Below are positions 1-64,000 of a stretch of DNA of 64,000 bases, piece by piece. Source of the stretch: Elusimicrobia bacterium RIFOXYA12_FULL_51_18 (GTDB taxonomy: Bacteria; Elusimicrobiota; Elusimicrobia; Elusimicrobiales; UBA9959). Each line of letters starts with the position of its first letter. Within the stretch, counting starts at the first letter, position 1. The stretch covers positions 1 to 64,000 of the forward strand of contig MGVA01000033.1 in assembly GCA_001800245.1 (NCBI GenBank), in the 5' to 3' direction. The notes beneath the pieces were generated by a model. It searched no databases, was not told where the DNA came from, and saw only the letters and a list, made by a program, of their open reading frames with translations. The position numbers and the translations under genes are program-made.

Positions 1-126
1 GCTGCTGCGGGGAATCCCGGCCGTCTGATGGCCATAGGCCCTTATACGGCACCTACGCAGGTATTGCTTTTTTTGTTCACAGGATCTTCCAGTGGAAACC
101 AAGTTGAACTGCAGTATTCAGGTTAA
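1..126 (+). CDS. C-terminal end of an unidentified protein (truncated by window edge)
   Basis: An open frame runs from the first base to a TAA at 124-126, giving 41 residues ending in QVELQYSG. It is followed by a strong hairpin at 161-203, as expected for a gene end. I do not recognise the family. Part of this segment (about 1-16 and 75-126) resembles the reverse complement of a non-coding stretch at 45140-45235, so it may instead be a repeat that happens to be open. The upstream sequence would decide. Confidence 0.3.
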   Translation, partial: AAAGNPGRLMAIGPYTAPTQVLLFLFTGSSSGNQVELQYSG

Positions 127-160
127 GAAAACAATAGAGATTCGATATCGGCGCGGGAAA

Positions 161-203
161 TTAAAAAAGCGGATGAGGATATCAGCCCTCATCCGCTTTT
201 TAA
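161..203. terminator. Bidirectional rho-independent terminator downstream of obg
   Basis: A perfect stem, AAAAAGCGGATGAGG paired with CCTCATCCGCTTTTT, has an 8-nt loop, with A-tract and T-tract on either side. It lies 29 bases past the obg stop on the minus strand and could also end the plus-strand frame at 1-126. Confidence 0.85.
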
Positions 204-231
204 TTTGTATGCTTAATATCTTTTTCCCGCC

Positions 232-1593
232 CTATCCGGTCTTGGTCTGATATTTATAGGCGAACTTGGACCGTTTGTGGGGCGGCGTGATCTGGTGCTC
301 AGACCACTCAAAGTTTTTACCGGCGATCCTGATCTGATCCCCCGGCAGCACTCCGGCTTTTTTCAGCGCCTTGTCCAGGCCGATAAGCTTAAAGATTCGT
401 CTTAGGCGGTTTATGGAGTCGGGTTGGTTGAAGTTTGTCATGGCGATAATTGTGGACAGTGCTTCACTGTTCGCTTCCATGAGGCCGTCTTCTCCCGCGG
501 AAATCCTGAAGCCTGCTTTCACCGGCTTATACAGGGCTGAAACGTCCTCGTCCAGCTCTGGTTTGTAGATTTCCGGTTCCTTTATTTTGGGCAGAAGGGA
601 TATTATATAATCCAGCAGCCCCCTGACCCCGAAGCCTGTGGCCGCGGATATCAGGAAGACAGGGTGTTTCTTGTGTTTGCCAACGAGGGCCGCATGGACC
701 TTTTTCGCTTCCGGCAGGTCGGCCTTGCTGACCACGATGATCCTCTGCTTCCGGGCCAGTTCGGGATGATAAGTTTTAAGTTCTCTGGCGATTATACCCA
801 CGGATTCTACGGGCTTGAATTTGCCGAAGCCGGCCGGGTCGACAAGGTGCACCAGCATCTTTGTTCTAAGAACGTGTTTTAAAAATAGATCTCCAAGGCC
901 TTTGCCCTCATGCGCGCCCTCGATAAGGCCGGGAATATCGGCCGCCGCGAAGCTTTTACCTTTATGCGACACTATGCCCAGGTGCGGGCTGAGAGTGGTA
1001 AAAGGATAGGCCGCTATTTTGGGCCTGGCGGCGGAGATCGCCGAGAGTAAAGTGGATTTTCCGGCGTTGGGAAAACCAACGAAGCCGACATCCGCCAGCA
1101 CGCTGAGTTCCAGGTCCGCGGTAAATTCCTGGCCGGGCTCTCCGTTCTCCGAAATCTTGGGGGCGGTGTTGAACTTGGTTTTAAAAGACGTGTTGCCGCG
1201 CCCGCCCCGTCCACCGCGGGCGGCGAGGAAGCGGTCCCCGTGGCGCTTCAAGTCGGCCGTTACGCGGCCGTCAGCCTTCACGATGGTGCCGCATGGGACG
1301 TAAACCAGGATGTCTGCGCCTTTCAGGCCGCTCATGTGTTTGCTGGCCCCGGGCCCGCCCTGTTCCGCTCTGATGTGGGGGTGATTTGCGATCTCGTGCA
1401 GTGTGGTGATATTGGAGGAAGCCTCAAACCATATGTCTCCGCCTTTTCCGCCGTTGCCGCCGTTAGGGCCTCCGTATGGCACAAATTTTTCCCTGCGAAA
1501 AGAAGCGCAGCCGTCCCCGCCTTTGCCGGCCCGCAGGTAAACCCTGGCGGTATCTATAAAATCCGTTCTTTCTGCGTGTCCCTGGTTTTGCAT
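232..1593 (-). CDS. obg: Obg family GTPase (ObgE/CgtA)
   Basis: This is an essential ribosome-associated GTPase linked to 50S assembly and stress control. The N-terminal glycine-rich Obg fold (about residues 10-165, GGNGGKGGD) is followed by a G domain with P-loop GFPNAGKST, G3 DIPGLIEGA, G4 SKAD (N to S relative to the usual NKxD) and a C-terminal OCT-like domain. The ORF track opens 26 codons upstream at 1671. I prefer the ATG at 1593 (MQNQGHAERTDF), because Obg domains normally begin within a few residues of the start and the extension is Arg-rich filler. Gene order rplU-rpmA-obg is widely conserved. A terminator between rpmA and obg suggests partly separate transcription. Confidence 0.95.
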   Translation of the reverse strand: MQNQGHAERTDFIDTARVYLRAGKGGDGCASFRREKFVPYGGPNGGNGGKGGDIWFEASSNITTLHEIANHPHIRAEQGGPGASKHMSGLKGADILVYVPCGTIVKADGRVTADLKRHGDRFLAARGGRGGRGNTSFKTKFNTAPKISENGEPGQEFTADLELSVLADVGFVGFPNAGKSTLLSAISAARPKIAAYPFTTLSPHLGIVSHKGKSFAAADIPGLIEGAHEGKGLGDLFLKHVLRTKMLVHLVDPAGFGKFKPVESVGIIARELKTYHPELARKQRIIVVSKADLPEAKKVHAALVGKHKKHPVFLISAATGFGVRGLLDYIISLLPKIKEPEIYKPELDEDVSALYKPVKAGFRISAGEDGLMEANSEALSTIIAMTNFNQPDSINRLRRIFKLIGLDKALKKAGVLPGDQIRIAGKNFEWSEHQITPPHKRSKFAYKYQTKTG

Positions 1594-1700
1594 AAATAGA
1601 TCCAATCTTGAACCATCACGATCCGGGAATCCCGGCGCGGCGCTCATGCGCCGGCTAATTCGTGTACTCAACCCATTTGCCGCAACCGTATATGTAATAA

Positions 1701-1734
1701 AAAACCTCCTGATTGGAAGAGCCAGGAGGTTTTA
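1701..1734 (-). terminator. Rho-independent terminator after rpmA
   Basis: Read on the minus strand, AAAACCTCCTG pairs with CAGGAGGTTTT and is followed by TTATTA. It lies 15 bases beyond the rpmA stop and before obg, so it probably lowers or ends read-through from rplU-rpmA. Confidence 0.8.
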
Positions 1735-1748
1735 AGCAAGGTTGCGGG

Positions 1749-2012
1749 TTATTTGGAAACCTGAGGATAAACGCTGATTTGCTTCTTGTTACGTTTTGCC
1801 CACTCGAATTTCACTATTCCGGTCACTTTTGAGAAGAGCGTGTCGTCCGAACCCTTGCCGACGTTAAGGCCGGGCAGAAATTTGGTTCCACGCTGCCTGA
1901 CCAGAATCTCTCCGGCATTGACGCTCTGGCTGCCGTAGCGTTTAACGCCAAGCCGCTGGCCATGACTGTCTCTTCCGTTAGTTGACGAACCCTGGGATTT
2001 TGTTCCTGCCAT
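1749..2012 (-). CDS. rpmA: 50S ribosomal protein bL27
   Basis: An 87-residue protein with the characteristic bL27 start ([16 protein letters not shown]) and the [12 protein letters not shown] and [10 protein letters not shown] blocks. bL27 places its N-terminus near the peptidyl-transferase centre. There is no cleavable N-terminal extension of the Firmicutes type. The gene sits 13 bases downstream of rplU, with a GGGG-type ribosome site in the short gap, and is co-transcribed with it. Confidence 0.98.
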
Positions 2013-2025
2013 AACTTTTAAGCCC

Positions 2026-2337
2026 CTATGACAACTGAATATCTTTAACTTGGAGTTCGGTCAGTTCCTGGCGGTGGCCGGAACTTTTCTCGTAAGCTTT
2101 CTTGATACGTTTTCTGAAAACGATAATTTTGTCGCCTCTAAGGTGTCGTACGACCTTGGCGGTCACCTTGGCTGAGGGGGACTTGCCGGGGGCCGCGTTC
2201 TTGTCTTCCTGAGAAGCGGTCCATAAAGCGTTAAAAGTCACATCCTCGCCGGCTTTGACCTCGAGCCGCTCGACCTGCAAAATTTCGCCGGGGATGACCC
2301 AATACTGTTTGCCGCCTGTTTCAATTATTGCGTACAT
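2026..2337 (-). CDS. rplU: 50S ribosomal protein bL21
   Basis: A 103-residue protein with the bL21 pattern [12 protein letters not shown] at the N-terminus, a basic [11 protein letters not shown] segment and a [14 protein letters not shown] core. It is an early 23S-binding protein. It is first in the rplU-rpmA pair. No Shine-Dalgarno is visible, and the -10 box ends 9 nt before the ATG, so the message may be leaderless. Confidence 0.98.
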
Positions 2338-2346
2338 AGTAGATAT

Positions 2347-2375
2347 ATATTAGCAAAACAAACTATTTTTTGCAA
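2347..2375 (-). promoter_or_regulatory. Sigma-70-type promoter of rplU
   Basis: On the minus strand TTGCAA is followed by a 17-nt spacer and TAATAT, preceded by TGC (extended -10). The hexamer ends 9 nt before the rplU ATG, predicting a start of transcription at or just before the initiation codon. Confidence 0.6.
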
Positions 2376-2435
2376 TTGTTTTGCTGATTTTTTTCGATCC
2401 GTGGGATGCAATCGTCTGCCGCACGGGTGTGTACG

Positions 2436-2921
2436 TTAGAGGGTTGATTTGTTTTGTATCGGGTCGGCCGGCACCAGCTTTATCAGCCGGTTCTTTTTTG
2501 CGGGGAGTATTACCGGGCGTTTGTTCTCGTTAACGCGCTGTTCGTGGCCCGGCTGAGCGGCTTTTGCGGGAATATCTGCCGGAGCGTCTCTCATGAGGCG
2601 TTTCTTATTAACAGGGGTATCTTTCACCTCCGCTTCGGAGGAGATATCTTTTTCTATGGCTTTTTGAAGGAGGACTTTTGAACCTTCCCGGTAAAGCGGG
2701 TCGTTTACGTTGCTGAACTCGTCGAATGCGGTATGGCCGATCACTGCCTCTTCCGCTTTGGGAATTCCAGGGTCGGAGACAACCGAACTGCGGATCTTTT
2801 CGCCGGGGGTGACGGCCGCTTTTGGGATGGGCGCTTTTATGGCGGAGGGCAAAGGCGCGCCGGCGGCGTTAGCGTAAAGCGAAACGGAGCATACGGCTGA
2901 AATTTTGAGAAATGCTTTCAT
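2436..2921 (-). CDS. Small secreted protein of unknown function
   Basis: About 161 residues. The ATG at 2921 is preferred over the track start at 2942 because GGAGAG lies 7 nt ahead of it and it opens a Sec-type signal peptide (MKAFLKISAVCSVSLYANAAGA). The mature part is rich in Pro, Ala, Lys and Glu and has no motif that I recognise. It looks disordered and is probably periplasmic or surface-associated. It stands alone between rplU and the glycosyltransferase pair. Confidence 0.6.
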   Translation of the reverse strand: MKAFLKISAVCSVSLYANAAGAPLPSAIKAPIPKAAVTPGEKIRSSVVSDPGIPKAEEAVIGHTAFDEFSNVNDPLYREGSKVLLQKAIEKDISSEAEVKDTPVNKKRLMRDAPADIPAKAAQPGHEQRVNENKRPVILPAKKNRLIKLVPADPIQNKSTL

Positions 2922-2994
2922 TGTAAAACTCTCCATTGGCATACCTGTTTGCTGCCTTTATATTATGGCTTAAAAACCGCGACTCCGTAAGTGA

Positions 2995-3023
2995 CTAATG
3001 GCCCTGGATCCGATGGGCCATTA
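2995..3023. terminator. Hairpin between the glycosyltransferase gene and the small secreted-protein gene
   Basis: CTAATGGCCC pairs with GGGCCATTAG around a 9-nt loop, 30 bases past the glycosyltransferase stop. There is no clear T-tract, so it may be a processing or protective structure rather than a terminator. Confidence 0.35.
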
Positions 3024-3052
3024 GGGCAGAAGCGAGTTTTTTGTTATATGTT

Positions 3053-4213
3053 TTAAGTATCAAGTGAGCGACTTCCGGTCTTAAGCTTTATGAGCTTTTC
3101 ATATAGCGCAAGGTGATCCAACGCGGGCTTTTCCCAGGAAAGGCCCGCGGCCAGTTTTATGCCGCCGCGGGAAAGCCGATCCCTGCAGGCTGGATCGGTC
3201 ATACGGTCTGCAAGTATTCTAATCTCTTCCGTATCCCAGGGATGCTCAAGGATAAAAGCATTTTCCTCGTTTTTAAAGAGTTCGCTTACCCCGGCGTATC
3301 TGGTTGTGATTACGGGTAAGCCCATGGCCATTGCCTCAAGAACAGCCAGACCGAAGGTATCCATGGGGGTTGGATTTATTAATATATCCCCCGCGCTGAA
3401 AAGATCCCTTATATCCCCCCATTTACTTTCGCAGATAAGTTTTAAGCCCAGTTCCGCCGCCAGGGCGGCGTATTTATCTTCGCGGAAAGGTCCGGCCGCT
3501 ATAAGGACGCTGGTTTTGGCGCAACGGCCGGCGGCAATTCCTCTTATAGCGAACTCAAGCCCTTTCCAAGAGTCGCCGATATATACAAAAGTCAATTCGT
3601 CAGCGGCCAGGTTCAACATGGCCCGCGTGTCTTTACGGCGGTCCTGGCGTTGTGCTGGTGAGAAGTATAATGAATCCACCCCGTGCCGTATAACCGTCAT
3701 CTTATCCAAGCCTACGCCGTAGGTTTCGGCGATCCCGTCGGCGGAGAGCTTTGACGCCGCCACCACGCTTTTATAACGCCGCGGCGCAAAACGTTTCCGC
3801 TCTATAAAAGTGCGGAGAAACCTGTTCTTTGAGCGCAGGCGCGGCCGGTCTATGGTGAAAGGCACGGCGGACATCCTCTTCACTTCCACAGGTTGGGGAT
3901 CGTTATGCATCACTATCACGTCCTGCCAGACTGTTAGCAGATGGCTGACCACCAGGTCATGGCCGCCTTTTAGAAACGGCAGGAGCGCTCCGAAAGGCGC
4001 GGCCCAGATCCTGTTCGAACCGCGCAGGCAGGGGTAACGGTGAAGAAAGACATTCTCCGGCAGGCTTTTTTTATCTTCCGGAGTCATCAACAGCCGCGAG
4101 GCGTAGATATGTGTCTCGTGTCCGCGCTTTGCGAATTCCCGTGTCAGAGAAAGGACCACCCTTGAAATGCCGTTATTTAGCGACAGAGCGTGAATTAGGA
4201 CGGCCAGGTTCAT
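3053..4213 (-). CDS. Glycosyltransferase family 4
   Basis: A 386-residue GT-B glycosyltransferase of the GT4 (GPGTF) type. It has an N-terminal acceptor half opening MNLAVLIHALSLNNGISRVV and a C-terminal nucleotide-sugar half containing NPTPMDTFGLAVLEAMAMG, with the E-x7-E-like element typical of retaining GT4 enzymes. The acceptor sugar cannot be told from sequence. It overlaps the upstream polysaccharide deacetylase by 4 nt (ATGA), implying translational coupling and a joint role in making or remodelling a cell-surface glycan. Confidence 0.88.
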   Translation of the reverse strand: MNLAVLIHALSLNNGISRVVLSLTREFAKRGHETHIYASRLLMTPEDKKSLPENVFLHRYPCLRGSNRIWAAPFGALLPFLKGGHDLVVSHLLTVWQDVIVMHNDPQPVEVKRMSAVPFTIDRPRLRSKNRFLRTFIERKRFAPRRYKSVVAASKLSADGIAETYGVGLDKMTVIRHGVDSLYFSPAQRQDRRKDTRAMLNLAADELTFVYIGDSWKGLEFAIRGIAAGRCAKTSVLIAAGPFREDKYAALAAELGLKLICESKWGDIRDLFSAGDILINPTPMDTFGLAVLEAMAMGLPVITTRYAGVSELFKNEENAFILEHPWDTEEIRILADRMTDPACRDRLSRGGIKLAAGLSWEKPALDHLALYEKLIKLKTGSRSLDT

Positions 4214-4935
4214 AAGATGGATTTTTTCCCGGCCTGCCGCAGGCGCAGCGCAAAATTAAAAAACCCGCTTTTTCCGCTTATGATGCGCCGCGGGACGGCG
4301 AAGATCTCTCCGTCCCCGTCTTCCGTGGCGAAACCTATCTTGTAGCCGGCTTCCGCCAGGGCGCGTTTTGCCGCCGGAGTATAGGCGCCATAGGGATAGG
4401 CGAACCAGGAGACTTCGGAACCAAGCGCCAGTTCCAGCTCCGTCCTGGACTTGGCGGCTTCTTCAGCCAGCGCGGGAGCGTCCAGTTGTGCGAAATTTTT
4501 GTGGCGGACGCCGTGGGATCCTATACACCAGCCCTCGTCCTTTAACGCTTTGAGCTCATCCGGTTTAAGCAGGCGGTTCGGAGAGTTCGCGTCTTCTCCG
4601 TCCCAGAAAGCGTTACGGCCGAAACCGGATGAAACCATAAAGAGCACTGCGGAAAATCCGCTTTTTTTCAGGATCGGCAGGGCGCGGGTGAACGCGCTTT
4701 CAAAAGCGTCGTCAAAAGTGATCAGGAACGGTTTTTCCGGCAGCCGCGCCGGAAGACCCAACCGGGCTTTAAGGTATTCCGCGGGGTCTGCGGTCCGGTA
4801 GCCCAGGAGGGTCAGAAGTTTCATCTGGTTCTCGAAATTGGAGGGGGTGACGCAGGTATTGGGATTGGCGTCATAATCCGAAGGCTCGGCAATCTTGTGG
4901 TAGACCAGCACGGGTATTTTAGGATAACGGCTCAT
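4210..4935 (-). CDS. Polysaccharide deacetylase (NodB/CE4 family)
   Basis: A CE4 fold protein that removes acetyl groups from N-acetylated glycans. It shows VLVYHKI near the N-terminus, the TFDD catalytic/metal motif (FLITFDDAFESAF), the SHGVRH metal-binding motif and an AYPYG block. The ATG at 4935 (MSRYPKIPVL) is preferred; the track start at 4971 adds 12 non-family residues. There is no signal peptide, so it may be cytoplasmic or exported with partners. It is coupled by overlap to the GT4 gene. Confidence 0.85.
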   Translation of the reverse strand: MSRYPKIPVLVYHKIAEPSDYDANPNTCVTPSNFENQMKLLTLLGYRTADPAEYLKARLGLPARLPEKPFLITFDDAFESAFTRALPILKKSGFSAVLFMVSSGFGRNAFWDGEDANSPNRLLKPDELKALKDEGWCIGSHGVRHKNFAQLDAPALAEEAAKSRTELELALGSEVSWFAYPYGAYTPAAKRALAEAGYKIGFATEDGDGEIFAVPRRIISGKSGFFNFALRLRQAGKKSIL

Positions 4936-5182
4936 TACTTGATTATCCCTTTTTCCAGGCGGTGATTTCAAACCCTCGCTTCGGAGAGCTTTAAATATAG
5001 TGCAAAGGATCGGCCCAATCTATGCGGCAGGCAGGGTGTGGCAATGGCGTTGCGCCGCTATGAGGCTCCGGAAGCAATGTCATAAAATAGTTATCCGGTT
5101 AACGAGAATCAATAGCTGGTGTTGCGTGGTGCCCTGAGAATTCATAAAATAAAGATTCGGTGAATTTAGTTCCGGAGGCAAC

Positions 5183-5869
5183 ATGCTTAGAGATATAGCG
5201 GATCTTTTTATAGACCCCGTTTTGCGCATTTGGGCTATTTTCTCGGCTTATGTGCCCAACCTGATAGCGGCTCTGCTCTTTATCCTCTTCGGCCTGTTTA
5301 TTGCCAGGGTCTTAAGTTCGCTCCTTGAACAGTTTCTCCGGAAGATAAAACTGGATTCCTACACTAGCCAGGTCGGTATTAACGAGATCATGGTCCGCTT
5401 CGGTTTCGGACGCTCGCCCTCCGCCATTATCGGTTTCCTGATCTACTGGTCGCTCATTATGGTTTTTTTTGTTTCCGCCGCCAATATCCTTAACCTTACC
5501 GTGATTTCGGATATTCTTGAACGGTTCATTATCGGTTTTATTCCTAAGATCGCGGCGGCCATCTTCATCGCCTTCGGCGGTCTTATGTTTGCCAAGTTCA
5601 TCTCCGATGTGGTGACTAACTCCGCCGCGGCCAATAATCTGCGGGGGGGGAGATCGCTTTCAAGGATCGTTCATTTTGTTATCCTGGTGTTTACCGCGAT
5701 AGCGGCGGTTGAGCAGCTGGGTATAGAGATGAAGATCATACGCTCCAGTCTGAATATTCTGTTCGCTTCTTTCGGACTGGCCTTCGCTATAGCGGTAGGT
5801 TTGGGCGCCAAGGATATAGCCCACGGTATCATCAAGGGCATGTTTACTGAAAATAAGGAAGAGAAGTAA
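5183..5869 (+). CDS. Membrane protein with MscS-type TM-helix repeats, no MscS beta domain
   Basis: A 228-residue integral membrane protein with four or five hydrophobic helices. Two repeats of the conserved TM-helix type are visible (IAALLFILFGLFIARVLSS and AAAIFIAFGGLMFAKFIS), and a final helix ends in LAFAIAVGLGAKDIAHG, which matches the pore-helix/loop region of small-conductance mechanosensitive channels. The beta and C-terminal domains of MscS are absent. A good GGAGG lies 7 nt before the ATG. It is monocistronic, followed by a terminator. Channel or scaffold function is inferred only. Confidence 0.75.
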   Translation: MLRDIADLFIDPVLRIWAIFSAYVPNLIAALLFILFGLFIARVLSSLLEQFLRKIKLDSYTSQVGINEIMVRFGFGRSPSAIIGFLIYWSLIMVFFVSAANILNLTVISDILERFIIGFIPKIAAAIFIAFGGLMFAKFISDVVTNSAAANNLRGGRSLSRIVHFVILVFTAIAAVEQLGIEMKIIRSSLNILFASFGLAFAIAVGLGAKDIAHGIIKGMFTENKEEK

Positions 5870-5898
5870 ACGAGAATAGAAAAGAGCGCAGACAATTT

Positions 5899-5935
5899 AA
5901 AAAGCGGCCGTGGTTCAATAACCACGGCCGCTTTT
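5899..5935 (+). terminator. Rho-independent terminator
   Basis: AAAAAGCGGCCGTGGTT pairs with AACCACGGCCGCTTTT around a short loop, 30 bases after the TM-helix-repeat gene. It is symmetric, so it may also block transcription coming from rpoD. Confidence 0.85.
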
Positions 5936-5990
5936 CTGACTGACCCGAATCCTGCAATTTAAGCCGTTTACATTCGCAAACCGGCGGCAC

Positions 5991-6013
5991 AAAAAAATGC
6001 AACTGCATTTTTC
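5991..6013. repeat. Short AT-rich palindrome (family B, copy 1)
   Basis: AAAAATGCA-AC-TGCATTTTT. It is one of four similar palindromes in the window (also at 10667, 16046 and 45301) with a shared GAAAAAT...ATTTTTC frame and a following CAGG/CGGG-TTA. Confidence 0.55.
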
Positions 6014-6040
6014 GGGCTAATTCCTATGCGCTACACCGTC

Positions 6041-6211
6041 CTAGGAGCCTGTCCGACATAAGCAATTTCGCCTGCAATTGCCGCTTTTTGCCTGCGCCTT
6101 CGCACCGCTCAACTTACAGGTTCATTGGAGCCTGCTCGTTTCGCGTTGCTTCGGCTCGGCTTCAAAACCGGAAATTTCGGCATGAAAGCCTTATGTCGGA
6201 CAGGCTCCTAG
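6041..6211. repeat. MITE-like element with 22-bp perfect terminal inverted repeats
   Basis: CTAGGAGCCTGTCCGACATA-AG at 6041-6062 is repeated exactly, inverted, at 6190-6211, enclosing about 127 bp with no ORF of its own. The right end supplies the rpoD stop codon (TAG at 6210-6208). The size, perfect inverted termini and lack of coding capacity suggest a non-autonomous transposable element, or a structured transcript end. Confidence 0.7.
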
Positions 6212-7917
6212 TCCAGATAATCGCGCAGCATCTTGCTGCGCGAGGGGTGGCGGAGCTTCCTGATGGCTTTTGCTTCTATCTGGCGAACGCGTTCGCGGGT
6301 GACGCGGAAGATCTTGCCGACTTCTTCCAGGGTTCGGGGGTAGCCTGACTCTATGCCGAAGCGCAGTTTGATAATCTTGGCTTCCCTGTCGGTCAGAGTG
6401 TCCAGTATCTTCGTCACTTCCCGGCGCCTCAGAAGGTCCAGGGCGGAGTGGGAGGGCGGGAGGCCGCCTTTATCTTCTATGAAGTCTTCAAGGTGGGAAT
6501 CCTCGTCTTCGCCTATCGGGGTGGACAGCGAGATGGGATCCTGCATTATCTTGAAAGCGTTCTTGACCTTGTCCATGGAGATGTGGAGGTGCTTTGAGTA
6601 TTCCTCTATGGCGGGGTCGCGTCCGAATTCCTGCCGGTATTTTCTAGTGACCTTCATGAGTTTTGAAACAAGTTCCTTCATGTGGACCGGGATGCGGATG
6701 GTGCGCGCCTGGTCGGCTATGGCGCGGTTGATGGACTGGCGTATCCACCAGGTGGCATAGGTGGAGAATTTGAAGCCGCGCTTGTACTCGAATTTCTCCA
6801 CGGCCTTCATGAGCCCCAGACCGCCTTCCTGGATGAGATCGGAAAGCTCGAGATTCGAGTTTACGTGTTTTTTTGCAATGGACACTACCAGCCGCAGATT
6901 CGCCTTGATGAGCTTGAGCTTATCCTGAAGGATCTGATCTTCCAGGAAAGTGATCTTGTCGTTAAGCGTCATGAAGTCGTCCGGACTGATCGGGAGTGTG
7001 CGGATAAGATGTTTTTCGCGTTCTTTTATGGCCGCGATATTTTCCAGCGCCGCCTCTACTTCCGTGGGATTGTAACCCCATTTTGACCTGAAAGCTCCAG
7101 GATTCATGCGGTTCCTGCGCACCAATTCGTAGTCGGTCCTGAGTTTGTTCAGGTCTCCGTACTGTTTCTGGTATTTTTCCAGTTCCGTGCGGTATTCCTT
7201 GATCTTGTGGGCCAGGTTCTTTATTCTGTTAGTGAGGCGCTTTATTTTTTCCTGGTTAAGATTCAGGTTGATAATGGTTTTTACAATTTCTTTGCGCTTC
7301 CGGTCGATGATGCCGGCTATGTTCTTTTTCTGTTCGTTGGGCAGCTGGGGTTTGTTAAAGCGCTCAGTCAGTTTGGCTATCTCTTTTTCCGTCCTGGTGA
7401 TGAGGTGCGCCACATTTTTCATCTTTCGTTTCATGGCTGAAAGCTCGTGTGCGGATTTGCGTCCGCGGGGCATGAGCTCTTTGGTGGTCATCTCTTCCTG
7501 TTCGATCAGGGTTTCCCAGTTGCGGATCTCGCGCATGGTGATGGGGGATTCCAGGACCAGCATGCGGAGCTCTTTCTCGCGTTCGCGGGAATTACGGGCC
7601 AGCGTAACTTCCTCATCGCGGGTTAAAAGCGGGACTTTGCCCATCTCGGAGAGATACATCCGGATGGAATTTGAAACGTCCGGCGCGGCGCCCCATTCTT
7701 CGGTATATGCTTCCCGTTCCGCCGCCGCGACCATTTTAAACTTCTTTCGGTCCACTACCTCGATGCCGAGGTCCTCCAGCGTGCCCATGAGCGTGTCTAT
7801 TTCCTCGCTGGACATGGAGGCGTTGGTGAGCGAGCGGTTTATTTCTTCAAGCGTGATGTAACCGTGCTCCTTGCCGAGTTCCACTAGATCCCGTAAAGCT
7901 TTTCTTGCCTGTGCCAT
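6208..7917 (-). CDS. rpoD: RNA polymerase primary sigma factor (sigma-70)
   Basis: The housekeeping sigma factor, about 569 residues from the ATG at 7917, which is chosen because AAGGAG precedes it by 7 nt. Region 1.1-like helices are followed by region 1.2 ([15 protein letters not shown]), a long charged coiled-coil-like insert, region 2 ([18 protein letters not shown] and [19 protein letters not shown]), region 3, and region 4 ([20 protein letters not shown]). It lies downstream of dnaG in the rpsU-dnaG-rpoD order. Its last bases overlap the terminal inverted repeat of a MITE-like element. Confidence 0.97.
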
Positions 7918-7931
7918 AGTATTTCTCCTTC

Positions 7932-7993
7932 CTTGTCGCATCCGTCTTAGGCGGATGGACTACCGCCGGGCTTTATCAGGTGGCGCCCGGTAC
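7932..7993. repeat. Family C intergenic repeat, divergent copy between dnaG and rpoD
   Basis: TTGTCGCA...GCCGGGCTTTATCAGGTGGCGCCCGGT matches the better-preserved copies at 51111 and 51303. It contains the GCCGGGC/CGCCCGG hairpin and sits in the dnaG-rpoD gap. Confidence 0.5.
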
Positions 7994-8015
7994 CTGTTCT
8001 GCTGAATTGCGGCCG

Positions 8016-9782
8016 TTACTCCGTATCGGTTTTAACCTTAAGGCCTTTTTTGAGTCCCATCAGAGCGATATATTCCGCCATCTCGGCCTGCGTGAGAGAC
8101 CCCATCCGGCTCTTAAGCTCTTTGCGCTTGCGCTCCAGTGAAAGTTTTCTCAGCGTCTCCGCGGCCTTAGCAGCATTCTGTGTGGTATTCATGTCGGGAC
8201 CCATCTCTTCCACCGACAGCTTCATTATGATCCCCGCGTATTCGGGCAAAAGTTCCACCAGGCGGGGGATGGTTTTTGCCGGATCTTCTCCCGCCAAGTC
8301 CTTAACGGCTGAAAATATCCTTTTTGAAACCGGGTTCTGAAAATCCGCTTCCGTCAGGTCTTTTACGCAGGCGATCAGGCCCGGGTCCTTTACCAGCAGG
8401 TGGATGAATCCGAGTTCAATGGCCGGTACTTCAGGGAGCGCGGGGGCCCCGGCGCCGTGCCCCGGAGCGTCGCGTCGCGGGGCGGGCGCGTAAACTGATT
8501 TTTTCTTGAGCTGGCGCAGGACGGATTCCTGGGTGACGTCAAAACGGGTGGCCAGCGTCTTGACCCATTCGCTCTTAAGGATCTCGTCGCTTTGTTTTAC
8601 CACGGTGTCCAGGAGCGTTTCTATAAGTTTTGCCTTATCCTGGGAGGCCATGGCGTCGGGACGGTCGCGCAGCAGGGCGGAGATCCTGAATTCCAGGGGA
8701 TCGGCTGCCTGGGCCAGTTTGGAGTCGAAGGCCTCGCGCCCGTATTCGTTCAGGTATTCGTCGGGGTCCAGGCTTTCGCCCAAATCGGCCACCTTTACGT
8801 ACATGCCGGCTTCCATGAAAATATCTGAAGCCCGCACGGAGGCGTTGATGCCGGCTTCATCCGCGTCGAACATCAGGATGGTGTCCTTTGAATAGCGCTT
8901 TATGAAAGCCGCGTGTTCGGCGGAGAGCGCCGTGCCCAACGGGGCCACCGCGAACGTGACGCCGTGCTGGTGCGCGGCAATGACGTCCATGTATCCCTCC
9001 AGGATCAGTATGCGTCCTTCTTTACGGATCTGGGGCAGGGCCTCGTGGATGCCGTACAGTGTGCGGCGTTTGGAAAAAAGCGGGGTCTCCGGGGAGTTGA
9101 GATATTTTGGCTGCTGGCCGTCATCCAGGGCGCGGCCGCCGAAGGCTATGACGTCTCCCGTGGAGTTGCGTATGGGGAACATCACGCGGTTTCTGAAATA
9201 GTCGGTGACGGAGCCGTTGTCGCGCACGCCGGCCAGGCCGGCCGTTACGATCAGCTCTTTTGAGAATTTCTGGCGTTCCAGTTCGGCCGTCAGGGAAGGC
9301 TCGCCTGGGGCGAAGCCGAGTCCGAAATGCTCCACGGTGGCTTTATTTATCTTCCTCCCGCCCAGGTACAGGCGGACCTTTTCCCCGTTGGAAGAGAATA
9401 GCAGTTTTTTGTAAAATTCGGCGGCGGCGGTTAGGACCTTTTTCAGGTCCAGCCGTTCTTTTTCTTTGGCGCTCAGCTGGTGATACTCGGTCTCAGCCCA
9501 AGGGATGCCGGCTTTGTGGGAAAGTTTCTTAAGGGTCTCTACGAAAGTCAGACCCTCTATCTTCATGACAAAAGTGAACATATCCCCGCCCTCGTTGCAA
9601 CCGAAGCAGTAAAACATCTGTTTATCCTGGCTGACGGTGAAGGAGGGTGTCTTTTCGTTGTGGAAAGGGCAGACGGCCTTGTAATTGCGGCCGGTCCTGC
9701 GGAGCGAGGGGATATAATCCTGCACCACGTCCACAATGTCCAGTTTTTCCCGTATTGAGTCGGCGACGCCGTGAGAAGTCAT
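8016..9782 (-). CDS. dnaG: DNA primase
   Basis: A 588-residue bacterial primase that makes RNA primers at the replication fork. The N-terminal CHC2 zinc-binding domain shows CPFHNEKTPSF and FYCFGC. The catalytic core follows, with the Toprim signature EGYMDV and the acidic MFDADEAG motif. The C-terminal helical region (about 450-588) is where DnaB helicase would bind. It lies between rpsU and rpoD in the conserved macromolecular-synthesis operon. No strong Shine-Dalgarno precedes the ATG. Confidence 0.97.
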   Translation of the reverse strand: MTSHGVADSIREKLDIVDVVQDYIPSLRRTGRNYKAVCPFHNEKTPSFTVSQDKQMFYCFGCNEGGDMFTFVMKIEGLTFVETLKKLSHKAGIPWAETEYHQLSAKEKERLDLKKVLTAAAEFYKKLLFSSNGEKVRLYLGGRKINKATVEHFGLGFAPGEPSLTAELERQKFSKELIVTAGLAGVRDNGSVTDYFRNRVMFPIRNSTGDVIAFGGRALDDGQQPKYLNSPETPLFSKRRTLYGIHEALPQIRKEGRILILEGYMDVIAAHQHGVTFAVAPLGTALSAEHAAFIKRYSKDTILMFDADEAGINASVRASDIFMEAGMYVKVADLGESLDPDEYLNEYGREAFDSKLAQAADPLEFRISALLRDRPDAMASQDKAKLIETLLDTVVKQSDEILKSEWVKTLATRFDVTQESVLRQLKKKSVYAPAPRRDAPGHGAGAPALPEVPAIELGFIHLLVKDPGLIACVKDLTEADFQNPVSKRIFSAVKDLAGEDPAKTIPRLVELLPEYAGIIMKLSVEEMGPDMNTTQNAAKAAETLRKLSLERKRKELKSRMGSLTQAEMAEYIALMGLKKGLKVKTDTE

Positions 9783-9900
9783 CGGTAATTATTTCCGGAC
9801 CGAGCGCTGTTATGAGATCCTAAACAGGATCCTGCGTACGCCCAAAGGCGGGACCGGCGCTATCACCCCGGGCCCTGCGTGAGCGTGTTGAGTGAAAATA

Positions 9901-9929
9901 TCCCCGCGCCGCCTTGCGGAGCGCGGGGA
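9901..9929 (-). terminator. Hairpin between rpsU and dnaG (possible attenuator)
   Basis: CCCCGCGC pairs with GCGCGGGG, followed on the minus strand by ATATTTTC. In E. coli a partial terminator lies at this point of the rpsU-dnaG-rpoD operon. The position here suggests the same use: abundant S21 message and less primase. Confidence 0.65.
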
Positions 9930-9946
9930 CAGAGTAAGACAGGAGG

Positions 9947-10141
9947 TTAGTAAGACGGTCTTCTGTTCTTACGAAGTTTGCGTCTCATCTCCTCGGATTT
10001 CAGCTTCCGTTTGAGGCTGGGGGAAAGGTAGTGCTCCCTGCGCTTGATCTCTTTCAGAATGCCGTTCTTCTCGCACTCGTGCTTGAAGCGCCTGAGCGCC
10101 TCCTCTATGTTCTCTTCTTCTCTGAGTTTAATGAAAACCAC
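9947..10141 (-). CDS. rpsU: 30S ribosomal protein bS21
   Basis: A short, very basic protein with the bS21 signature (EALRRFKHECEKNGIL, then KRREHY). The track start is a GTG at 10153. The GTG at 10141 is preferred because AGGTGG lies 8 nt ahead and the N-terminus MVFIKLREEENIE then matches family length. First gene of the rpsU-dnaG-rpoD operon. Confidence 0.93.
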   Translation of the reverse strand: MVFIKLREEENIEEALRRFKHECEKNGILKEIKRREHYLSPSLKRKLKSEEMRRKLRKNRRPSY

Positions 10142-10188
10142 GAATATCACCACCTTTGTGCTAACAGCTAGTATTCACCAAATCGTTC

Positions 10189-10530
10189 TCAGCCCGGGGG
10201 CCAGTTCATTTTCCGTCCGGCAAGCAGGTGGTAGTGCAGATGGTCCACCGATTGCCCGGCTTTGCGGCCGTTATTGGCGACGAGTCTGAAATTTTCGGCT
10301 ACGCCCAGTTTTTCCGCTATCTCTCTGGCGGCGTATTGCATCTTTCCCAGCAGTAAAACATCTTCCGGAGCCGCTTGCGAGAGCCGGACTATGTGTTTCT
10401 TTGGCACGATGATAATATGAACCGGAGCCTGTGGATTTAAATCATGGAAGGCCGTCAATTCATCGGTCTCATGCACAAGCTTGGCATCGATCTCGTGCCC
10501 GGCTATTTTACAGAAAATACAGTCCGCCAT
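10189..10530 (-). CDS. HIT family nucleotide hydrolase/transferase (HinT-like)
   Basis: A 113-residue histidine-triad protein that acts on nucleoside phosphoramidates or related nucleotides. It has CIFCKI at the N-terminus (zinc-type Cys pair), NPQAPVHIIIVPKKH in the middle and the triad HLHYHLL near the C-terminus. No Shine-Dalgarno precedes the ATG; a TATACT box ends 7 nt upstream, so it may be leaderless. The gene is upstream of rpsU on the same strand, but a separate unit is likely. Confidence 0.93.
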   Translation of the reverse strand: MADCIFCKIAGHEIDAKLVHETDELTAFHDLNPQAPVHIIIVPKKHIVRLSQAAPEDVLLLGKMQYAAREIAEKLGVAENFRLVANNGRKAGQSVDHLHYHLLAGRKMNWPPG

Positions 10531-10666
10531 TATTATTAGTATATTTTATTAGTTTTTAGAGGTGTTAAGCAAGGTAAATGGCTGCCGCGTTCCGGAATTA
10601 CTATGGTTTATCAGAACGGCATGAATGCGAAGGCAGAAGATGAGCTCCGGCCGGTGAGTGGGTATT

Positions 10667-10698
10667 AACCTGAAAAATTCAACTGAATTTTTCAGGTT
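10667..10698. repeat. Perfect 32-nt palindrome (family B, copy 2)
   Basis: AACCTGAAAAATTCA-AC-TGAATTTTTCAGGTT. This is the best-preserved member of the short palindrome family, lying between the AphA-like gene and the HIT gene. It could act as a transcript end or a protein-binding site. Confidence 0.65.
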
Positions 10699-10725
10699 AG
10701 TTCGGAAGAGGTAGGCAGGCGCGCG

Positions 10726-11313
10726 TTAAAACTCGGAGAGCGGCAAAACCGGCTCTTTGAACTTGTGTGGGGTGGATTCTGACGGCAGCACAGATTTCCT
10801 GCCTTTGCGTATCCTGACGGCCCACACTCCGGCCTTACGGGCCTGGATGATATCGGCGTCCGAGGCCGCGAAATAGATGGTGAAATGTTTTTTTTCCAGC
10901 AGCTCGTATTTCTGGTTTTCGTCGTCGGCGAAATAAAAGTCGTCAGCCAGCGGTTTCCAGTTTTGGACCAGGGAATCCGAACCCGCCGGGTCCCGCTGGC
11001 AGAGGATGGCTGTTTTAAAACCGAAGGCTTTAAAAAACCAGGCCGTAAGCCATACAGCGGGCTTGGTCCGCTCAAGTTTATAGGAACGGTTGACCGCGTT
11101 CCAGTAGTCCTTGGAGCCTGGTTCCGTTTTAATTTCCAACGCGCTTTTAAAAGCGGGCGTGGAAAAGGCCAGGCCGTCGTCGTATTCAAAACCGGCGCGC
11201 AGTCCCATGAGCGTGAAAACGCTGAAAAAGACCGCCCAGGTTGCCGCCAGTAAAGAGAATATCTTGAACCGCAGCATCCATTTTTTCAGGAAAGCATCAA
11301 GTGTCTGCAACAT
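10726..11313 (-). CDS. Membrane-anchored class B acid phosphatase-like HAD protein, catalytic motifs altered
   Basis: A 195-residue protein with one N-terminal hydrophobic helix (IFSLLAATWAVFFSVFTLMG). The rest aligns by eye with the AphA/class B phosphatase layout: FEYDDGLAFSTPAF where active enzymes have FDIDDTVLFSSP, IYFAASDADIIQARKAGV where they have FYGDSDNDITAARDVG, and a similar C-terminal tail. The nucleophile Asp is Glu, the Thr is Gly, and the GDSDND acidic loop is degraded, so catalysis is doubtful. It lies 6 nt downstream of the 5'-nucleotidase-like pseudoenzyme and is probably in its operon. Confidence 0.6.
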   Translation of the reverse strand: MLQTLDAFLKKWMLRFKIFSLLAATWAVFFSVFTLMGLRAGFEYDDGLAFSTPAFKSALEIKTEPGSKDYWNAVNRSYKLERTKPAVWLTAWFFKAFGFKTAILCQRDPAGSDSLVQNWKPLADDFYFADDENQKYELLEKKHFTIYFAASDADIIQARKAGVWAVRIRKGRKSVLPSESTPHKFKEPVLPLSEF

Positions 11314-11319
11314 GGTTTT

Positions 11320-12798
11320 TCATTCCGTCCTTATGATGCGGTTGAGATCGGGTTTGGGCGTTACCGCATGGCGGGAAAAACACCATCCGAGAACCTCGCG
11401 CAGGAATCGTTTGGAATTGACGAATTCGGTCGCGCTTGAAAGAAGAGAGTAATCCTTGTCGTTGACTATGGCATCCGGAACCGCGATACGGTAGATGTGG
11501 TCGGGTCTTACAGGTTGTCCGCCTATACTAAGCCGCTCCACCGCCGGACCCTGCATGCGTATCTCCATTCCCGATACGCTTATATCCCTGGAAACCGTTT
11601 CTATGGCGCGTTTCAGGTCCTCACCGCGGATCTTCACGAAGACCACGCTGGTGTCAAAGGGGAGAACCCTGTAGAGGTCGCCGTCTGTCACTGGGCCTTT
11701 CAGGATGTCTCCGTCCAGCACCGCATTATTGATGATGGAGGCGTCGGATCTGGCCCAACGCTTCACGCAGTCAGCGGTGAAATTTCCAAGCGGGGAGGCG
11801 GAATCTTCCGTTTTTCGTATGTCCGACGCTGCCGCGCCTACGCGCCTGGAAAAAAGCCTGGTTATGACGGCGCGCTGCCTGGTTACGGTTTTCAGCGTGC
11901 CCGCATCTTCTCCGTATTTATCTTTTTCCAGGCGGATGTTCTTAAACCTCGCGTTTACAAGGCGGCCGGTATCGGGGTCTATTGAAAGCTCTATCCTGGC
12001 CGCGGCCGTAAGTCTGGGAGGCACGGGCATAACCCATGCTTTATTCACCCGTATCGGTTTTTTAAGCCCCGGATCATCGGTGATGATCAGGTCCAGCCGC
12101 GGCAGTTTGTCAAGGAACGCGGTGTAGAAATCTTTTCCGGCCTGTTTTTTCGGATTGACTCCCAGGAGGAGAACGGTGATGCGCGCTCCGCTTTCCTTCA
12201 GCGCCTTAAATGCGCGTTCTATCTCGTAACTCTCTTTCTCAAGTTTATAGTTAGGGAAGTACCTCCGGATATTGAACTTTTCCGGATCCATGACGGTTAC
12301 GGCCATAAAGCCGATCTTGGTTCCGCCGGAAGTTATGACCTGCTGACTTTTTATGAAAGCCGGTTTTCTATTGTTCCTTAAGTATAGGTTAGAGGCCAGG
12401 ACCGTGAACGAGGATGCTCGAACCAGCTTCTCAAGATCGGAGGGGGAAAGAGTGAGGTCTTCCGGCCCCAGGGCGGATACCGTATAGGGGATAGCGTTCA
12501 TGCAATCAGCTACCGCCGCGCCCTTGGTCAGATAGCCTTCCGGCGTCTCGCTGAACCAGTTGCCCAGGTCTACCGCAAGTTTAGCGGTTTTCTCCAGATC
12601 GTACACTTTGCGCAGTACCGCGTAGCCGCCTGTATCGGTTGTTTCTTTTTTTGAGCCGGGTTCGGGCCTGGACCAAAGCCAGCCGCCGGAACGGGCGGTG
12701 GCGTAGATAGTCACTTTCTCTGTTTTTGAGCAGGCGGCAAAGGACGAAAGGAGCGCCACTATCATTGCCAACCGAGACGTAAATCTTAGGAGACTCAT
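11320..12798 (-). CDS. 5'-nucleotidase-family lipoprotein lacking the metal ligands
   Basis: A 492-residue paralogue of the next gene, with a lipoprotein-type signal (LLSSFAAC). The two-domain plan is intact, including the C-terminal substrate domain (LPFDTSVVFVKIRGEDLK). The metallophosphatase motifs are erased: ATARSGG for the DVHG region, DLGNW for DSGDT, LGPED for VGNHE, LLGVNP for LAHLG and ITDDPG for IGGHNH. It cannot bind the two metals in the usual way, so a binding or scaffolding role is more likely than hydrolysis. It lies 60 nt downstream of the intact paralogue. Confidence 0.75.
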   Translation of the reverse strand: MSLLRFTSRLAMIVALLSSFAACSKTEKVTIYATARSGGWLWSRPEPGSKKETTDTGGYAVLRKVYDLEKTAKLAVDLGNWFSETPEGYLTKGAAVADCMNAIPYTVSALGPEDLTLSPSDLEKLVRASSFTVLASNLYLRNNRKPAFIKSQQVITSGGTKIGFMAVTVMDPEKFNIRRYFPNYKLEKESYEIERAFKALKESGARITVLLLGVNPKKQAGKDFYTAFLDKLPRLDLIITDDPGLKKPIRVNKAWVMPVPPRLTAAARIELSIDPDTGRLVNARFKNIRLEKDKYGEDAGTLKTVTRQRAVITRLFSRRVGAAASDIRKTEDSASPLGNFTADCVKRWARSDASIINNAVLDGDILKGPVTDGDLYRVLPFDTSVVFVKIRGEDLKRAIETVSRDISVSGMEIRMQGPAVERLSIGGQPVRPDHIYRIAVPDAIVNDKDYSLLSSATEFVNSKRFLREVLGWCFSRHAVTPKPDLNRIIRTE

Positions 12799-12858
12799 AG
12801 TAAATAATCACCCACGGAGATCCGCCAGCGGCAGGCTGCGGGCCGCGAAGTTCCCCGG

Positions 12859-14424
12859 TCAGTCCAGTTTTATAAATCTGGGACCGGCAGGCATTTTTAG
12901 GGGCGAAGTTTCTTTTAAGTCCTTGATCAGATATTCCCTTACGGGCAGCATGGTATCCGTAAGCTCTTTTCCCTCGTTAAATGCCCTGCCTCCGGAGCCG
13001 CCGCCGGCAAGATAGTTGTTCGTGACGACCGTAAATTCATCCCCATCTGTGATGACTTTTTCATCCTTCTCCAGGGTTATATCCGTGACTTTGTCTTCGG
13101 GGGACAACTTGAATTTTACGGTGAGGCCGGAGATCTGTATCTTAGCCCTGCCGCCGCGCATATTGTCTCTGATAAGTTTTTTAATATTGGTCCCCGTCAT
13201 TTTTAGTTTGACGAGGGTGTTCTCAAACGGCATGACCTGGTATATGTCCCGCATCTTCAGAGTCCCTTTCGTCAGGACGGATCTGATTCCAGCGGTATTC
13301 TGGAACGCCATGTCGGTTCCGGCCTGCCGGCGCATCGCGTCGGTCATCCAATTCCCTATGGGGGAATCGAGGCCGGCTGCTGCAATTCCCAGGTCAACCT
13401 CGCTGCTGCCCAGGAATTTGTCCATTTCTTTTTCCACTGATACGCTGAATTTTTTTATGGTTTCAATTACTTCGGGGTCTTCCCCGGTTGTATCGGTCCA
13501 GAGGGGGACGATCTCGTCCCTGGCGCCCTTGAACTTGCCGGTAGTATCGTCGAATTCCAGATCTATCCTGCTGACATCGGTGAGCCCGTAGTAACTCTCC
13601 GCTATCAGAACTCCGCTTTGCTTGTCGAGGTAGCCTTTCATGAGTCCGACATGATTGTGTCCTCCTATAACCACATTGGCTCCCTTGGCGGCCCGGGCTA
13701 TGGGTAGGGTCCCGGACGCGGTTTCTTCTTCGGTATCGGTAAAAGTCCAGGTGGAGATATCTATCATCGGTCCCACGCTTGCGCCGAATCCGAGATGTGC
13801 AAGAATTATAATGGCATCCGGATTCAGCTTTTTAACCTCTTCGGTCCACTTGGTGGCTTCCTCCGCTTCATTCTTGAAACCAAGATGTTTTACATGTAGG
13901 GGTAATGTGGAGGTGGCAGTGTGTCTGCCGGCGATGCCTATAATGGCTATCTTTTTGCCGGCTTTTTCGACTATCGTGTAGGGCTTTAGATAGGACGGTT
14001 CTTTGCCGGTGTCTTTAACATATATATTTGCTCCCAGCCATGGAAAAGAAGAGCTGGATACGAGGAATTTGAGATTGTCTTCGCTATAATCGTACTCGTG
14101 GTTCCCTACGCAGGCGGCCGAGTAGCCCAGCTGGTTCATGAGGGAGACCGAGGCCATTCCCTTGGTCAGGTTGCCTTCCGGGGTTCCTTGGAAAGTATCT
14201 CCGGAATCAAGGAGTATATAAGGGTTCTTCTCTTGTTTGATAAGAGAAGAAAGAGCCGGGAAGCCGCCTATGGACCGGGTGGAGTTTTCTTTGGACCATG
14301 TCGCGGTTCGGGAGGAATACCAGCCGTGTACGTCGCTGGTGTGATAGACTGAGATCGTCACGGCGGAAAGGTCCGGCCTGACAGCCAACGTTAAAAATGT
14401 CAAAAGAATAAGTGTCTTTTTCAT
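12859..14424 (-). CDS. Secreted 5'-nucleotidase / UshA-family metallophosphatase
   Basis: About 521 residues from the ATG at 14424, chosen because GGAG sits 6 nt ahead and it opens the signal peptide MKKTLILLTFLTLAV. All metallophosphatase motifs are present: TSDVHGW, DSGDTFQGTPEG, VGNHEYDY, LAHLGFG and GGHNHVG. The C-terminal 5'-nucleotidase domain follows (about 340-510, GNWMTDAMRR and MPFENTLVKLKM). It probably dephosphorylates nucleotides in the periplasm for nucleoside salvage. It is followed by its degenerate paralogue. Confidence 0.92.
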   Translation of the reverse strand: MKKTLILLTFLTLAVRPDLSAVTISVYHTSDVHGWYSSRTATWSKENSTRSIGGFPALSSLIKQEKNPYILLDSGDTFQGTPEGNLTKGMASVSLMNQLGYSAACVGNHEYDYSEDNLKFLVSSSSFPWLGANIYVKDTGKEPSYLKPYTIVEKAGKKIAIIGIAGRHTATSTLPLHVKHLGFKNEAEEATKWTEEVKKLNPDAIIILAHLGFGASVGPMIDISTWTFTDTEEETASGTLPIARAAKGANVVIGGHNHVGLMKGYLDKQSGVLIAESYYGLTDVSRIDLEFDDTTGKFKGARDEIVPLWTDTTGEDPEVIETIKKFSVSVEKEMDKFLGSSEVDLGIAAAGLDSPIGNWMTDAMRRQAGTDMAFQNTAGIRSVLTKGTLKMRDIYQVMPFENTLVKLKMTGTNIKKLIRDNMRGGRAKIQISGLTVKFKLSPEDKVTDITLEKDEKVITDGDEFTVVTNNYLAGGGSGGRAFNEGKELTDTMLPVREYLIKDLKETSPLKMPAGPRFIKLD

Positions 14425-14435
14425 GAGGATCTCCA

Positions 14436-14972
14436 TTAGAACGTCCGGGCCAGAAGTTCCGTATAATCGTTAACGGCACAGACAGTTTTTTCAAGGCCTG
14501 AGTATATCCTACTAAATTTAAGATTGGGGATAAAATTCGCGTCGTCCGTCTTCACGGCTCTTAGGGCCAAAGCCAGGCCTTTTGAGGCCGAGGATAGGTT
14601 CTTTGCCGCCTCCGCCGATGTGTTAGAGGCCGGTCGGGAGATGAAGTCCGCATGGAGTTGCAAGGCGCGTTCGGTAAAAAGCAGGACCTCTATGGATTCA
14701 TCGTCCGGTTTTAATTCATGAAGCCGCAGATCTAAAAAGGTCCTTTCCAGGCATGCCCCGGCGGTTTCCAGCTGCGCCAGCAGGCCGGTTCGGCCGGGGC
14801 CGGTTTCTCTCATCAGTGGGCGGGCCCGGGTCACGGCGTTGGAAAAACGGGTGAAGCGCTTTTGTGTTCCGGCGCCGGAGGCCGCTATGGAACGGCAGAT
14901 TTCGGCCAGCGTCAGCGTGAGACGGCGTAATTCATAACGCGGCTGGTCCTGGAATCTTAATAAAAGGCTCAT
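14436..14972 (-). CDS. Alpha-helical protein of unknown function
   Basis: A 178-residue, Leu/Ala/Arg-rich protein with no signal peptide, membrane segment or motif that I recognise. It appears all-helical. It ends 12 nt before the 5'-nucleotidase start and is probably the first gene of that minus-strand set. Function unknown. Confidence 0.6.
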   Translation of the reverse strand: MSLLLRFQDQPRYELRRLTLTLAEICRSIAASGAGTQKRFTRFSNAVTRARPLMRETGPGRTGLLAQLETAGACLERTFLDLRLHELKPDDESIEVLLFTERALQLHADFISRPASNTSAEAAKNLSSASKGLALALRAVKTDDANFIPNLKFSRIYSGLEKTVCAVNDYTELLARTF

Positions 14973-15051
14973 AGATAAGGTTTTGCGAGCGTTTTTATGG
15001 ATTTATCGTGGTGCTCTCCGCTATAGGGCATGTTACCATACGCACTAACGA

Positions 15052-15082
15052 AAACGCGGGAAGGTTCTGCCTTCCCGCGTTC
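15052..15082 (-). terminator. Terminator after rplM-rpsI
   Basis: On the minus strand AACGCGGGAAGG pairs with CCTTCCCGCGTT, followed by TTCG, 22 bases beyond the rpsI stop. The stem is strong and the T-tract short. Confidence 0.65.
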
Positions 15083-15103
15083 GTCGTTCCACCGAGGTGT
15101 CGC

Positions 15104-15499
15104 CTAACGTTTGGAGAACTGGAATCTCTTCCTGGCTTTCGGCTGGCCGGGTTTCTTTCTTTCCACCATTCTGGGATCCCGGGTGAGGAAACCGGCTTTT
15201 TTCATTGAGGAATGGAAGCTTTCCCCAAGACTGGCTATGGCGCGGGCTACGCCGTGCCGGATAGCGCCGGCCTGGCTGGAAAGCCCGCCGCCCACCACTT
15301 TCGCGATGCAATCGAATTTCTGGTCTTTGGCCAGATCAAAAGGGGAAGTGATTACATATTTCAGGCGGGGATTGTTGCCGAAATAAGCTTCGGGTGTTTT
15401 GGTGTTTATGGTGACTTTGCCTTCTCCGTTTTGTACCAGTTTTACCTGGGCCACGGAGGTCTTCCTTCTGCCGGTAGCGGTTATGATATTTTTTTCCAT
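15104..15499 (-). CDS. rpsI: 30S ribosomal protein uS9
   Basis: A 131-residue uS9: TGRRKTSVAQV near the N-terminus, VGGGLSSQAGAIRHGVARA in the core and the basic tail RKKPGQPKARKRFQFSKR, whose last Arg reaches the P-site tRNA. It lies 4 bases after rplM with AGGATAA ahead of the ATG. Confidence 0.98.
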   Translation of the reverse strand: MEKNIITATGRRKTSVAQVKLVQNGEGKVTINTKTPEAYFGNNPRLKYVITSPFDLAKDQKFDCIAKVVGGGLSSQAGAIRHGVARAIASLGESFHSSMKKAGFLTRDPRMVERKKPGQPKARKRFQFSKR

Positions 15500-15503
15500 T
15501 AAA

Positions 15504-15953
15504 TTATCCTTTTATAACTGACGCTTGTTTATCGGTTTTGGTTCCGTACTGGTCTTGCTCGCCTACGAAAAGCTTGAGTCTCTTGAGGCGTCCGTGGCGC
15601 AGCTTGTTGGAATCCAGCATGCGTTTTACGGCTAGCTCCAGGACTTTTGTGGGGTCTTTTTCCATCTGCCTTTTATAGGGGATGGTCTTGGCGCCGGAGG
15701 CGTAGCCGGAGTGGCGGAAGTAAAATTTATCTTCTTCCTTGTTGCCGGTAACTTTCACCTTGGCCACATTTGTCACCACTACGAAATCTCCGCAGTCCAT
15801 GTTGGGGGTGTATGTCCTCTTGTGTTTGCCGATAAGCAGAACGGCGATCTTGGAGGCCAGTCTGCCGAGGATCTGTCCGGAGGCGTCGAAATAATGCCAT
15901 TTCCTGGTGGTATCCACTTCTTTAGCGCCGGGTAAAGTTGTTTTTTGTATCAT
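15504..15953 (-). CDS. rplM: 50S ribosomal protein uL13
   Basis: A 149-residue uL13: WHYFDASGQILGRLASKIA, LIGKHKRTYTPNMDCGDFVVV and the C-terminal LKRLKLFVGEQ. It is an early assembly protein and first gene of the rplM-rpsI pair. No Shine-Dalgarno precedes the ATG, and the -10 box ends 9 nt away, so the message is probably leaderless. Confidence 0.98.
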   Translation of the reverse strand: MIQKTTLPGAKEVDTTRKWHYFDASGQILGRLASKIAVLLIGKHKRTYTPNMDCGDFVVVTNVAKVKVTGNKEEDKFYFRHSGYASGAKTIPYKRQMEKDPTKVLELAVKRMLDSNKLRHGRLKRLKLFVGEQDQYGTKTDKQASVIKG

Positions 15954-15962
15954 AGTAGGTCT

Positions 15963-15991
15963 ATAGTAGCAATTTTTATCCTTTATGTAAA
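15963..15991 (-). promoter_or_regulatory. Sigma-70-type promoter of rplM
   Basis: On the minus strand TTTACA, 17-nt spacer, TACTAT preceded by TGC. The -10 ends 9 nt before the ATG, the same geometry as at rplU. Confidence 0.65.
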
Positions 15992-16045
15992 CCCCGTATT
16001 CTTGAGAGGATTGATAACTCGAACAATCGTATTATAGCATTAATC

Positions 16046-16069
16046 CTGAAAAATGCGGTTGCATTTTTC
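16046..16069. repeat. Short palindrome (family B, copy 3)
   Basis: CTGAAAAATGC-GGTT-GCATTTTTC, of the same design as the palindromes at 5991, 10667 and 45301. It lies directly before a family A intergenic repeat. Confidence 0.5.
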
Positions 16070-16080
16070 CCCTTCGCAGT

Positions 16081-16255
16081 TTTTGGAGCGAAACAAAAAA
16101 CGTGGAGCGCAGCATAGCTGGGCTATCTAAGCGATGTCCGTGACGCGGTTGCAGCCCAATGCCTGCGCAGACGCCGTATCAAGGGCCTCCGGCATGCTCG
16201 CTCGTCACGCCTCGCAGCCATCTCAAATCCAAGCCTCCTATAAAATTTCGGGTTT
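16081..16255. repeat. Family A intergenic repeat, copy 1
   Basis: Two blocks match the element at 22198-22465: TTGGAGCGAAACAA...GCATAGCTGGGCTAT.TAAGCGAT...TTGCAGCCCAA and, further on, GCCTC...AAATC.AGCCTCC. No perfect terminal repeats are seen here. With copy B3 it fills the gene-free stretch between rplM and the response-regulator remnant (15954-16326). Confidence 0.6.
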
Positions 16256-16326
16256 GCTATTTGTGTATCCTGTAAGCTGTCCGGGATAAAAGGTGGTCGC
16301 CGCAAGGCCGCCCCAGTAATAGGCGG

Positions 16327-16623
16327 TTATTTTTCGTTATTTTCCCCTATGTATTCAGGGTAAATTTTACCCATGCAGTCAGGGCATAAGCCATGAGTGA
16401 ATTCGATGTCGGAGTGTTCTTTAAGGTAGCTTTCCACCTGCTCCCAGTAACCCTTGTCGTTGCGTATCTTCTTGCAACCGGCGCATATAGGCAGCAGGCC
16501 TGAAAGAAATTTGATCTTTGAGAGGGCGCCGGTAAGTTCATTTATAAGTTTGAGGCGATCCTGTATCAATGCGTTGCGTTCCACGGCGTAGACTGCGGTG
16601 CGCATAAGCAGATGCGCGGTTAC
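16327..16623 (-). pseudogene. C-terminal part of a response-regulator protein cut off by an in-frame stop
   Basis: This is the continuation, in the same frame, of the REC domain at 16624-16959. After a single TAA the reading goes on as VTAHLLMRTAVYAVERN, then a helical linker and a Cys-rich module (PICAGCKKIRNDKGYWEQVE...GLCPDC) common at the end of two-component signalling proteins. The codon after DYLIKG is commonly Gln (CAA) in such proteins, so a C-to-T change to TAA is the simple explanation. An internal ATG at 16605 could still give a 92-residue product. Confidence 0.7.
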
Positions 16624-16959
16624 TTACCCTTTTATAAGGTAATCCTGGGCGCCTTCCCGAACCGCTTGTGTGGCTATGCTTTCGTCGTCCACTCCTGTGA
16701 GGAGGATGACCGGGATTTTTGGCGAGGTTGATTGCAGGCTTCTGAAAGTTTCCAGGCCGCGGCTGTCCGGCAATGTGAGATCGGAAATTATCAGGTCAAA
16801 ATTCTCTTTTTTAAGAATATCGATCGCTTCCGTGAGGGTTGCGGCGGCCATAAAACGGATATCTTTGTGCTTGAGGCTTTTAATGAGTTTCTCAAGAATC
16901 AGCATGTCGTTGGCATTATCTTCCAGTATTAGAGCCGTTATTGTTTTCCCCTGCATCAT
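16624..16959 (-). CDS. Response regulator receiver domain (ends at an in-frame TAA)
   Basis: A 111-residue CheY-like receiver with the acidic pocket ED, phospho-acceptor Asp in LIISDLTLP, LLTG (switch Thr) and the Lys in DYLIKG. GAGGGAA precedes the tandem ATGs. The domain is complete and could work alone, but the next in-frame codons encode the usual C-terminal region, so the gene was probably longer. It lies 35 nt downstream of the 672-residue TPR gene. Confidence 0.85.
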   Translation of the reverse strand: MMQGKTITALILEDNANDMLILEKLIKSLKHKDIRFMAAATLTEAIDILKKENFDLIISDLTLPDSRGLETFRSLQSTSPKIPVILLTGVDDESIATQAVREGAQDYLIKG

Positions 16960-16994
16960 TTCCCTCTTTCACGGTAAAGCAATTGTTTGATTTT

Positions 16995-19013
16995 TTAGTT
17001 TCCCGTCCAGATCTTTCCTTTGTGGCAGAAGCGGTGTTGCTCCCCTCCGCCGCTGCCGAAAAACGCGCTTGCCCCGGTATTTTCCGGGATCCAGGTATTA
17101 TTTGCGCGGTAGCGTTCCACATAACCGGCCAATATCTGGGCCGCTTGGGTAAAGCATGGAGCCGTTTGGGAATAACATAAAAAGTATTTTCTTGTTTTGG
17201 ATGTTTTAAGGAGTTTTACTCCGCAAGGGGGGGTCTGGAGCACTTCATCTGGGCAGGATGTGACTTTCATAAGCCAGAAATATTCGGGCTCGGAGATTTC
17301 TTTAAAACCGTTTTTCAGGAATTCCTCGGTTTGCGCGTTCAGCGTGTCGTCCTCCGGCGAGCGGGATACCGTCTCGTAAGGCAGGAGCCAGGTCTTGTTT
17401 CCGCTTTGCTGCGCGGCCCAGTAAGATTCCATCCCCTCGATCGTCAACCTGCCTCCGGGCGCAAAAAAAGGCGTTCCGTTAAGGTCGCGCAAAGTGAAAA
17501 CATCACGCAGGTTTATGGCTTTTTTTTCAAAAAAGCTTACGGCGTCTCGGGTCTGGTAGTTCTGGTAACTCTTGAAGCCGGCCAGGGTAAGCATCAGCTT
17601 GATATGGTCCTGCTCCTTTTTTTCCATTATCAGCCCTTTAGTGTAAGAGGTTCTGGCTTTTAGATAATCAACAGCTCCGTTGCGTTCCGCGCGGTGTATG
17701 GCTTTGAGCAGCTTAAGATCCTCTGCGGAAAATGCGGTTTTTTTCTCATCCGCGCCCCTGCGGCCGCGCAATTCCTCAAGTCGCTGGCTGTCGGAAAGAA
17801 GATTAAAGTTGATCTCGTCCAGACGCTCGCGGGCTTTCGCGTTGGACGGTTCCGCTTTCAGTACGCGGATATATAGGGCTCCGGCTGCTTTGAAGTCGGC
17901 TCTTGCTTCGGTTACCGCCGCTAATCCCATCAGGGCGTTCAGATCGTTCTTGTTTATTTCTAGAGCTTTTTCGTAGTGCAGTATGGTTTTGGGAATATCA
18001 TTTAGCTTGGAATAAGTCTGGGCGGTTTTAATATGGCAGAAGGCCGCCATCGGATCATTACCCGGAAACAATCCGGCCGCTTTCCGGTACTGGACGGCGG
18101 CTTCTTCATATTTGCCCAGCCGGATAAGAAATCCGGCCCGCTCGGTTATAGGCTGAGGGTTCCGAGGCGCCAGCGCCGCGCAGGCGGACAGTTTCTTTTC
18201 CATATCGACCGGATCATCGGCTTTTTTAAGATCTTCAGCCTCTTTCATGCATATCTCAAACAGTTTTTCCGGCGCGGCTACGGCGCTTTTCCCGGCGGCT
18301 GGATTGTCGGCGGGCTGGTTCGTGAGCCGGTTGGGTGTACGATGACCGGTCGCTTTTGTTATGGCGCCTGAGCAGATATTGATCCTGCCTCGGATTAGCT
18401 TGGAATATGTCCGCCTATCCGCATTTTCTCCCGTTTTCAGCAGGGCCAACGCCTTCCTGTAGTTTTTGAGCGCGGCCGGGAATTCTTTACGCCTTTCGTA
18501 TTCGGCCGCCAGGTAATAATACGCCTTGTAGTTGCCGGAAGAGAGGTCCACGCCCTGAGTCAGCGTTTCCAGGGCTCTATCGTTGTCGCCGTTTCTGGAA
18601 TATGTCAGACCCAGTTCGCGATAGACGGCCAGGGAGGTGGGGTCAAGCGCCCTGGCTTTTTTACAGTTTGAAAGGGCTTCGGCCGGCTGTCCGGCGCCGC
18701 GGGTCAGCTTGCAGAGGCCCAGGTAGTAGATGTAGCTCTCGGGCTTCAGCGCTGAGGCTTTAGCCGCTATATCACGCAGCGGCCCGGCGTATTTTGACGG
18801 TCCTTCGGGGAGTATTTCCAGAGCGTAGGCGTAAAGACCTTCATCCGGGGGGTCTCTTTTCAGGGCGGCTATGCAGGTCTCCAGCGCTTTGGATGTCCGG
18901 CCGGCCTCATAATAGCCGGCGGCTTCACGCTGCGCCGCGCTCTCGCCGGCTGAAAGGCCGTTTAAAGGGACACTCAGCACAATAAGCGCGGAGAAAAAAT
19001 TGATTTTCTTCAT
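16995..19013 (-). CDS. Exported TPR-repeat protein
   Basis: A 672-residue protein with signal peptide [25 protein letters not shown]-type helices fill about 25-220 (AVYRELGLTYSRNGDNDRALETL, KAYYYLAAEYERRKEFPAALKNY) and about 275-415. The C-terminal 240 residues have no repeat and include four Cys residues (SCPDEVLQTPPCGVK, YFLCYSQTAPC), possibly disulphide-bonded. Probably a periplasmic scaffold. It overlaps the dcd stop by one base (TGATG). Confidence 0.75.
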   Translation of the reverse strand: MKKINFFSALIVLSVPLNGLSAGESAAQREAAGYYEAGRTSKALETCIAALKRDPPDEGLYAYALEILPEGPSKYAGPLRDIAAKASALKPESYIYYLGLCKLTRGAGQPAEALSNCKKARALDPTSLAVYRELGLTYSRNGDNDRALETLTQGVDLSSGNYKAYYYLAAEYERRKEFPAALKNYRKALALLKTGENADRRTYSKLIRGRINICSGAITKATGHRTPNRLTNQPADNPAAGKSAVAAPEKLFEICMKEAEDLKKADDPVDMEKKLSACAALAPRNPQPITERAGFLIRLGKYEEAAVQYRKAAGLFPGNDPMAAFCHIKTAQTYSKLNDIPKTILHYEKALEINKNDLNALMGLAAVTEARADFKAAGALYIRVLKAEPSNAKARERLDEINFNLLSDSQRLEELRGRRGADEKKTAFSAEDLKLLKAIHRAERNGAVDYLKARTSYTKGLIMEKKEQDHIKLMLTLAGFKSYQNYQTRDAVSFFEKKAINLRDVFTLRDLNGTPFFAPGGRLTIEGMESYWAAQQSGNKTWLLPYETVSRSPEDDTLNAQTEEFLKNGFKEISEPEYFWLMKVTSCPDEVLQTPPCGVKLLKTSKTRKYFLCYSQTAPCFTQAAQILAGYVERYRANNTWIPENTGASAFFGSGGGEQHRFCHKGKIWTGN

Positions 19014-19576
19014 CAGTGTTTTTTGAGTATCCTCGGCAGGGTGACGCCCCGCTGGGACTGATACTTACCCTTTCTATCCTTGTAAGAAGTTCCGCAGACC
19101 TGGCCGGATTCAAGGAAGATAAGCTGGGCTATTCCTTCGTTGGAATATATCTTGGCGGGCAGGGGGGTGGTATTCGAAATCTCAAGAGTAAGGTTCCCTT
19201 CCCATTCAGGTTCAAGCGGCGTTATATTGACCACGATGCCGCAGCGCGCGTAGGTGCTTTTGCCTATGCACAATCCGATGACGTTGCGCGGAATTTTGAA
19301 ATATTCCACCGAGCGGGCAAGAGCGAAGGAATGGGCCGGTACAATGCAGAAGGCCGCTTTGAGATTTACGAAAGATTTCGGACTGAAATTCTTGGGATCC
19401 ACCACGCAGTTATGCACGTCCGTAAAGACTTTGTATTCGTCGGCCACTCGGATGTCGTAGCCATAAGAAGAAAGGCCGTAAGAAACTTTATTGCTGGCGA
19501 CAAGGTTCTCAACGAAAGGAACGATCATTTTTTCGTCAAGGCACATCTTACGTATCCATGAATCCGGTTTAAGCAT
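19013..19576 (-). CDS. dcd: dCTP deaminase
   Basis: A 187-residue trimeric enzyme converting dCTP to dUTP for thymidylate synthesis. Family features are [13 protein letters not shown], the catalytic region [39 protein letters not shown] and the C-terminal KYQSQRG. AGGAGA stands 7 nt before the ATG. The stop overlaps the start of the TPR gene. Confidence 0.95.
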
Positions 19577-19705
19577 GTCTATCTCCTGGCAAAATGAGCG
19601 CGGTTCCTTTTGCGGTCAAAAGTCTCAAGTCTTATATCACCGGCTGGACTATCCGCCGATAACCAAATGGCAGCAGAAACTCAGGATTTACTTAACAACC
19701 TGCGG

Positions 19706-20536
19706 CTAACAATATCTCCAGGCCCTATATACCGCCCTGAGTTTTTCGAATCCGTTCAGCCGGATCCTGGGGCCGGCGGTATTAAATCCGCGCGCCTCTA
19801 TTTTATCCAGCAGATCGGAGTAGAGTTGGGCCATGATGAAAGCGCATAAAAGTTTTTTCTTTTCCGGGCCTGCGGCCAGGTTTTGCGCGCGGGTATAAAA
19901 CCCCCGCGCCCGGGCGGCTTCGAATCTCATTAATTCTATGAAATTATCGGGATAAATGAAATTTTTGAAGAGGGACGGAGCGCAGCCGAATTTTTCAAGG
20001 TCTTCAAGGGGCAGATATACCCGTCCTAACCGGGCATCCTCAAAAACATCCCTTATTATGTTAGTCAGTTGTACGGCATAGCCTAGATTCTCCGCATAGG
20101 CGGAGGCGTTGTCCCCGCGCCAGCCGAAGATTTCCAGGCAGGATAAGCCCACAGCCGAAGCTACGCGGTACATGTAATACTTCAATTCTTCAAAAGAGGC
20201 GTATTCATTTTTGCGCGCGTCCATGCCCACGCCTTCCAGTATAAGGAGCAGGTTCTCCTTGCTCATGGAATAGATTCCCGCCGCCCGGACCAGTTCCGCT
20301 TCAAGCGGGTTTTGGGGCGCGACGCCGGCAAAAAGCGCTTCTATTCTGGCTTTCCAGTCCGCCAGGGCGGCTTGTTTTTCCGGCGGCGCAGCCGCTTCGT
20401 TATCCGCGATGTCGTCCACGGAACGGGCGTAGCCGTATAAAGCGGAAAGAGCCCGGCGCTGTTCCGGGTTTAGAAACAAAAAAGCGGGCTTGAAACTGCT
20501 GCCCGCTTCATAAGGGTGCGGTTGACTGCTGGACAT
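19706..20536 (-). CDS. Squalene/phytoene synthase family protein (HpnC/HpnD-like)
   Basis: A 276-residue trans-isoprenyl-diphosphate synthase. It has the two Asp-rich motifs that hold prenyl diphosphate through magnesium: DDIAD (about residue 41) and NIIRDVFEDARLGRVYLP (about 160). It probably condenses two farnesyl diphosphates as the first step towards squalene or hopanoids. No other hopanoid or carotenoid gene is in this window. No Shine-Dalgarno precedes the ATG. Confidence 0.88.
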   Translation of the reverse strand: MSSSQPHPYEAGSSFKPAFLFLNPEQRRALSALYGYARSVDDIADNEAAAPPEKQAALADWKARIEALFAGVAPQNPLEAELVRAAGIYSMSKENLLLILEGVGMDARKNEYASFEELKYYMYRVASAVGLSCLEIFGWRGDNASAYAENLGYAVQLTNIIRDVFEDARLGRVYLPLEDLEKFGCAPSLFKNFIYPDNFIELMRFEAARARGFYTRAQNLAAGPEKKKLLCAFIMAQLYSDLLDKIEARGFNTAGPRIRLNGFEKLRAVYRAWRYC

Positions 20537-20641
20537 GGGATTTTAACTATCAACGGACAGTGAATCAGGGGTTGATTGGGAAAACATTCAGCTTTTTAAC
20601 TTTCAATGCCTTTGCGGATGCCGGATTTCCCTGCCGGCTGG

Positions 20642-22093
20642 TTAATCCATTTTTTCCAGATAATTCATGAAGGTTTGCCAGCCGGTAGCTTTTTCAAAAG
20701 CCAGTCTGGAATAGGTCGGATAATATTCTATGAGACTGCCCGGCTTTCCGGGAATGTTTATCGCTATTCCGTGGGCGTTCGAGTAGTCTTTGCCCGTGCG
20801 GTCCTTGCCAAGATAGGCGTTCTTCACGGTAAGTTCGGCTGCGATGAATTTATTGAGATCGTCTCCGGCGGCTTTTAATTTACCCGCGCCGGGCAAAGCG
20901 GGATTGAGGTTGGCGTTTATAAGCTCAACGAAATGATAGAGGTCCCCGTAAAAAGATATCTGCTTGTCGGGGTCGGTGGTTTCGTCTCCGACTTCAAAAC
21001 GGAGCACGCCGGTTTTGGCTTTTTTGTAGGCGGTGGTATCGTTGATCTGCATGGCGAGTTGCGCCCAGTTCTTCGTTTTCTGCGCTAAAACAGCGAGTTT
21101 GTCGGAGCGTATAGCGGAAAGCTGGACGCCGTATTTTGTTTGTCCCAGCATGTCCGAGTATTCCGGCCGGGAATACATTTCTTTAAAGGTGTCAACGAGA
21201 TAAATGCCGGCCTTGGAGGCTGTGGCCGCGGGATCCCGGAGCAGCAGGGTGAAGAAATCCTCGAAGTTCAGGCTAGGCAGCTGGATCACTTCTTCCGAAC
21301 CGACGATTATGTCCGCGCCGTCTTTCAGTTCATAGGCCACTTCGGCCATCTGCATGAAGCAGGCCATGGAGGCATAAATGTCCACGCGGCCGGCTTCCTT
21401 GAAGATTTTACCCATATCTGCGGCCTTAATATAATTGCCGGTGACAAAATCGTGCGAGATGGATTTATTTTTTCGCGGCCCCGCAAGCGTAAACTTGGTT
21501 TCATCCGCCGTATTTTCTCCGGGTTTCTTCGGGTCTATCCAGCCCCAGCCGTGATCCCAGATGATCAGCATATAGCGTTTGGCCGGATAAGCCGCCTTTG
21601 CCCATTTCACAAAAGAAACAACTTCCCTGTAGTCTCCCATGTCCGCCGGGCCCAGGTCCATGAGCGCCGGGGAGGCGATATGCTCTTTATCCGCGTCCTT
21701 TATGATGAGGTAGCGGCGTACGCCTGTCCAGTCGTCGTCGGCGGTGGTGTCGTTGTCCAGGCCGGTGGAGCGGCCCAGTTCCGTCAGGATGTTCACCTTT
21801 TCGCTGGAACCTATTGACTCGAAGCGGTTAATGTCGTTCAGAGCGAAAGGCTCTATATTGCTTTTGCCGTTCATGAAAACCATGATCGTCCAGTCTTTAG
21901 CCGTTTTAGCGGCGGCGTCTAAAACGGGTTCCGGGACGGCCTGCGCAGGGGTGCCAGCTAACGGGCGGAATTTACCGCAGTTTTCAGCTTTGGGCGGGCA
22001 CAGTTCATTAAATAAATCCAGTCCGGGAGCGGCGTGAAGGGGAAGGATCGCACAGAGCAATGTTGCGGCGGCGGTCAGCGGAATTTTCTTCAT
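20642..22093 (-). CDS. Secreted clostripain-family (C11) cysteine peptidase
   Basis: A 483-residue protein with a signal peptide (MKKIPLTAAATLLCAILPLHA). The caspase-like fold is marked by TIMVFMNGKSNIE, a catalytic His in LIIWDHGWGW and a catalytic Cys in IYASMACFMQMAEVAYE, followed by GSEEVIQLP. C11 enzymes cut after basic residues and often self-activate. It is monocistronic; the stretch upstream (22094-22197) shows nothing before the family A element. Confidence 0.87.
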   Translation of the reverse strand: MKKIPLTAAATLLCAILPLHAAPGLDLFNELCPPKAENCGKFRPLAGTPAQAVPEPVLDAAAKTAKDWTIMVFMNGKSNIEPFALNDINRFESIGSSEKVNILTELGRSTGLDNDTTADDDWTGVRRYLIIKDADKEHIASPALMDLGPADMGDYREVVSFVKWAKAAYPAKRYMLIIWDHGWGWIDPKKPGENTADETKFTLAGPRKNKSISHDFVTGNYIKAADMGKIFKEAGRVDIYASMACFMQMAEVAYELKDGADIIVGSEEVIQLPSLNFEDFFTLLLRDPAATASKAGIYLVDTFKEMYSRPEYSDMLGQTKYGVQLSAIRSDKLAVLAQKTKNWAQLAMQINDTTAYKKAKTGVLRFEVGDETTDPDKQISFYGDLYHFVELINANLNPALPGAGKLKAAGDDLNKFIAAELTVKNAYLGKDRTGKDYSNAHGIAINIPGKPGSLIEYYPTYSRLAFEKATGWQTFMNYLEKMD

Positions 22094-22197
22094 AACTGTT
22101 TTCCTCTCTGTCGCACCCCGCGCTTACGGGGATTATGGTAAGGTATAACCAGAGTTTATAAATAATTATCCAGGCAAATCAATACAATTCAGGAGCC

Positions 22198-22465
22198 TAC
22201 TGAGCTTTCCCTATTAGGTTGAAGCTTTGACTGTCCGTATTTGGAGCGAAACAAGGAGCGAAGAGCGCGGCATAGCTGGGCTATGTAAGCGATTCGCGAC
22301 GCAGTTGCAGCCCAAATACGGACAGCCCCCTGGGGGAGGCTCATCTTTGGCCGGCTGTTTCGTTGCTCTTCCTCAACATACGGGTAGTATGCCATCGTCA
22401 TCGCGCCTCACATCCGGTCCAAATCTGAGCCTCCAAAACTTCAACCTAATAGGGAAAGCTCAGTA
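22198..22465. repeat. MITE-like family A element with 27-bp perfect terminal inverted repeats
   Basis: TACTGAGCTTTCCCTATTAG-GTTGAAG at 22198-22224 is exactly inverted at 22439-22465. The interior shares two blocks with 16081-16255 and contains local hairpins (CATAGCTGGGCTATG). No coding capacity. The right terminus supplies the last Tyr codon and the stop of the 810-residue gene. Confidence 0.75.
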
Positions 22466-24892
22466 AATGTGGCCCTTAAGCTTCTCCGCGCGCAGGGTAT
22501 CGTAATATTCGCTGAGGCTTTCCCGGTTGGAAGCGGCTTTGTAGATCTTGCCGATAGGGAAGACAAACGTTCTCCATGGCAGGTACATGGACCAAAAACC
22601 GTCGTTGCCGTCCACGTTATACCAGACCGCCTTAAAATCTCTTATCAGTATTTCGGCCAGGATATGGCCGTAGCAGCGCAGCAGTTTCCAGCCGTCAGCG
22701 GTCGGGGGAATGTCGGGTCTAAAATTCTCTTTAAGGGCGTTTTCCAGGTTTACTATTCCGGACCGGCCCAATTCTATATGGCTGGTCTCTTCCAAAGTAG
22801 TGGTAAGGGTAATGATTCGGCGGTGTTCCGTCTGCACATCGATTCTGCGTTCAGGGTGGCTGAGGATTTTGTTCCGGATCGCGGCCGCGCCCTGCGCCTT
22901 TTCGGTGGTTTTAGCTCTGAGTTCGTCTTCCACGTAAAGCAGATATTGGGTAAGCCAGCCCGGATCGGGGAAGCTCTCTCCCTCCCATAAAAGTCTCCAG
23001 GCGCGTTGTATAGGGTAGGTTACCATATGTTTTGGAGTTTCAAAGAGTACGGGCCAGCCCCAGTGGTCGAAATCCGGCATCTTTATGAGCCGGCCTTTAT
23101 GCCGTTCTTTCAGTAGAAAACATAGGAAAGCGGCGCAATCTTTCACCATTTCCAGGGCATCCTGAGGGGTTTGGCGGCCCTGCATGAATGTCAGACGGAG
23201 TTTTTTTTCCACTTCGGTCAGGCCATCAGCGTTAAAGTACACTTTTTTATTTAGTTCTTCCTCCAGTGAGGAAGCCAGTTTGAACGCTCTGCCCAAGAAG
23301 TCGTCTTTCCTGGTTTCGGTTTCCATGGGCCTGGGTGCGGCGCAGACGGCGTCCATCAGGGATTCCATTACTATCTCGTTCGGTTTAGGTGTTACGGGAT
23401 CAGACGCAACTGACTGAGGAAGGGCACTTTCAGCCGGCCGTGCCGCCCGAACGCCTGTAACATTCCGCGGCAAGGCCGCTTCCAGAGAAACAGTGGCGGT
23501 TTCGGCGGACGGTTCGCTGTCCTGTACGTTCCGAGCGACCGGGGGCGGTACGAATGATTCCGGTTTAGGCGCGGTGTCGGGCCGCTTAATTTCCGGTGAC
23601 GGAGCTTTTGGAAGGACGTTTAAATTGGCGAATTGTACCTCCGTGGCCGCAAGGCCGGGCGGGATCAGGTCGGGCCGTGGTTTTTCCGCAGCGGACGGAA
23701 GCGAGTCACGGTGCTGTCTTGAGTTCTCCAGAAGTTTAAATGCTGAATCAGCCGGGAGCTCCGTCGCCAGGCGTCCGGCCGAGGCCGGATCCGTAAGGGC
23801 GATATCATTTGCCAGGGCCGCGGCTTCCTGAAGATTGCCGGTCTTTATGAATGCGAGGCCCAGATTAGCCTTTGACTGGATAGTGGGGCTGATATCCGCG
23901 GCCTTTTGGTAACAGGCCGCGGCTTCGGAATAGTTGCCTGTCCGAAAATTCAGGTTGCCCAACTGAATGAATATGTCGGGCAACAGCGGAGACGGTAAAT
24001 TGAGCGCCGAAGAAAAAACCGTCATGATCTCACTGGTTTCGGCCTGGTTCCGCCCCGGCGGCGCGCTTTTCATCAGTGTTACGCCCACGCCGAAAAGCGC
24101 CCCGGTCTTTTCAAAAGAATTTTTGGCGAGCGATCGGAATGCGTCGAGGGCTTCGCCGGTCCTGCTTTCTTCCAGGGCAAGCCAGGCGAGCTCCAGTTTT
24201 TTTTTGTCCTCAAAAGGCGTGCCGCCCGGTATTTTAGCCAGCCATTGGCGGGCTTTTGCCGGGTCGCCGGAAAGACGCAGTATGGCTGCCCTGTAACAAA
24301 AAAAATCCGGCGTCTGGAAGGTTTTGACGTAATTATACGCCTCTTGCAATAAGCCAAGGTTGATCAGTGTTTCCGCATAAGATCCGTACGGTGGCGCGGA
24401 GGGGTTGCCGGCAAGCAGTACGGAGGCCATATAATTAGCGCGGTGCAGGTTTCCTAACCCGGCCTCGTTCCTTAAAGCCGCCTCAAGTTCCTCCCCGGCC
24501 GGCAATGGTGACGGGGTCTGAAGAAATCCGATGGCCGCCGAAAGCCGGTGTTTGTCAAGGCGTATTTCGGCGGCGGGAAATTTTGCCTTAGCATGCGTGG
24601 GATTGAAGGCAAAGATCTCGGCCGCGGGTGATGAGAAAAGCATCTGGAGAAAAGGGAGCACCGGCTTGACGGTGTACGGCGGCTCTATAAGTTCCGGGGA
24701 TGTGAAAACGGGGAGAATTGAAAGTTCTTGATCGTGGTAATCGGATATGGTGTAAAGAGGAAGACCGGCGGTTTGCGCCGGGACAACAGGCGAGACCAGT
24801 TCAGGAAAACTGTTAAAGCTTCCGATTATCTCCGCCAGAGAAGGCGTTTTTGATAGTCTGAAAATGGTAAAATCAGGAAGCTCGTTCGCCAT
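22460..24892 (-). CDS. Large cytoplasmic TPR protein with an uncharacterised C-terminal domain
   Basis: An 810-residue protein with no signal peptide. It has an N-terminal region (1-140), TPR-like helices (about 150-375, IQLGNLNFRTGNYSEAAACYQKA), a Pro/Ala-rich linker (about 380-520) and a conserved-looking C-terminal domain (about 530-810) rich in Trp and Tyr (DHWGWPVLFETPKHMVTYPI, WYNVDGNDGFWSMYLPWRTF). I do not recognise the last domain. The stop codon lies inside a MITE-like terminal repeat. The start has no Shine-Dalgarno and is close to a promoter. Confidence 0.75.
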   Translation of the reverse strand: MANELPDFTIFRLSKTPSLAEIIGSFNSFPELVSPVVPAQTAGLPLYTISDYHDQELSILPVFTSPELIEPPYTVKPVLPFLQMLFSSPAAEIFAFNPTHAKAKFPAAEIRLDKHRLSAAIGFLQTPSPLPAGEELEAALRNEAGLGNLHRANYMASVLLAGNPSAPPYGSYAETLINLGLLQEAYNYVKTFQTPDFFCYRAAILRLSGDPAKARQWLAKIPGGTPFEDKKKLELAWLALEESRTGEALDAFRSLAKNSFEKTGALFGVGVTLMKSAPPGRNQAETSEIMTVFSSALNLPSPLLPDIFIQLGNLNFRTGNYSEAAACYQKAADISPTIQSKANLGLAFIKTGNLQEAAALANDIALTDPASAGRLATELPADSAFKLLENSRQHRDSLPSAAEKPRPDLIPPGLAATEVQFANLNVLPKAPSPEIKRPDTAPKPESFVPPPVARNVQDSEPSAETATVSLEAALPRNVTGVRAARPAESALPQSVASDPVTPKPNEIVMESLMDAVCAAPRPMETETRKDDFLGRAFKLASSLEEELNKKVYFNADGLTEVEKKLRLTFMQGRQTPQDALEMVKDCAAFLCFLLKERHKGRLIKMPDFDHWGWPVLFETPKHMVTYPIQRAWRLLWEGESFPDPGWLTQYLLYVEDELRAKTTEKAQGAAAIRNKILSHPERRIDVQTEHRRIITLTTTLEETSHIELGRSGIVNLENALKENFRPDIPPTADGWKLLRCYGHILAEILIRDFKAVWYNVDGNDGFWSMYLPWRTFVFPIGKIYKAASNRESLSEYYDTLRAEKLKGHIY

Positions 24893-24902
24893 ATCATATT
24901 AT

Positions 24903-24931
24903 TGTATATTTTTGTTCCAAGACATTGTCAA
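24903..24931 (-). promoter_or_regulatory. Promoter of the 810-residue TPR gene
   Basis: On the minus strand TTGACA, 17 nt, TATACA. The -10 ends 10 nt before the ATG at 24892, which suggests a leaderless or near-leaderless transcript. Confidence 0.6.
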
Positions 24932-24974
24932 GGAATACCAAAAAGCGTTTACGAATTGCGTGTTCCGAGCACTT

Positions 24975-25002
24975 TTGAACGCGCTTTCGCTTCTGATATA
25001 TT
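24975..25002 (+). promoter_or_regulatory. Promoter of rdgB
   Basis: TTGAAC, 16 nt, TATATT with a TG one base upstream of the -10. Predicted initiation near 25009 falls at the GGAGGG ribosome site of rdgB. Confidence 0.5.
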
Positions 25003-25020
25003 AGTTATGGAGGGCATCTT

Positions 25021-25632
25021 ATGATACAGACCGTGGTTCTTGCCACCCGCAATAAATATAAATTTAATGAGATCCTGGAGCTTTTGCCGGGGCTTAAGGT
25101 GGAAATGAAGACGCTGGATAATTTCCCCGGCGCTCCGGAAGTGGTGGAGGACGGCGCTACATTGGAGGAAAATGCCTCTAAGAAAGCGAAAAGCGCCGCT
25201 CTTTTTTGCGGTTTCTGGGCGCTCGCGGACGACACCGGACTTCAAGTGGACGCGCTTGGCGGGGCTCCGGGTGTTTACTCCGCCAGATACGCCGGTCCCG
25301 GCTGCTCCTATTCGGATAATAATCTTAAACTTCTGGCGGAACTTGCCGGTTTGCCGCCGGAAAAAAGGACCGCTCGCTTTTGTTGCGTTATGGCGCTGTC
25401 CTCTCCCGCCGGTTCGGTTATAACGGTCGAAGGCCGGCTTGAAGGCCGCATGACGTGCGCACCTTTGGGCGCTAACGGTTTCGGCTACGATCCGCTGTTC
25501 CTTATACCGGGGGTGGGGAAGACCCTGGCAGAACTTACTCCGGCGGAAAAAAACGCCTTAAGCCACCGCGCGGCTGCGGTCGTTAAAATAGAGCCTTATC
25601 TGAAAAGACTTATCGGGCGTGCGGCATCATGA
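25021..25632 (+). CDS. rdgB: Non-canonical purine NTP pyrophosphatase (RdgB/HAM1)
   Basis: A 203-residue house-cleaning enzyme that hydrolyses dITP, ITP and XTP to monophosphates. Family motifs are VLATRNKYKFNEI, ADDTGLQVDALGGAPGVYSARYAG, NGFGYDPLF and AELTPAEKNALSHRAAA. GGAGGG lies 6 nt before the ATG. It is the first plus-strand gene of this part, divergent from the 810-residue TPR gene. Confidence 0.96.
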   Translation: MIQTVVLATRNKYKFNEILELLPGLKVEMKTLDNFPGAPEVVEDGATLEENASKKAKSAALFCGFWALADDTGLQVDALGGAPGVYSARYAGPGCSYSDNNLKLLAELAGLPPEKRTARFCCVMALSSPAGSVITVEGRLEGRMTCAPLGANGFGYDPLFLIPGVGKTLAELTPAEKNALSHRAAAVVKIEPYLKRLIGRAAS

Positions 25633-25810
25633 CATTTGTTCCGCGCCACACCCGTTTCGGCGGCGGATCAGGGTCTTTTGGCGGCGCCTTCTACGGGGAT
25701 TGGCGGGGCCTTTTAAGGGATTATCAGGTGCCGGTACCGCTCCGTGGCTTACCCTTCAACTGACAGTTAGTTTTTCTTTTCGTTTTGAGTCTGGGGAGCC
25801 GCGGTACTAA

Positions 25811-25819
25811 TGCTATAAT
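25811..25819 (+). promoter_or_regulatory. Extended -10 promoter of the sensor kinase gene
   Basis: TGC-TATAAT, a consensus extended -10, ends 9 nt before the kinase ATG, with no good -35 at normal spacing and no Shine-Dalgarno. A leaderless transcript is predicted. Confidence 0.6.
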
Positions 25820-25828
25820 TGATTTTGT

Positions 25829-27964
25829 ATGAAGATCAGGCTTTTTCATAAACTTGTCGCCGTAATGCTGGCAGTGTCGCTGGTGCCCATTGCGCTTCTC
25901 GGCTATAGATTGATAAATATCGGTCAGCTGGGTGTAAAGACCGCCATCCTTGAGCTCCACCTGAATATGGCGGAACGGGTTGCCGGAGACTTCCGTGCGT
26001 ATGTGGATCGCATTGACGCCAAGATGCGTTTTGTTATGGATGCCATGCTTAAAATGGATTGGGAGACCAAGCAATCTCTGCTGGCCTCGCTTCTGGATAC
26101 CAATGATGAATTTCGGGAGGTTTCGGTGCTGTCCGGAGAAGGACGAGAGTTGGTGAAGGTTTTGGGGCCGTCGCTGAAGGGGGGGAGGGAACTTCGGTCT
26201 TATGCCAAGGATGCCGGTTACCGTTCCGCACTGACCTCAAAGAAAAGAACACTGCGCTTTGAGATATCCTCCGGCTCCGCCGAAATGGTCTTTTTTTACC
26301 CTTTCCAAAAGGACCTGCTGCTCAGGGTTTCCGTCACTCTTGATAAATTCGCGGCCATTCGCGAGCTAAAAAAAATCGGCCTTACCGGTTTTCCGGTTGT
26401 CATAGACGCGGAAGGGCGCCCCATAGCTTTCCCTTCCGACGTGGCGGAGGCCGAGCTTGCCGGTATAAAAGACTGGCCCATTTCCAGAACGGCGCTTAGC
26501 GCTCTGGCTTCCGGTTCCTCGGAATATGAGGATGAGCGGGGCCGGTTCCAAATCGGCGCCTACGCGCCTGTCGCGGAACTGGGCGGCGCGGTAATAGTGA
26601 GTCAGTCGCGGGAGGAGGCTTTCCGTTACGCGCTTTTTATGGAGCGTCAGGCGGTTTACGCTATCCTTGTCTTTGTGCTGATCGTTCTGGTGGCCGCTTT
26701 TCTGCTGTCCCGGCAGATGACCGGGCCGATACTGGAACTTACCCGCGTGGCTGAAAAAGTGGCGGAGGGGGACTTTTCCAAGACGGTGGCCATTAATAGC
26801 CGGGACGAGCTTAAAGACCTGGGCGAAACTTTTAATAAAATGGTGCGCCAGCTTAAAGCTTATTCCGATATGCAGGTGGACCGCATTATCCGCGAACAGA
26901 AAAATACCGAGGCTATACTGTTTTCCACCGAAGACGGCATCGTTATGATAGATGACGCCGCCAGCGTGCAACTCGCCAACCGCAAGGCCCGCTCGCTTAT
27001 GGGTGTGGGCCAGGACTCGGTTATAGAGGGACGGCAACTGTTGGATATTATCGGCGACGCAAACGTCAGGGAAGCGGTCTCCGAAGTTCTGAACAGCCGC
27101 AGGGAAAATTTCGTCAAAGAAATAGAGATCTCATTGGAACATTCGCGCCGGTTCTTTAAATGTTTCTCCGCGCCAATCGTGGCGCCTGGAAAAGGGGCGC
27201 GCCTAGGCACGCTGCTGGCGTTCTATGATATTACGCTGGATAAAGAACTGGAGCGCATAAAGGAGGAATTCCTTCATTCCATAACCCATGACTTGCGTAA
27301 TCCCATGGGCGCCGTGAAGGGTTTTGTTGAATTTATGCTTAAGGAAATCCCCGGGCCCGTCAATGAGGCTCAGCGCAGAATGCTGGTTTCAATAGACCGC
27401 GCTTCTTTCAGGCTGCTGGGCATGATAAATAATATCCTCGACATCGCCAAGATGGAGGCCGGCAAGATGGAGCTCAAACTGGCCCCTGTCAATGTTTCTG
27501 AAACCGCCAAAAGAATAGTCGAACTGCTGGAATCCCTGGGGCAGAGGAAAAAAATAAAGTTCCTGCTTGAAACCCCTGGCCCCATAACCGTGGAAGCCGA
27601 CGGCGTGATGCTGGAGCGCATGTTCACCAATCTTATCGGTAATGCCGTGAAGTTCGCGCCTGAAAATGGAATCATCACGGTCCATCTTGAGGAGGACGAC
27701 AAAAAGCTTACCGCGTATGTTGGCGATAACGGGGACGGCGTTCCTCTGGAATATCTGGATAAAATATTTGAGAAATTCGAGCAGGTTAAGGGTCAGAAAG
27801 CCGGCGGCACCGGGCTTGGTCTCACCATCTGCAAGCATATCGCATCCGCACATCTAGGTAAAATATGGGTGGAATCTGAGATAGGGAAGGGGGCTAAATT
27901 CATCTTTACAGTGCCGAAAGGCCTGGTTAAGGGCGAGGACGGACGGGTGCGGGCGGCCGCATGA
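25829..27964 (+). CDS. Membrane sensor histidine kinase (sensory domain-HAMP-PAS-HisKA-HATPase)
   Basis: A 711-residue two-component kinase. TM1 is near 10-30; an extracytoplasmic Cache-like sensor follows (about 35-270); TM2 is about 275-297; then HAMP (about 298-350), a PAS domain (about 360-465), HisKA with the phospho-acceptor His in SITHDLRNPMGA, and HATPase with NLIGNAVKFAP, DNGDGVP and GGTGLGLTICKHI. No receiver gene is adjacent, so its partner is elsewhere. It overlaps the following LysM gene by 4 nt (ATGA), coupling the two. Confidence 0.93.
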   Translation: MKIRLFHKLVAVMLAVSLVPIALLGYRLINIGQLGVKTAILELHLNMAERVAGDFRAYVDRIDAKMRFVMDAMLKMDWETKQSLLASLLDTNDEFREVSVLSGEGRELVKVLGPSLKGGRELRSYAKDAGYRSALTSKKRTLRFEISSGSAEMVFFYPFQKDLLLRVSVTLDKFAAIRELKKIGLTGFPVVIDAEGRPIAFPSDVAEAELAGIKDWPISRTALSALASGSSEYEDERGRFQIGAYAPVAELGGAVIVSQSREEAFRYALFMERQAVYAILVFVLIVLVAAFLLSRQMTGPILELTRVAEKVAEGDFSKTVAINSRDELKDLGETFNKMVRQLKAYSDMQVDRIIREQKNTEAILFSTEDGIVMIDDAASVQLANRKARSLMGVGQDSVIEGRQLLDIIGDANVREAVSEVLNSRRENFVKEIEISLEHSRRFFKCFSAPIVAPGKGARLGTLLAFYDITLDKELERIKEEFLHSITHDLRNPMGAVKGFVEFMLKEIPGPVNEAQRRMLVSIDRASFRLLGMINNILDIAKMEAGKMELKLAPVNVSETAKRIVELLESLGQRKKIKFLLETPGPITVEADGVMLERMFTNLIGNAVKFAPENGIITVHLEEDDKKLTAYVGDNGDGVPLEYLDKIFEKFEQVKGQKAGGTGLGLTICKHIASAHLGKIWVESEIGKGAKFIFTVPKGLVKGEDGRVRAAA

Positions 27965-29124
27965 GGATACCGTCTATCGCGTCCTTTTTAAGCTTCCTGC
28001 TGGCGTTTTCCGCCCAAGGCGCGGAGGACTTTCAAAACGTGGTAGTCAAACCCGGAGATACCCTTTGGAGTATAGCCAGCGTATATCTTAAAGACCCGAA
28101 AAGGTGGAGCGAACTTCTTAAATACAACCGGCTTCCCTCTTCCGATCCGTCAATAGCCCTGCCGGGGATGGTCCTCAAAGTTCCGGTGGTCCTGATCAAA
28201 GAGCAGTATCGTGCCGCAAAGCTGATCTATTACGTGAATAACGTCCTCTTGCGTAAAAGCGGCGCCGCGGATTGGAAAAAGGTGTCCATGAGTATGGAAC
28301 TTTACAAGAGCGACACTCTGCGGACCGATGTCGATGCTCGCGCCGATATTAAATTTCACACCGGCGAGATTCTGAACCTGTATCCTAATTCCATGGCTGT
28401 GCTGCGGCCTCCGGACACAAAAGCGGATGTGAAGCTTATTGCCGGAGAGATGCGCGGAGTGCGTTCGCGTGTGGTTACGGCTTCCGCCCGGATAACGCCT
28501 AAAACCGGGGATACCGAATTCGGCGCAAAAATAAAGCAGGATATGACTACGCTGGTCCAGGTTTATAAGGGCCTTGTAAACGTGGAGGCGCAGGGTAAGG
28601 TTGTGGAGGTTCACGAGGGCTTCGCCTCTGAGGTTAAACTGGACATGCCGCCCTCGGAACCGATAAAGTTGCCGCCTCTGCCTGAATTCGAGAATGGTGG
28701 GCAGACCCGGCTGGCTAAAATCGGAGCTCCCCAGCTTAAAATGGACGGCAATAAGTTTTCGCTTAGTATGGTGAATGTCCCCAAGGGGCGGGCGGCGCAG
28801 ATTGAACGCTTGTCGAATACGGATGTTGACATGAAGAGTATGCCCGAAGCCGGCGATGCCAATTTCAAGGAGCTAAACCCCGGAGAGATATCCAGGCTTA
28901 TCAGCGTGGCCAACCCCATTCAGGCGTACCATCTACAGATCGCGCGGGACCAGAGCTTTGCCAATATGGTCCTTAATCGCAATTATGACGCTTTTGATGA
29001 AATAGATCTTACCGAGCTTATGCCTCCCGGCAACTACTGGATGAGGGTTTCCTATATAGATCTTCTGGGTTTCGAAGGCAAATTCAATGTTCCCAGGCAG
29101 ATCACGGTTTTTAAAAAGCGCTGA
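27961..29124 (+). CDS. Secreted LysM and FecR-like domain protein
   Basis: A 387-residue protein with a short signal peptide (SFLSFLLAFSAQGA). A LysM domain follows directly (about 25-78, VVVKPGDTLWSIASVYLKDPKRWSELLKYN), which would bind peptidoglycan. A FecR-like beta domain (about 90-215) and a C-terminal beta-rich part come next. Such LysM-FecR proteins usually lie at the wall or inner face of the outer membrane. Translational coupling to the sensor kinase suggests it helps sense envelope state; that is inference. Confidence 0.8.
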   Translation: MRIPSIASFLSFLLAFSAQGAEDFQNVVVKPGDTLWSIASVYLKDPKRWSELLKYNRLPSSDPSIALPGMVLKVPVVLIKEQYRAAKLIYYVNNVLLRKSGAADWKKVSMSMELYKSDTLRTDVDARADIKFHTGEILNLYPNSMAVLRPPDTKADVKLIAGEMRGVRSRVVTASARITPKTGDTEFGAKIKQDMTTLVQVYKGLVNVEAQGKVVEVHEGFASEVKLDMPPSEPIKLPPLPEFENGGQTRLAKIGAPQLKMDGNKFSLSMVNVPKGRAAQIERLSNTDVDMKSMPEAGDANFKELNPGEISRLISVANPIQAYHLQIARDQSFANMVLNRNYDAFDEIDLTELMPPGNYWMRVSYIDLLGFEGKFNVPRQITVFKKR

Positions 29125-29209
29125 ATAGTAGTCTTGTGCCGGGCAGATTTATGGCGCGTCCAGCGGTTGTTTTGGCGAAACGCCAACACGCGCACACCGC
29201 AACACGCCA

Positions 29210-29238
29210 TTGACAAGTCAAGAGGTATCTGCTATAAT
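29210..29238 (+). promoter_or_regulatory. Perfect consensus sigma-70 promoter
   Basis: TTGACA, exactly 17 nt, TATAAT, with TGC making the -10 extended. It is the best match to consensus that I found in the window. It does not stand just ahead of a gene: the next coding start (29533) is about 290 nt downstream and has its own -10. Confidence 0.8.
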
Positions 29239-29244
29239 TAAAAT

Positions 29245-29410
29245 GAGCGGGCGATAATTTGGGAGGGAGGCAGGTTGGCTCCTCGGCGCGGATCGTATGG
29301 CGCTGTGCTCGCGTGGAGTGCGGAGAGGGCACGAAAAGGAAGCGGTGTCGGCGCTATCTTTTTGTGTCCTCTTCCTTTATATTACGCTCCCGGAAAATTA
29401 AAGCGGCCTC
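29245..29410 (+). ncRNA. Candidate small structured RNA
   Basis: Transcription from the 29210 promoter would run through about 290 nt with no supported ORF. The predicted 5' end (GCGATAATTTGGGAG, 29251) can pair with GCTCCCGGAAAATTA near 29386-29400, closing a structure of about 150 nt with inner hairpins such as GGAG/CTCC. Size and design recall 6S RNA, but I cannot show the conserved bubble, and no clear terminator follows. I saw no SRP or RNase P signature. Confidence 0.35.
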
Positions 29411-29516
29411 CTGTAAGCCGTATGCCTGGCGTATAAATCTTAAGTAACTCTTTCGAAGCGTGCGGCTTCCGGCATATGGGCGATTCTATTGCTGTTTACC
29501 CCGGCCTGAATTAATT

Positions 29517-29522
29517 TATAAT
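29517..29522 (+). promoter_or_regulatory. -10 box of the 543-residue TPR gene
   Basis: TATAAT ends 10 nt before the ATG at 29533. TTTACC lies 16 nt upstream as a weak -35. There is no Shine-Dalgarno, so the mRNA is probably leaderless. Confidence 0.5.
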
Positions 29523-29532
29523 CTTATCTGGA

Positions 29533-31164
29533 ATGCATAAAACGTACCTACTGTATCTGATACTGGTTCTCGGATCCTTTTTGTTGCGGGGGGGCGCCTT
29601 CGCCTCTTCCGGCGCCGCGCCTGCCACGGTCTGGGACCGCATTATGAAAGAGCAGAGTCTGATGAACCTGAGCAAAGGGTACATGCTCATGGAGGCCGAA
29701 CAGTACCCGGAGGCCGCCAATGAATTCCTTAAGGCCATAGCCAGGACGCCGAACGAACCCTACGCTCGTATCCTCTACGGGTCAAGCCTTTACTGGCTGG
29801 GTGAGCCTGATAAAGCCATGGCGGAGTTTACGACCGCGGTCGGGCTTGATCCGGGAAACCCCGTCCCATACCAGCTTATGGGTATAGTCCATGCCTGGAA
29901 AGGCGAGTTTCCCGCTGCGCTTGAAAAGTTTCTCAAGGCCATGGAATTGGCTCCGGAGCGGGCGGACGTAAGGATGAATATCGGCTCCATTTATCACGCT
30001 CTGGGAGATATGGATAAGGCGCTGGACTATTTTCGGCAGGCGGCCAGGCTTGAACCGAAAAACCCGTTGTATCTGTATCAGCTCGGCCTCCTTTATTCAA
30101 GACTGGGCCGAGGTCCGGAGGGGAAAACCGCTTTCAGAAGCGCTCTTTCCGTTTTTAGCGATTATGAGGATGCCATGCTTGAGCTGGCCGTGCTGGAGGA
30201 AAAGGATGGGAACGTTAAAGACGCGGTCCGGCTTTACCGCAAAGCCCTGGCATTAAAACCAGGCGACAATGTTGCCCGTTTCCGGCTTGGCTGCTTGTTA
30301 TATAAGACAGGCGACGATAAGCGGCTTAACGGCCTTCTCGAGGACGCTTTTCTTCTTACGCCGTCCAATTCCAAAGGCGGCATTTCCATCAGCTTGGCCT
30401 ACGCCGGCGGGCCGGATACCGGGGATTCCAGTCCCGGAGCGGGCAAACCAGGGTCGCTTGAGAATGCGGTGGCCAAGGTCCCGGCCGACGAAGATATAAA
30501 CATAAAGGCTGAATTTATTTCCATACCTAAAACACAGCTTGTTACGCGGCAGGAGGGGAAGCCGAAAGGCCTTAAAGCCGGTCTTGAATCCGAGTTTAAA
30601 CGTGCTGAAGTCAATTACTTGAGAAGAGAATATTCGCTGCCGGCCGCGGATATTAAAGGCAGGGGAGCCCGTGCCGCCCAGATAGCGGCGGAAATAGACA
30701 AAGCGCTAAAGGCAGCTTCGAAGGAAGGCATGGACACCAGGATGTCCATTAATATCGAAACCAAGAAATCATCCTTAACTCCAGGGGCCGGAGGCGAAGC
30801 CCCCAACGCGGTTTATAAGCCGCGCGATGTGGGCAATGATATGGGACTATGGGTTATGGGAACTAACTGGCTGGAAAATGTGGAGGACGCGCTGGAGGAT
30901 CTGCAGGACTTGCCGCACCGGGCGCGGGACGCCAGGCTGGGGGTTTTGCAAGGGCTTGGCCGTCTTATCCTGGGCGAGCCGGACGCCGCCCTTTCGGTTC
31001 TGGACGGTGTTTCAGCCGACGCGGCCGCGGACCTCGGGCGGTGCGCCGCCTGGGTGGAAAAAGGGTCGCAGGAGAAAGCTTTGGCGGCCTGTCTGGATGC
31101 CCTGAAGAAAGAGCCGAAAAATAAGACGGCGCTCGCTAATAAGAAATGGCTTACCACAAAATAA
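29533..31164 (+). CDS. Exported TPR-repeat protein
   Basis: A 543-residue protein with a signal peptide (LLYLILVLGSFLLRGGAFA). About six TPRs fill 40-260 (VPYQLMGIVHAWKGEFPAALEKFLKAMEL, ADVRMNIGSIYHALGDMDKALDYF, and so on). The low-complexity middle (290-430) includes Lys-rich helices, and a last helical part (450-543) has more TPR-like pairs. Probably a periplasmic assembly scaffold. The stop TAA overlaps the next ATG (TAATG), coupling it to the THEP1-like gene. Confidence 0.8.
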   Translation: MHKTYLLYLILVLGSFLLRGGAFASSGAAPATVWDRIMKEQSLMNLSKGYMLMEAEQYPEAANEFLKAIARTPNEPYARILYGSSLYWLGEPDKAMAEFTTAVGLDPGNPVPYQLMGIVHAWKGEFPAALEKFLKAMELAPERADVRMNIGSIYHALGDMDKALDYFRQAARLEPKNPLYLYQLGLLYSRLGRGPEGKTAFRSALSVFSDYEDAMLELAVLEEKDGNVKDAVRLYRKALALKPGDNVARFRLGCLLYKTGDDKRLNGLLEDAFLLTPSNSKGGISISLAYAGGPDTGDSSPGAGKPGSLENAVAKVPADEDINIKAEFISIPKTQLVTRQEGKPKGLKAGLESEFKRAEVNYLRREYSLPAADIKGRGARAAQIAAEIDKALKAASKEGMDTRMSINIETKKSSLTPGAGGEAPNAVYKPRDVGNDMGLWVMGTNWLENVEDALEDLQDLPHRARDARLGVLQGLGRLILGEPDAALSVLDGVSADAAADLGRCAAWVEKGSQEKALAACLDALKKEPKNKTALANKKWLTTK

Positions 31165-31727
31165 TGGGTTTTAAAAAAAATCTGGCTTTGAGGGTCGGAG
31201 ATGAGGCGCTTAAGTGCCGGCTCATCGCCCGCCTGGTATCAAATTACTCCTACTGGCTGGGGGGTTTTTTTACCCAGGAGATCCGTTCCGGTTCCGCCAG
31301 GGAGGGATTTATCCTCAAAACTCCTGGCGGCCGTTCGGAAGTGATGGCTTCAAAGGCGATAATGTCTCCGGTTTCCTTCAATAAATACGGGGTCAGCCTG
31401 CCCGCGCTTGACGGGCTGGCCGCGGACAGCCTGGGCGAAGCGCGTAAGGAGGGGAAGATCGCGCTGATGGACGAATTGGGCCCGCTGACGCTTAAATCCG
31501 AAAAACTGGCCGCCGCCGCCCTTGAAACGCTCGCATCCGGCACGCCGTGTCTGGCTACCTTCCGTAAAAACGCAAAAAAGTTTGAGGAGTCTTTTTTTAA
31601 AATGGATAACACCCAGGTTGTTGACCTGGATGCCGCCGGGCTTTCAGCGGTCCTGGCCCGCCTGGACGGCTGGATAGAATTCTGGATAAAGGGCCTCACA
31701 GACCAAAAATCAGGAGACTTTAAATGA
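31164..31727 (+). CDS. THEP1-like nucleoside-triphosphatase homologue without a P-loop
   Basis: About 187 residues from the ATG at 31164, chosen because it overlaps the upstream stop (TAATG); the track start is at 31146. The family-like core is GGFFTQEIRSGSAREGFIL, a Walker-B-like IALMDELGPLTLKSE and PCLATFRK. The expected N-terminal Walker A (GxxGxGKT/S) is replaced by RVGDEALKCRL, so NTP binding is doubtful. It overlaps murC by ATGA and so is translated with a peptidoglycan precursor ligase. Confidence 0.6.
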   Translation: MGFKKNLALRVGDEALKCRLIARLVSNYSYWLGGFFTQEIRSGSAREGFILKTPGGRSEVMASKAIMSPVSFNKYGVSLPALDGLAADSLGEARKEGKIALMDELGPLTLKSEKLAAAALETLASGTPCLATFRKNAKKFEESFFKMDNTQVVDLDAAGLSAVLARLDGWIEFWIKGLTDQKSGDFK

Positions 31728-33133
31728 CAGACCCTGTGGACTTCGATATTGAGGAAATTAAGAAAGCGCATTTTATAGGAATAGGCGGCATAGGTATGAG
31801 CGGTATCGCCCGTCTGCTGCTTAAGACAGGCATCGAGGTCAGCGGTTCCGATCTTAAAGAATCTGAGATCACCAGGGGCCTCAAGGCCGAGGGCGCGCGC
31901 GTTTTCATCGGGCACAGGGCTTCCAATATTTACGGCCCCGACGTTGTAGTGATCAGTTCCGCGGTCAAAGCCGGAAACCCGGAACTTGAAGCCGCCGTGA
32001 AAAAAGGCGCAAGGATAGTGCCGCGGGCTCTGATGCTAGCGAAGATAGCCTCGTCCAAAAAGACCGTGACTGTCAGCGGTTCCCACGGCAAAACCAGCAC
32101 AACCTCTATGCTGGCTTCGGCGCTTGAAGGCGCCGGCGCGGACGCTACGGTGGTGGTTGGGGGGCTGTTTAAGAATATAGCCTCAAATATCAAAATGGGA
32201 GCCGGGGAATATCTGGTGGCAGAGGCGGACGAATCCGACGGGTCTTTTCTTTATTTTGATCCGCTGGTCACCTGCGTTACCAATATAGACTCGGATCACC
32301 TTGACTATTACAAGAGCATGTCTAATCTTAAAACCGCTTTCCTGGCCCATATTTCCAAGGTGCCTTTTTACGGCGCCGCCGTGGTTTGCGCCGACGATCC
32401 CGGCGTGGCCTCTATCCTTGCGGATGTCAGGACCCCGTTAATCACATACGGTCTCAAGCCGGGCGCGGATTGGACCGCGAAAGGCCTGAATTCAGGACCC
32501 GCCGGCCTTGTTTATGACGCTTATTTTAAAGGCCGGAAAATGGGCGGGGTGTCGCTCATCTCCGGCGGGCGGCACAACGCTTTAAACTCCCTTGCCGCGC
32601 TGGCCGCCGGGCGTTACCTGGGATTTGACTTTAAAGGGCTGGTTAAAGGTCTGGCCGGGTTCAGAGGCGTGAAACGCCGCATGGAGAAACTTGGTGAGTA
32701 CGCCGGTGTCACCTTTTTGGACGATTACGGGCACCACCCTACCGAAATAAAAGCCACGCTTGAGACCATTCCGGCCATGTATAAAGGCTGCCGGCTTATA
32801 GTTTTGTTCCAGCCGCATCGCTATTCGAGGACCAGTATTCTACGGCGGGAATTCCCGGCCGCTTTCGCCGCGGCCCATATGACTTATGTCATGGATATTT
32901 ATGCGGCTGGAGAGAAACCCCTGCCCGGAGTTACTTCGGAACTTATTCTGGCCGGTCTTAAAAAGCGGGGGCTGAAGGCGGAAAAATTCCCAGGCGCCAT
33001 GGAGATAGTCAAGAACCTGCGAGCCGGGGACCTGCTTGTTACCGTGGGCGCCGGCGATGTCTGGAAGCTGGGAGAAGAAATAAAACTCAAGCTGGAAATG
33101 ATAAAGGGAGGTGGTAGTTTATGGGGAAAATAG
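31724..33133 (+). CDS. murC: UDP-N-acetylmuramate--L-alanine ligase
   Basis: A 469-residue cytoplasmic ligase adding L-Ala to UDP-MurNAc. The N-terminal Rossmann part has HFIGIGGIGMSGIARLLL, the ATP loop is GSHGKTSTTSML, the central motif EADESDGSFL and the C-terminal domain motif DDYGHHPTEIKATL followed by FQPHRYSRT. All are diagnostic of MurC rather than MurD/E/F. No other mur gene is next to it. Overlapping start with the THEP1-like gene. Confidence 0.97.
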   Translation: MTDPVDFDIEEIKKAHFIGIGGIGMSGIARLLLKTGIEVSGSDLKESEITRGLKAEGARVFIGHRASNIYGPDVVVISSAVKAGNPELEAAVKKGARIVPRALMLAKIASSKKTVTVSGSHGKTSTTSMLASALEGAGADATVVVGGLFKNIASNIKMGAGEYLVAEADESDGSFLYFDPLVTCVTNIDSDHLDYYKSMSNLKTAFLAHISKVPFYGAAVVCADDPGVASILADVRTPLITYGLKPGADWTAKGLNSGPAGLVYDAYFKGRKMGGVSLISGGRHNALNSLAALAAGRYLGFDFKGLVKGLAGFRGVKRRMEKLGEYAGVTFLDDYGHHPTEIKATLETIPAMYKGCRLIVLFQPHRYSRTSILRREFPAAFAAAHMTYVMDIYAAGEKPLPGVTSELILAGLKKRGLKAEKFPGAMEIVKNLRAGDLLVTVGAGDVWKLGEEIKLKLEMIKGGGSLWGK

Positions 33134-33167
33134 TATCCCTTAAAACCCCGGCTACCCTCTGCTATTT

Positions 33168-33941
33168 ATGCCTAAATACAGCCAGGTTTTTTTAAAGGAC
33201 GTTCGCATGTGCGAACGTATAGCCTCGGTTCTGGAACCGGTAAATTTTGTTTCAGCAGTGGAGATCGGTCCCGGCCGCGGAGCTCTGACGGAATTTTTGT
33301 GTACGCTGTGGGGGGATAAACTTTCCGTTGTGGAGATAGATCCTCTCATGACGAACCGAATAAAGGAGAAGTTTCCGGGATTGCGGGTAAACAATTCCGA
33401 TTTTTTGGCGCTTAATCTGGAAGCGTCTTTTCCGGCGGGTCCTGTCGCTTTTATCGGCAATCTGCCTTATGAATGCTCCACCGCCATACTTATGAAGGTC
33501 CTGGCTTTCAGCCGGTTCGGGGCGGCGGTATTCATGTTCCAGCGGGAAGTGGCCAGGAAGATAACGGCGGAAACCGGCGATTCAGACTACGGTTATTTGT
33601 CCGTGGCTGTTCAGGCGCAAAGCGAAGCCGAGTTGGTGGCGGATGTTCCGGCCGGCAGTTTCAGCCCTGTGCCTGAAGTGGATTCCTCGGTCCTGGTTTT
33701 CAGCCCGAGGCAGACTTTCCCGGACGCCGAAAAAAGAGGACGATTCTTGGGTTTCGTGAAAAATGCTTTCTCGCACCGCCGCAAAACGCTGCTGAATTCG
33801 CTGTCGATGGGGTTGAACATAGATAAGGCCGAGGTTGAACCGCTTATAAAAGCCGCCGGTTTCGATCCCCGTCTGCGCCCGCAGAACCTTTCGGTCAAGG
33901 ACTATCTCAAACTCTCCATTGTTTTCAGCGGGGGAAAGTGA
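33168..33941 (+). CDS. rsmA: 16S rRNA (adenine(1518)-N6/adenine(1519)-N6)-dimethyltransferase
   Basis: A 257-residue KsgA/RsmA enzyme that dimethylates the two adjacent adenines at the 3' end of 16S rRNA. SAM motif I is VEIGPGRGALTEFL, the acidic loop VVEIDPLM, the target-base motif IV NLPYECSTAIL, and the C-terminal part contains FSPVPEVDSSV and NAFSHRRKTLLNSL. It is 34 nt after murC with no obvious Shine-Dalgarno. Confidence 0.95.
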   Translation: MPKYSQVFLKDVRMCERIASVLEPVNFVSAVEIGPGRGALTEFLCTLWGDKLSVVEIDPLMTNRIKEKFPGLRVNNSDFLALNLEASFPAGPVAFIGNLPYECSTAILMKVLAFSRFGAAVFMFQREVARKITAETGDSDYGYLSVAVQAQSEAELVADVPAGSFSPVPEVDSSVLVFSPRQTFPDAEKRGRFLGFVKNAFSHRRKTLLNSLSMGLNIDKAEVEPLIKAAGFDPRLRPQNLSVKDYLKLSIVFSGGK

Positions 33942-34140
33942 GCTTGTCCGGGCCTCCCGTCCCGCGAGACATGCGCCAAACTCCGGTCTCAAGATTTTTA
34001 TATAAATTCACAGGTGCTCCTCCCTGGAATTGTCCGGAATATAATCATCACATTTCCGTTTTTCTACGGTGGTAGCGCCTGAAACTTGCGTGATTTGGTC
34101 GATAAGCGCCGATATATTAAAATTTAGTACAATTGAAAAC

Positions 34141-35178
34141 ATGAATATCCATGAGAAACGGTTGAAGGATCTGCAGCATCTCCTGAAAAAGGAGAAGCTG
34201 GACGCCATGGTTGTGTCCAGGCCCCTTGAACAGGGGTTCCTGACCGGGTACCATATGGATGGTTACCTCATGCTGGTCTCACAGACAGATGTCTGGGCAT
34301 TTATGCCGAAGATGTTCGTGGACCAATTCAGGTCAAAAGTGGATTTCGTCAGCCCTTCCGCGCCCGACAACCAGCTTGAGGCCGCGATCCTGAAGATACG
34401 CGAAAATAAATTTAGGAAGACCGTCTTCGAGCCGGAGACCGAAAGCTATCTCCGCGGCCAGTTCTGGCGCAAGAAAGGCCTTCTGGAGTTTAAGGGACTT
34501 ACGGCCGGTCTGCGGGCCGTGAAAGAGGGGGCGGAGATTTCCATATTGCGTAAATCCTGCCATATCGCCGCCAAAGCTTTCAAAATTGTCAAGCCCCGGA
34601 TAAAATCCGGCCGGACGGAAATATCCGTTTCCAGGGAGCTGGAAGACATTATGCAGGCTATGGGCGCCAAGGGGCCTTCGTTTAATCTGATAATCGGCTT
34701 CGGGCCCGACTCCGCTCTGCCTCACCATGAAACTTCGGACAGGCCTCTTAAAAAGAACGAGGCGGTGCTGCTGGATTTCGGCTGCGTATATAATGGTTAC
34801 TGTTCCGACATAACCAGAACCTATTTCCACGGCAAGCCCGGCGCGGAATTTAAAAAGGTCTATGCCATAGTGGACGCGGCCCAGAAAGCCGGGGTTAAAA
34901 AAGTGAAGGCCGGAGTTAAGACCGCCGCCGTGGATAAAGCCTGCCGCGAATATATTTCGGACGCCGGGTTCGGCCAATATTTTATTCACGGCACCGGCCA
35001 CGGAGTGGGGCTTGAAATTCACGAATCTCCCACGCTGAATACGAAATCCAGGGAGACGCTCAGGGCGGGCATGACCGTTACAGTGGAACCTGGAATTTAT
35101 CTCTATGGGAAATTTGGAGTCCGTATCGAGGATTCGGTGCTGGTGAAAAGCGGCGGCTGTGAAATCCTGACAAGGTAG
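34141..35178 (+). CDS. M24 family metallopeptidase (Xaa-Pro aminopeptidase-like)
   Basis: About 345 residues from the ATG at 34141 (MNIHEKRLKDL). The track start at 34069 would add a segment containing the promoter-like TACAAT. An N-terminal creatinase-like domain (1-120) precedes the pita-bread catalytic domain with metal ligands in LLDFGCVYNGYCSDITRTY, the His of HGTGHGVGLEIHE, VEPGIYL and GVRIEDSVLV. It releases N-terminal residues ahead of proline. Monocistronic. Confidence 0.92.
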   Translation: MNIHEKRLKDLQHLLKKEKLDAMVVSRPLEQGFLTGYHMDGYLMLVSQTDVWAFMPKMFVDQFRSKVDFVSPSAPDNQLEAAILKIRENKFRKTVFEPETESYLRGQFWRKKGLLEFKGLTAGLRAVKEGAEISILRKSCHIAAKAFKIVKPRIKSGRTEISVSRELEDIMQAMGAKGPSFNLIIGFGPDSALPHHETSDRPLKKNEAVLLDFGCVYNGYCSDITRTYFHGKPGAEFKKVYAIVDAAQKAGVKKVKAGVKTAAVDKACREYISDAGFGQYFIHGTGHGVGLEIHESPTLNTKSRETLRAGMTVTVEPGIYLYGKFGVRIEDSVLVKSGGCEILTR

Positions 35179-35228
35179 ACATCAGGCGGCAGGTCTATAT
35201 TTCTTGCCGACGGTAAAAGGAGAGGAAC

Positions 35229-35792
35229 ATGAAAATACTTGTTGTGATACTTCTTGCGGTAGTTGCGTGGGTGGTTATGATCTTCAACAGTCTTGTTAGA
35301 CTGCGCAACCAAGTTGCTAACGCATATAAGCAGATAGACGTTCAATTGAAACGGCGTTATGACCTCATTCCCAACCTGGTCAACTCAGTCAAGGGCGAGA
35401 TGAAATTCGAACAGTCCACCTTGGAAAAGGTTATTCAGGCCCGCGCCGCGGCGATGAATGCCGGCGCTGCGGGCAATATGAACGAGATCCTGGCTAAAGA
35501 AGGAATGCTGACCCAGGCCCTGGGCAAACTTATAGCTTTAACCGAAAATTATCCCAATCTTAAGGCCAACGAATCGGTAAAAACTCTTATGGAAGAGCTG
35601 ACTCACACGGAAAATCAGATCGGTTTTTCCAGGCAGTTGTATAATGATATCGTTACCAAATTCAATAACGAACAGCAGGTTTTCCCCAATAATGTTTTCG
35701 CCTCCATGATGGGCTTTACGGCTGCCGTGCTGTTTGAGCTGCCTGTGGACGCTAAGGACCGGGAAGCGCCGAAAGTGGAACTAACGGTTTAA
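35229..35792 (+). CDS. LemA family protein
   Basis: A 187-residue protein with an N-terminal membrane anchor (ILVVILLAVVAWVVMIFNSLV) and the LemA helical bundle (QIDVQLKRRYDLIPNLVNSVKG, NEQQVFPNNVFASMMGF). A strong AGGAG precedes the ATG. The next gene is an M48 peptidase. The LemA/M48-HtpX pairing is common in bacteria and suggests joint work in membrane-protein quality control, though LemA's role is not settled. Confidence 0.92.
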   Translation: MKILVVILLAVVAWVVMIFNSLVRLRNQVANAYKQIDVQLKRRYDLIPNLVNSVKGEMKFEQSTLEKVIQARAAAMNAGAAGNMNEILAKEGMLTQALGKLIALTENYPNLKANESVKTLMEELTHTENQIGFSRQLYNDIVTKFNNEQQVFPNNVFASMMGFTAAVLFELPVDAKDREAPKVELTV

Positions 35793-35825
35793 ACCGGCTT
35801 ATCGGGTATCGGTCGGACGGTTGAA

Positions 35826-36866
35826 ATGAACATCTACGAGCAACAAGCCAGGAATCGGCGCATGACTTGGGCGGTTATGTTCGTTTTCGTGGTGTTTTTC
35901 CTTGTGATCGGTCTGGGTTTTGATTTTTTCTATTTAAGTTTTAGTCCGGCAAAGTCCCCCGATTACAAGTGGAATGTCGCCGGCTATTATGAGGCCGCCG
36001 TAACCTCCCAGCCGGTGCCGTACGGCACAATCATTGCGTTGTTGATCGGCTTCGGTATGGTTGCGAACAGCATGGTGAATGGGGCAGGGATGGTGCTGCG
36101 CTCCACCATGGCCCGCCGCGCCGTATCCACGGATGAAAAAGAGCGCCGGTTCCTGAACGTGGTGGAGGAGATGGCCACCGCCGCCGGTATGCCGCCGCCC
36201 ACGGCCTACGTCGTGCCTGACCCGGACATTAATGCGTTTGCGGCGGGGATAAACCCGCAAAATTCGGTTATAGCCGTCACGGAAGGACTTTTGAGTTCTC
36301 TTAACCGGGAAGAACTTCAGGCCGTGGTCGCCCATGAAATGAGCCATATAAAAAATTACGATATGCGCCTCATGACCGTGGCGGCGGCCCTTATGGGCGC
36401 CATTGCGCTATTAAGCGATCTGGCGGGCCGCTCCATGCGTCCGCGTTACGGCGGTTCCTCATACTCCGGATCTTCTTCCAGGTCTTCTTCGGGGGGACGC
36501 AAGGGCGGCGGCCTCGCGGCTATTGTTATGTTCGTAGTGTGGATAGCGCTTGTTATGTTAGCTCCGCTTGTCTCGCGCCTGCTGGCCATGGCCATTTCAC
36601 GGGAGAGGGAATATCTGGCCGATGCCTCAGGCGCCGAGTTGACGCGCAACCCATTGGCGCTGATTTCGGCCCTTGAGAAGATACGCGGCGCCGTGACGCC
36701 GACTTCCGCCATAAATAATGGCGTTGCGCATATGTGTATCACGGATCCGCGGGGCAGCCTGATAGAGGAAAAGCTGGGCCTTGCGGCCGACCTTTTCGCC
36801 ACGCACCCGCCTATGGAGAAAAGGATACTCGCTTTGAAGGTCATGGCGTACCAGGCCGGGAATTGA
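35826..36866 (+). CDS. M48 family membrane metalloprotease (HtpX-like)
   Basis: A 346-residue zinc protease with TM helices near 14-37 and 65-85, the active-site HEMSH at about 172-176 (VVAHEMSHIKNYD), two further TM segments (about 185-200 and 232-255) and the third ligand region SREREYLADASGAEL. A Ser/Gly-rich loop (GGSSYSGSSSRSSSGGRKGG) links the segments. It degrades damaged membrane proteins. It lies 33 nt downstream of lemA. Confidence 0.92.
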   Translation: MNIYEQQARNRRMTWAVMFVFVVFFLVIGLGFDFFYLSFSPAKSPDYKWNVAGYYEAAVTSQPVPYGTIIALLIGFGMVANSMVNGAGMVLRSTMARRAVSTDEKERRFLNVVEEMATAAGMPPPTAYVVPDPDINAFAAGINPQNSVIAVTEGLLSSLNREELQAVVAHEMSHIKNYDMRLMTVAAALMGAIALLSDLAGRSMRPRYGGSSYSGSSSRSSSGGRKGGGLAAIVMFVVWIALVMLAPLVSRLLAMAISREREYLADASGAELTRNPLALISALEKIRGAVTPTSAINNGVAHMCITDPRGSLIEEKLGLAADLFATHPPMEKRILALKVMAYQAGN

Positions 36867-36951
36867 CAGGTCAAGAAGGCCCCGGCCTTTTTTCAAGCCG
36901 AATACCCGCGATCCGACGCCTCTTATCCGGTAATTATAAAAGGAGAATAAC

Positions 36952-37527
36952 ATGATAACATCCACACAATTCAAGGAAGGGTCTATATTTGTCAACGAAA
37001 ACGGCCAGATCGTGGAGGTTCTGACATACCAGCACCATCGCAAATCCCAGGCCCGGGCCATAGTCAGGGTGAAGCTCCAAAATCTGGATACCGGGGCCAT
37101 CATCGAAACCACCTATCGTCCTGAAGACAAGTTCAAAGAGATCATGGTGGAAAAGCATCCGAAGACCTATATGTACAACGACGGCAACCTGGCGTATTTC
37201 ATGGATAACGCCAATTTCGACCAGGTCGGTCTGCCTATAGCCAAGATCGGGCCCCTTATGCAATTCCTGACGGAAAACATGGAAGTGGAGGGTCTTTATC
37301 TTAACGACAAGTTCTTTAACATCGCCCTTCCGGCCAATATCGTGATGACTATAACCGAGACCGTTCAGGGAGTCAAGGGCGATACCGTCTCAAACGTTAT
37401 GAAGCCGGCCAAGGTCAACACCGGCCTGGAGATCAAGGTCCCGCTCTTTATCAATGAAGGCGATAAGGTTCGTGTGGACACCCGCACCTTCGAATACGTG
37501 GAAAGGGTCACCGAACCGAAAAAGTAG
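36952..37527 (+). CDS. efp: Elongation factor P with a variant tip loop
   Basis: A 191-residue EF-P, which relieves ribosomes stalled at polyproline. Three beta domains are present, with KVPLFINEGDKVRVDTRTFEYVERV at the C-terminus. The domain I tip, usually PGKG, reads QHHRKSQA here; a Lys is kept but the flanking Pro/Gly are not. AAAGGAG stands 7 nt before the ATG. No EpmA, EpmB or EarP modification gene is seen nearby. Confidence 0.95.
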   Translation: MITSTQFKEGSIFVNENGQIVEVLTYQHHRKSQARAIVRVKLQNLDTGAIIETTYRPEDKFKEIMVEKHPKTYMYNDGNLAYFMDNANFDQVGLPIAKIGPLMQFLTENMEVEGLYLNDKFFNIALPANIVMTITETVQGVKGDTVSNVMKPAKVNTGLEIKVPLFINEGDKVRVDTRTFEYVERVTEPKK

Positions 37528-37616
37528 CCGGGGGGGGGTAGCTTCCCGTCGCTTTAACTCAAAAGTCAAAATTAGGATTTCCCTATAAAATCTTGGATTT
37601 GGATAAGGAAATATAA

Positions 37617-38303
37617 ATGATCAAGGCCGTAATCTTCGATATCGACAATACGCTGATGGACTTCATGCGTATGAAGCGCGCTTCCGTGGACGCGGCCGTG
37701 GACGCCATGCTGGACGCCGGTTTGCCCATGAAGAAAGAGAAGATGTATGAATCAATCTTTGAGACCTACTGGAAGGAAGGCATCGAGGATCAGAACATCC
37801 TTGATAAAGTGCTGGTGAAGGAGTTCGGACAGGTGGAATACAGGATCCTGGCCGCCGGTATTATCGGTTACAAACGGGCCAAAGAAGGCCATATGACGCT
37901 TTATCCGCGCGTCAAACTCACCCTTACCGAGCTGATGAAAAGCGGGGTGAAGATGGGCGTGGTTTCCGATGCTCCGCGCCTTTCCGTCTGGCTGCGCATC
38001 GTCGGTCTGGGGCTGCATCATTACTTTGAGCACGTCGTAACTTTTGAGGACACAGGGGAGAAAAAACCTTCTCCGAAACCCTTTAAAAAGATCCTGGGGC
38101 TGCTCGCGGTGGAGCCGGCTGAAGCCGTAATGGTCGGCGACTGGGCGGAGAGGGATATAAAAGGCGCCAAGGCCCTTGGCATCCGCACCGCCTGGGCCAA
38201 GTACGGCAACGAGTTCGACACTAAAGTGTCCGGGGCGGATTACGAACTGGATGATATCTACGATATAATTAAAATTATCAGGAGAGTAAATGAAAAAGAT
38301 TAA
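37617..38303 (+). CDS. HAD-superfamily hydrolase
   Basis: A 228-residue phosphatase-like protein with all HAD motifs: nucleophile DIDNT at residues 8-12, VVSDA (motif II), the Lys in KKPSPKPF (motif III) and MVGDWAERDIKGAK (motif IV). A helical cap occupies about 15-95. Substrate unknown. AAGGAA precedes the ATG. It overlaps the next gene by 14 nt. Confidence 0.9.
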   Translation: MIKAVIFDIDNTLMDFMRMKRASVDAAVDAMLDAGLPMKKEKMYESIFETYWKEGIEDQNILDKVLVKEFGQVEYRILAAGIIGYKRAKEGHMTLYPRVKLTLTELMKSGVKMGVVSDAPRLSVWLRIVGLGLHHYFEHVVTFEDTGEKKPSPKPFKKILGLLAVEPAEAVMVGDWAERDIKGAKALGIRTAWAKYGNEFDTKVSGADYELDDIYDIIKIIRRVNEKD

Positions 38304-38871
38304 TTTTTATATCCTGCTTCCGGTTGTTATTGTTTTGTCGGTCTTTAACTCCGCCGCGATGGAGATAACCGCCGCCTCTCCGGTCAAGACGGAGAATGGC
38401 AAAAAGGCTGATTTTGTATTTATCGGTTCCGTAACCGTGCGGAATATCGCTTTTGAAAAAGGCGGGATCGTCATGCCTGTGACCGAGTATAAGGACAGGA
38501 CGTATACTGATATTAAACTTCTGTCCAGATCGCTTTATGCCAAACTGGAAGCCTGCTTCACCAAGGATAAGTGCGTTTCCGGAGTCCGGCCCCCTCTCCC
38601 TAAACTTTCAGTTTCCGAGGTTAAGACGCTTAAGTCCAAGACCCGCGTGGCGAACGTCTCTCTTGCTTTTGACGGGGACCTGGTGGTGACTTTCGGCGTT
38701 ATAAAAAAAGAGTCTGGCGAGATCTGGGCCGCTTATCCGGCCAATTTCGAAGTGGCCGATGAAACGCTCAAAGATTTGATAGAAAAGAAAGTTGCCGAAG
38801 GTTTTAAAAACGCGCCTCCGGAGAGTAAGAAAAAAAGTTCCGGTCCCGTTCCGCGGAAAACTTCTAAATAA
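38290..38871 (+). CDS. Secreted protein of unknown function
   Basis: A 193-residue protein with a signal peptide (MKKINFYILLPVVIVLSVFNSAAM) and a mixed alpha/beta mature part with two Cys (EACFTKDKC). The tail is Lys/Ser/Pro rich (ESKKKSSGPVPRKTSK). I recognise no domain. It begins inside the HAD gene, with CAGGAGAG as its ribosome site, so the two are co-translated. Confidence 0.65.
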   Translation: MKKINFYILLPVVIVLSVFNSAAMEITAASPVKTENGKKADFVFIGSVTVRNIAFEKGGIVMPVTEYKDRTYTDIKLLSRSLYAKLEACFTKDKCVSGVRPPLPKLSVSEVKTLKSKTRVANVSLAFDGDLVVTFGVIKKESGEIWAAYPANFEVADETLKDLIEKKVAEGFKNAPPESKKKSSGPVPRKTSK

Positions 38872-38958
38872 CTTTTGCGCCTCCGGCTGCCTTCCGCCAT
38901 GGCATCCAAAACCGGTGATCCGCCTGCTGAGCCTGGAAGGCGGCGGATAAAGGGATAA

Positions 38959-40575
38959 ATGGAAATTCAAAAAAAGTTTGCCGTATTTTCCTTGCTCCCG
39001 TTCTGTTTCTTTTGCGCGCATTCCGCTAATGCTTTAAAAGTAGAGCGTCTGCCTATTGCCGGTCCGGCATCCGTTTCCGCCGCGGCGCCGCCGGCAAAAC
39101 CGGGCCGTGAAGTTGCCAGCGGCCGGGCTTTCGTTGAATTTGGAGCCGGGCTTTCTTCTGCGGCCGCTGCCGGCGTAGTTTCCGCCGCCGGATTCGAACT
39201 GGTTGATGGCGTCTATCCCGGAGGTTGGAATCTTGTGCTTTTGCCGCATGGCATGAGCGTTTCGTCCGCCCTGTCCGTTTTGAAGTCCCTGCCAGGGGTC
39301 GCGGCTGTGGAACCCTCCGGAGTTTACCATGTCAAAAGGAAATCCAGCGACCCCGCTTTAGTTCTTCAATACTCCTTACGAAGGGCCGATGCTTTCAGAG
39401 CCTGGGACTATGAAACCGGCGCGTCCAGCCGGGTTACCGTAGCGGTTATGGATACCGGTATAGATGGTTCGCATCCGGAATTGGTTTCCAAGCTGGCGGT
39501 GGGGAGCCAGTTTTTCGACCCGAATAATAACGGCGTTCAAAGTCTGAACGATCCGCCCACTCCGGCCTGCAATCACGCGACCCGCGTGGCCGGTGCGGCG
39601 GCGGCCGCTTCTGATAATAACTATGGCATAGCCGGAATCTCCTGGGATGCCCGCCTTCTCTCCCTAAAAATATTCAACGACGCGGATTGTAACACCGACT
39701 GCTCGGATGCGGCCGCCGCCGCTGCCTGCAGCACCGACGATGTGGCCATTATAAAAGCTATAAATTATGCCGTCGGGCTGAACAATTCCGCGGCTGCCGG
39801 CAGGATAGTCCTGAATATGAGCATTGGAGAGGGGGTTGCCTGCTCAGTCCCGTTGCAGGCCGCGCTTACTCCGGCCGCCACGGCGGGGCTGGTCCTTATT
39901 GCCGCCGCCGGCAACAGTCCTGTAGGGGGCATAGACTCTCCGGCCAATTGTCTGGGAGTGATGCCGGTGGGGGCCACGGATATCAATGATAATATAGCTT
40001 CTTTCTCCGCGAGAGGAACGGAAATGTCCAGCCGCGGAGTCGTGGCTCCGGGTGTGGGGATATATACAACGGACTTGCGCGGAAGTTTCGCCTACGGCGA
40101 CGGAACTTCTTTCGCTTCGCCCTTCGCGGCCGGGCTTGCGGCTCTGGTTCTTTCCGCAAACCCCGCGTTGACTGGAGTTCAGGCGGGTGATATCATAAGA
40201 AACTCGGCCGATAATCTGGGGAGCCGTGAAACATACGGTTTCGGCAGGGTTAACGCTTATAAAGCCGTTCTGCTGGCGCTTGGAAAGCTGTCTTCATACT
40301 CCACGTCTCCGGATATGGCAAAGGCCTACGCTTACCCCAACCCTTACAAGCCTTCCTCCACCCGGCCGCTTGCTTTTTCCATGCCGGACTCGGTCTTCGG
40401 TTCGGGGCTGGAGATCAGTATTTATACTTCCGAAGGGGAAAAAGTGAAGAAGGTTTCAGAGCCGAATTGGGACGGGAAAAACGAGGCCGGGTATGATGTG
40501 GCCAGCGGCGTCTATCTTTTCTTCATGAAAACGGACAAGGGCTCGGCCGTGGGAAAATTCGCGGTGCTGCGGTGA
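38959..40575 (+). CDS. Secreted subtilisin-like serine protease (S8) with FlgD-like C-terminal domain
   Basis: A 538-residue exported protease: signal peptide, a propeptide-like region (about 50-115), then the catalytic domain with Asp in AVMDTGIDGSHPE, His in NHATRVAGAAAA and Ser in GTSFASPFAAGLAAL. The last 85 residues (AYAYPNPYKPSS...SGVYLFFMKTDKGSAVGKFAVLR) match the FlgD-like/sorting-type beta domain seen at the end of many secreted proteins. A Cys-rich loop (DADCNTDCSDAAAAAACS) may be stapled by disulphides. Confidence 0.92.
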   Translation: MEIQKKFAVFSLLPFCFFCAHSANALKVERLPIAGPASVSAAAPPAKPGREVASGRAFVEFGAGLSSAAAAGVVSAAGFELVDGVYPGGWNLVLLPHGMSVSSALSVLKSLPGVAAVEPSGVYHVKRKSSDPALVLQYSLRRADAFRAWDYETGASSRVTVAVMDTGIDGSHPELVSKLAVGSQFFDPNNNGVQSLNDPPTPACNHATRVAGAAAAASDNNYGIAGISWDARLLSLKIFNDADCNTDCSDAAAAAACSTDDVAIIKAINYAVGLNNSAAAGRIVLNMSIGEGVACSVPLQAALTPAATAGLVLIAAAGNSPVGGIDSPANCLGVMPVGATDINDNIASFSARGTEMSSRGVVAPGVGIYTTDLRGSFAYGDGTSFASPFAAGLAALVLSANPALTGVQAGDIIRNSADNLGSRETYGFGRVNAYKAVLLALGKLSSYSTSPDMAKAYAYPNPYKPSSTRPLAFSMPDSVFGSGLEISIYTSEGEKVKKVSEPNWDGKNEAGYDVASGVYLFFMKTDKGSAVGKFAVLR

Positions 40576-40579
40576 TCTT

Positions 40580-40918
40580 GTGATAGTTTTTAATAAAACC
40601 AGGAACGTAATCGTTGCCTCCGGTATTTTGAAAGCGGATACTTTTACGGACAGGCTGTGCGGGCTTATTCCGCGCAAAGCGCTGGGGCCGGAGGATGGGC
40701 TTTGGCTTGACCCTTGCGCCATGATCCATACCTGCTTCATGAGTTTTTCCATAGACGCCGTCTTTCTGGATGCGGGTCTTAAGGCGGTGAGAGTCTGCGC
40801 GGCCTTGAAGCCCTGGCGGTTTTCTCCCTGGGTCTACGGGGCAAAAAGCGTCCTGGAGCTTGCCCCCGGCAGGGCCGCCGGTTTCCTGGCGGAAGGCGAT
40901 ATTCTCGAGTTCCGATGA
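40580..40918 (+). CDS. DUF192 family protein
   Basis: A 112-residue protein with the DUF192 layout: DRLCGLIPRKALGPEDGLWLDPC, then IHTCFMSFSIDAVFLDAGLKAV and VLELAPGRAAGFLAEGDIL. Function of the family is not established. It starts with GTG, 4 nt after the protease gene, and is probably co-transcribed. No signal peptide, although many homologues are exported. Confidence 0.85.
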   Translation: MIVFNKTRNVIVASGILKADTFTDRLCGLIPRKALGPEDGLWLDPCAMIHTCFMSFSIDAVFLDAGLKAVRVCAALKPWRFSPWVYGAKSVLELAPGRAAGFLAEGDILEFR

Positions 40919-40927
40919 TTTTTGGGT

Positions 40928-40956
40928 TTGTAAATGACGAACAATAAATTTATAAT
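40928..40956 (+). promoter_or_regulatory. Promoter of the pilB/gspE-type gene
   Basis: TTGTAA, 17 nt, TATAAT. The -10 ends 12 nt before the ATG and there is no Shine-Dalgarno, predicting a leader of only a few bases. Confidence 0.65.
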
Positions 40957-40968
40957 AATAGATTAACT

Positions 40969-42765
40969 ATGCCGCCATCAAAAGGTTTACAGAGAAGCAA
41001 AAATATCCGGGAGATCCTGGTAGCGGCCGGTCTTGTCCCGGAGCTTAAGGTCAAGGAAGCGGAGGAACTCGCCAAAAAAGAGAATAAACCCCTCCAGCAG
41101 GTGCTGACAGACCTGAAACTCATCGACGAACTAAGGCTTTTGAAAGTCCTGGCGGATGAATGGGGGTTTAAAGCGGTGGACCTCTCCAAGATGGAAGTGC
41201 CCAAGGAGACCGTCCAGAGCCTGCCTGAAGCCATAGCCATGCGGCAGTCCTGCGTGCCGTTCGCGCTTAAGGACAACATTATGTTCCTGGCGATGGCCGA
41301 TCCCAGAGATTTTTTGGTGCTTGAGGATATAGGACTGAGGACCGGCCTTGAGGTTAAGGCGTATTTGGCCCTGCCGCAGGGAATAAACAAGGTTTTGGAC
41401 AGCGTGTACGGCAAGGCCGATGCCGCGCAGGTGGATAAACTGGTGGAATCCGTCACCCAGGCCGCGCCCAAAGCCGCGGGAGAGGAAGAATCTTTTTCTC
41501 TGGCGGACGAGGCTGAAAAAAAAGATATCAGCGACGTGGATGCCAACGCCCCGGAAGTGGAGCGTCTGGTCAACGCCATAATTCTGGGCGCGCTGAACAT
41601 TAAGGCCTCCGACATCCATATAGAGCCTTTTGAGGATCCCAACGGTAAAAATTCAAAGGTGTTGATCCGCTACCGGGTGGACGGCATGCTGCGGGTCGCC
41701 TCTTTCTCCGTGCCGTGGGCTTACCGGCAGGCGATCAACGCCAAGATAAAGATCCTCAGCAATTCCATGAATATTACCGAGCGCCGCATTCCCCAGAGCG
41801 GACGCATACAGATAATCGCCAAGGGCAATCCCATAGAATTCCGCGTGGAGATCGTTCCGACCGTGTACGGGGAATCCTGCGTTATGCGTATTCTGGACCG
41901 GGCCTCGGTGCGCGTGGACATAAAGATCATGGGTTTTTTGCCCGATACGGAAGCCGCGCTTCTCAAGCAGTTCCAGGGCATCGGCGGCAAAAAGAATTTC
42001 GGTCTGATGCTGGTTTGCGGTCCCACGGGTTCCGGTAAATCCACCACGCTTTACGGCTGCCTGAACTATGTGAACCGCCCCGATATAAAGATACTCACCG
42101 CCGAGAACCCAGTGGAATACAACATCGACGGTATAGTGCAGGTTCCGGTCAACCCCGACATTAAGCTGGGCGGGGATAAAAAGTTCGATTTCGCCACCGC
42201 GCTGCGTTCCTTTATGCGTCTGGACCCCGATGTCATCATGGTCGGAGAGATCCGCGACGAGGAAACGGCACATATCGCCCTTGAGGCCGCCATGACCGGC
42301 CATCTTGTTTTTTCCACCATTCATACCAACGACGCCCCTTCGGCGCTTGAACGTCTGACCCAGATGGGGATCCCCCGTTTCGTGGTGGCCAACACTATGA
42401 AGGCCGTACTGGCTCAGCGTCTGGCCAGGCGGCTCTGTCCCGACTGCAAGCAGGAAGTGGAGATCTCTCCGGAGGAAAGGGCTGTTTTCGACGCCAACAA
42501 TGTGAAGATCCCGGCGGGCGCTAAAATTTTCAAGGCCGTGGGGTGCGAAAAATGCAAGACCACCGGCTACAAGGGCCGCTGCGGCATGCATGAACTTTTG
42601 ATCCTCAACGAGGAGATACGCTCGCAGCTTTTAACCGATCCTTCCGCCATTCCCGTCAAAAATATCGCTATGAGAAACGGCATGCGGACCATCGGCATGG
42701 ATGGCCTTGAAAAGGTGCTTTTGGGGCTTACCACGGTGAAAGAAGTCCTTGGCGGTTCGACTTAA
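40969..42765 (+). CDS. Type IV pilus/type II secretion assembly ATPase (PilB/GspE)
   Basis: A 598-residue hexameric ATPase that drives pilus or pseudopilus extension. An N-terminal MshEN-like domain (about 10-160) is followed by the linker domain (SDIHIEPFED) and the ATPase: Walker A GPTGSGKSTT, Asp box TAENPVEY, Walker B DPDVIMVGEIRDEET and His box FSTIHTNDA. A tetra-Cys zinc site is present (CPDC...CEKC). The pilT-like gene (59267), prepilin (44486) and prepilin peptidase (45330) elsewhere in the window fit the same machine. Confidence 0.94.
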   Translation: MPPSKGLQRSKNIREILVAAGLVPELKVKEAEELAKKENKPLQQVLTDLKLIDELRLLKVLADEWGFKAVDLSKMEVPKETVQSLPEAIAMRQSCVPFALKDNIMFLAMADPRDFLVLEDIGLRTGLEVKAYLALPQGINKVLDSVYGKADAAQVDKLVESVTQAAPKAAGEEESFSLADEAEKKDISDVDANAPEVERLVNAIILGALNIKASDIHIEPFEDPNGKNSKVLIRYRVDGMLRVASFSVPWAYRQAINAKIKILSNSMNITERRIPQSGRIQIIAKGNPIEFRVEIVPTVYGESCVMRILDRASVRVDIKIMGFLPDTEAALLKQFQGIGGKKNFGLMLVCGPTGSGKSTTLYGCLNYVNRPDIKILTAENPVEYNIDGIVQVPVNPDIKLGGDKKFDFATALRSFMRLDPDVIMVGEIRDEETAHIALEAAMTGHLVFSTIHTNDAPSALERLTQMGIPRFVVANTMKAVLAQRLARRLCPDCKQEVEISPEERAVFDANNVKIPAGAKIFKAVGCEKCKTTGYKGRCGMHELLILNEEIRSQLLTDPSAIPVKNIAMRNGMRTIGMDGLEKVLLGLTTVKEVLGGST

Positions 42766-42784
42766 AAATATGAGACGGCCCCTG

Positions 42785-43501
42785 ATGAAAAAAATTTTAT
42801 TCGGATTTGGAGTCGCGGCGCTTACCCTGCAGGCGGTTTACGCCGGTTCGGGCAGATACGGGGATTTTCAGCAGGCCTCGCTTTCAGATCTCAGGCCTTT
42901 CGCCCGGGATCTGGGCGGACTCCTGGGCAGCGGGACCAATCAGACCGCGCGCGTGCTGGGATTCGGCGGTTTTGACGTCAGCGGCAGGACGGTGGTGCAA
43001 TTCGAGCCGGAAAGCGGGGACGGTATCCTGGCAAAAAACAAGCCTTTCGGCTTAGGCTGGGTTCAGGCGGAAATAGGTATGCCTTTCCGGATAGACGGGT
43101 TTATCAGGGCCGGCTCCTTCGCCAATCTGGCGCTTTCGGGGGGAGGGCTAAAATACGGCCTTACCCAGCCGCAGAAAAAAATACAGGCTATGGTCGTAGG
43201 CGTCGGAAATATGGCCGCGCATAAATTTTTTTATGCCACTCATTTCGCGGCCAGCCTGGTCTTTTCCGTAAACACGCCGGTTATCGCCCCATATTTCGGC
43301 GCGGGCATGGATAACACCACTCTTACGGTGCTGAACAACCTTAACGATCCTTCTTTGGTGGGTAAGCGCCTTTCCGTGTTTGAGCCCAGGTATATGGCGG
43401 GTTTCAGGGCGACTTTTATGAGCTATGGCTTTATATCGGGCGGGTATACTTATACGCACGGGCGGAGCCTTGTGAACGCGGGGCTTGGTCTGCGGATCTG
43501 A
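42785..43501 (+). CDS. Exported, probably outer-membrane beta-rich protein of unknown function
   Basis: About 238 residues from the ATG at 42785, which opens a signal peptide (MKKILFGFGVAALTLQAVYA). The track start is at 42749. The mature part is Gly/Phe/aromatic rich with alternating hydrophobic strands (YMAGFRATFMSYGFISGGYTY) and ends in LGLRI, suggestive of a small outer-membrane barrel. It follows the pilB-like gene closely, so it may assist surface assembly. Confidence 0.6.
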   Translation: MKKILFGFGVAALTLQAVYAGSGRYGDFQQASLSDLRPFARDLGGLLGSGTNQTARVLGFGGFDVSGRTVVQFEPESGDGILAKNKPFGLGWVQAEIGMPFRIDGFIRAGSFANLALSGGGLKYGLTQPQKKIQAMVVGVGNMAAHKFFYATHFAASLVFSVNTPVIAPYFGAGMDNTTLTVLNNLNDPSLVGKRLSVFEPRYMAGFRATFMSYGFISGGYTYTHGRSLVNAGLGLRI

Positions 43502-43565
43502 GCCTGTTTTTCGGCCGGGGTTCCCGCGCCGTCGGTGCGGGAAAGTCCTAAGTTGAATCCCGCGG

Positions 43566-44039
43566 TCAGCCTTTAAATTTTTCCTTAAAATCCCTGCGCA
43601 GTTCCCTGTCCAGTTCTTTTTTCTTTTTCGCCTCGTGTTTGTCGGGGGCTTTTTTACCTCTGGCCAGCGCCAGGAGGACTTTCGCCCAGCCGTTCTTGAA
43701 ATAGACTTCAAGAGGCACTATCGCGGTGCCTTTTGTCGCGATGGAGTTGGACAGTTTTTTTATTTCCTTTTTGTTCAGAAGGAGTTTTCTGGTCCTGACG
43801 GGGTCCAGCTCTTTCATGGTATTGAAGGCGTACGGCGGGATGTGCATACCGTAAAGATAGAGGCCGTCTTTCTCGGCTCTTGCGAAGCTCTGCGCTATCT
43901 GCGCCTGCTTCATGCGCAGCGATTTGACCTCCGGGCCCTCCAGCACCAACCCGGCTTCCAAAGTCTCGAGTATCTCGTAATCATGTCTGGCCTTGCGGTT
44001 AGTGGCCACGGTCTCAAGTTCGGGATGTTTCTTTTTCAT
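43566..44039 (-). CDS. smpB: SsrA-binding protein SmpB
   Basis: A 157-residue trans-translation partner that carries tmRNA to stalled ribosomes. Family motifs are TNRKARHDYEILETLEAGLVLEGPEVKSLR and TRKLLLNKKEI, with a basic C-terminal tail (KKAPDKHEAKKKKELDRELRRDFKEK). No tmRNA gene is recognised nearby. It faces away from tRNA-Leu. Confidence 0.96.
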   Translation of the reverse strand: MKKKHPELETVATNRKARHDYEILETLEAGLVLEGPEVKSLRMKQAQIAQSFARAEKDGLYLYGMHIPPYAFNTMKELDPVRTRKLLLNKKEIKKLSNSIATKGTAIVPLEVYFKNGWAKVLLALARGKKAPDKHEAKKKKELDRELRRDFKEKFKG

Positions 44040-44155
44040 TGTAAATGCGTCTTAAATTTTCTAGACTACCAATACGAAGCGGTATCTGGTTCCTGATCTT
44101 AGGATAGGTGTATTCTACTAGTTACACGCTCTTGATTGCCAGCGACTTTTTTAAT

Positions 44156-44239
44156 GGGCGGGTGGCGGAACTGGCAGACGCGCACGGCTCAGGACCGTGT
44201 GGCCGAAAGGCCTTATGGGTTCAAGTCCCTTCTCGCCCA
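44156..44239 (+). tRNA. tRNA-Leu (anticodon CAG)
   Basis: A class II tRNA of 84 nt. Acceptor stem GGGCGGG/CTCGCCC with discriminator A, anticodon loop CTCAGGA giving CAG, variable arm GGCCGAAAGGCC, T loop TTCAAGT. No encoded CCA. A terminator follows at 44279. Confidence 0.96.
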
Positions 44240-44278
44240 TTTCTTTTTTTATCAAATCCAAACGCTTGACTTCGGTTA

Positions 44279-44314
44279 ACAAAAGCCCATTCTGAAAAAA
44301 GAATGGGCTTTTGT
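44279..44314 (+). terminator. Terminator after tRNA-Leu
   Basis: ACAAAAGCCCATTC pairs with GAATGGGCTTTTGT around a TGAAAAAA loop, 40 bases past the tRNA. Confidence 0.85.
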
Positions 44315-44368
44315 GTCCTTGGTAACACCAATTAGCCGCATTCGTGCGTCGTGTATAAAAACGAATAT

Positions 44369-44397
44369 TGACATCCCACGACAATATTAAGTAAATT
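44369..44397 (+). promoter_or_regulatory. Promoter of the prepilin gene
   Basis: TTGACA, 17 nt, TAAATT. It is followed by an AT-rich leader of about 80 nt ending in AGGAGG, in contrast to the leaderless style of several other genes here. A long leader with a perfect ribosome site fits high expression. Confidence 0.6.
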
Positions 44398-44485
44398 AAA
44401 CATTGATAAAGATGCCTTTAGGTATTATTTATAAATTATCCAAAAGGCGGTTTATCAGATGTGTTATCTACAGGAGGTATTGTAA

Positions 44486-44968
44486 ATGAAAATGAACAAG
44501 AAAGGTTTCACCCTGATCGAGCTCATGATCGTGGTGGCAATCATCGGCATTTTGGCCGCGATCGCTATCCCGAAATTTGCCGATCTGATCAATAAGTCGA
44601 AGGAAGGCGCGACCAAGGGCGCTCTGTCAACGGTCAGAAGCGCGCTGCAGATCTACTACGGCGACAACGAAGGCTGGTTCCCTACCGCTCCGACATCTGA
44701 CGCAGCCGGCGGAGCCGCCTGCATGGCTGTGCTCACAGCCTCTTCCAAGTATATTGCCGAAGTGCCCCTTGCCAAGATGCCCGGCACCACGCATTCCGAC
44801 AGCACCGTTGTTACCGCCGCGGCTGCGGCAGACGGCGGCGGCTGGCATTACGACGGCAATGCTTCAAGTCCCTCCGTGTGGGGCAACTTCGCTGTGAACT
44901 GCACGCATCTGGACATCAAGGGCAGAAGTTCTACCCCTGTTGCCACGGCTGGCTGGTCCACATTCTAA
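44486..44968 (+). CDS. Type IV prepilin / type II pseudopilin (major pilin candidate)
   Basis: A 160-residue pilin. The short leader MKMNKKG is cut by prepilin peptidase before F in [20 protein letters not shown], leaving the classic hydrophobic helix with Glu5. The globular part has GspG/PilA-like features, [25 protein letters not shown], and two Cys residues ([18 protein letters not shown]) that may pair. AGGAGGTATTGTAAATG is the best ribosome site in the window. It is bounded by its own promoter and terminator; the prepilin peptidase gene is next. Confidence 0.95.
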
Positions 44969-45038
44969 TAGGACGTATTTCTCCGCCAGGCAGCCTTGCC
45001 TGGTTTGCCGGCGCAGGGTTGCAGGCGGATGAGTTGAA

Positions 45039-45068
45039 CCCGGTCCCTCCTGGAGGGACCGGGTTTTT
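45039..45068 (+). terminator. Terminator after the prepilin gene
   Basis: CCCGGTCCCTCC pairs with GGAGGGACCGGG and is followed by TTTTT, 70 bases past the pilin stop. Confidence 0.9.
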
Positions 45069-45139
45069 AGCTAAGAGACATTTCTTGCGCGTGGCTCGGC
45101 AGCCTGGAAATTGTCTTTTAATTCGTATTTTGTTCGGAA

Positions 45140-45235
45140 TTTTAACCCGAATCCCGCGGTTCAACTTGGTTTCCATTGGAAAATCAGGTGAACAGAAAAA
45201 TGCGGGATTCCCCGCAGCAGCGGGTCGAAAACCAA
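45140..45235 (-). repeat. Family E repeat copy between the pilin and peptidase genes
   Basis: The reverse complement (GCTGCTGCGGGGAATCCCG... TGGAAACCAAGTTGAAC.GC) matches bases 1-126 of the window in two blocks and, more weakly, 59136-59180. GAATCCCGC and GCGGGATTC within it can pair across about 50 nt. No ORF is supported. Confidence 0.45.
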
Positions 45236-45300
45236 GCGCAATGCGCGCCAGGTTTTAGAGAGTGTATGTCGCGCGAAGCGCACCTGAGCTCCGCGAAGGG

Positions 45301-45325
45301 AAAAATTCCTGAATTTTTCAGGTTA
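45301..45325. repeat. Short palindrome (family B, copy 4)
   Basis: AAAAATTC-CT-GAATTTTT followed by CAGGTTAA, the same right half as the perfect palindrome at 10667. It ends 5 bases before the prepilin peptidase ATG. Confidence 0.5.
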
Positions 45326-45329
45326 ATTT

Positions 45330-46118
45330 ATGATCCCGGAAATTATTTTAATAATAGTATTTGTTTTTGGTCTTCTGATAGGCAGCTTCCTTAATGTCTG
45401 TATTTCCAGACTGCCGGAGAGTCTCTCCATCATCAGGCCCCGCTCACGCTGTCCCAAGTGTCTGACCCCAATAAGTTTTTACGATAATGTGCCGCTTGTG
45501 AGCTTTATTTTGTTGCGAGGACGCTGCCGGCACTGCGCAGCGCCTATTCCCTGGCGATATCCTGTTGTGGAGCTTGTAACGGCCCTGGTTACCGCGTTGC
45601 TGTTTTTTAAATGGGTTATGACACCGCTTTGGCTGTCCGCCGCTCTTGCGGCCGCCTATATCCTGATCGTTGTGGCATTCATAGATTTTGAGACCATGAT
45701 GATCGCCGATGTGTTTTCCTTCGTACTTGTCGGTCTGGGGGTGGTAGCCTGTTGGTTTAATCCATATTTTACCGGTCCGTTTTTAAATCGGCTATTTAGT
45801 TGCTTTATGGGCGCCATTTCCGGAACTTTCATCATTTGGCTTATGGCATGGCTTGGTACCAGAATATATAAGAAAGAAGCTGTCGGGGAGGGGGACATCT
45901 TTCTGATGGCCGGTATCGGAGCTTTGACCGGCTGGGAAGGCGTGGTCTCGGCTCTTATCATGGCCTCTTTTTTTGGCTCGGTTTATGGAGTCAGCCTGAT
46001 GTTGGCCAAAAAAGCTAGACGTTTTGACCATATCCCGTTCGGCCCCTTTCTGACGCTTGGAGCGGTGATAAATCTTTATCACCTTATCAGGATAACCGAT
46101 TTTTTTATGTGGTATTAG
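45330..46118 (+). CDS. pilD: Prepilin peptidase (A24 family, PilD/GspO)
   Basis: A 262-residue polytopic inner-membrane aspartic peptidase that trims and N-methylates prepilins. It has the N-terminal zinc-type CPKC...CRHC pair within the methylase region and about seven hydrophobic helices. The two catalytic Asp are expected in AFIDFETMMIAD and GEGDIFLMAGIGA. It follows the prepilin gene, its likely substrate, by about 360 nt. No Shine-Dalgarno is evident. Confidence 0.95.
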   Translation: MIPEIILIIVFVFGLLIGSFLNVCISRLPESLSIIRPRSRCPKCLTPISFYDNVPLVSFILLRGRCRHCAAPIPWRYPVVELVTALVTALLFFKWVMTPLWLSAALAAAYILIVVAFIDFETMMIADVFSFVLVGLGVVACWFNPYFTGPFLNRLFSCFMGAISGTFIIWLMAWLGTRIYKKEAVGEGDIFLMAGIGALTGWEGVVSALIMASFFGSVYGVSLMLAKKARRFDHIPFGPFLTLGAVINLYHLIRITDFFMWY

Positions 46119-46155
46119 CGCGGGGCGTAAAAAACAACCCCCGCCTTTGCGTGAA

Positions 46156-46469
46156 GTCATAACCTTCTTCGCGCAACATCCTGCGGAAACTTTATAGAGA
46201 CCTTTTAACGTCGTTTTCCCTGGCATCCCCAGGGCTAGGGACCGCGAGAAGCCGTCGCGGGCGTAGCCACGATGCGCGGCCCCGCACCGTTCCTTGCCGC
46301 AGGAAGGTCGCAGGCGAGCCCACACGCCGGCCCATTGGTGGGCCGGCTCCGGGCTCGCTCTGCTCCAGCAGAAACGGCGTTGTTTATCATGGCCTCACCC
46401 CCTTCCCGTCCGCCATAGGCGGCCGGGTTTCGGCTTCGCCGTACAACCCGGAAAATTATTGCCCGCGCC
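46156..46469. repeat. Island-flanking structured repeat, left copy (family D)
   Basis: This copy is homologous over its whole length to the reverse complement of 50600-50959. Best blocks are CCTTCTTCGCGCAA, CCCACACGCCGGCC, GGCCGGCTCCGGGCTCGCTC followed by TGCTCCAGCAGAAA, TTTATCAT and AAAATTATT.CCCGCGC. The hairpin GCCGGCCCA-TTGG-TGGGCCGGC at 46326-46347 is kept in the other copy by paired changes. Confidence 0.8.
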
Positions 46470-46905
46470 CACTGCAAAGAGAAAGATCAAAACTACACCG
46501 GAATTATTTTATACGATTTTGCCCGCGCCGCCCGCAAATCTCGGCAAATTCAGGGCCAAAATTTGCCCCGGCATGGCCCTGTTCCTGTCAATGTTCAACA
46601 GTATTTATGCCGGTGGCCACAGGGTGAATAAAACACTGCCACGCCGCTACGCGCCCTGGCGGTCTTTTCTGTTAATGGTATGTAGCCACCGGCCAGAGGG
46701 AGAAACGGCAACAGCAAGGAAGCTAAGGCCAGGACAGCCCGGACAAGCCGTGCAGCCCCGGCCTTAGCCGCCTTATCTGGTCCCGCCCTCTCATGATACA
46801 GCATGTTGACCCATAAATTAGCCAAAAACAGTCTTTCCCAACACGACACAAGGCTGTCGCGGTGGTCTGCTATACTTTTAGTAAGAAATAAGAAAGAAAT
46901 AACCA
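46470..46905. other. Gene-free stretch between the left island repeat and the island promoter
   Basis: I see no supportable gene. A GCCGGTGGC/GCCACCGGC inverted pair spans about 46607-46695, and a TGC-TATACT extended -10-like box lies at 46868-46876. ORFs here lack ribosome sites and family features. Confidence 0.4.
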
Positions 46906-46934
46906 TTGACCATAAACTGGCAAAGCAATAGAAT
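46906..46934 (+). promoter_or_regulatory. Promoter at the start of the island gene set
   Basis: TTGACC, 17 nt, TAGAAT. Predicted initiation is near 46941, followed by AGGAG at 46971 and the ATG at 46983. Confidence 0.6.
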
Positions 46935-46982
46935 ATGGACTAATAGGGATTGGCGGGAATTCACCAAACCAGGAGTTTGTCA

Positions 46983-47156
46983 ATGGAAGATATAGCTAAA
47001 TATCTAACTGTCCGTCAGGTTGCAAAGAAACTCGGGATTAGCGAGGAATGGGTCAGAGATTTAATTGCTAGAAAAGAAATCAAAGCTGTGAAAATTGGGC
47101 AATGGAAAATTAGCCAAGAGGCTTTAGACCAATTTATCAAATCTCGAAGCAATTAA
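46983..47156 (+). CDS. Small helix-turn-helix (excisionase/MerR-like) DNA-binding protein
   Basis: A 57-residue protein from the ATG at 46983, chosen over the track start at 46950 because AGGAG lies 7 nt ahead. The sequence YLTVRQVAKKLGISEEWVRDLIARKEIKAVKIGQWKIS is a typical winged HTH_17/excisionase-type domain. It lies 5 nt before the interrupted HEPN-like gene, so it could be a regulator or antitoxin for the island, or an excisionase relic. No integrase is present. Confidence 0.82.
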   Translation: MEDIAKYLTVRQVAKKLGISEEWVRDLIARKEIKAVKIGQWKISQEALDQFIKSRSN

Positions 47157-47161
47157 AAAAT

Positions 47162-47768
47162 ATGAACAGCAGCCCCAAAACCTTAGAAGAAGCCTTAATG
47201 TGGAGTGCAGGGCCGACTGACAAGGAAAAAGCTATTTTTTCCGCGATGCTTAAAATAGAAGCAACGCTTCTGAGTGCCACCACAAAAGATGTCTATGTTA
47301 AAATGCGGACTTTTGTTATAGCGCTACACGCGATAATAGAAAGATTGCTAAATCATTTATTGAAGGAATTAAGCCTGTCTTGTGGGGAAGAAGCAAACTT
47401 CAGTTGCAAAATATGTAAACTTGAAAATTACTTTAAGCCCAGCACGCTAAAACACTTGAGGAAGATTAATCAGTTTAGAAACGGATTTGCACATTTATAT
47501 CCTCAGCGCCATAAAAAGTTTAACAATCTGCCAGAAATCCCCGGGCTTTCAAGCCCGGGGATGAATGGCAGCCCGGAGCGACGCGGAGGCCATTTTCGCA
47601 TAGCGGCTATGCGAGAGGTCTGAAACCCTGGCCTTTAGGCCGGGGAGTGGGTTCATTTTTAATGGCGGGACAGTGTTTGATAGTGGCTCCATAACTCAAC
47701 TGTTTAATCAATTTATGGAAATATCTGATGACCACACAAACATTCTGCGTTTGAAGACACAGAAATAA
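47162..47768 (+). pseudogene. HEPN-like (MltR/DUF4145-type) gene interrupted by a hairpin element
   Basis: The track ORF (47162-47623) reads real protein to LPEI and then runs into inserted sequence. Joining 47162-47538 to 47657-47768 gives one open frame of 162 codons ending QLFNQFMEISDDHTNILRL KTQK. The all-helical protein carries INQFRNGFAHLYP, an R-x4-H motif of the HEPN RNase type, and two Cys (SCKICK). It follows the HTH gene with almost no gap, as in toxin-antitoxin-like pairs. As it stands the product is truncated after the motif, with a foreign tail. Confidence 0.7.
47539..47656 (+). mobile_element. 118-bp IS200/IS605-like non-autonomous element (end hairpins only)
   Basis: It begins with CCCCGGGCTTTCAAGCCCGGGG and ends with AGGTCTGAAACCCTGGCCTT-TAGGCCGGGG-AGTGGGTTCAT, the layout of left and right hairpin ends of IS200/IS605 elements; the right part resembles the guide-RNA scaffold at the 3' side of tnpB. 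No tnpA or tnpB is present and no target duplication is seen, as is usual for this family. Excision in silico restores the host reading frame. Exact edges are uncertain by a base or two. Confidence 0.65.
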
Positions 47769-47790
47769 AAATATCACTATCGCAATTGTT

Positions 47791-48522
47791 ATGATAAACG
47801 AAAAACCCCGAGAACCTTTGCCGAAAGATTTTGGACTTACTGATGCGGGAATAAAAAAGCTCGAAAAGACTTCGGGATGGATACGCGGGTTTGTCGCAAT
47901 GCTCCCCGGCGTGTTGCTGTTATTCAAGTTCGGGGCTCCTTCCGACCCTTCCGATTTAACATTAGGCACCACGTTGATACTTGGTTTTATCATTGTGTTT
48001 GTGCTGTCTCCTCTCGCTTATACGATAGTTGAGCAGATAATAGTTCGATGGTGGCCAATTGTTACGCCCTTTTGGTTGTTTTGGCACCCGGATTATTCAA
48101 AATATAAACAATACCAACTGGCCCAAAAGCGATATAAAAACGACTATGATGAATGGCTGAAAACCCAATTGTCTTGGTGGCAGAGATTAAGCGGTCAAAG
48201 ATTTGAGCAGGAAATCGGGGCGGTGTTTGAAAAACGCGGCTATCAAGTATATTTGCAGGGGAAATCCGGGGATGGCGGGGTTGACCTTATTATTTCAAAA
48301 GGCTCCCAAAGAATAATCGTTCAATGTAAAGCGCATAAAAATCCGATAGGCCCGCATGTCGTCAGAGATTTATATGGAGCCCTCACTCATAATAAAGCCC
48401 GGAAAGCCTGGATTGTCTCGGTTTCACGATTTACCAAAGGCTCATGGGAATTCGCCGTAAATAAGCCGATTCGTCTTATTACGATAGAAGATATCCTCAC
48501 AGAGAGATTTATTGTTTCATAG
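47791..48522 (+). CDS. Membrane-anchored Mrr-like restriction endonuclease
   Basis: A 243-residue protein with two N-terminal hydrophobic segments (about 32-50 and 58-80) and a C-terminal Mrr-type PD-(D/E)xK domain (about 130-243). The active-site pattern is FEQEIGAVFEKRGY, SGDGGVDLIIS, IIVQCKAHKNPIG and HVVRDLYGAL. Mrr-like nucleases cut foreign or modified DNA, and membrane-tethered versions occur in phage defence loci. It starts 22 nt after the broken HEPN-like gene, without a clear Shine-Dalgarno. The region is more AT-rich than its chromosomal surroundings. Confidence 0.88.
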   Translation: MINEKPREPLPKDFGLTDAGIKKLEKTSGWIRGFVAMLPGVLLLFKFGAPSDPSDLTLGTTLILGFIIVFVLSPLAYTIVEQIIVRWWPIVTPFWLFWHPDYSKYKQYQLAQKRYKNDYDEWLKTQLSWWQRLSGQRFEQEIGAVFEKRGYQVYLQGKSGDGGVDLIISKGSQRIIVQCKAHKNPIGPHVVRDLYGALTHNKARKAWIVSVSRFTKGSWEFAVNKPIRLITIEDILTERFIVS

Positions 48523-48612
48523 GCAAGATGGAGACAATGCATCTACAACTAATAATTAAAATCAGATGGTTAAGTTTTTTGAAATTTAGCGCGGCACTTT
48601 TCTGGGGATAAG

Positions 48613-49503
48613 ATGAGCGAATTAACCAATTTTCTCGATAATCGGTATCCGGCACGTTTATCGGATCGTCTGCTGATTATCGCTGACATTGAAAAGATAT
48701 GGGGAGAATTCAAACCCTATGCGGAGACCACTTGCCTAACAGAATTTACCAGTGGTGACGAGGATAAATTCCGACAGCGGTATTGGGAAATACTTCTTGG
48801 TTCCTACCTCTTACGAGCGGGTCTGAAGCTTTCACCTCCCTCCAAAGCCGGAGGCCCAGACTTTAGAATAGAACATAATGGGCGTGTAATATGGGTTGAG
48901 GCAATTGCGCCTGGTCGTGGTATAAAGAACAATCAAGTGCCGGACATTGTTCCGAGCCCTGGCCCAGCGAACAAAGTCCCCTCGGATAAGATTCTGCTCC
49001 GCTATACAACTGCAATCGACACAAAATTTAAGAAGTATGTGAGCTATTTGGACAACAAAATTGTTAAGCCAAGCGAAGTATTTATTATTGCCGTAAATTA
49101 TTCCCAATCCAGATGTTTCAGTTTTAAAGGTAAATCAACTTACCCGGCAATACTTCAAGCCGTTTATCCTATAGGGGATCTAAAATTACACAAGGATGGT
49201 TCTCAGAGCATCACATATAGGGATAAAATTGTTAATGAGAACCAGGCTGAGATAGATACTGCTTTTTTTCTTAACCTGCGGCATTCAGGTATCACAGCTG
49301 TTTTATCTACAAGCCGTGATGAATATCATATATGTAATAAACCCCCGACACCAATAATCCTGGTGCCCAATAAACTGGCCGCAAACCCATTACGTCCATC
49401 GCCCATTAAAGTTGATTGTGAATATCGGCTTGAGGATATTCCTAATGGATATAGACTTTGCTGTTCGGCCCCATCCAGTCAGTTGGAGGCCCTTTGGGAA
49501 TAA
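48613..49503 (+). CDS. Island protein of unknown family, possible PD-(D/E)xK nuclease
   Basis: A 296-residue cytoplasmic protein. Around residues 55-105 it reads FRQRYWEILLGSYLLRAGL, then SKAGGPDFRIEHNGRVIWVEAIAP. A Glu on a helix, Asp in GPDF and Glu in WVEA match the spacing of a PD-(D/E)xK core, with the final Lys absent or moved. The rest is unrecognised. TGGGGATAAG precedes the ATG. Position between an Mrr-like nuclease and RhuM supports a defence-type role, but that is inference. Confidence 0.5.
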   Translation: MSELTNFLDNRYPARLSDRLLIIADIEKIWGEFKPYAETTCLTEFTSGDEDKFRQRYWEILLGSYLLRAGLKLSPPSKAGGPDFRIEHNGRVIWVEAIAPGRGIKNNQVPDIVPSPGPANKVPSDKILLRYTTAIDTKFKKYVSYLDNKIVKPSEVFIIAVNYSQSRCFSFKGKSTYPAILQAVYPIGDLKLHKDGSQSITYRDKIVNENQAEIDTAFFLNLRHSGITAVLSTSRDEYHICNKPPTPIILVPNKLAANPLRPSPIKVDCEYRLEDIPNGYRLCCSAPSSQLEALWE

Positions 49504-49515
49504 AGGCGTGATTAT

Positions 49516-50538
49516 ATGAATAAATCCGAAATCATAATTTATAACACCGAAGACGGGAAAAGCCGGATACAGGTGCGGCTTGAGGACGGCACGGTGTGGC
49601 TCTCGCAAAAACTTATTGCCGAACTCTTCCAGGTTGCCGTCCATACTGTAAATGAGCATATTAAAAATATCTATGCCGAGGGCGAGGTCCCCAATGAGGC
49701 AACTATTCGGAATTTCCGAATAGTTCAAAAAGAAGGCTCAAGGGAAGTGGCCAGGGATGTTGAATTTTACAATCTGGACCTGATTATGGCGGTTGGCTAT
49801 AGGGTGCGTTCTGAAAGAGGCATTCAGTTCCGCAGGTGGGCCACGGAAAGACTTAAAGAATACATCGTTAAGGGATTCGTCATTGATAATGAGAGGCTTA
49901 AGGAGCCCGGCGGCCTTGATTATTTTGACGATCTGCTTGAGCAGATTCGCGATATCCGTGCCTCTGAAAAACGGTTTTATCAGAAAATACGGGATATTTA
50001 CAAACTTTCAATAGATTACAGGCCGGATGCAGAGGAAACGCATGAATTTTTTCAGATAGTTCAAAACAAACTGCATTGGGCGGTTGCCGGGCATACCGCC
50101 GCCGAAATAATTCATGGCCGGGCAAACGCTAATAAGCCCAATATGGGCTTAACGAGCTGGAAAGGTTCAAAGGTCCGTCGTGGTGATGTTACTGTGGCCA
50201 AAAATTATCTTGTCGGGGATGAGATAAAACAACTTAATAAAATTGTCAACATGTATCTTGATTATGCGGAAGAGCAGGCCCGCCGCCGCAAGGTGCTTTA
50301 TATGAAGGATTGGCGCGAGAAGTTGGACGGTTTCCTAAAATTCCATGAGCACGAAATATTAAAAGACGCCGGCAGAGTTTCGATGGAGGTTGCTCAAAAT
50401 CTGGCGCTTGCAGAATACGACAAATTCAATGCCCACCGGATTGCCTTGGAGGCTGACGCGGAAAATGAGCTTGAGAAACAGGTTAAGCGGATTGAACACA
50501 AATCCAGAAAGCCCAAGAAAAAAGGCAACGAGGATTAG
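49516..50538 (+). CDS. RhuM family protein
   Basis: A 340-residue RhuM (virulence RhuM) homologue. Family blocks are VWLSQKLIAELFQVAVHTVNEHIKN, the FYNLDLIMAVGYRVRSERGIQFRRWAT core and LVGDEIKQLNKIVNMYLDYAEEQA, with a Lys-rich tail. RhuM proteins are common in mobile and defence islands; their molecular role is not established. The N-terminal half resembles phage antirepressor/Bro-type DNA-binding proteins. It is 12 nt after the previous gene, with no Shine-Dalgarno, so probably coupled. Confidence 0.9.
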   Translation: MNKSEIIIYNTEDGKSRIQVRLEDGTVWLSQKLIAELFQVAVHTVNEHIKNIYAEGEVPNEATIRNFRIVQKEGSREVARDVEFYNLDLIMAVGYRVRSERGIQFRRWATERLKEYIVKGFVIDNERLKEPGGLDYFDDLLEQIRDIRASEKRFYQKIRDIYKLSIDYRPDAEETHEFFQIVQNKLHWAVAGHTAAEIIHGRANANKPNMGLTSWKGSKVRRGDVTVAKNYLVGDEIKQLNKIVNMYLDYAEEQARRRKVLYMKDWREKLDGFLKFHEHEILKDAGRVSMEVAQNLALAEYDKFNAHRIALEADAENELEKQVKRIEHKSRKPKKKGNED

Positions 50539-50599
50539 AAATTTATTATTTGACGAAAACTTGAGTAGTATGGCAGGACCTTATAACGAATAAGATTGA

Positions 50600-50959
50600 T
50601 GCGCGCGGGAAATAATTTTCTGCGTTGGCCGCTTGAGGCGCATAGCGCTTGTTGCGGCACGGGCACAGCCCAGTACGGACGCCGAAGGCGGACGGGAGCG
50701 GCCAGCAGGCCGCGCATAAGGAGGTGATGAGTATGATAAACACCTCTTTTCTGCTGGAGCAGAGCGAGCCCGGAGCCGGCCGCCAAAAGCGGCCGGCGTG
50801 TGGGCGAGCCTGCGAACTTCCTTGCGGCAAGCGTGGGAGGCCGCGCGGCGTGGCCGACCGCGCGACATCCCGCGGATAGGCTTCCCCGGACCGCAGATCC
50901 AGGGGGAAAGCGGAATCTATATAGTTTCCTCGGGATGTTTTGCGCGAAGAAGGTTCGAA
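50600..50959. repeat. Island-flanking structured repeat, right copy (family D, inverted)
   Basis: The inverse of the repeat at 46156-46469. It contains the hairpin GCCGGCCGC-CAAAA-GCGGCCGGC at 50775-50797, whose outer base pairs equal those of the left copy while two inner pairs differ in a compensated way. A good AAGGAGGTGA ahead of ATG at 50733 opens a 48-codon frame also preceded by a purine-rich site in the left copy. Confidence 0.8.
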
Positions 50960-50979
50960 CTTTATCCTGAAAGCTCCGG

Positions 50980-51019
50980 ATTTAAAAAGCCCGACTAAAT
51001 TTAGTCGGGCTTTTTAAAT
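50980..51019. terminator. Bidirectional terminator beside tRNA-Ser
   Basis: A perfect 40-nt palindrome, ATTTAAAAAGCCCGACTAAA and its complement, with A- and T-tracts. It ends 2 bases from the 3' end of tRNA-Ser (minus strand) and also seals the island from the tRNA genes. Confidence 0.9.
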
Positions 51020-51020
51020 A

Positions 51021-51108
51021 CGGAGAGGGAGGGATTCGAACCCTCGAAGCACTTTTGGCGCTTACAGACTTTCCAGGTCTGCGCCTTCAACCACTCGGCC
51101 ACCTCTCC
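51021..51108 (-). tRNA. tRNA-Ser (anticodon GGA)
   Basis: An 88-nt class II tRNA: acceptor GGAGAGG/CCTCTCC with discriminator G, D arm GCCGAGTGG, anticodon stem-loop CAGAC-CTGGAAA-GTCTG giving GGA, long variable arm, and T loop TTCGAAT. No encoded CCA. Confidence 0.96.
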
Positions 51109-51110
51109 AC

Positions 51111-51204
51111 TTGTCGCACCCCGCGCTAAACACATGCGCGGGGCGGATTACGCCGGGCTTTATAAGGTGACGCCCGGTGCTCCACAAGGAGGGCTCTGCC
51201 CTCC
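51111..51204. repeat. Family C repeat between tRNA-Ser and tRNA-Tyr, copy 1
   Basis: A 94-nt unit matching 51303-51396 at 92 of 94 positions. It holds three hairpins: CCCCGCGC/GCGCGGGG, GCCGGGC/CGCCCGG and GGAGGGC/GCCCTCC. Confidence 0.85.
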
Positions 51205-51302
51205 GTTTCATCGTCGCTTACTCCCTGCGCTTCGCTTGGTCGTTACGCTGAACCTCCCGGAGTGGAAATCTCTTTAATAAAATTGTATCCATTTCTTCAT
51301 GC

Positions 51303-51396
51303 TTGTCGGACCCCGCGCTAAACACATGCGCGGGGCGGATTACGCCGGGCTTTATAAGGTGACGCCCGGTGCTTCACAAGGAGGGCTCTGCCCTCC
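51303..51396. repeat. Family C repeat between tRNA-Ser and tRNA-Tyr, copy 2
   Basis: A near-identical direct copy of 51111-51204. The two fill most of the 327-base gap between the tRNA genes. A shorter relative lies at 7932 and a fragment (TGTCGCACCCCGCGCT) at about 22110. Confidence 0.85.
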
Positions 51397-51435
51397 ATTC
51401 AACCGGCACTTGCTTCCCATCTTTGCAAAATCATA

Positions 51436-51519
51436 TGGTTGGGGAAGGATTCGAACCTTCGTAGGACGTAGTCCGCTGGTTTTACAGACCAGTGCATTTG
51501 ACCGCTCTGCCACCCAACC
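51436..51519 (-). tRNA. tRNA-Tyr (anticodon GTA)
   Basis: An 84-nt class II tRNA: acceptor GGTTGGG/CCCAACC with discriminator A, anticodon stem-loop CTGGT-CTGTAAA-ACCAG giving GTA, T loop TTCGAAT. No encoded CCA. Upstream extended -10 at 51576. Confidence 0.96.
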
Positions 51520-51575
51520 GTTTGTTTTACCCTTGCGATACCACCTTAAGGGCGGATTTCCTTTTACTGTTGAAT

Positions 51576-51584
51576 AGTATAGCA
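51576..51584 (-). promoter_or_regulatory. Extended -10 promoter of tRNA-Tyr
   Basis: On the minus strand TGC-TATACT, 56 nt before the tRNA 5' end. There is no convincing -35. The same TGC-TA motif is seen at several other starts in the window. Confidence 0.45.
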
Positions 51585-51744
51585 AAAAATAAATACCTGA
51601 AAATGCCGGATTCTCCGCCCCCTCCAGGTCGGGGCCCGGTAGTTCCGCAAAAATAGTATAATTAAAGAAGTATTAATAAAACTTATAACCTTTAACCTTT
51701 TCAGCCGCCTATTGTCGTCGTCCTTTTCGCGGGCAGGAGAATGT

Positions 51745-51978
51745 ATGTGCATCGCAGTACCCGGAAAAATACTTTCCATTGAAAATAATACCGCTGAGGT
51801 AAATTTCAGCGGGGCAAAAAGAAAAGTGGCGCTTGATCTGGTGCCCGGCGCCGGAAAAGGCGACTATGTCCTTGTCCACGCCGGATTCGCCATCACCGTG
51901 GTGGAGCAATCCGAAGCGGAAATAACTCTTAAACTTTTTGAGGAGATTTACAGCCGTGAAGACCTTAAGAAGCTCTAA
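51745..51978 (+). CDS. hypC: Hydrogenase maturation chaperone HypC
   Basis: A 77-residue protein starting at the ATG at 51745, because mature HypC must begin MC (MCIAVPGKI); the track start at 51712 is rejected. AGGAGA precedes it. Cys2 holds iron during delivery of the Fe(CN)2CO group with HypD. The ending LKLFEEIYS overlaps the hypD start by 23 nt. Confidence 0.96.
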   Translation: MCIAVPGKILSIENNTAEVNFSGAKRKVALDLVPGAGKGDYVLVHAGFAITVVEQSEAEITLKLFEEIYSREDLKKL

Positions 51979-53086
51979 CCGTTTTGAATCCCCTCTTTGG
52001 CGCGACAAGTCGCTGGCCGCTTCGGCGCTTGAGGAAATGCGGCGCCTGGCGGCGGCCGCCGCCGCGCATACTGGCAGGGATACGGCCATAATGGAGGTCT
52101 GCGGCTCGCACACGATGGCCATAGCGGCCAGTGGTATGCGCCGTCTTTTTCCCAAAGGTCTGAAAATGCTTTCGGGGCCCGGCTGCCCTGTCTGCGTCAC
52201 CGCGCAGGGTGATATAGATCTGATCCTTGAACTGGCCGCGCGTCCCGGAGTCACCATAGCCACTTTCGGAGACATGCTCAAGGTGAAAGGCTCCGGCGGC
52301 CTGGACCTCCAGTCAATGCGTGAGAAAGGGGCATCGGTAAACGTGGTGTACTCGCCCATGGACGCTCTGGAACTGGCGCGGGAAAACACCATGCGGCAGG
52401 TGGTTTTTGTCGGTGTGGGCTTCGAAACTACCGCGCCCGTGATAGCCGGCACGGTGCTGCGCGCCAGGGCCGGAAAAGTTGAGAATTTTTCCGTGATCCC
52501 GCTTTTTAAGCTGGTCCCGCCGGCTTTGGAACTTCTGTTGAAGGATCCCAGCCATAGTATTTCCGGTTTCATGCTGCCCGGCCATGTCAGCGCCATCATC
52601 GGACTCAAACCTTACCGGTTTGTGGCCGCGAAATACTCGGTCCCGTGCGTGGTGACGGGGTTTGAGCCGCTGGATATCCTTACCGGCATCAATATGCTGC
52701 TCCGACAGATCGTTTCAGGCAGCCCGGCCGTAGAATCCGAATACGACCGCGTGGTTAAGTCCGAAGGCAATCCGCGGGCTTTGGAAATAATGCGGGAAGT
52801 TTTTTCCGTTACCGGCGCCCGCTGGCGTTCCATAGGTTTGATAGAAGGATCCGGATTAGGTTTTAGCCGCGCATTCGCCGGATTTGACGCCGTGAGGCGT
52901 TTTAAATTGTCTTACCGCGCCGCGCCGGAACCGAAAGGCTGCATCTGCGGAAGCGTTCTGATGGGGAAAGCCCTGCCCGCCGATTGCGCGCTTTTCGGCA
53001 AAGCATGTTCGCCGTCTAATGCGGTGGGGCCCTGCATGGTCTCTTCAGAGGGTGCGTGCGCGGCCTGGTTCAAATACGGAGGATGA
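51956..53086 (+). CDS. hypD: Hydrogenase maturation factor HypD
   Basis: About 376 residues from a GTG at 51956; GAGGAG lies 10 nt ahead inside hypC, and the track start (51938) would read more of hypC. HypD assembles the Fe(CN)2CO moiety of [NiFe] hydrogenase. Conserved parts are MEVCGSHTMAI, the GPGCPVC motif, VGFETTAPVIA, PGHVSAIIG and the C-terminal cysteines GCICG...CALFGKACSP binding a 4Fe-4S cluster. Confidence 0.96.
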   Translation: MKTLRSSNRFESPLWRDKSLAASALEEMRRLAAAAAAHTGRDTAIMEVCGSHTMAIAASGMRRLFPKGLKMLSGPGCPVCVTAQGDIDLILELAARPGVTIATFGDMLKVKGSGGLDLQSMREKGASVNVVYSPMDALELARENTMRQVVFVGVGFETTAPVIAGTVLRARAGKVENFSVIPLFKLVPPALELLLKDPSHSISGFMLPGHVSAIIGLKPYRFVAAKYSVPCVVTGFEPLDILTGINMLLRQIVSGSPAVESEYDRVVKSEGNPRALEIMREVFSVTGARWRSIGLIEGSGLGFSRAFAGFDAVRRFKLSYRAAPEPKGCICGSVLMGKALPADCALFGKACSPSNAVGPCMVSSEGACAAWFKYGG

Positions 53087-53177
53087 AAAAACGGTTTAAG
53101 GCCGCAGGCGGCAGGTAGCGGGTTTTAGATCCGCTTCCATTGCAACCTGTAACCCGGCCTTTTGACCTTCACTGATT

Positions 53178-54089
53178 ATGAACATTGAAACTTTAAAAGT
53201 TTTCAGAGACCTGGTGGATACCGACAGCTTCTCAAAGACCGCGGAACTTAATTATATCTCGCAGTCGGCCGTAAGCCAGCAGGTGAAAAAATTGGAACTG
53301 GTCCTTCGTTGCAGGCTGTTCAACCGGGTGGCCAATAAGATAGCGCTCACTTCCTGCGGAGAGAAGTTTTATGAAACTTCCAAGAGAGTGGTCCTGCTTT
53401 ATGAGAATTCCCTGGTCAGCATCAAGCAGCTTTCCGCTTCAACGGCTTCTGAGGAAATAAGGATCTCCACTATTTACAGCGTCGGAGTTTATCTGTTGCA
53501 GGATTATATTAAAAAGTTTATGACCGACTACCCCAGCACCAAGGTGAGCGTGGAGTACCGCCAGTTCTCGCAGATCCATGGCGATATCGTTTCCGGCCGC
53601 GCGGATTTCGGCATCATGGCCTGCCCTTACCGCAAACTGTCGGGTATCACCATGCTTCCTATCGGCGAAGATGAGATGGTGCTTCTGACCGGTATGGGGG
53701 ATAAATTGGCCCAGAAACGATCGGTGGCGGTGCGCGAAGTCGCCGGCCGGGACTTTATTTTTTTTGACAAAGTCGTCCCATCCAGAAAATATGTGGATAT
53801 TTTCCTGAAAGAGCACGGAGTGAAGGTTAATATAAAGATGGAACTGGATAACATAGAGACCATAAAGACCGCCGTCTCTTCCGGGGTGGGGCTTTCCATT
53901 CTCCCGCTTTCGGCTATACGGGAGGATGAACGGGAGAGTAAACTGCATATCGTCCGGTTTACGGACGCGGAGGTTTCAAGGGCGCTATACCTGATTTATA
54001 ATAAGTCGCGCAAGCTTCCGGCTTCCGCTAAAGCTTTTCTGGAAATACTCCTAAAAAATTATAAACCTGTCGCGCCGGTTAAGGGCTGA
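53178..54089 (+). CDS. LysR-type transcriptional regulator within the hyp cluster
   Basis: A 303-residue LysR regulator. The N-terminal winged HTH (ETLKVFRDLVDTDSFSKTAELNYISQSAVSQQVKKLE) is followed by a periplasmic-binding-like co-inducer domain (about 90-295). It sits between hypD and hypE in the same direction and ends just before the hypE start (TGATATG), so it probably controls hydrogenase maturation or the hydrogenase itself. The effector is unknown. Confidence 0.93.
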   Translation: MNIETLKVFRDLVDTDSFSKTAELNYISQSAVSQQVKKLELVLRCRLFNRVANKIALTSCGEKFYETSKRVVLLYENSLVSIKQLSASTASEEIRISTIYSVGVYLLQDYIKKFMTDYPSTKVSVEYRQFSQIHGDIVSGRADFGIMACPYRKLSGITMLPIGEDEMVLLTGMGDKLAQKRSVAVREVAGRDFIFFDKVVPSRKYVDIFLKEHGVKVNIKMELDNIETIKTAVSSGVGLSILPLSAIREDERESKLHIVRFTDAEVSRALYLIYNKSRKLPASAKAFLEILLKNYKPVAPVKG

Positions 54090-54090
54090 T

Positions 54091-55104
54091 ATGATTTTTG
54101 AAAAAAATGTAAAGCTCGGGCATGGGAGCGGCGGTCGTATGACGCATGAGCTCATAGAGCGCCTGTTTCTCAAAACCTTCTATAATCCGGCTCTGGCGCC
54201 CCTTGAGGACGCCGCCGAGATCCGCGCGGGCAAAGAGCGCCTGGCTTTCACCACTGATTCTTACGTGGTGGACCCGCTTGAGTTCCCCGGCGCGGACATC
54301 GGACGCATCTCCGTCTGCGGGACCGTGAACGACCTTGCGGTGAAGGGCGCTAAACCTTTAGCCGTTTCGGCCGGGTTCATTATAGAGGAGGGGTTTCCTC
54401 TTTCCCGGCTTAAGAAGATTGTCAGTTCTATGCAAAAAGCCGCTCTGGAGGCCGGCGTCCGCGTAGTCACCGGGGACACTAAGGTTGTGGAAAAAGGCAA
54501 GGCCGACAAGCTTTTTATAAATACTTCCGGAGTCGGGCTTATTCCGAAGGGGCGGAGACTTTCTTCGGCCTTTATCCGCCACGGAGACGCTGTCATCCTC
54601 AGCGGCCGCCTGGCCGATCATGGTGTGGCGGTCATGAACGCGCGCAGCCGCCTGGGCCTTTCCGGAGATATTAAAAGCGACGCCGCGCCGCTTAACGCCA
54701 TGATAGCGCGCGCCCTCAAAGCTTCAGCGAATATAAGAGCTATCCGTGATATTACACGGGGGGGCTTGGGCACCGTTTTGAATGAAGCCGCTTTTGCCAG
54801 CGGGACCATTATAGAGATAGAAGAAAATTCTATCCCGGTAAGGCCGGCGGTGGAAAACGCCTGCCGTCTGCTGGGACTGGACCCGCTCTATGTGGCTAAT
54901 GAGGGGAAGGCTGTGTTTTTTGCCGCCGCCGCCGACGCGCCCGGAATAATTTCGGCCCTGCGCGCCGGCGAATATGGACGAGAAGCCTGCATTATCGGCC
55001 GGGTATTAAAAGACAAAAAGCCGCAGGTGCGTCTTAAAACATCGATAGGCGGGACCCGCCTTGTAATGATGCTTGAAGGTGAACAACTCCCCAGGATCTG
55101 CTGA
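54091..55104 (+). CDS. hypE: Hydrogenase expression/formation protein HypE
   Basis: A 337-residue PurM/ThiL-like ATPase that dehydrates HypE-bound carboxamide to the thiocyanate ligand donor. LGHGSGGRMTHELIERLF opens the protein, TTDSYVVDPLEFPG and GTVNDLAVKGAKP follow, and it ends in the diagnostic PRIC, whose Cys carries the cyanide group. Translational contact with lysR upstream and with the membrane gene downstream (TGATG overlap). Confidence 0.97.
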   Translation: MIFEKNVKLGHGSGGRMTHELIERLFLKTFYNPALAPLEDAAEIRAGKERLAFTTDSYVVDPLEFPGADIGRISVCGTVNDLAVKGAKPLAVSAGFIIEEGFPLSRLKKIVSSMQKAALEAGVRVVTGDTKVVEKGKADKLFINTSGVGLIPKGRRLSSAFIRHGDAVILSGRLADHGVAVMNARSRLGLSGDIKSDAAPLNAMIARALKASANIRAIRDITRGGLGTVLNEAAFASGTIIEIEENSIPVRPAVENACRLLGLDPLYVANEGKAVFFAAAADAPGIISALRAGEYGREACIIGRVLKDKKPQVRLKTSIGGTRLVMMLEGEQLPRIC

Positions 55105-55919
55105 TGAAAAAGGCTTTATACTGGGTGTTGAGCCTGACGATAACTTTGGTTTTTGCCGTTTTCCAGCGTGTGACAGGTCCCACCTACCCCCTTAAGAATA
55201 AAGTATTCCCGGACGGAACCGCGGCTGTTTCCTTCCGTTTGCCCAGGAGCTGCACTATAGGGGGGAAAGACTGTCTTATAAAGATAGACTCTCCGGAAAA
55301 AATAAAGGGATATGTTTCCTGGCGGCGCTATCCGGCCGGAGACTCCTGGACCAAAACAGAAATGCTGTACCGGGACGGGCTGCTGTCGGCGGGGCTGCCG
55401 GACCAGCCGCCGGCCGGAAAGCTGGAGTACAGGGTTTTTATAAAGCGCGAAAAAGGCGATCTGGAATTATACGCAAAGCCGGTGGTGGCCAGGTTTAAAG
55501 GGGTTGTTCCGGCGGCAATACTTATTCCGCACGTACTGTTTATGTTCCTTTTTATGTTGTTTTCGGTGCGCATCTTTATAACCGTTTTCACCATGGATAC
55601 TGTAATAAAGCACGCCGTAGTACTCAATATCCTATTCCTTATATTGGGCGGGTTCGTTTTGGGCCCGCTTACCCAGTTCTATGCTTTCGGCGCTTACTGG
55701 ACGGGCTGGCCCTTCGGCCATGACCTGACTGACAATAAAACATTGGTGATGCTGGCGTTCTGGTTAGCCGCGCTTTACGCGATCTTCAGGGCCGGGAATC
55801 CGAAGCCCTGGCTTTTAGCCGCCTTCTCCGTAACCGCGTTGGTTTACCTGGTGCCGCACAGCCTTTTCGGCAGCGAACTGGATTATTCCCAAAACCAGGT
55901 GACTAACGGTCGGAAATAG
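55104..55919 (+). CDS. Polytopic membrane protein of unknown function in the hyp cluster
   Basis: A 271-residue protein: one N-terminal TM, a beta-rich extracytoplasmic domain with two Cys (RSCTIGGKDCLIK) to about residue 130, then about four TM helices and a motif with many aromatic and polar residues (FGAYWTGWPFGHDLTDNKT). The His and Trp in this membrane segment recall haem- or quinone-handling proteins, but I cannot name a family. It lies between hypE and hypF with overlapping start, so a link with a membrane hydrogenase is plausible. Confidence 0.6.
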   Translation: MKKALYWVLSLTITLVFAVFQRVTGPTYPLKNKVFPDGTAAVSFRLPRSCTIGGKDCLIKIDSPEKIKGYVSWRRYPAGDSWTKTEMLYRDGLLSAGLPDQPPAGKLEYRVFIKREKGDLELYAKPVVARFKGVVPAAILIPHVLFMFLFMLFSVRIFITVFTMDTVIKHAVVLNILFLILGGFVLGPLTQFYAFGAYWTGWPFGHDLTDNKTLVMLAFWLAALYAIFRAGNPKPWLLAAFSVTALVYLVPHSLFGSELDYSQNQVTNGRK

Positions 55920-55993
55920 ACCGCTGAAAACTGGAAACATGGTTGCAGCGCCGTTCCGCAAAATCTCTGATCCCGGAACCTGCTATAAAATTT

Positions 55994-58384
55994 ATGTCAC
56001 CAGTGTTAAGGAAGAGGATATTTATTAAAGGCGTTGTCCAGGGAGTGGGCTTCCGGCCGCACGTCTATAGGCTCGCCCTCGAACGCCGCCTCTCAGGCTG
56101 GGTGAAGAACGACGCCTCCGGAGTTACGATAGAAGCCCAGGGGGCCGGCGGGGAACTTTCGCGCTTTATAAAGGACCTTAAAATCCGGAAGCCGCCGGCC
56201 GCGCGGATAGATTCGCTTATAACTTCCGACCGTCCCATCGGGACGGATAAATGTTTCGCCATAGTAAAAAGCGGGGGAAAAGCTGAAGCGCAAGCGCGTA
56301 TTCCCGCCGATCTGGCTCTTTGCGCCGATTGCCGCGGAGAACTTCTGGACCCTTCGGACCGGCGGTATTTATATCCCTTTACCAATTGCACCAATTGCGG
56401 TCCGCGCTTTACCATAGTAAAACGCATCCCTTATGACCGGCCGCTGACCACGATGAAAAGTTTTAAGATGTGCCCAAAGTGCCTGGCGGAATACCGGGAC
56501 CCGCTGGACCGGCGGTTTCACGCCCAGCCTAATGCTTGTCCTGTTTGCGGCCCGAAAGTCAGCGCCTTCCGCTGCGGCCGTAAACTTATCCCGCTGTCCA
56601 ACCGCGAAGCGGGCGGCAGGGGGGGGGAGGCTTTGCCCGCGAAGCAGGCGGGCGGGGTTAACGGGTTTTATGCCATTGAACTGGCGGCTGAATTTTTAAT
56701 GAAAGGCAAAATAGTCGCTCTTCAGAGCCTGGGCGGATTTCATCTGGCGTGTGACGCAGGCAATGCCGCGGCTATAGGCAGGCTGCGGCGTTTTAAGGAC
56801 AGACCGGCCAAACCGTTCGCTGTGATGACCGATACGCTCGCGGGCGCGGAAAGTTTCTGTCTTCTCTCAGGACCTGAGCGTACGGCGCTGGAATCTGCCG
56901 GGGCGCCGGTGGTCATGTTGAAGAAAAAAAAGCCGGATGCTCTAGGCCCGGTTGCGCCTGGACTTGACACCATCGGTGTGATGCTGGCCTACACTCCTAT
57001 ACACACGGCGTTGTTCCGGCTGCTGCGCTCTGGCGGTTTTAAAGGTTTCCTGGTCATGACTTCCGGCAATCTTCGGGATGAACCGATAGCCAGAGACCGC
57101 GCGGAGGCCGAAAAAAGCCTGGGCGCCATGGCCGACCTTATTCTATTCCACGACAGGGAAATACATAACCGGATCGATGATTCCGTGGGCTTTTACGCCG
57201 GAGGAGCTTTCCGACTTGTCCGCAGGGCGCGCGGTTATGTTCCCGAATCGGTGCAACTGGGCGGCTGGGCGGCAAAGCGGCTTGGCGGCAAGGAGGCGCT
57301 GGGCTGCGGAGCGGATTTGAAAAGCGCCTTCTGTCTAACCCGCGGAGATTCTGCGTTCCTTTCGCAGTATATCGGCGACCAAAGCGAATATGGGAACCAG
57401 TGTTTTTATGCCGAGACGCTCGCCAAGACAAAATCTCTTTTGAAAGTCAGACCCGGCGTGATCGCCCATGACCTCCATCCGGATTATCATTCTTCAAATT
57501 ACGCCCGTGCGCTTAAAGGTATTAAAGTCCCGGTCCAGCATCATGTGGCGCATGTCCTGAGCGTCGCGGCCGAACAGGGCATCACAGGCCCTTTTATCGG
57601 CGCGGCGTTGGACGGCACGGGTTACGGTACCGACGGGAATATCTGGGGTTCCGAATTCTTTGTCATAAGGGAAAATAAGGGCTGGACCTGGCACAGGGCC
57701 GCCCACCTTAAATATTTTGCCCTGCCCGGTGGAGACGCCGCTGCGGCGGAAGTCTGGCGTTCCGCCCTCCCGTTGGTGATGGAGGCACTGGGGCCGGACT
57801 GGCGTAAGGAGGCCGGAAGCTGTTTTAGCGGGGTGGACGCTAAAGTTCTCGCGGCTGTGGAAAAGATCACGGCTAATGGCATAAACGCCCCCCTGACTTC
57901 CAGCATGGGCCGGCTTTTTGACGCTATAAGTTTTATCGCGGGTCTGGGGGCCGAGGCCACGTACGAAGGTCAGCGGGCCATGGAACTTGAAAGCCTGATC
58001 GTCAGGGTGCCAAACCGTCCCTATATTTTCGGCCTTCAGAAACAGGACGGGGCTTTTATAATAGATCCGTCGAAAGCGGTCTTAGCCGCTTTGCGCGAGC
58101 GGGGCGGTCGGCGGGCTCAGGTTATTTCCGAAAGATTTCATTCGGGGTTGGCCGATATGCTGGTTAATACGGTTTCCGCTATTGGCCGTGATACCGGAAT
58201 AACCACTGTGGCCTTATCGGGCGGCGTTTTCCAGAACCGGACGCTTCTCACCCTCGGTATGGAAAGACTGGAACGCGAAGGTTTTAAAGTCTTCGCAAAT
58301 GAGACGGTCCCGGCCAATGACGGCGGGATAGCGCTTGGCCAGGTTTACTACGCCCTTAAAGGCTTTCGAGAGGTTCGGGAGTGA
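55994..58384 (+). CDS. hypF: Carbamoyltransferase HypF
   Basis: About 796 residues from the ATG at 55994 (MSPVLRKRIFIKGVVQGVGF); the track start at 55943 adds non-family sequence. HypF makes carbamoyl adenylate and loads HypE. Domains: acylphosphatase (GVVQGVGFRPHVYRLA), two zinc fingers (CADC...CTNC, CPKC...CPVC), YrdC-like (about 230-420) and Kae1-like C-terminal domain (VQHHVAHVLSVAAEQG, LDGTGYGTDG). Slightly longer than E. coli HypF because of a Gly-rich insert (about 195-225). Confidence 0.96.
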   Translation: MSPVLRKRIFIKGVVQGVGFRPHVYRLALERRLSGWVKNDASGVTIEAQGAGGELSRFIKDLKIRKPPAARIDSLITSDRPIGTDKCFAIVKSGGKAEAQARIPADLALCADCRGELLDPSDRRYLYPFTNCTNCGPRFTIVKRIPYDRPLTTMKSFKMCPKCLAEYRDPLDRRFHAQPNACPVCGPKVSAFRCGRKLIPLSNREAGGRGGEALPAKQAGGVNGFYAIELAAEFLMKGKIVALQSLGGFHLACDAGNAAAIGRLRRFKDRPAKPFAVMTDTLAGAESFCLLSGPERTALESAGAPVVMLKKKKPDALGPVAPGLDTIGVMLAYTPIHTALFRLLRSGGFKGFLVMTSGNLRDEPIARDRAEAEKSLGAMADLILFHDREIHNRIDDSVGFYAGGAFRLVRRARGYVPESVQLGGWAAKRLGGKEALGCGADLKSAFCLTRGDSAFLSQYIGDQSEYGNQCFYAETLAKTKSLLKVRPGVIAHDLHPDYHSSNYARALKGIKVPVQHHVAHVLSVAAEQGITGPFIGAALDGTGYGTDGNIWGSEFFVIRENKGWTWHRAAHLKYFALPGGDAAAAEVWRSALPLVMEALGPDWRKEAGSCFSGVDAKVLAAVEKITANGINAPLTSSMGRLFDAISFIAGLGAEATYEGQRAMELESLIVRVPNRPYIFGLQKQDGAFIIDPSKAVLAALRERGGRRAQVISERFHSGLADMLVNTVSAIGRDTGITTVALSGGVFQNRTLLTLGMERLEREGFKVFANETVPANDGGIALGQVYYALKGFREVRE

Positions 58385-58477
58385 TTTGTTTGCCGGGTGG
58401 CTGTCAGTCCCCGGATTTATTCGCTTTTGTCCGCGGTGCGGCCGTAAAAGCCGGGTTTTAAAATGAACGGGGGGACT

Positions 58478-59068
58478 ATGGAGATTCAAACCAGGGAATT
58501 CTTTGACCGCCATGCGGCGAAATGGGACAGTTATGAAAAGCCGGAGATCGTCCCGATTATAAACGCTATTTTAGACCGCATCGGGGTTTCCCAGGAGGAC
58601 GAGCTGCTGGATGTGGGCTGCGGTACGGGAATACTTGCGTCCCATTTTGAAAAACGCGGCGTGAAAAAAATGTCCGCCATGGACATTGCTCCGGAAATGG
58701 TGAAAGAATATCTCAGGAAGTTCCCCGGCCGGAAAGTGGTATGCGGCGATTATGAGGAACCCGGAGTTTTCCCCCCGGACTTTTTCACAAAAATTATTAT
58801 TTTTAACGCTTTCCCGCATTTTTACGATCGAAAAAAGATTTTTGAAAACTCATATCGTTATCTCAAACCGGGCGGAGGTCTTTATATAGTTCATTCCATG
58901 ACCCGCGCGGACCTTGACCGGCATCACCGTGAAGCCGGCGCGGAGGTGGCGGACCATATGCTGTATTCCAACGCCGGGTTTAAGGAACTTTATGCCGGCG
59001 CGGGCTTTAAAGATGCGGAAGTGGACGACAACGGCCCTTTCTTTTCTAAAGGCGCCAAGCCGGTTTGA
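58478..59068 (+). CDS. Class I SAM-dependent methyltransferase
   Basis: About 196 residues from the ATG at 58478, preceded by GGGGGGAC; the track start at 58463 lacks a ribosome site. It has a Rossmann methyltransferase core with motif I LLDVGCGTGILASHF, an acidic loop SAMDIAPEMV and FNAFPHFYDRKKIFEN. C-terminal additions are short. Substrate unknown. It follows hypF by about 90 nt. Confidence 0.9.
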   Translation: MEIQTREFFDRHAAKWDSYEKPEIVPIINAILDRIGVSQEDELLDVGCGTGILASHFEKRGVKKMSAMDIAPEMVKEYLRKFPGRKVVCGDYEEPGVFPPDFFTKIIIFNAFPHFYDRKKIFENSYRYLKPGGGLYIVHSMTRADLDRHHREAGAEVADHMLYSNAGFKELYAGAGFKDAEVDDNGPFFSKGAKPV

Positions 59069-59135
59069 TCTTACAGTCTTGTTTATCCGGGCTTTTTTAT
59101 CGGATCTGAAAATATGCTACATTTTGTTATTCCAA

Positions 59136-59180
59136 ATCCCGCGGTTTATTTCGGTCCCCGTTGGAAAAACAGGCGGATAA
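59136..59180 (+). repeat. Family E repeat fragment upstream of the pilT-like gene
   Basis: AAATCCCGCGGTTTATTTCG...CCGTTGGAAAAACAGGCG matches 45150-45192 over about 40 nt with several changes. Non-coding. Confidence 0.4.
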
Positions 59181-59266
59181 AATAGCGCTGGAATCTTGGC
59201 CGGCAAGTGTCGTATCGTAGCGCCGATGTTCGGGCGCAATCTTAGACGGACATTTTAAGAGGTAAT

Positions 59267-60739
59267 ATGGCGCAACTGGATAAACTTATTGAAAAAATAC
59301 AGGCGGGTCAGGAAATAATATTGGAGTCCGGCAAGGCCCCGGTTTTAAAGAGCGAGTCCGGTTCCGCGCCGATGTTGAGCCAGCAGCTCTCTATTTTGCA
59401 GCTCACAGGTTTAATACAGGAAATAGCGCCTGTTGGCCTCCGGGAGCTGGTAGCGCAGCATACGACGGTGAAGTTCGAATATGCCATAGGAACTAAAACA
59501 GTGGCGGTCGCCTGCGGGTCAGAAGGCGACCAGTTTACGGCTAGAATATCCATGGGCGTTCGGAACGGGAACGGAGCCGCGTCCGAGCATCAGTTTGCCG
59601 CAAAGCCTGAGGCGGTTTGTCAGCCCTCTTCGGGGCAGGAGGCTGAGCCGGAGATAAACCTTCTGTTGCGCAAGATGTTCAAAATGGGGGCATCGGATCT
59701 GCACCTGACGTCCTCCCATCGGCCAATGGTTCGTGTAAATGGCGATATGCGGGAACTTTCCGACCAGTCTGTAATACACCAGGATCAAATGGGCGTTCTT
59801 CTCAGCGCTATTATGCCCGCGCACAACGCGGCGCAATTTAATGAGATCCACGATACCGATTTTGCCCATGAAATAACGGGCCTGGCGCGTTTCCGCGTTA
59901 ATGTCTTTATGGACAGGTTCGGCATGGGCGCCGTTTTTCGCCAGATACCTATGGAGATCGTGACGGCCGAGAAACTTGGCCTTTCCAAGGAAATAATGGA
60001 TCTCTGTTTTCTTTCCAAAGGCCTAGTGCTGGTGACCGGCCCGACCGGCTCGGGCAAGTCAACCACCCTTTGCGCTTTGGTGGACTTTATAAACCGCCAT
60101 CGCAAGGACCATATCATAACCATAGAAGACCCGATAGAGTTCGTGCACCAGAAGAAGCATTGTCTTATAAATCAGCGCGAAGTGCATGTTCACACGCGGT
60201 CGTTCTCACAGGCTCTGCGCGCGGCTCTGCGCGAGGATCCGGATATAGTGCTGGTGGGGGAAATGCGCGATCTGGAAACCATATCTATAGCCATCGAGAC
60301 GGCGGAAACGGGGCATCTGGTTTTCGGGACTCTTCATACCACAACCGCGGCATCCACGGTGGACCGTATAATAGACCAGTTCCCGGCCGACAGGCAGTCG
60401 CAGATAAGAACCATGCTTTCCACCTCGCTCAAGGGTGTCATTTCCCAGACTTTGTGTAAGAAGATCGGAGGCGGCCGAGTGGCGGCCATGGAGGCGCTCT
60501 TTGTAAACAGCGCCGTGGCCAATCTTATACGCGAAGGAAAGATATACCAGATCCCCTCGATAATGCAGACCGGTAAAAAACAGGGGATGACTATGCTCGG
60601 CGAAGTGCTCTTCAAATACGTTGTTGACAAGGTTGTTGCGCCTGAGGAGGCATATATCAAGGCCACGGATAAGCCGGCTTTCGTCGCCATGCTGAAATCC
60701 AAGGGCATAACGCTGCATTTGGCCGGGCTTGAAGATTAG
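59267..60739 (+). CDS. PilT-like retraction ATPase with an extra N-terminal domain
   Basis: A 490-residue protein. The PilT part (about 125-490) has SDLHLTSSHRPMVRVNGDM, Walker A GPTGSGKSTT, ITIEDPIEFVH, Walker B DPDIVLVGEMRDLET, and HLVFGTLHTTTA, which together indicate pilus retraction. The first 110 residues look like a degenerate second copy of the PilT N-domain (GQEIILESGKAPVLKSESG...LIQEIAPVGLRELV). AAGAGG precedes the ATG. The stop shares a base with the next gene's GTG. Confidence 0.92.
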   Translation: MAQLDKLIEKIQAGQEIILESGKAPVLKSESGSAPMLSQQLSILQLTGLIQEIAPVGLRELVAQHTTVKFEYAIGTKTVAVACGSEGDQFTARISMGVRNGNGAASEHQFAAKPEAVCQPSSGQEAEPEINLLLRKMFKMGASDLHLTSSHRPMVRVNGDMRELSDQSVIHQDQMGVLLSAIMPAHNAAQFNEIHDTDFAHEITGLARFRVNVFMDRFGMGAVFRQIPMEIVTAEKLGLSKEIMDLCFLSKGLVLVTGPTGSGKSTTLCALVDFINRHRKDHIITIEDPIEFVHQKKHCLINQREVHVHTRSFSQALRAALREDPDIVLVGEMRDLETISIAIETAETGHLVFGTLHTTTAASTVDRIIDQFPADRQSQIRTMLSTSLKGVISQTLCKKIGGGRVAAMEALFVNSAVANLIREGKIYQIPSIMQTGKKQGMTMLGEVLFKYVVDKVVAPEEAYIKATDKPAFVAMLKSKGITLHLAGLED

Positions 60740-62451
60740 TGGAAAATCTTGGCAAAGAGAGCATGTCCTTCATGGATCCGAGGCAGGGCGTTGCGTCGAT
60801 TAGCGGCAGTTCTATATTCTGTGCGATAGCGGGTCTTTTCGCCAGGCATTGGGGGCTGTCGGCGTTGCTTCTGATTCTCTTGACCCTTACGGCTTATTCC
60901 CCCGCGATGCGGGGGGAATTTATCTGGGACGATGAACTCTATGCCGCCACTCCGATCCTTGATCAGCCCGACGGACTGCGCCGGATATGGACGCTGCAGC
61001 CGCCGTACGAGCATTATTATTATGAATTCCCGGTAGTGTATACAAGTTTTTGGCTTGAACGGCATCTTTGGGGGCTGGCCCCTGCGGGATACCATCTTGT
61101 AAATATCGTTCTGCATATATTGAACGCGCTCCTGGTGTGGTTTCTGCTGAGGCAGCTGGGACTGCGGTTCGCCTGGTTAGCAGCTGCGCTATTCGCTTTG
61201 CATCCGGTCCATGTCGAGTCCGTGGCCTGGATCTCTGAACGCAAAAACGTGCTATCCGGCGTGTTTTATCTGCTGACGCTGATCTGTTACCTGCGGTTTG
61301 AGGATAGCGGCCGCCGTAGATGGTATTTAGGAGCCCTTGGATTGTTTTTGTTATCCCTCCTGAGCAAACCTGTAACGTTCACTCTGCCGATAATATTGTT
61401 ATTATTGCGTTGGCGGCGCGGCCTGAATATCCGCCCCCGTGAGCTGGTAAACCTGCTGCCGTTTTTCTTGTTTTCCATTGTATTAGTCCTATATACCATG
61501 TTCTTCGAGGTGCGCACTTTGGGCGCGGAAGGACATCTCCATTTGTTGCAGCGGATACTCCTGGCCGGCAGGGCGGTGTGGTTCTATCCTTTGAAATTGG
61601 CATGGCCGGTAAACCTCGCTTTCAGTTATGAACGCTGGACGCTGGATGTCCATAGTACCGGAGAATGGCTCTGGGTTTTGGGGGTATTCGGCGCCGGCGC
61701 ATATTTCTGGTCCGTCCGGCGACGGTTGGGACGGAATTTTTTTGCAGGGCTGTGGTTCTATCTCATTACCATAGGGCCGTTGCTGGGTTTTGTCAGTAAT
61801 TACACATTCCAATATTCTTATGTGGCCGATCATTACCAGTATCTCTCAAGCCTCGGGTTATTGGCTATCGCCGTCGGAGGTTTCACACGCCTGATCGAGG
61901 GAAATAGCCGGATTTCGGGGCCGGCCGGGGAGCCCAGCCCAGGCCGGACGGCAATGCTTCTGGGGTTAGTGGTCCTGCCATTATTATGGGTCGGAACCTG
62001 GCGGCAAAGTGGGATCTATAAGAATTCCGAACTGGTGTGGACCGATACGATCAAGAAAAACCCCGCCAGTTGGCTGGCTCATAACAACCTTGGTATGCTT
62101 CTTATGGATAAGGGCAGGTTGGCGGAAGCCGTGGCTCAATTCAAGGAAGCGGCGCGGGATAAACCTGACTTAGCGGAGGCTTACGGCAATTGCGGATTGG
62201 CTCTGGTCAAACAGCACAAACCGGGGGAAGCGATAATCTTCTATCAGGAGGCATTGCGGATCAGGCCCGGCTATTCTAAGGCTGCGGCCGCGCTGGTTGG
62301 CATTTATAATAATATGGGTATTGAATCGGCCAATGCCGGCCGGCTGGATGAGAGCGTTCGGAATTTTAGCATGGCTCTTAAAATTTCTCCGACCGACATG
62401 AATGTCCGGAAAAATCTGGATATCGTTTTGGGAATAAAAGGCGCTCCTTAA
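60739..62451 (+). CDS. TMTC/O-mannosyltransferase-like membrane protein with C-terminal TPRs
   Basis: A 570-residue protein starting with GTG in TAGTG overlap with the pilT-like stop. About ten TM helices fill 35-410, with GEFIWDDELYAA near the first loop (acidic pair, as in GT-C enzymes) and HPVHVESVAWISERKNVLSGVFYLL, a hallmark of TMTC-type proteins. Three TPRs follow (about 440-565, AHNNLGMLLMDKGRLAEAVAQF). A lipid-linked sugar transferase for exported proteins is likely; coupling to the pilT-like gene hints at pilus-related glycosylation. Confidence 0.82.
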   Translation: MENLGKESMSFMDPRQGVASISGSSIFCAIAGLFARHWGLSALLLILLTLTAYSPAMRGEFIWDDELYAATPILDQPDGLRRIWTLQPPYEHYYYEFPVVYTSFWLERHLWGLAPAGYHLVNIVLHILNALLVWFLLRQLGLRFAWLAAALFALHPVHVESVAWISERKNVLSGVFYLLTLICYLRFEDSGRRRWYLGALGLFLLSLLSKPVTFTLPIILLLLRWRRGLNIRPRELVNLLPFFLFSIVLVLYTMFFEVRTLGAEGHLHLLQRILLAGRAVWFYPLKLAWPVNLAFSYERWTLDVHSTGEWLWVLGVFGAGAYFWSVRRRLGRNFFAGLWFYLITIGPLLGFVSNYTFQYSYVADHYQYLSSLGLLAIAVGGFTRLIEGNSRISGPAGEPSPGRTAMLLGLVVLPLLWVGTWRQSGIYKNSELVWTDTIKKNPASWLAHNNLGMLLMDKGRLAEAVAQFKEAARDKPDLAEAYGNCGLALVKQHKPGEAIIFYQEALRIRPGYSKAAAALVGIYNNMGIESANAGRLDESVRNFSMALKISPTDMNVRKNLDIVLGIKGAP

Positions 62452-62701
62452 ATATACGGATTCAGTAGTAGGGTTGTTATTTTCTGACAATTGCGCGGCC
62501 GACGTCCCAAATAGCGCGTACGCCTGCCCCTGACCATTTGATTGAAAAAACATTATACTTCCGAAAATAATCCGGTCCAACTGGGTCTTTAGCCCTGCAT
62601 CACCAGGTACCGTAGGCACTTGTATTCTACGGTATACCAGCTATACTATATAATCAGAATGTGGCTGATCCTTTGCGTTTGGAGGATTGAAAAATATAAA
62701 A

Positions 62702-63763
62702 ATGAAAATATATAAATTGTGCCTCGCGTCGGCGCTTCTGCCCGGTTGCATTTCACCGGTTGTGAAACGGTTTACCGTATTTCTTTTAATACTATCGCCT
62801 CTTGGGGCTATGGGGGGGCAACGGTCTCTTGAGGCCCCGGTTCCCTTGTCCGCTGAACCCGAGTTGGTGTTCTACGATTCTATCGAAACAAACGCCAATG
62901 GGAAATCTGTCCTGACCGGCGGCGTGTATGAAGATGCGGAACAAGCCACGCGTCTACGCCGGCTGCGAAAGAGCTTGGCTCCAGTGCCTATAGACGGATA
63001 TTATCATATCCGGTTTGTCGCGGATGCGCTGGCTATGAAACGTGCCAATGATTTTTCTGACCTGTTGCTGACCAATGAGGCGTTTGCGTCCATCCGGGAT
63101 AGATTCCGGATCGAATATGTTGAGGGCGATGCGGACAGTATGAACTGCCGGAACGATGTTCCGCAAGCTCCGCGTATCATCAGTTGCGATATGACATATA
63201 TTCTTTCTCTGGGAACTGCTCCGGCGCACATGACGGCGGTTTTTACCAGTCGCGGCTCCGGAGGCGCCGGTGGAAGCTTTCCGGTTGTATCTCTTGATTA
63301 CCCCCTGCCTACCATGCTTCACGAAATGCTTCATACCTGGACGCTGAATGACGAGTACATATATTCACCGTCCGAGGCCGATTTTTATTGTGACTATCCC
63401 CAGATATTGAAAGGTCCCAATACAAGCAGCTTTGTCACGCTTGAAACTTATGTGTCAGATGCCGAAGCCAGAGACCGTCACCAAGCGGATATTCCCTGGG
63501 TTTTCGATATCCAGTCCGGAGTGCCTGTTACGGTTTCCAGCACCGCCGATTCCGGCGAGATGAACGTTCTTAAATTGGGAACGCCGATGGAATTGGCGGG
63601 TGCGGAGCCGGGGTTGTATCCGGGTTCCAATTGCAGCCGGAAACTGCCATCGTTCCGCCCGTACGGGATCGATACCATTATGAAAACCCTGTCGACCACC
63701 TGGATCCCTCCTATCCATCAAAAGGCCGTGTTGGCCGCGATCGCGAAGGCCGCCGGGTGGTAG
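62702..63763 (+). CDS. Secreted zinc metalloprotease-like protein (M64/IgA-peptidase-like)
   Basis: About 353 residues. The track start is a TTG at 62687 too close to GGAGG; the ATG at 62702 is preferred although the spacing is long. The N-terminus is hydrophobic (about 8-40) with LLPGC as a possible lipoprotein site. The zincin motif is HEMLHTWTLNDEY, that is HExxH with a downstream Asp-Glu-Tyr as in M64 peptidases. Several Cys pairs suggest an extracellular fold. TATAAT lies at 62649 without a good -35. Confidence 0.75.
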   Translation: MKIYKLCLASALLPGCISPVVKRFTVFLLILSPLGAMGGQRSLEAPVPLSAEPELVFYDSIETNANGKSVLTGGVYEDAEQATRLRRLRKSLAPVPIDGYYHIRFVADALAMKRANDFSDLLLTNEAFASIRDRFRIEYVEGDADSMNCRNDVPQAPRIISCDMTYILSLGTAPAHMTAVFTSRGSGGAGGSFPVVSLDYPLPTMLHEMLHTWTLNDEYIYSPSEADFYCDYPQILKGPNTSSFVTLETYVSDAEARDRHQADIPWVFDIQSGVPVTVSSTADSGEMNVLKLGTPMELAGAEPGLYPGSNCSRKLPSFRPYGIDTIMKTLSTTWIPPIHQKAVLAAIAKAAGW

Positions 63764-64000
63764 TTTTCATGTAACGTGAGATTGTTCCAAAAACCAAAAT
63801 CAATTTCCCGGCGGTTATCTTAAAAGTAACCGTTACCGGCCGCGTGATCTCGGTTCCCGGCTGCTCGCGCCCAGCGTATCGAAGTTACTCAATAATAGGC
63901 CGCAGTAAAGCCTTGAACCGCGGTCCGGCAGGCGCTTTTAGAGGCTATTGTTTTTATAGGCGGATCGCCCCACTCCGGGCCCGGCGTCAGTTTATAGCGG
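63764..64000. other. Window end, no gene seen
   Basis: There is no supported ORF, RNA gene or clear terminator in the last 237 bases. A weak GGTTA...TAACC pairing occurs near 63816-63832. Confidence 0.4.

Follow-up and report, generated by a model that had tools for sequence, protein, structure and literature searches.

A transposase-less IS200/IS605-type element inside a putative HEPN-like gene of an Elusimicrobia genome

The 64,000-nt stretch of the Elusimicrobia bacterium RIFOXYA12_FULL_51_18 genome analyzed here (contig MGVA01000033.1, positions 1 to 64,000; hereafter the window) contains a small ORF that appears to be broken by a hairpin-rich insertion, which raises the question of what has been inserted, where it begins and ends, and what became of the gene. 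From its ATG at 47162, the ORF runs for 120 codons before entering the inserted segment, where it meets a stop (47621-47623); the present-day chimeric ORF (47162-47623, + strand) thus encodes 153 amino acids, specified by about 120 native codons and further codons supplied by the element. Beyond the segment, the stranded last part of the gene (47657-47768, + strand) stays open for 36 codons up to a TAA and represents the sole stop-free forward frame. The initial annotation read the insertion as a hairpin-ended IS200/IS605-type element of 118 bp (47539-47656) within a pre-existing ORF. We consider it highly probable that 47524-47656 is a non-autonomous IS200/IS605-family element (PATE/MITE) which derives, by loss of the tnpA core, from an IS200-type element resembling that of another genome of the same family (G070, contig JAJYNO010000024.1), was mobilized in trans by TnpA, and has inserted into a HEPN-like gene.

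The genome harbors two copies of the element. The second (G000:C47:7363-7500) is 99% identical, with a single mismatch, and is located intergenically in a different context on contig C47. When both copies are aligned with their flanks, an unbroken common block extends from TTTAACAATCTGCC... to ...GGGTTCATT and starts to the left of 47539. Together with the guide code described below, this places the left edge at 47524 and the length at 133 nt; the right edge of the initial annotation stands, whereas its left edge was 15 nt too short. Both copies sit after TTTAA and their right flanks diverge past one T. Terminal inverted repeats and target duplications are lacking, and insertion took place 3' of a fixed tetranucleotide. 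The difference of only one base between the copies implies that the element moved recently, in agreement with the recent insertion suggested initially. Its exact boundaries are now available for annotating such insertions. No match to the element's DNA was obtained in plasmids and phages, nor to its left-end 20-mer in viral contigs.

The segment is GC-rich and strongly folding, with three hairpins corresponding to both ends and the middle of the element. Its folding exceeds that of shuffled sequences both as single-stranded DNA (z-score -3.8) and as RNA (z-score -4.8), and in neither case was any shuffle equally stable. All features lie on the + strand. The left cleavage/target site TTAA (47520-47523) stays in the flank, and the equivalent position is occupied by TTAT in G070 and by TTAT or TTAC in copies from Nitrospirota. 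The left guide AAAT (47535-47538) lies at the 5' base of the left hairpin, and the left-end palindrome (ATCCCCGGGCT...AGCCCGGGGAT, 47537-47562) is recovered in DNA and RNA folds and kept in G070, in the Nitrospirota copies and in a diverged copy (76%) from G013, a genome of a different genus in the same family. The middle hairpin (TCGCATAGC G GCTATGCGA, 47596-47614) is followed by the right guide GAAA (47622-47625), the right-end palindrome (CCCTGGCC ttta GGCCGGGG, 47626-47645), likewise folding and kept in relatives, and the right cleavage site TCAT (47653-47656), with a T immediately after it at 47657, as in the right ends of relatives that were read. Folds and comparison with relatives therefore agree on subterminal palindromes at both ends. 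Elsewhere in the genome (G000:C64:89372-89413; L008 about 868-920), a nearly perfect palindrome similar to the left hairpin (GCCACTCATCCCCGGG...CCCGGGGATGAGTGGC) stands alone, the rest of the element being absent.

A phylum-wide search identified a relative with the same ends. In G070, matches to the left end (91%) and the right end (88%) lie about 550 nt apart, and an intact 150-aa transposase is encoded between them on the same strand (G070:C20). This protein matches PF01797 (E 1.5e-40) and the NCBIfam IS200/IS605 transposase profile NF033573 (E 2.9e-42), and the PDB chains most similar to it come from IS200/IS605-type transposases, that of ISHp608 among them. By the guide-code rule the G070 element spans L044 2735-3287 (553 nt), with target TTAT and guide AAAA, and contains TnpA only, with no tnpB within. 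It shares with the window element not only the ends and palindromes but also inverted repeats just inside both ends: a 13-nt pair (TGGCATAATCTGG and CCAGATTATGCCA) brackets tnpA in G070, and a similar pair is fused as the middle hairpin of the window copy. It differs in its length, its intact tnpA, its target and its guide. The hairpin-ended IS200/IS605-type nature proposed by the initial annotation is thus borne out by the folds, the guide code and the TnpA between the same ends.

The same comparison bears on the earlier suggestion that the right part of the element resembles a TnpB guide-RNA scaffold, i.e. that it is the remnant of an omega RNA in a tnpB-derived element. The segment does form a stable RNA fold, and a hairpin-plus-terminal-tetranucleotide layout is common to IS200/IS605 right ends and omega RNA scaffolds. 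However, the same ends surround tnpA without tnpB in G070, which favors reading the window element as a tnpA-less IS200 derivative and not as a TnpB guide scaffold. Furthermore, the assembly of the host genome (90% complete) contains no recognizable match to TnpA or TnpB (PF07282 for TnpB), PF07282 has two matches only among 59 genomes of the family, neither of which was shown to have the element's ends, and no Rfam family reaches threshold, a permissive threshold yielding chance-level matches only. We therefore regard an omega RNA origin as very unlikely.

Each hairpin of IS608 has, at its 5' foot, a 4-nt guide that base-pairs with a 4-nt cleavage site; on the left, the guide (GL) 5' of the hairpin pairs with TTAC, including the contacts A+16:T-3 and A+17:T-4 (PMC5934647). 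The window element follows this scheme with AAAT/TTAA (guide/site) on the left and GAAA/TCAT on the right, and G070 with AAAA/TTAT and GAAA/TCAT, while Nitrospirota copies carry AAAA/TTAT or AAAG/TTAC on the left and GAAA/TCAT, GAAG/TCAC or AAAG/TTAC on the right. A table of guides and sites was entered by hand from printed ends (14 left, 12 right). The fourth guide/site pair holds at 12 of the 14 left and 11 of the 12 right ends, and all three pairs hold at 11 and 10 of them, respectively. In a permutation test on all three pairs, p was 0.00125 (left) and 0.00015 (right), values that are optimistic since the copies are related. The 20-base left-end pattern used to find the relatives contains neither guides nor cleavage sites, so the scan did not force this result. 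Three of the 26 guide/site pairs fail at the fourth base (L058 left, L088 left and L056 right), perhaps representing decayed copies. Target sites of the relatives conform to TTAN, with the exception of the diverged G013 copy, which has no recognizable site there. Judged from these ends, the 4-nt guides change in step with the cleavage sites, as in IS608, which provides natural support for the DNA-guide rule through the combinations TTAA/AAAT, TTAT/AAAA and TTAC/AAAG (site/guide) on the left and TCAT/GAAA, TCAC/GAAG and TTAC/AAAG on the right. The window element resembles IS608 in its subterminal hairpins, its 4-nt guides 5' of the hairpins, its TTAC-like target and the related Y1 TnpA of its tnpA-bearing relative, but has TTAA/TCAT in place of the TTAC/TCAA sites, with matching guide changes, and contains neither tnpA nor tnpB. 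IS608 and ISDra2 prefer a certain base after the right site (PMC5934647); this base is T in the window element, compared with the C preferred by IS608.

The reading frame is consistent with these boundaries. In-silico removal of 47524-47656 (133 nt, 1 mod 3) leaves 474 nt with the frame restored, and the initial observation that removal of 47539-47656 (118 nt, also 1 mod 3) leaves 489 nt in one frame to the natural stop (TAA, 47766-47768) was reproduced; insertion into a pre-existing ORF is supported. Counting the following T as part of the element (134 nt) would leave the frame broken. With the boundaries fixed by the element, however, a given frame stays open for 36 codons by chance with a probability of about 0.09, so the frame argument alone is modest, and the case is carried by the second copy, the tnpA-bearing relative and the guide code. 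Codon-usage scoring is uninformative for the downstream part, because the AT-rich island scores negative in every frame, although the expected downstream frame is the best of six. In G070, the 553 nt of the element (1 mod 3) equal the exact frame offset between the halves of an unrelated ORF, and the offsets in the two genomes support the boundaries independently of each other. The G070 element breaks this uncharacterized ORF (L044 2240-3959) in-frame as well. Neither a Pfam match nor, in the genomes searched, a homolog was obtained for the first half of the ORF, and a search for an empty site of the G070 insertion found none.

The first part of the interrupted gene (47162-47523, + strand) encodes an RNGFAH (R-x4-H) motif and has weak matches to HepT profiles (NF047751, E 3.2e-4, 20.6 bits against a cut-off of 60; PF01934, E 0.0075, 16.4 bits against 23.5). 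Based on this sub-threshold HepT match and the motif, the HEPN-like label is plausible. Like HepT toxins of the type VII HepT-MntA systems (HEPN family), the product has the R-x4-H motif and a weak profile match over residues 47-113 of 120, but it falls below curated cut-offs, lies next to an HTH gene instead of an MNT antitoxin and has its C-terminal part cut off. The match ends at profile position 98 of 120, with about 22 positions missing, so whatever follows the motif in the fold would lie on the far side of the insertion. A single-sequence structure model was all-helical, with low confidence (mean pLDDT 61.7), and searching with it produced no usable match, the best Foldseek probability being only 0.11, to 5yep (SO_3166-SO_3165). 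The two flanking parts of the gene were searched separately; no convincing homolog of the HEPN-like part, and hence no uninterrupted counterpart or empty site, was found in the order, the phylum, genome contigs, viral contigs, plasmids or phages. Three matches below 30 bits from the order and phylum searches, located inside frames of 349-1010 aa, were judged spurious.

The initial annotation considered a toxin-like RNase to be silenced. The product is probably a truncated or chimeric, damaged HepT-like RNase and loss of its activity appears likely, yet silencing is uncertain because the RNGFAH motif lies upstream of the insertion and is retained in the chimeric ORF. The open chimeric ORF with its motif might also suggest that the element has been domesticated and that the 153-aa protein ending inside it is a working product. 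Against this, the HepT-like match does not extend past residue 113 and lacks the remaining profile positions, a conserved chimeric homolog was not found, and the still open downstream frame suggests that too little time has passed; domestication is hence also very unlikely. We favor instead an insertion of the tnpA-less element that explains the broken appearance of one small gene in a defense island. Under this explanation, the tnpA core would have been lost from an IS200-type element like that of G070, and a Y1 (HUH) TnpA acting in trans is predicted to have mobilized the resulting gene-less derivative as single-stranded DNA. Its insertion, 3' of TTTAA and with no duplication of the target, would have hit a small HEPN-like gene that was still intact, and the last 37 or so codons of the gene would have been replaced by element-encoded residues. 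Precise excision would restore the frame and would require TnpA, which was not found in the genome's own assembly.

Excision is also central to the alternative raised initially, a switch; in the form considered here, TnpA-mediated precise excision in a fraction of the population reversibly turns the HEPN-like gene on. Established boundaries, restoration of the frame, the known ability of IS200/IS605 excision to reseal donor DNA precisely (PMC5934647) and the recent movement indicated by copies one base apart are all compatible with such a switch. Contrastingly, TnpA was not found in the genome at 90% completeness, no excised form was found in the assembly, and any member of the family would be expected to restore the frame on precise excision. 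As precise resealing is normal for IS200/IS605 elements, it does not point to selected switching and constitutes no evidence for regulation. The switch thus gained no support, and we give it even less weight than domestication or an omega RNA; its more elaborate form, in which a gene-less IS200-type element turns a toxin-like RNase of a defense island on and off at the population level, through precise single-strand excision by a TnpA from elsewhere, deserves less credence again. An assembly or binning artefact is the least probable explanation, since, although the draft genome is fragmented (69 contigs) and the element repeated, both copies are contig-internal with unrelated flanks and a one-base difference, and length and target obey the rules of the family.

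The element is thus an ordinary, exactly bounded member of the PATE/MITE kind within the IS200/IS605 family. A scan of 85,462 genomes with the 20-base left-end pattern identified 12 places, namely the G070 contig and eleven places in Nitrospirota or Nitrospira-named MAGs. The latter are mostly short tnpA-less elements too, with one to four matches per genome. These data document tnpA-less IS200 derivatives, a relative with tnpA from the same bacterial family, and further members in Nitrospirota. PATEs of Haloquadratum walsbyi are core-deleted IS605-type elements (PMC3119063) and share with the window element the lack of terminal inverted repeats and target duplications, near-terminal palindromes, a length too short for a transposase, the IS605-type core deletion and presence in multiple copies. 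They differ in being haloarchaeal, whereas the window element is bacterial, has a tnpA-only IS200-type relative, carries an extra middle hairpin equivalent to the tnpA-flanking inverted repeat and occurs at low copy number (two). New here are the element family itself, its distribution over two phyla and the natural guide/site covariation. In WY3.bin154 (L053 and L060), one copy retains a tnpA start (73% identical over 33 aa), which is cut off by a segment with a second transposase gene, apparently of the REP type from our reading of the sequence; the left flank of the other copy matches part of this segment.

The interrupted gene lies in a defense-like island. Upstream, separated by a 5-nt gap, a possible partner gene (46983-47156, + strand) encodes a 57-aa HTH_17/excisionase-type DNA-binding protein (PF12728, E 1.8e-15; TIGR01764, E 4.4e-12), and 22 nt past the stop of the interrupted gene follows a Mrr-like restriction endonuclease whose N-terminal part is hydrophobic (47791-48522, + strand; PF04471, E 2.4e-29; PADLOC PDC-S02 and type IV REase matches). 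No MNT nucleotidyltransferase antitoxin was found beside the HEPN-like gene, its neighbors being these two genes. Also downstream of the interrupted gene are a protein weakly similar to the PD-T7-1/PD-T7-5 defense proteins and a RhuM-type protein, which together with the Mrr-like enzyme indicate the defense-like setting. A dispersed repeat flanks the island (about 46.4-50.7 kb) on both sides in inverted orientation (window 46301-46374 and 50748-50822), with 34 nt of exact and 32 nt of 91% identity and an overall 74% over about 240 nt. Contigs C59 and C26 of this genome carry more partial copies, and the repeat may mark how the island was acquired. Further downstream, a 116-nt direct repeat (51110-51225 and 51302-51417, 91% identical) is located between the tRNA genes at 51021-51108 and 51436-51519.
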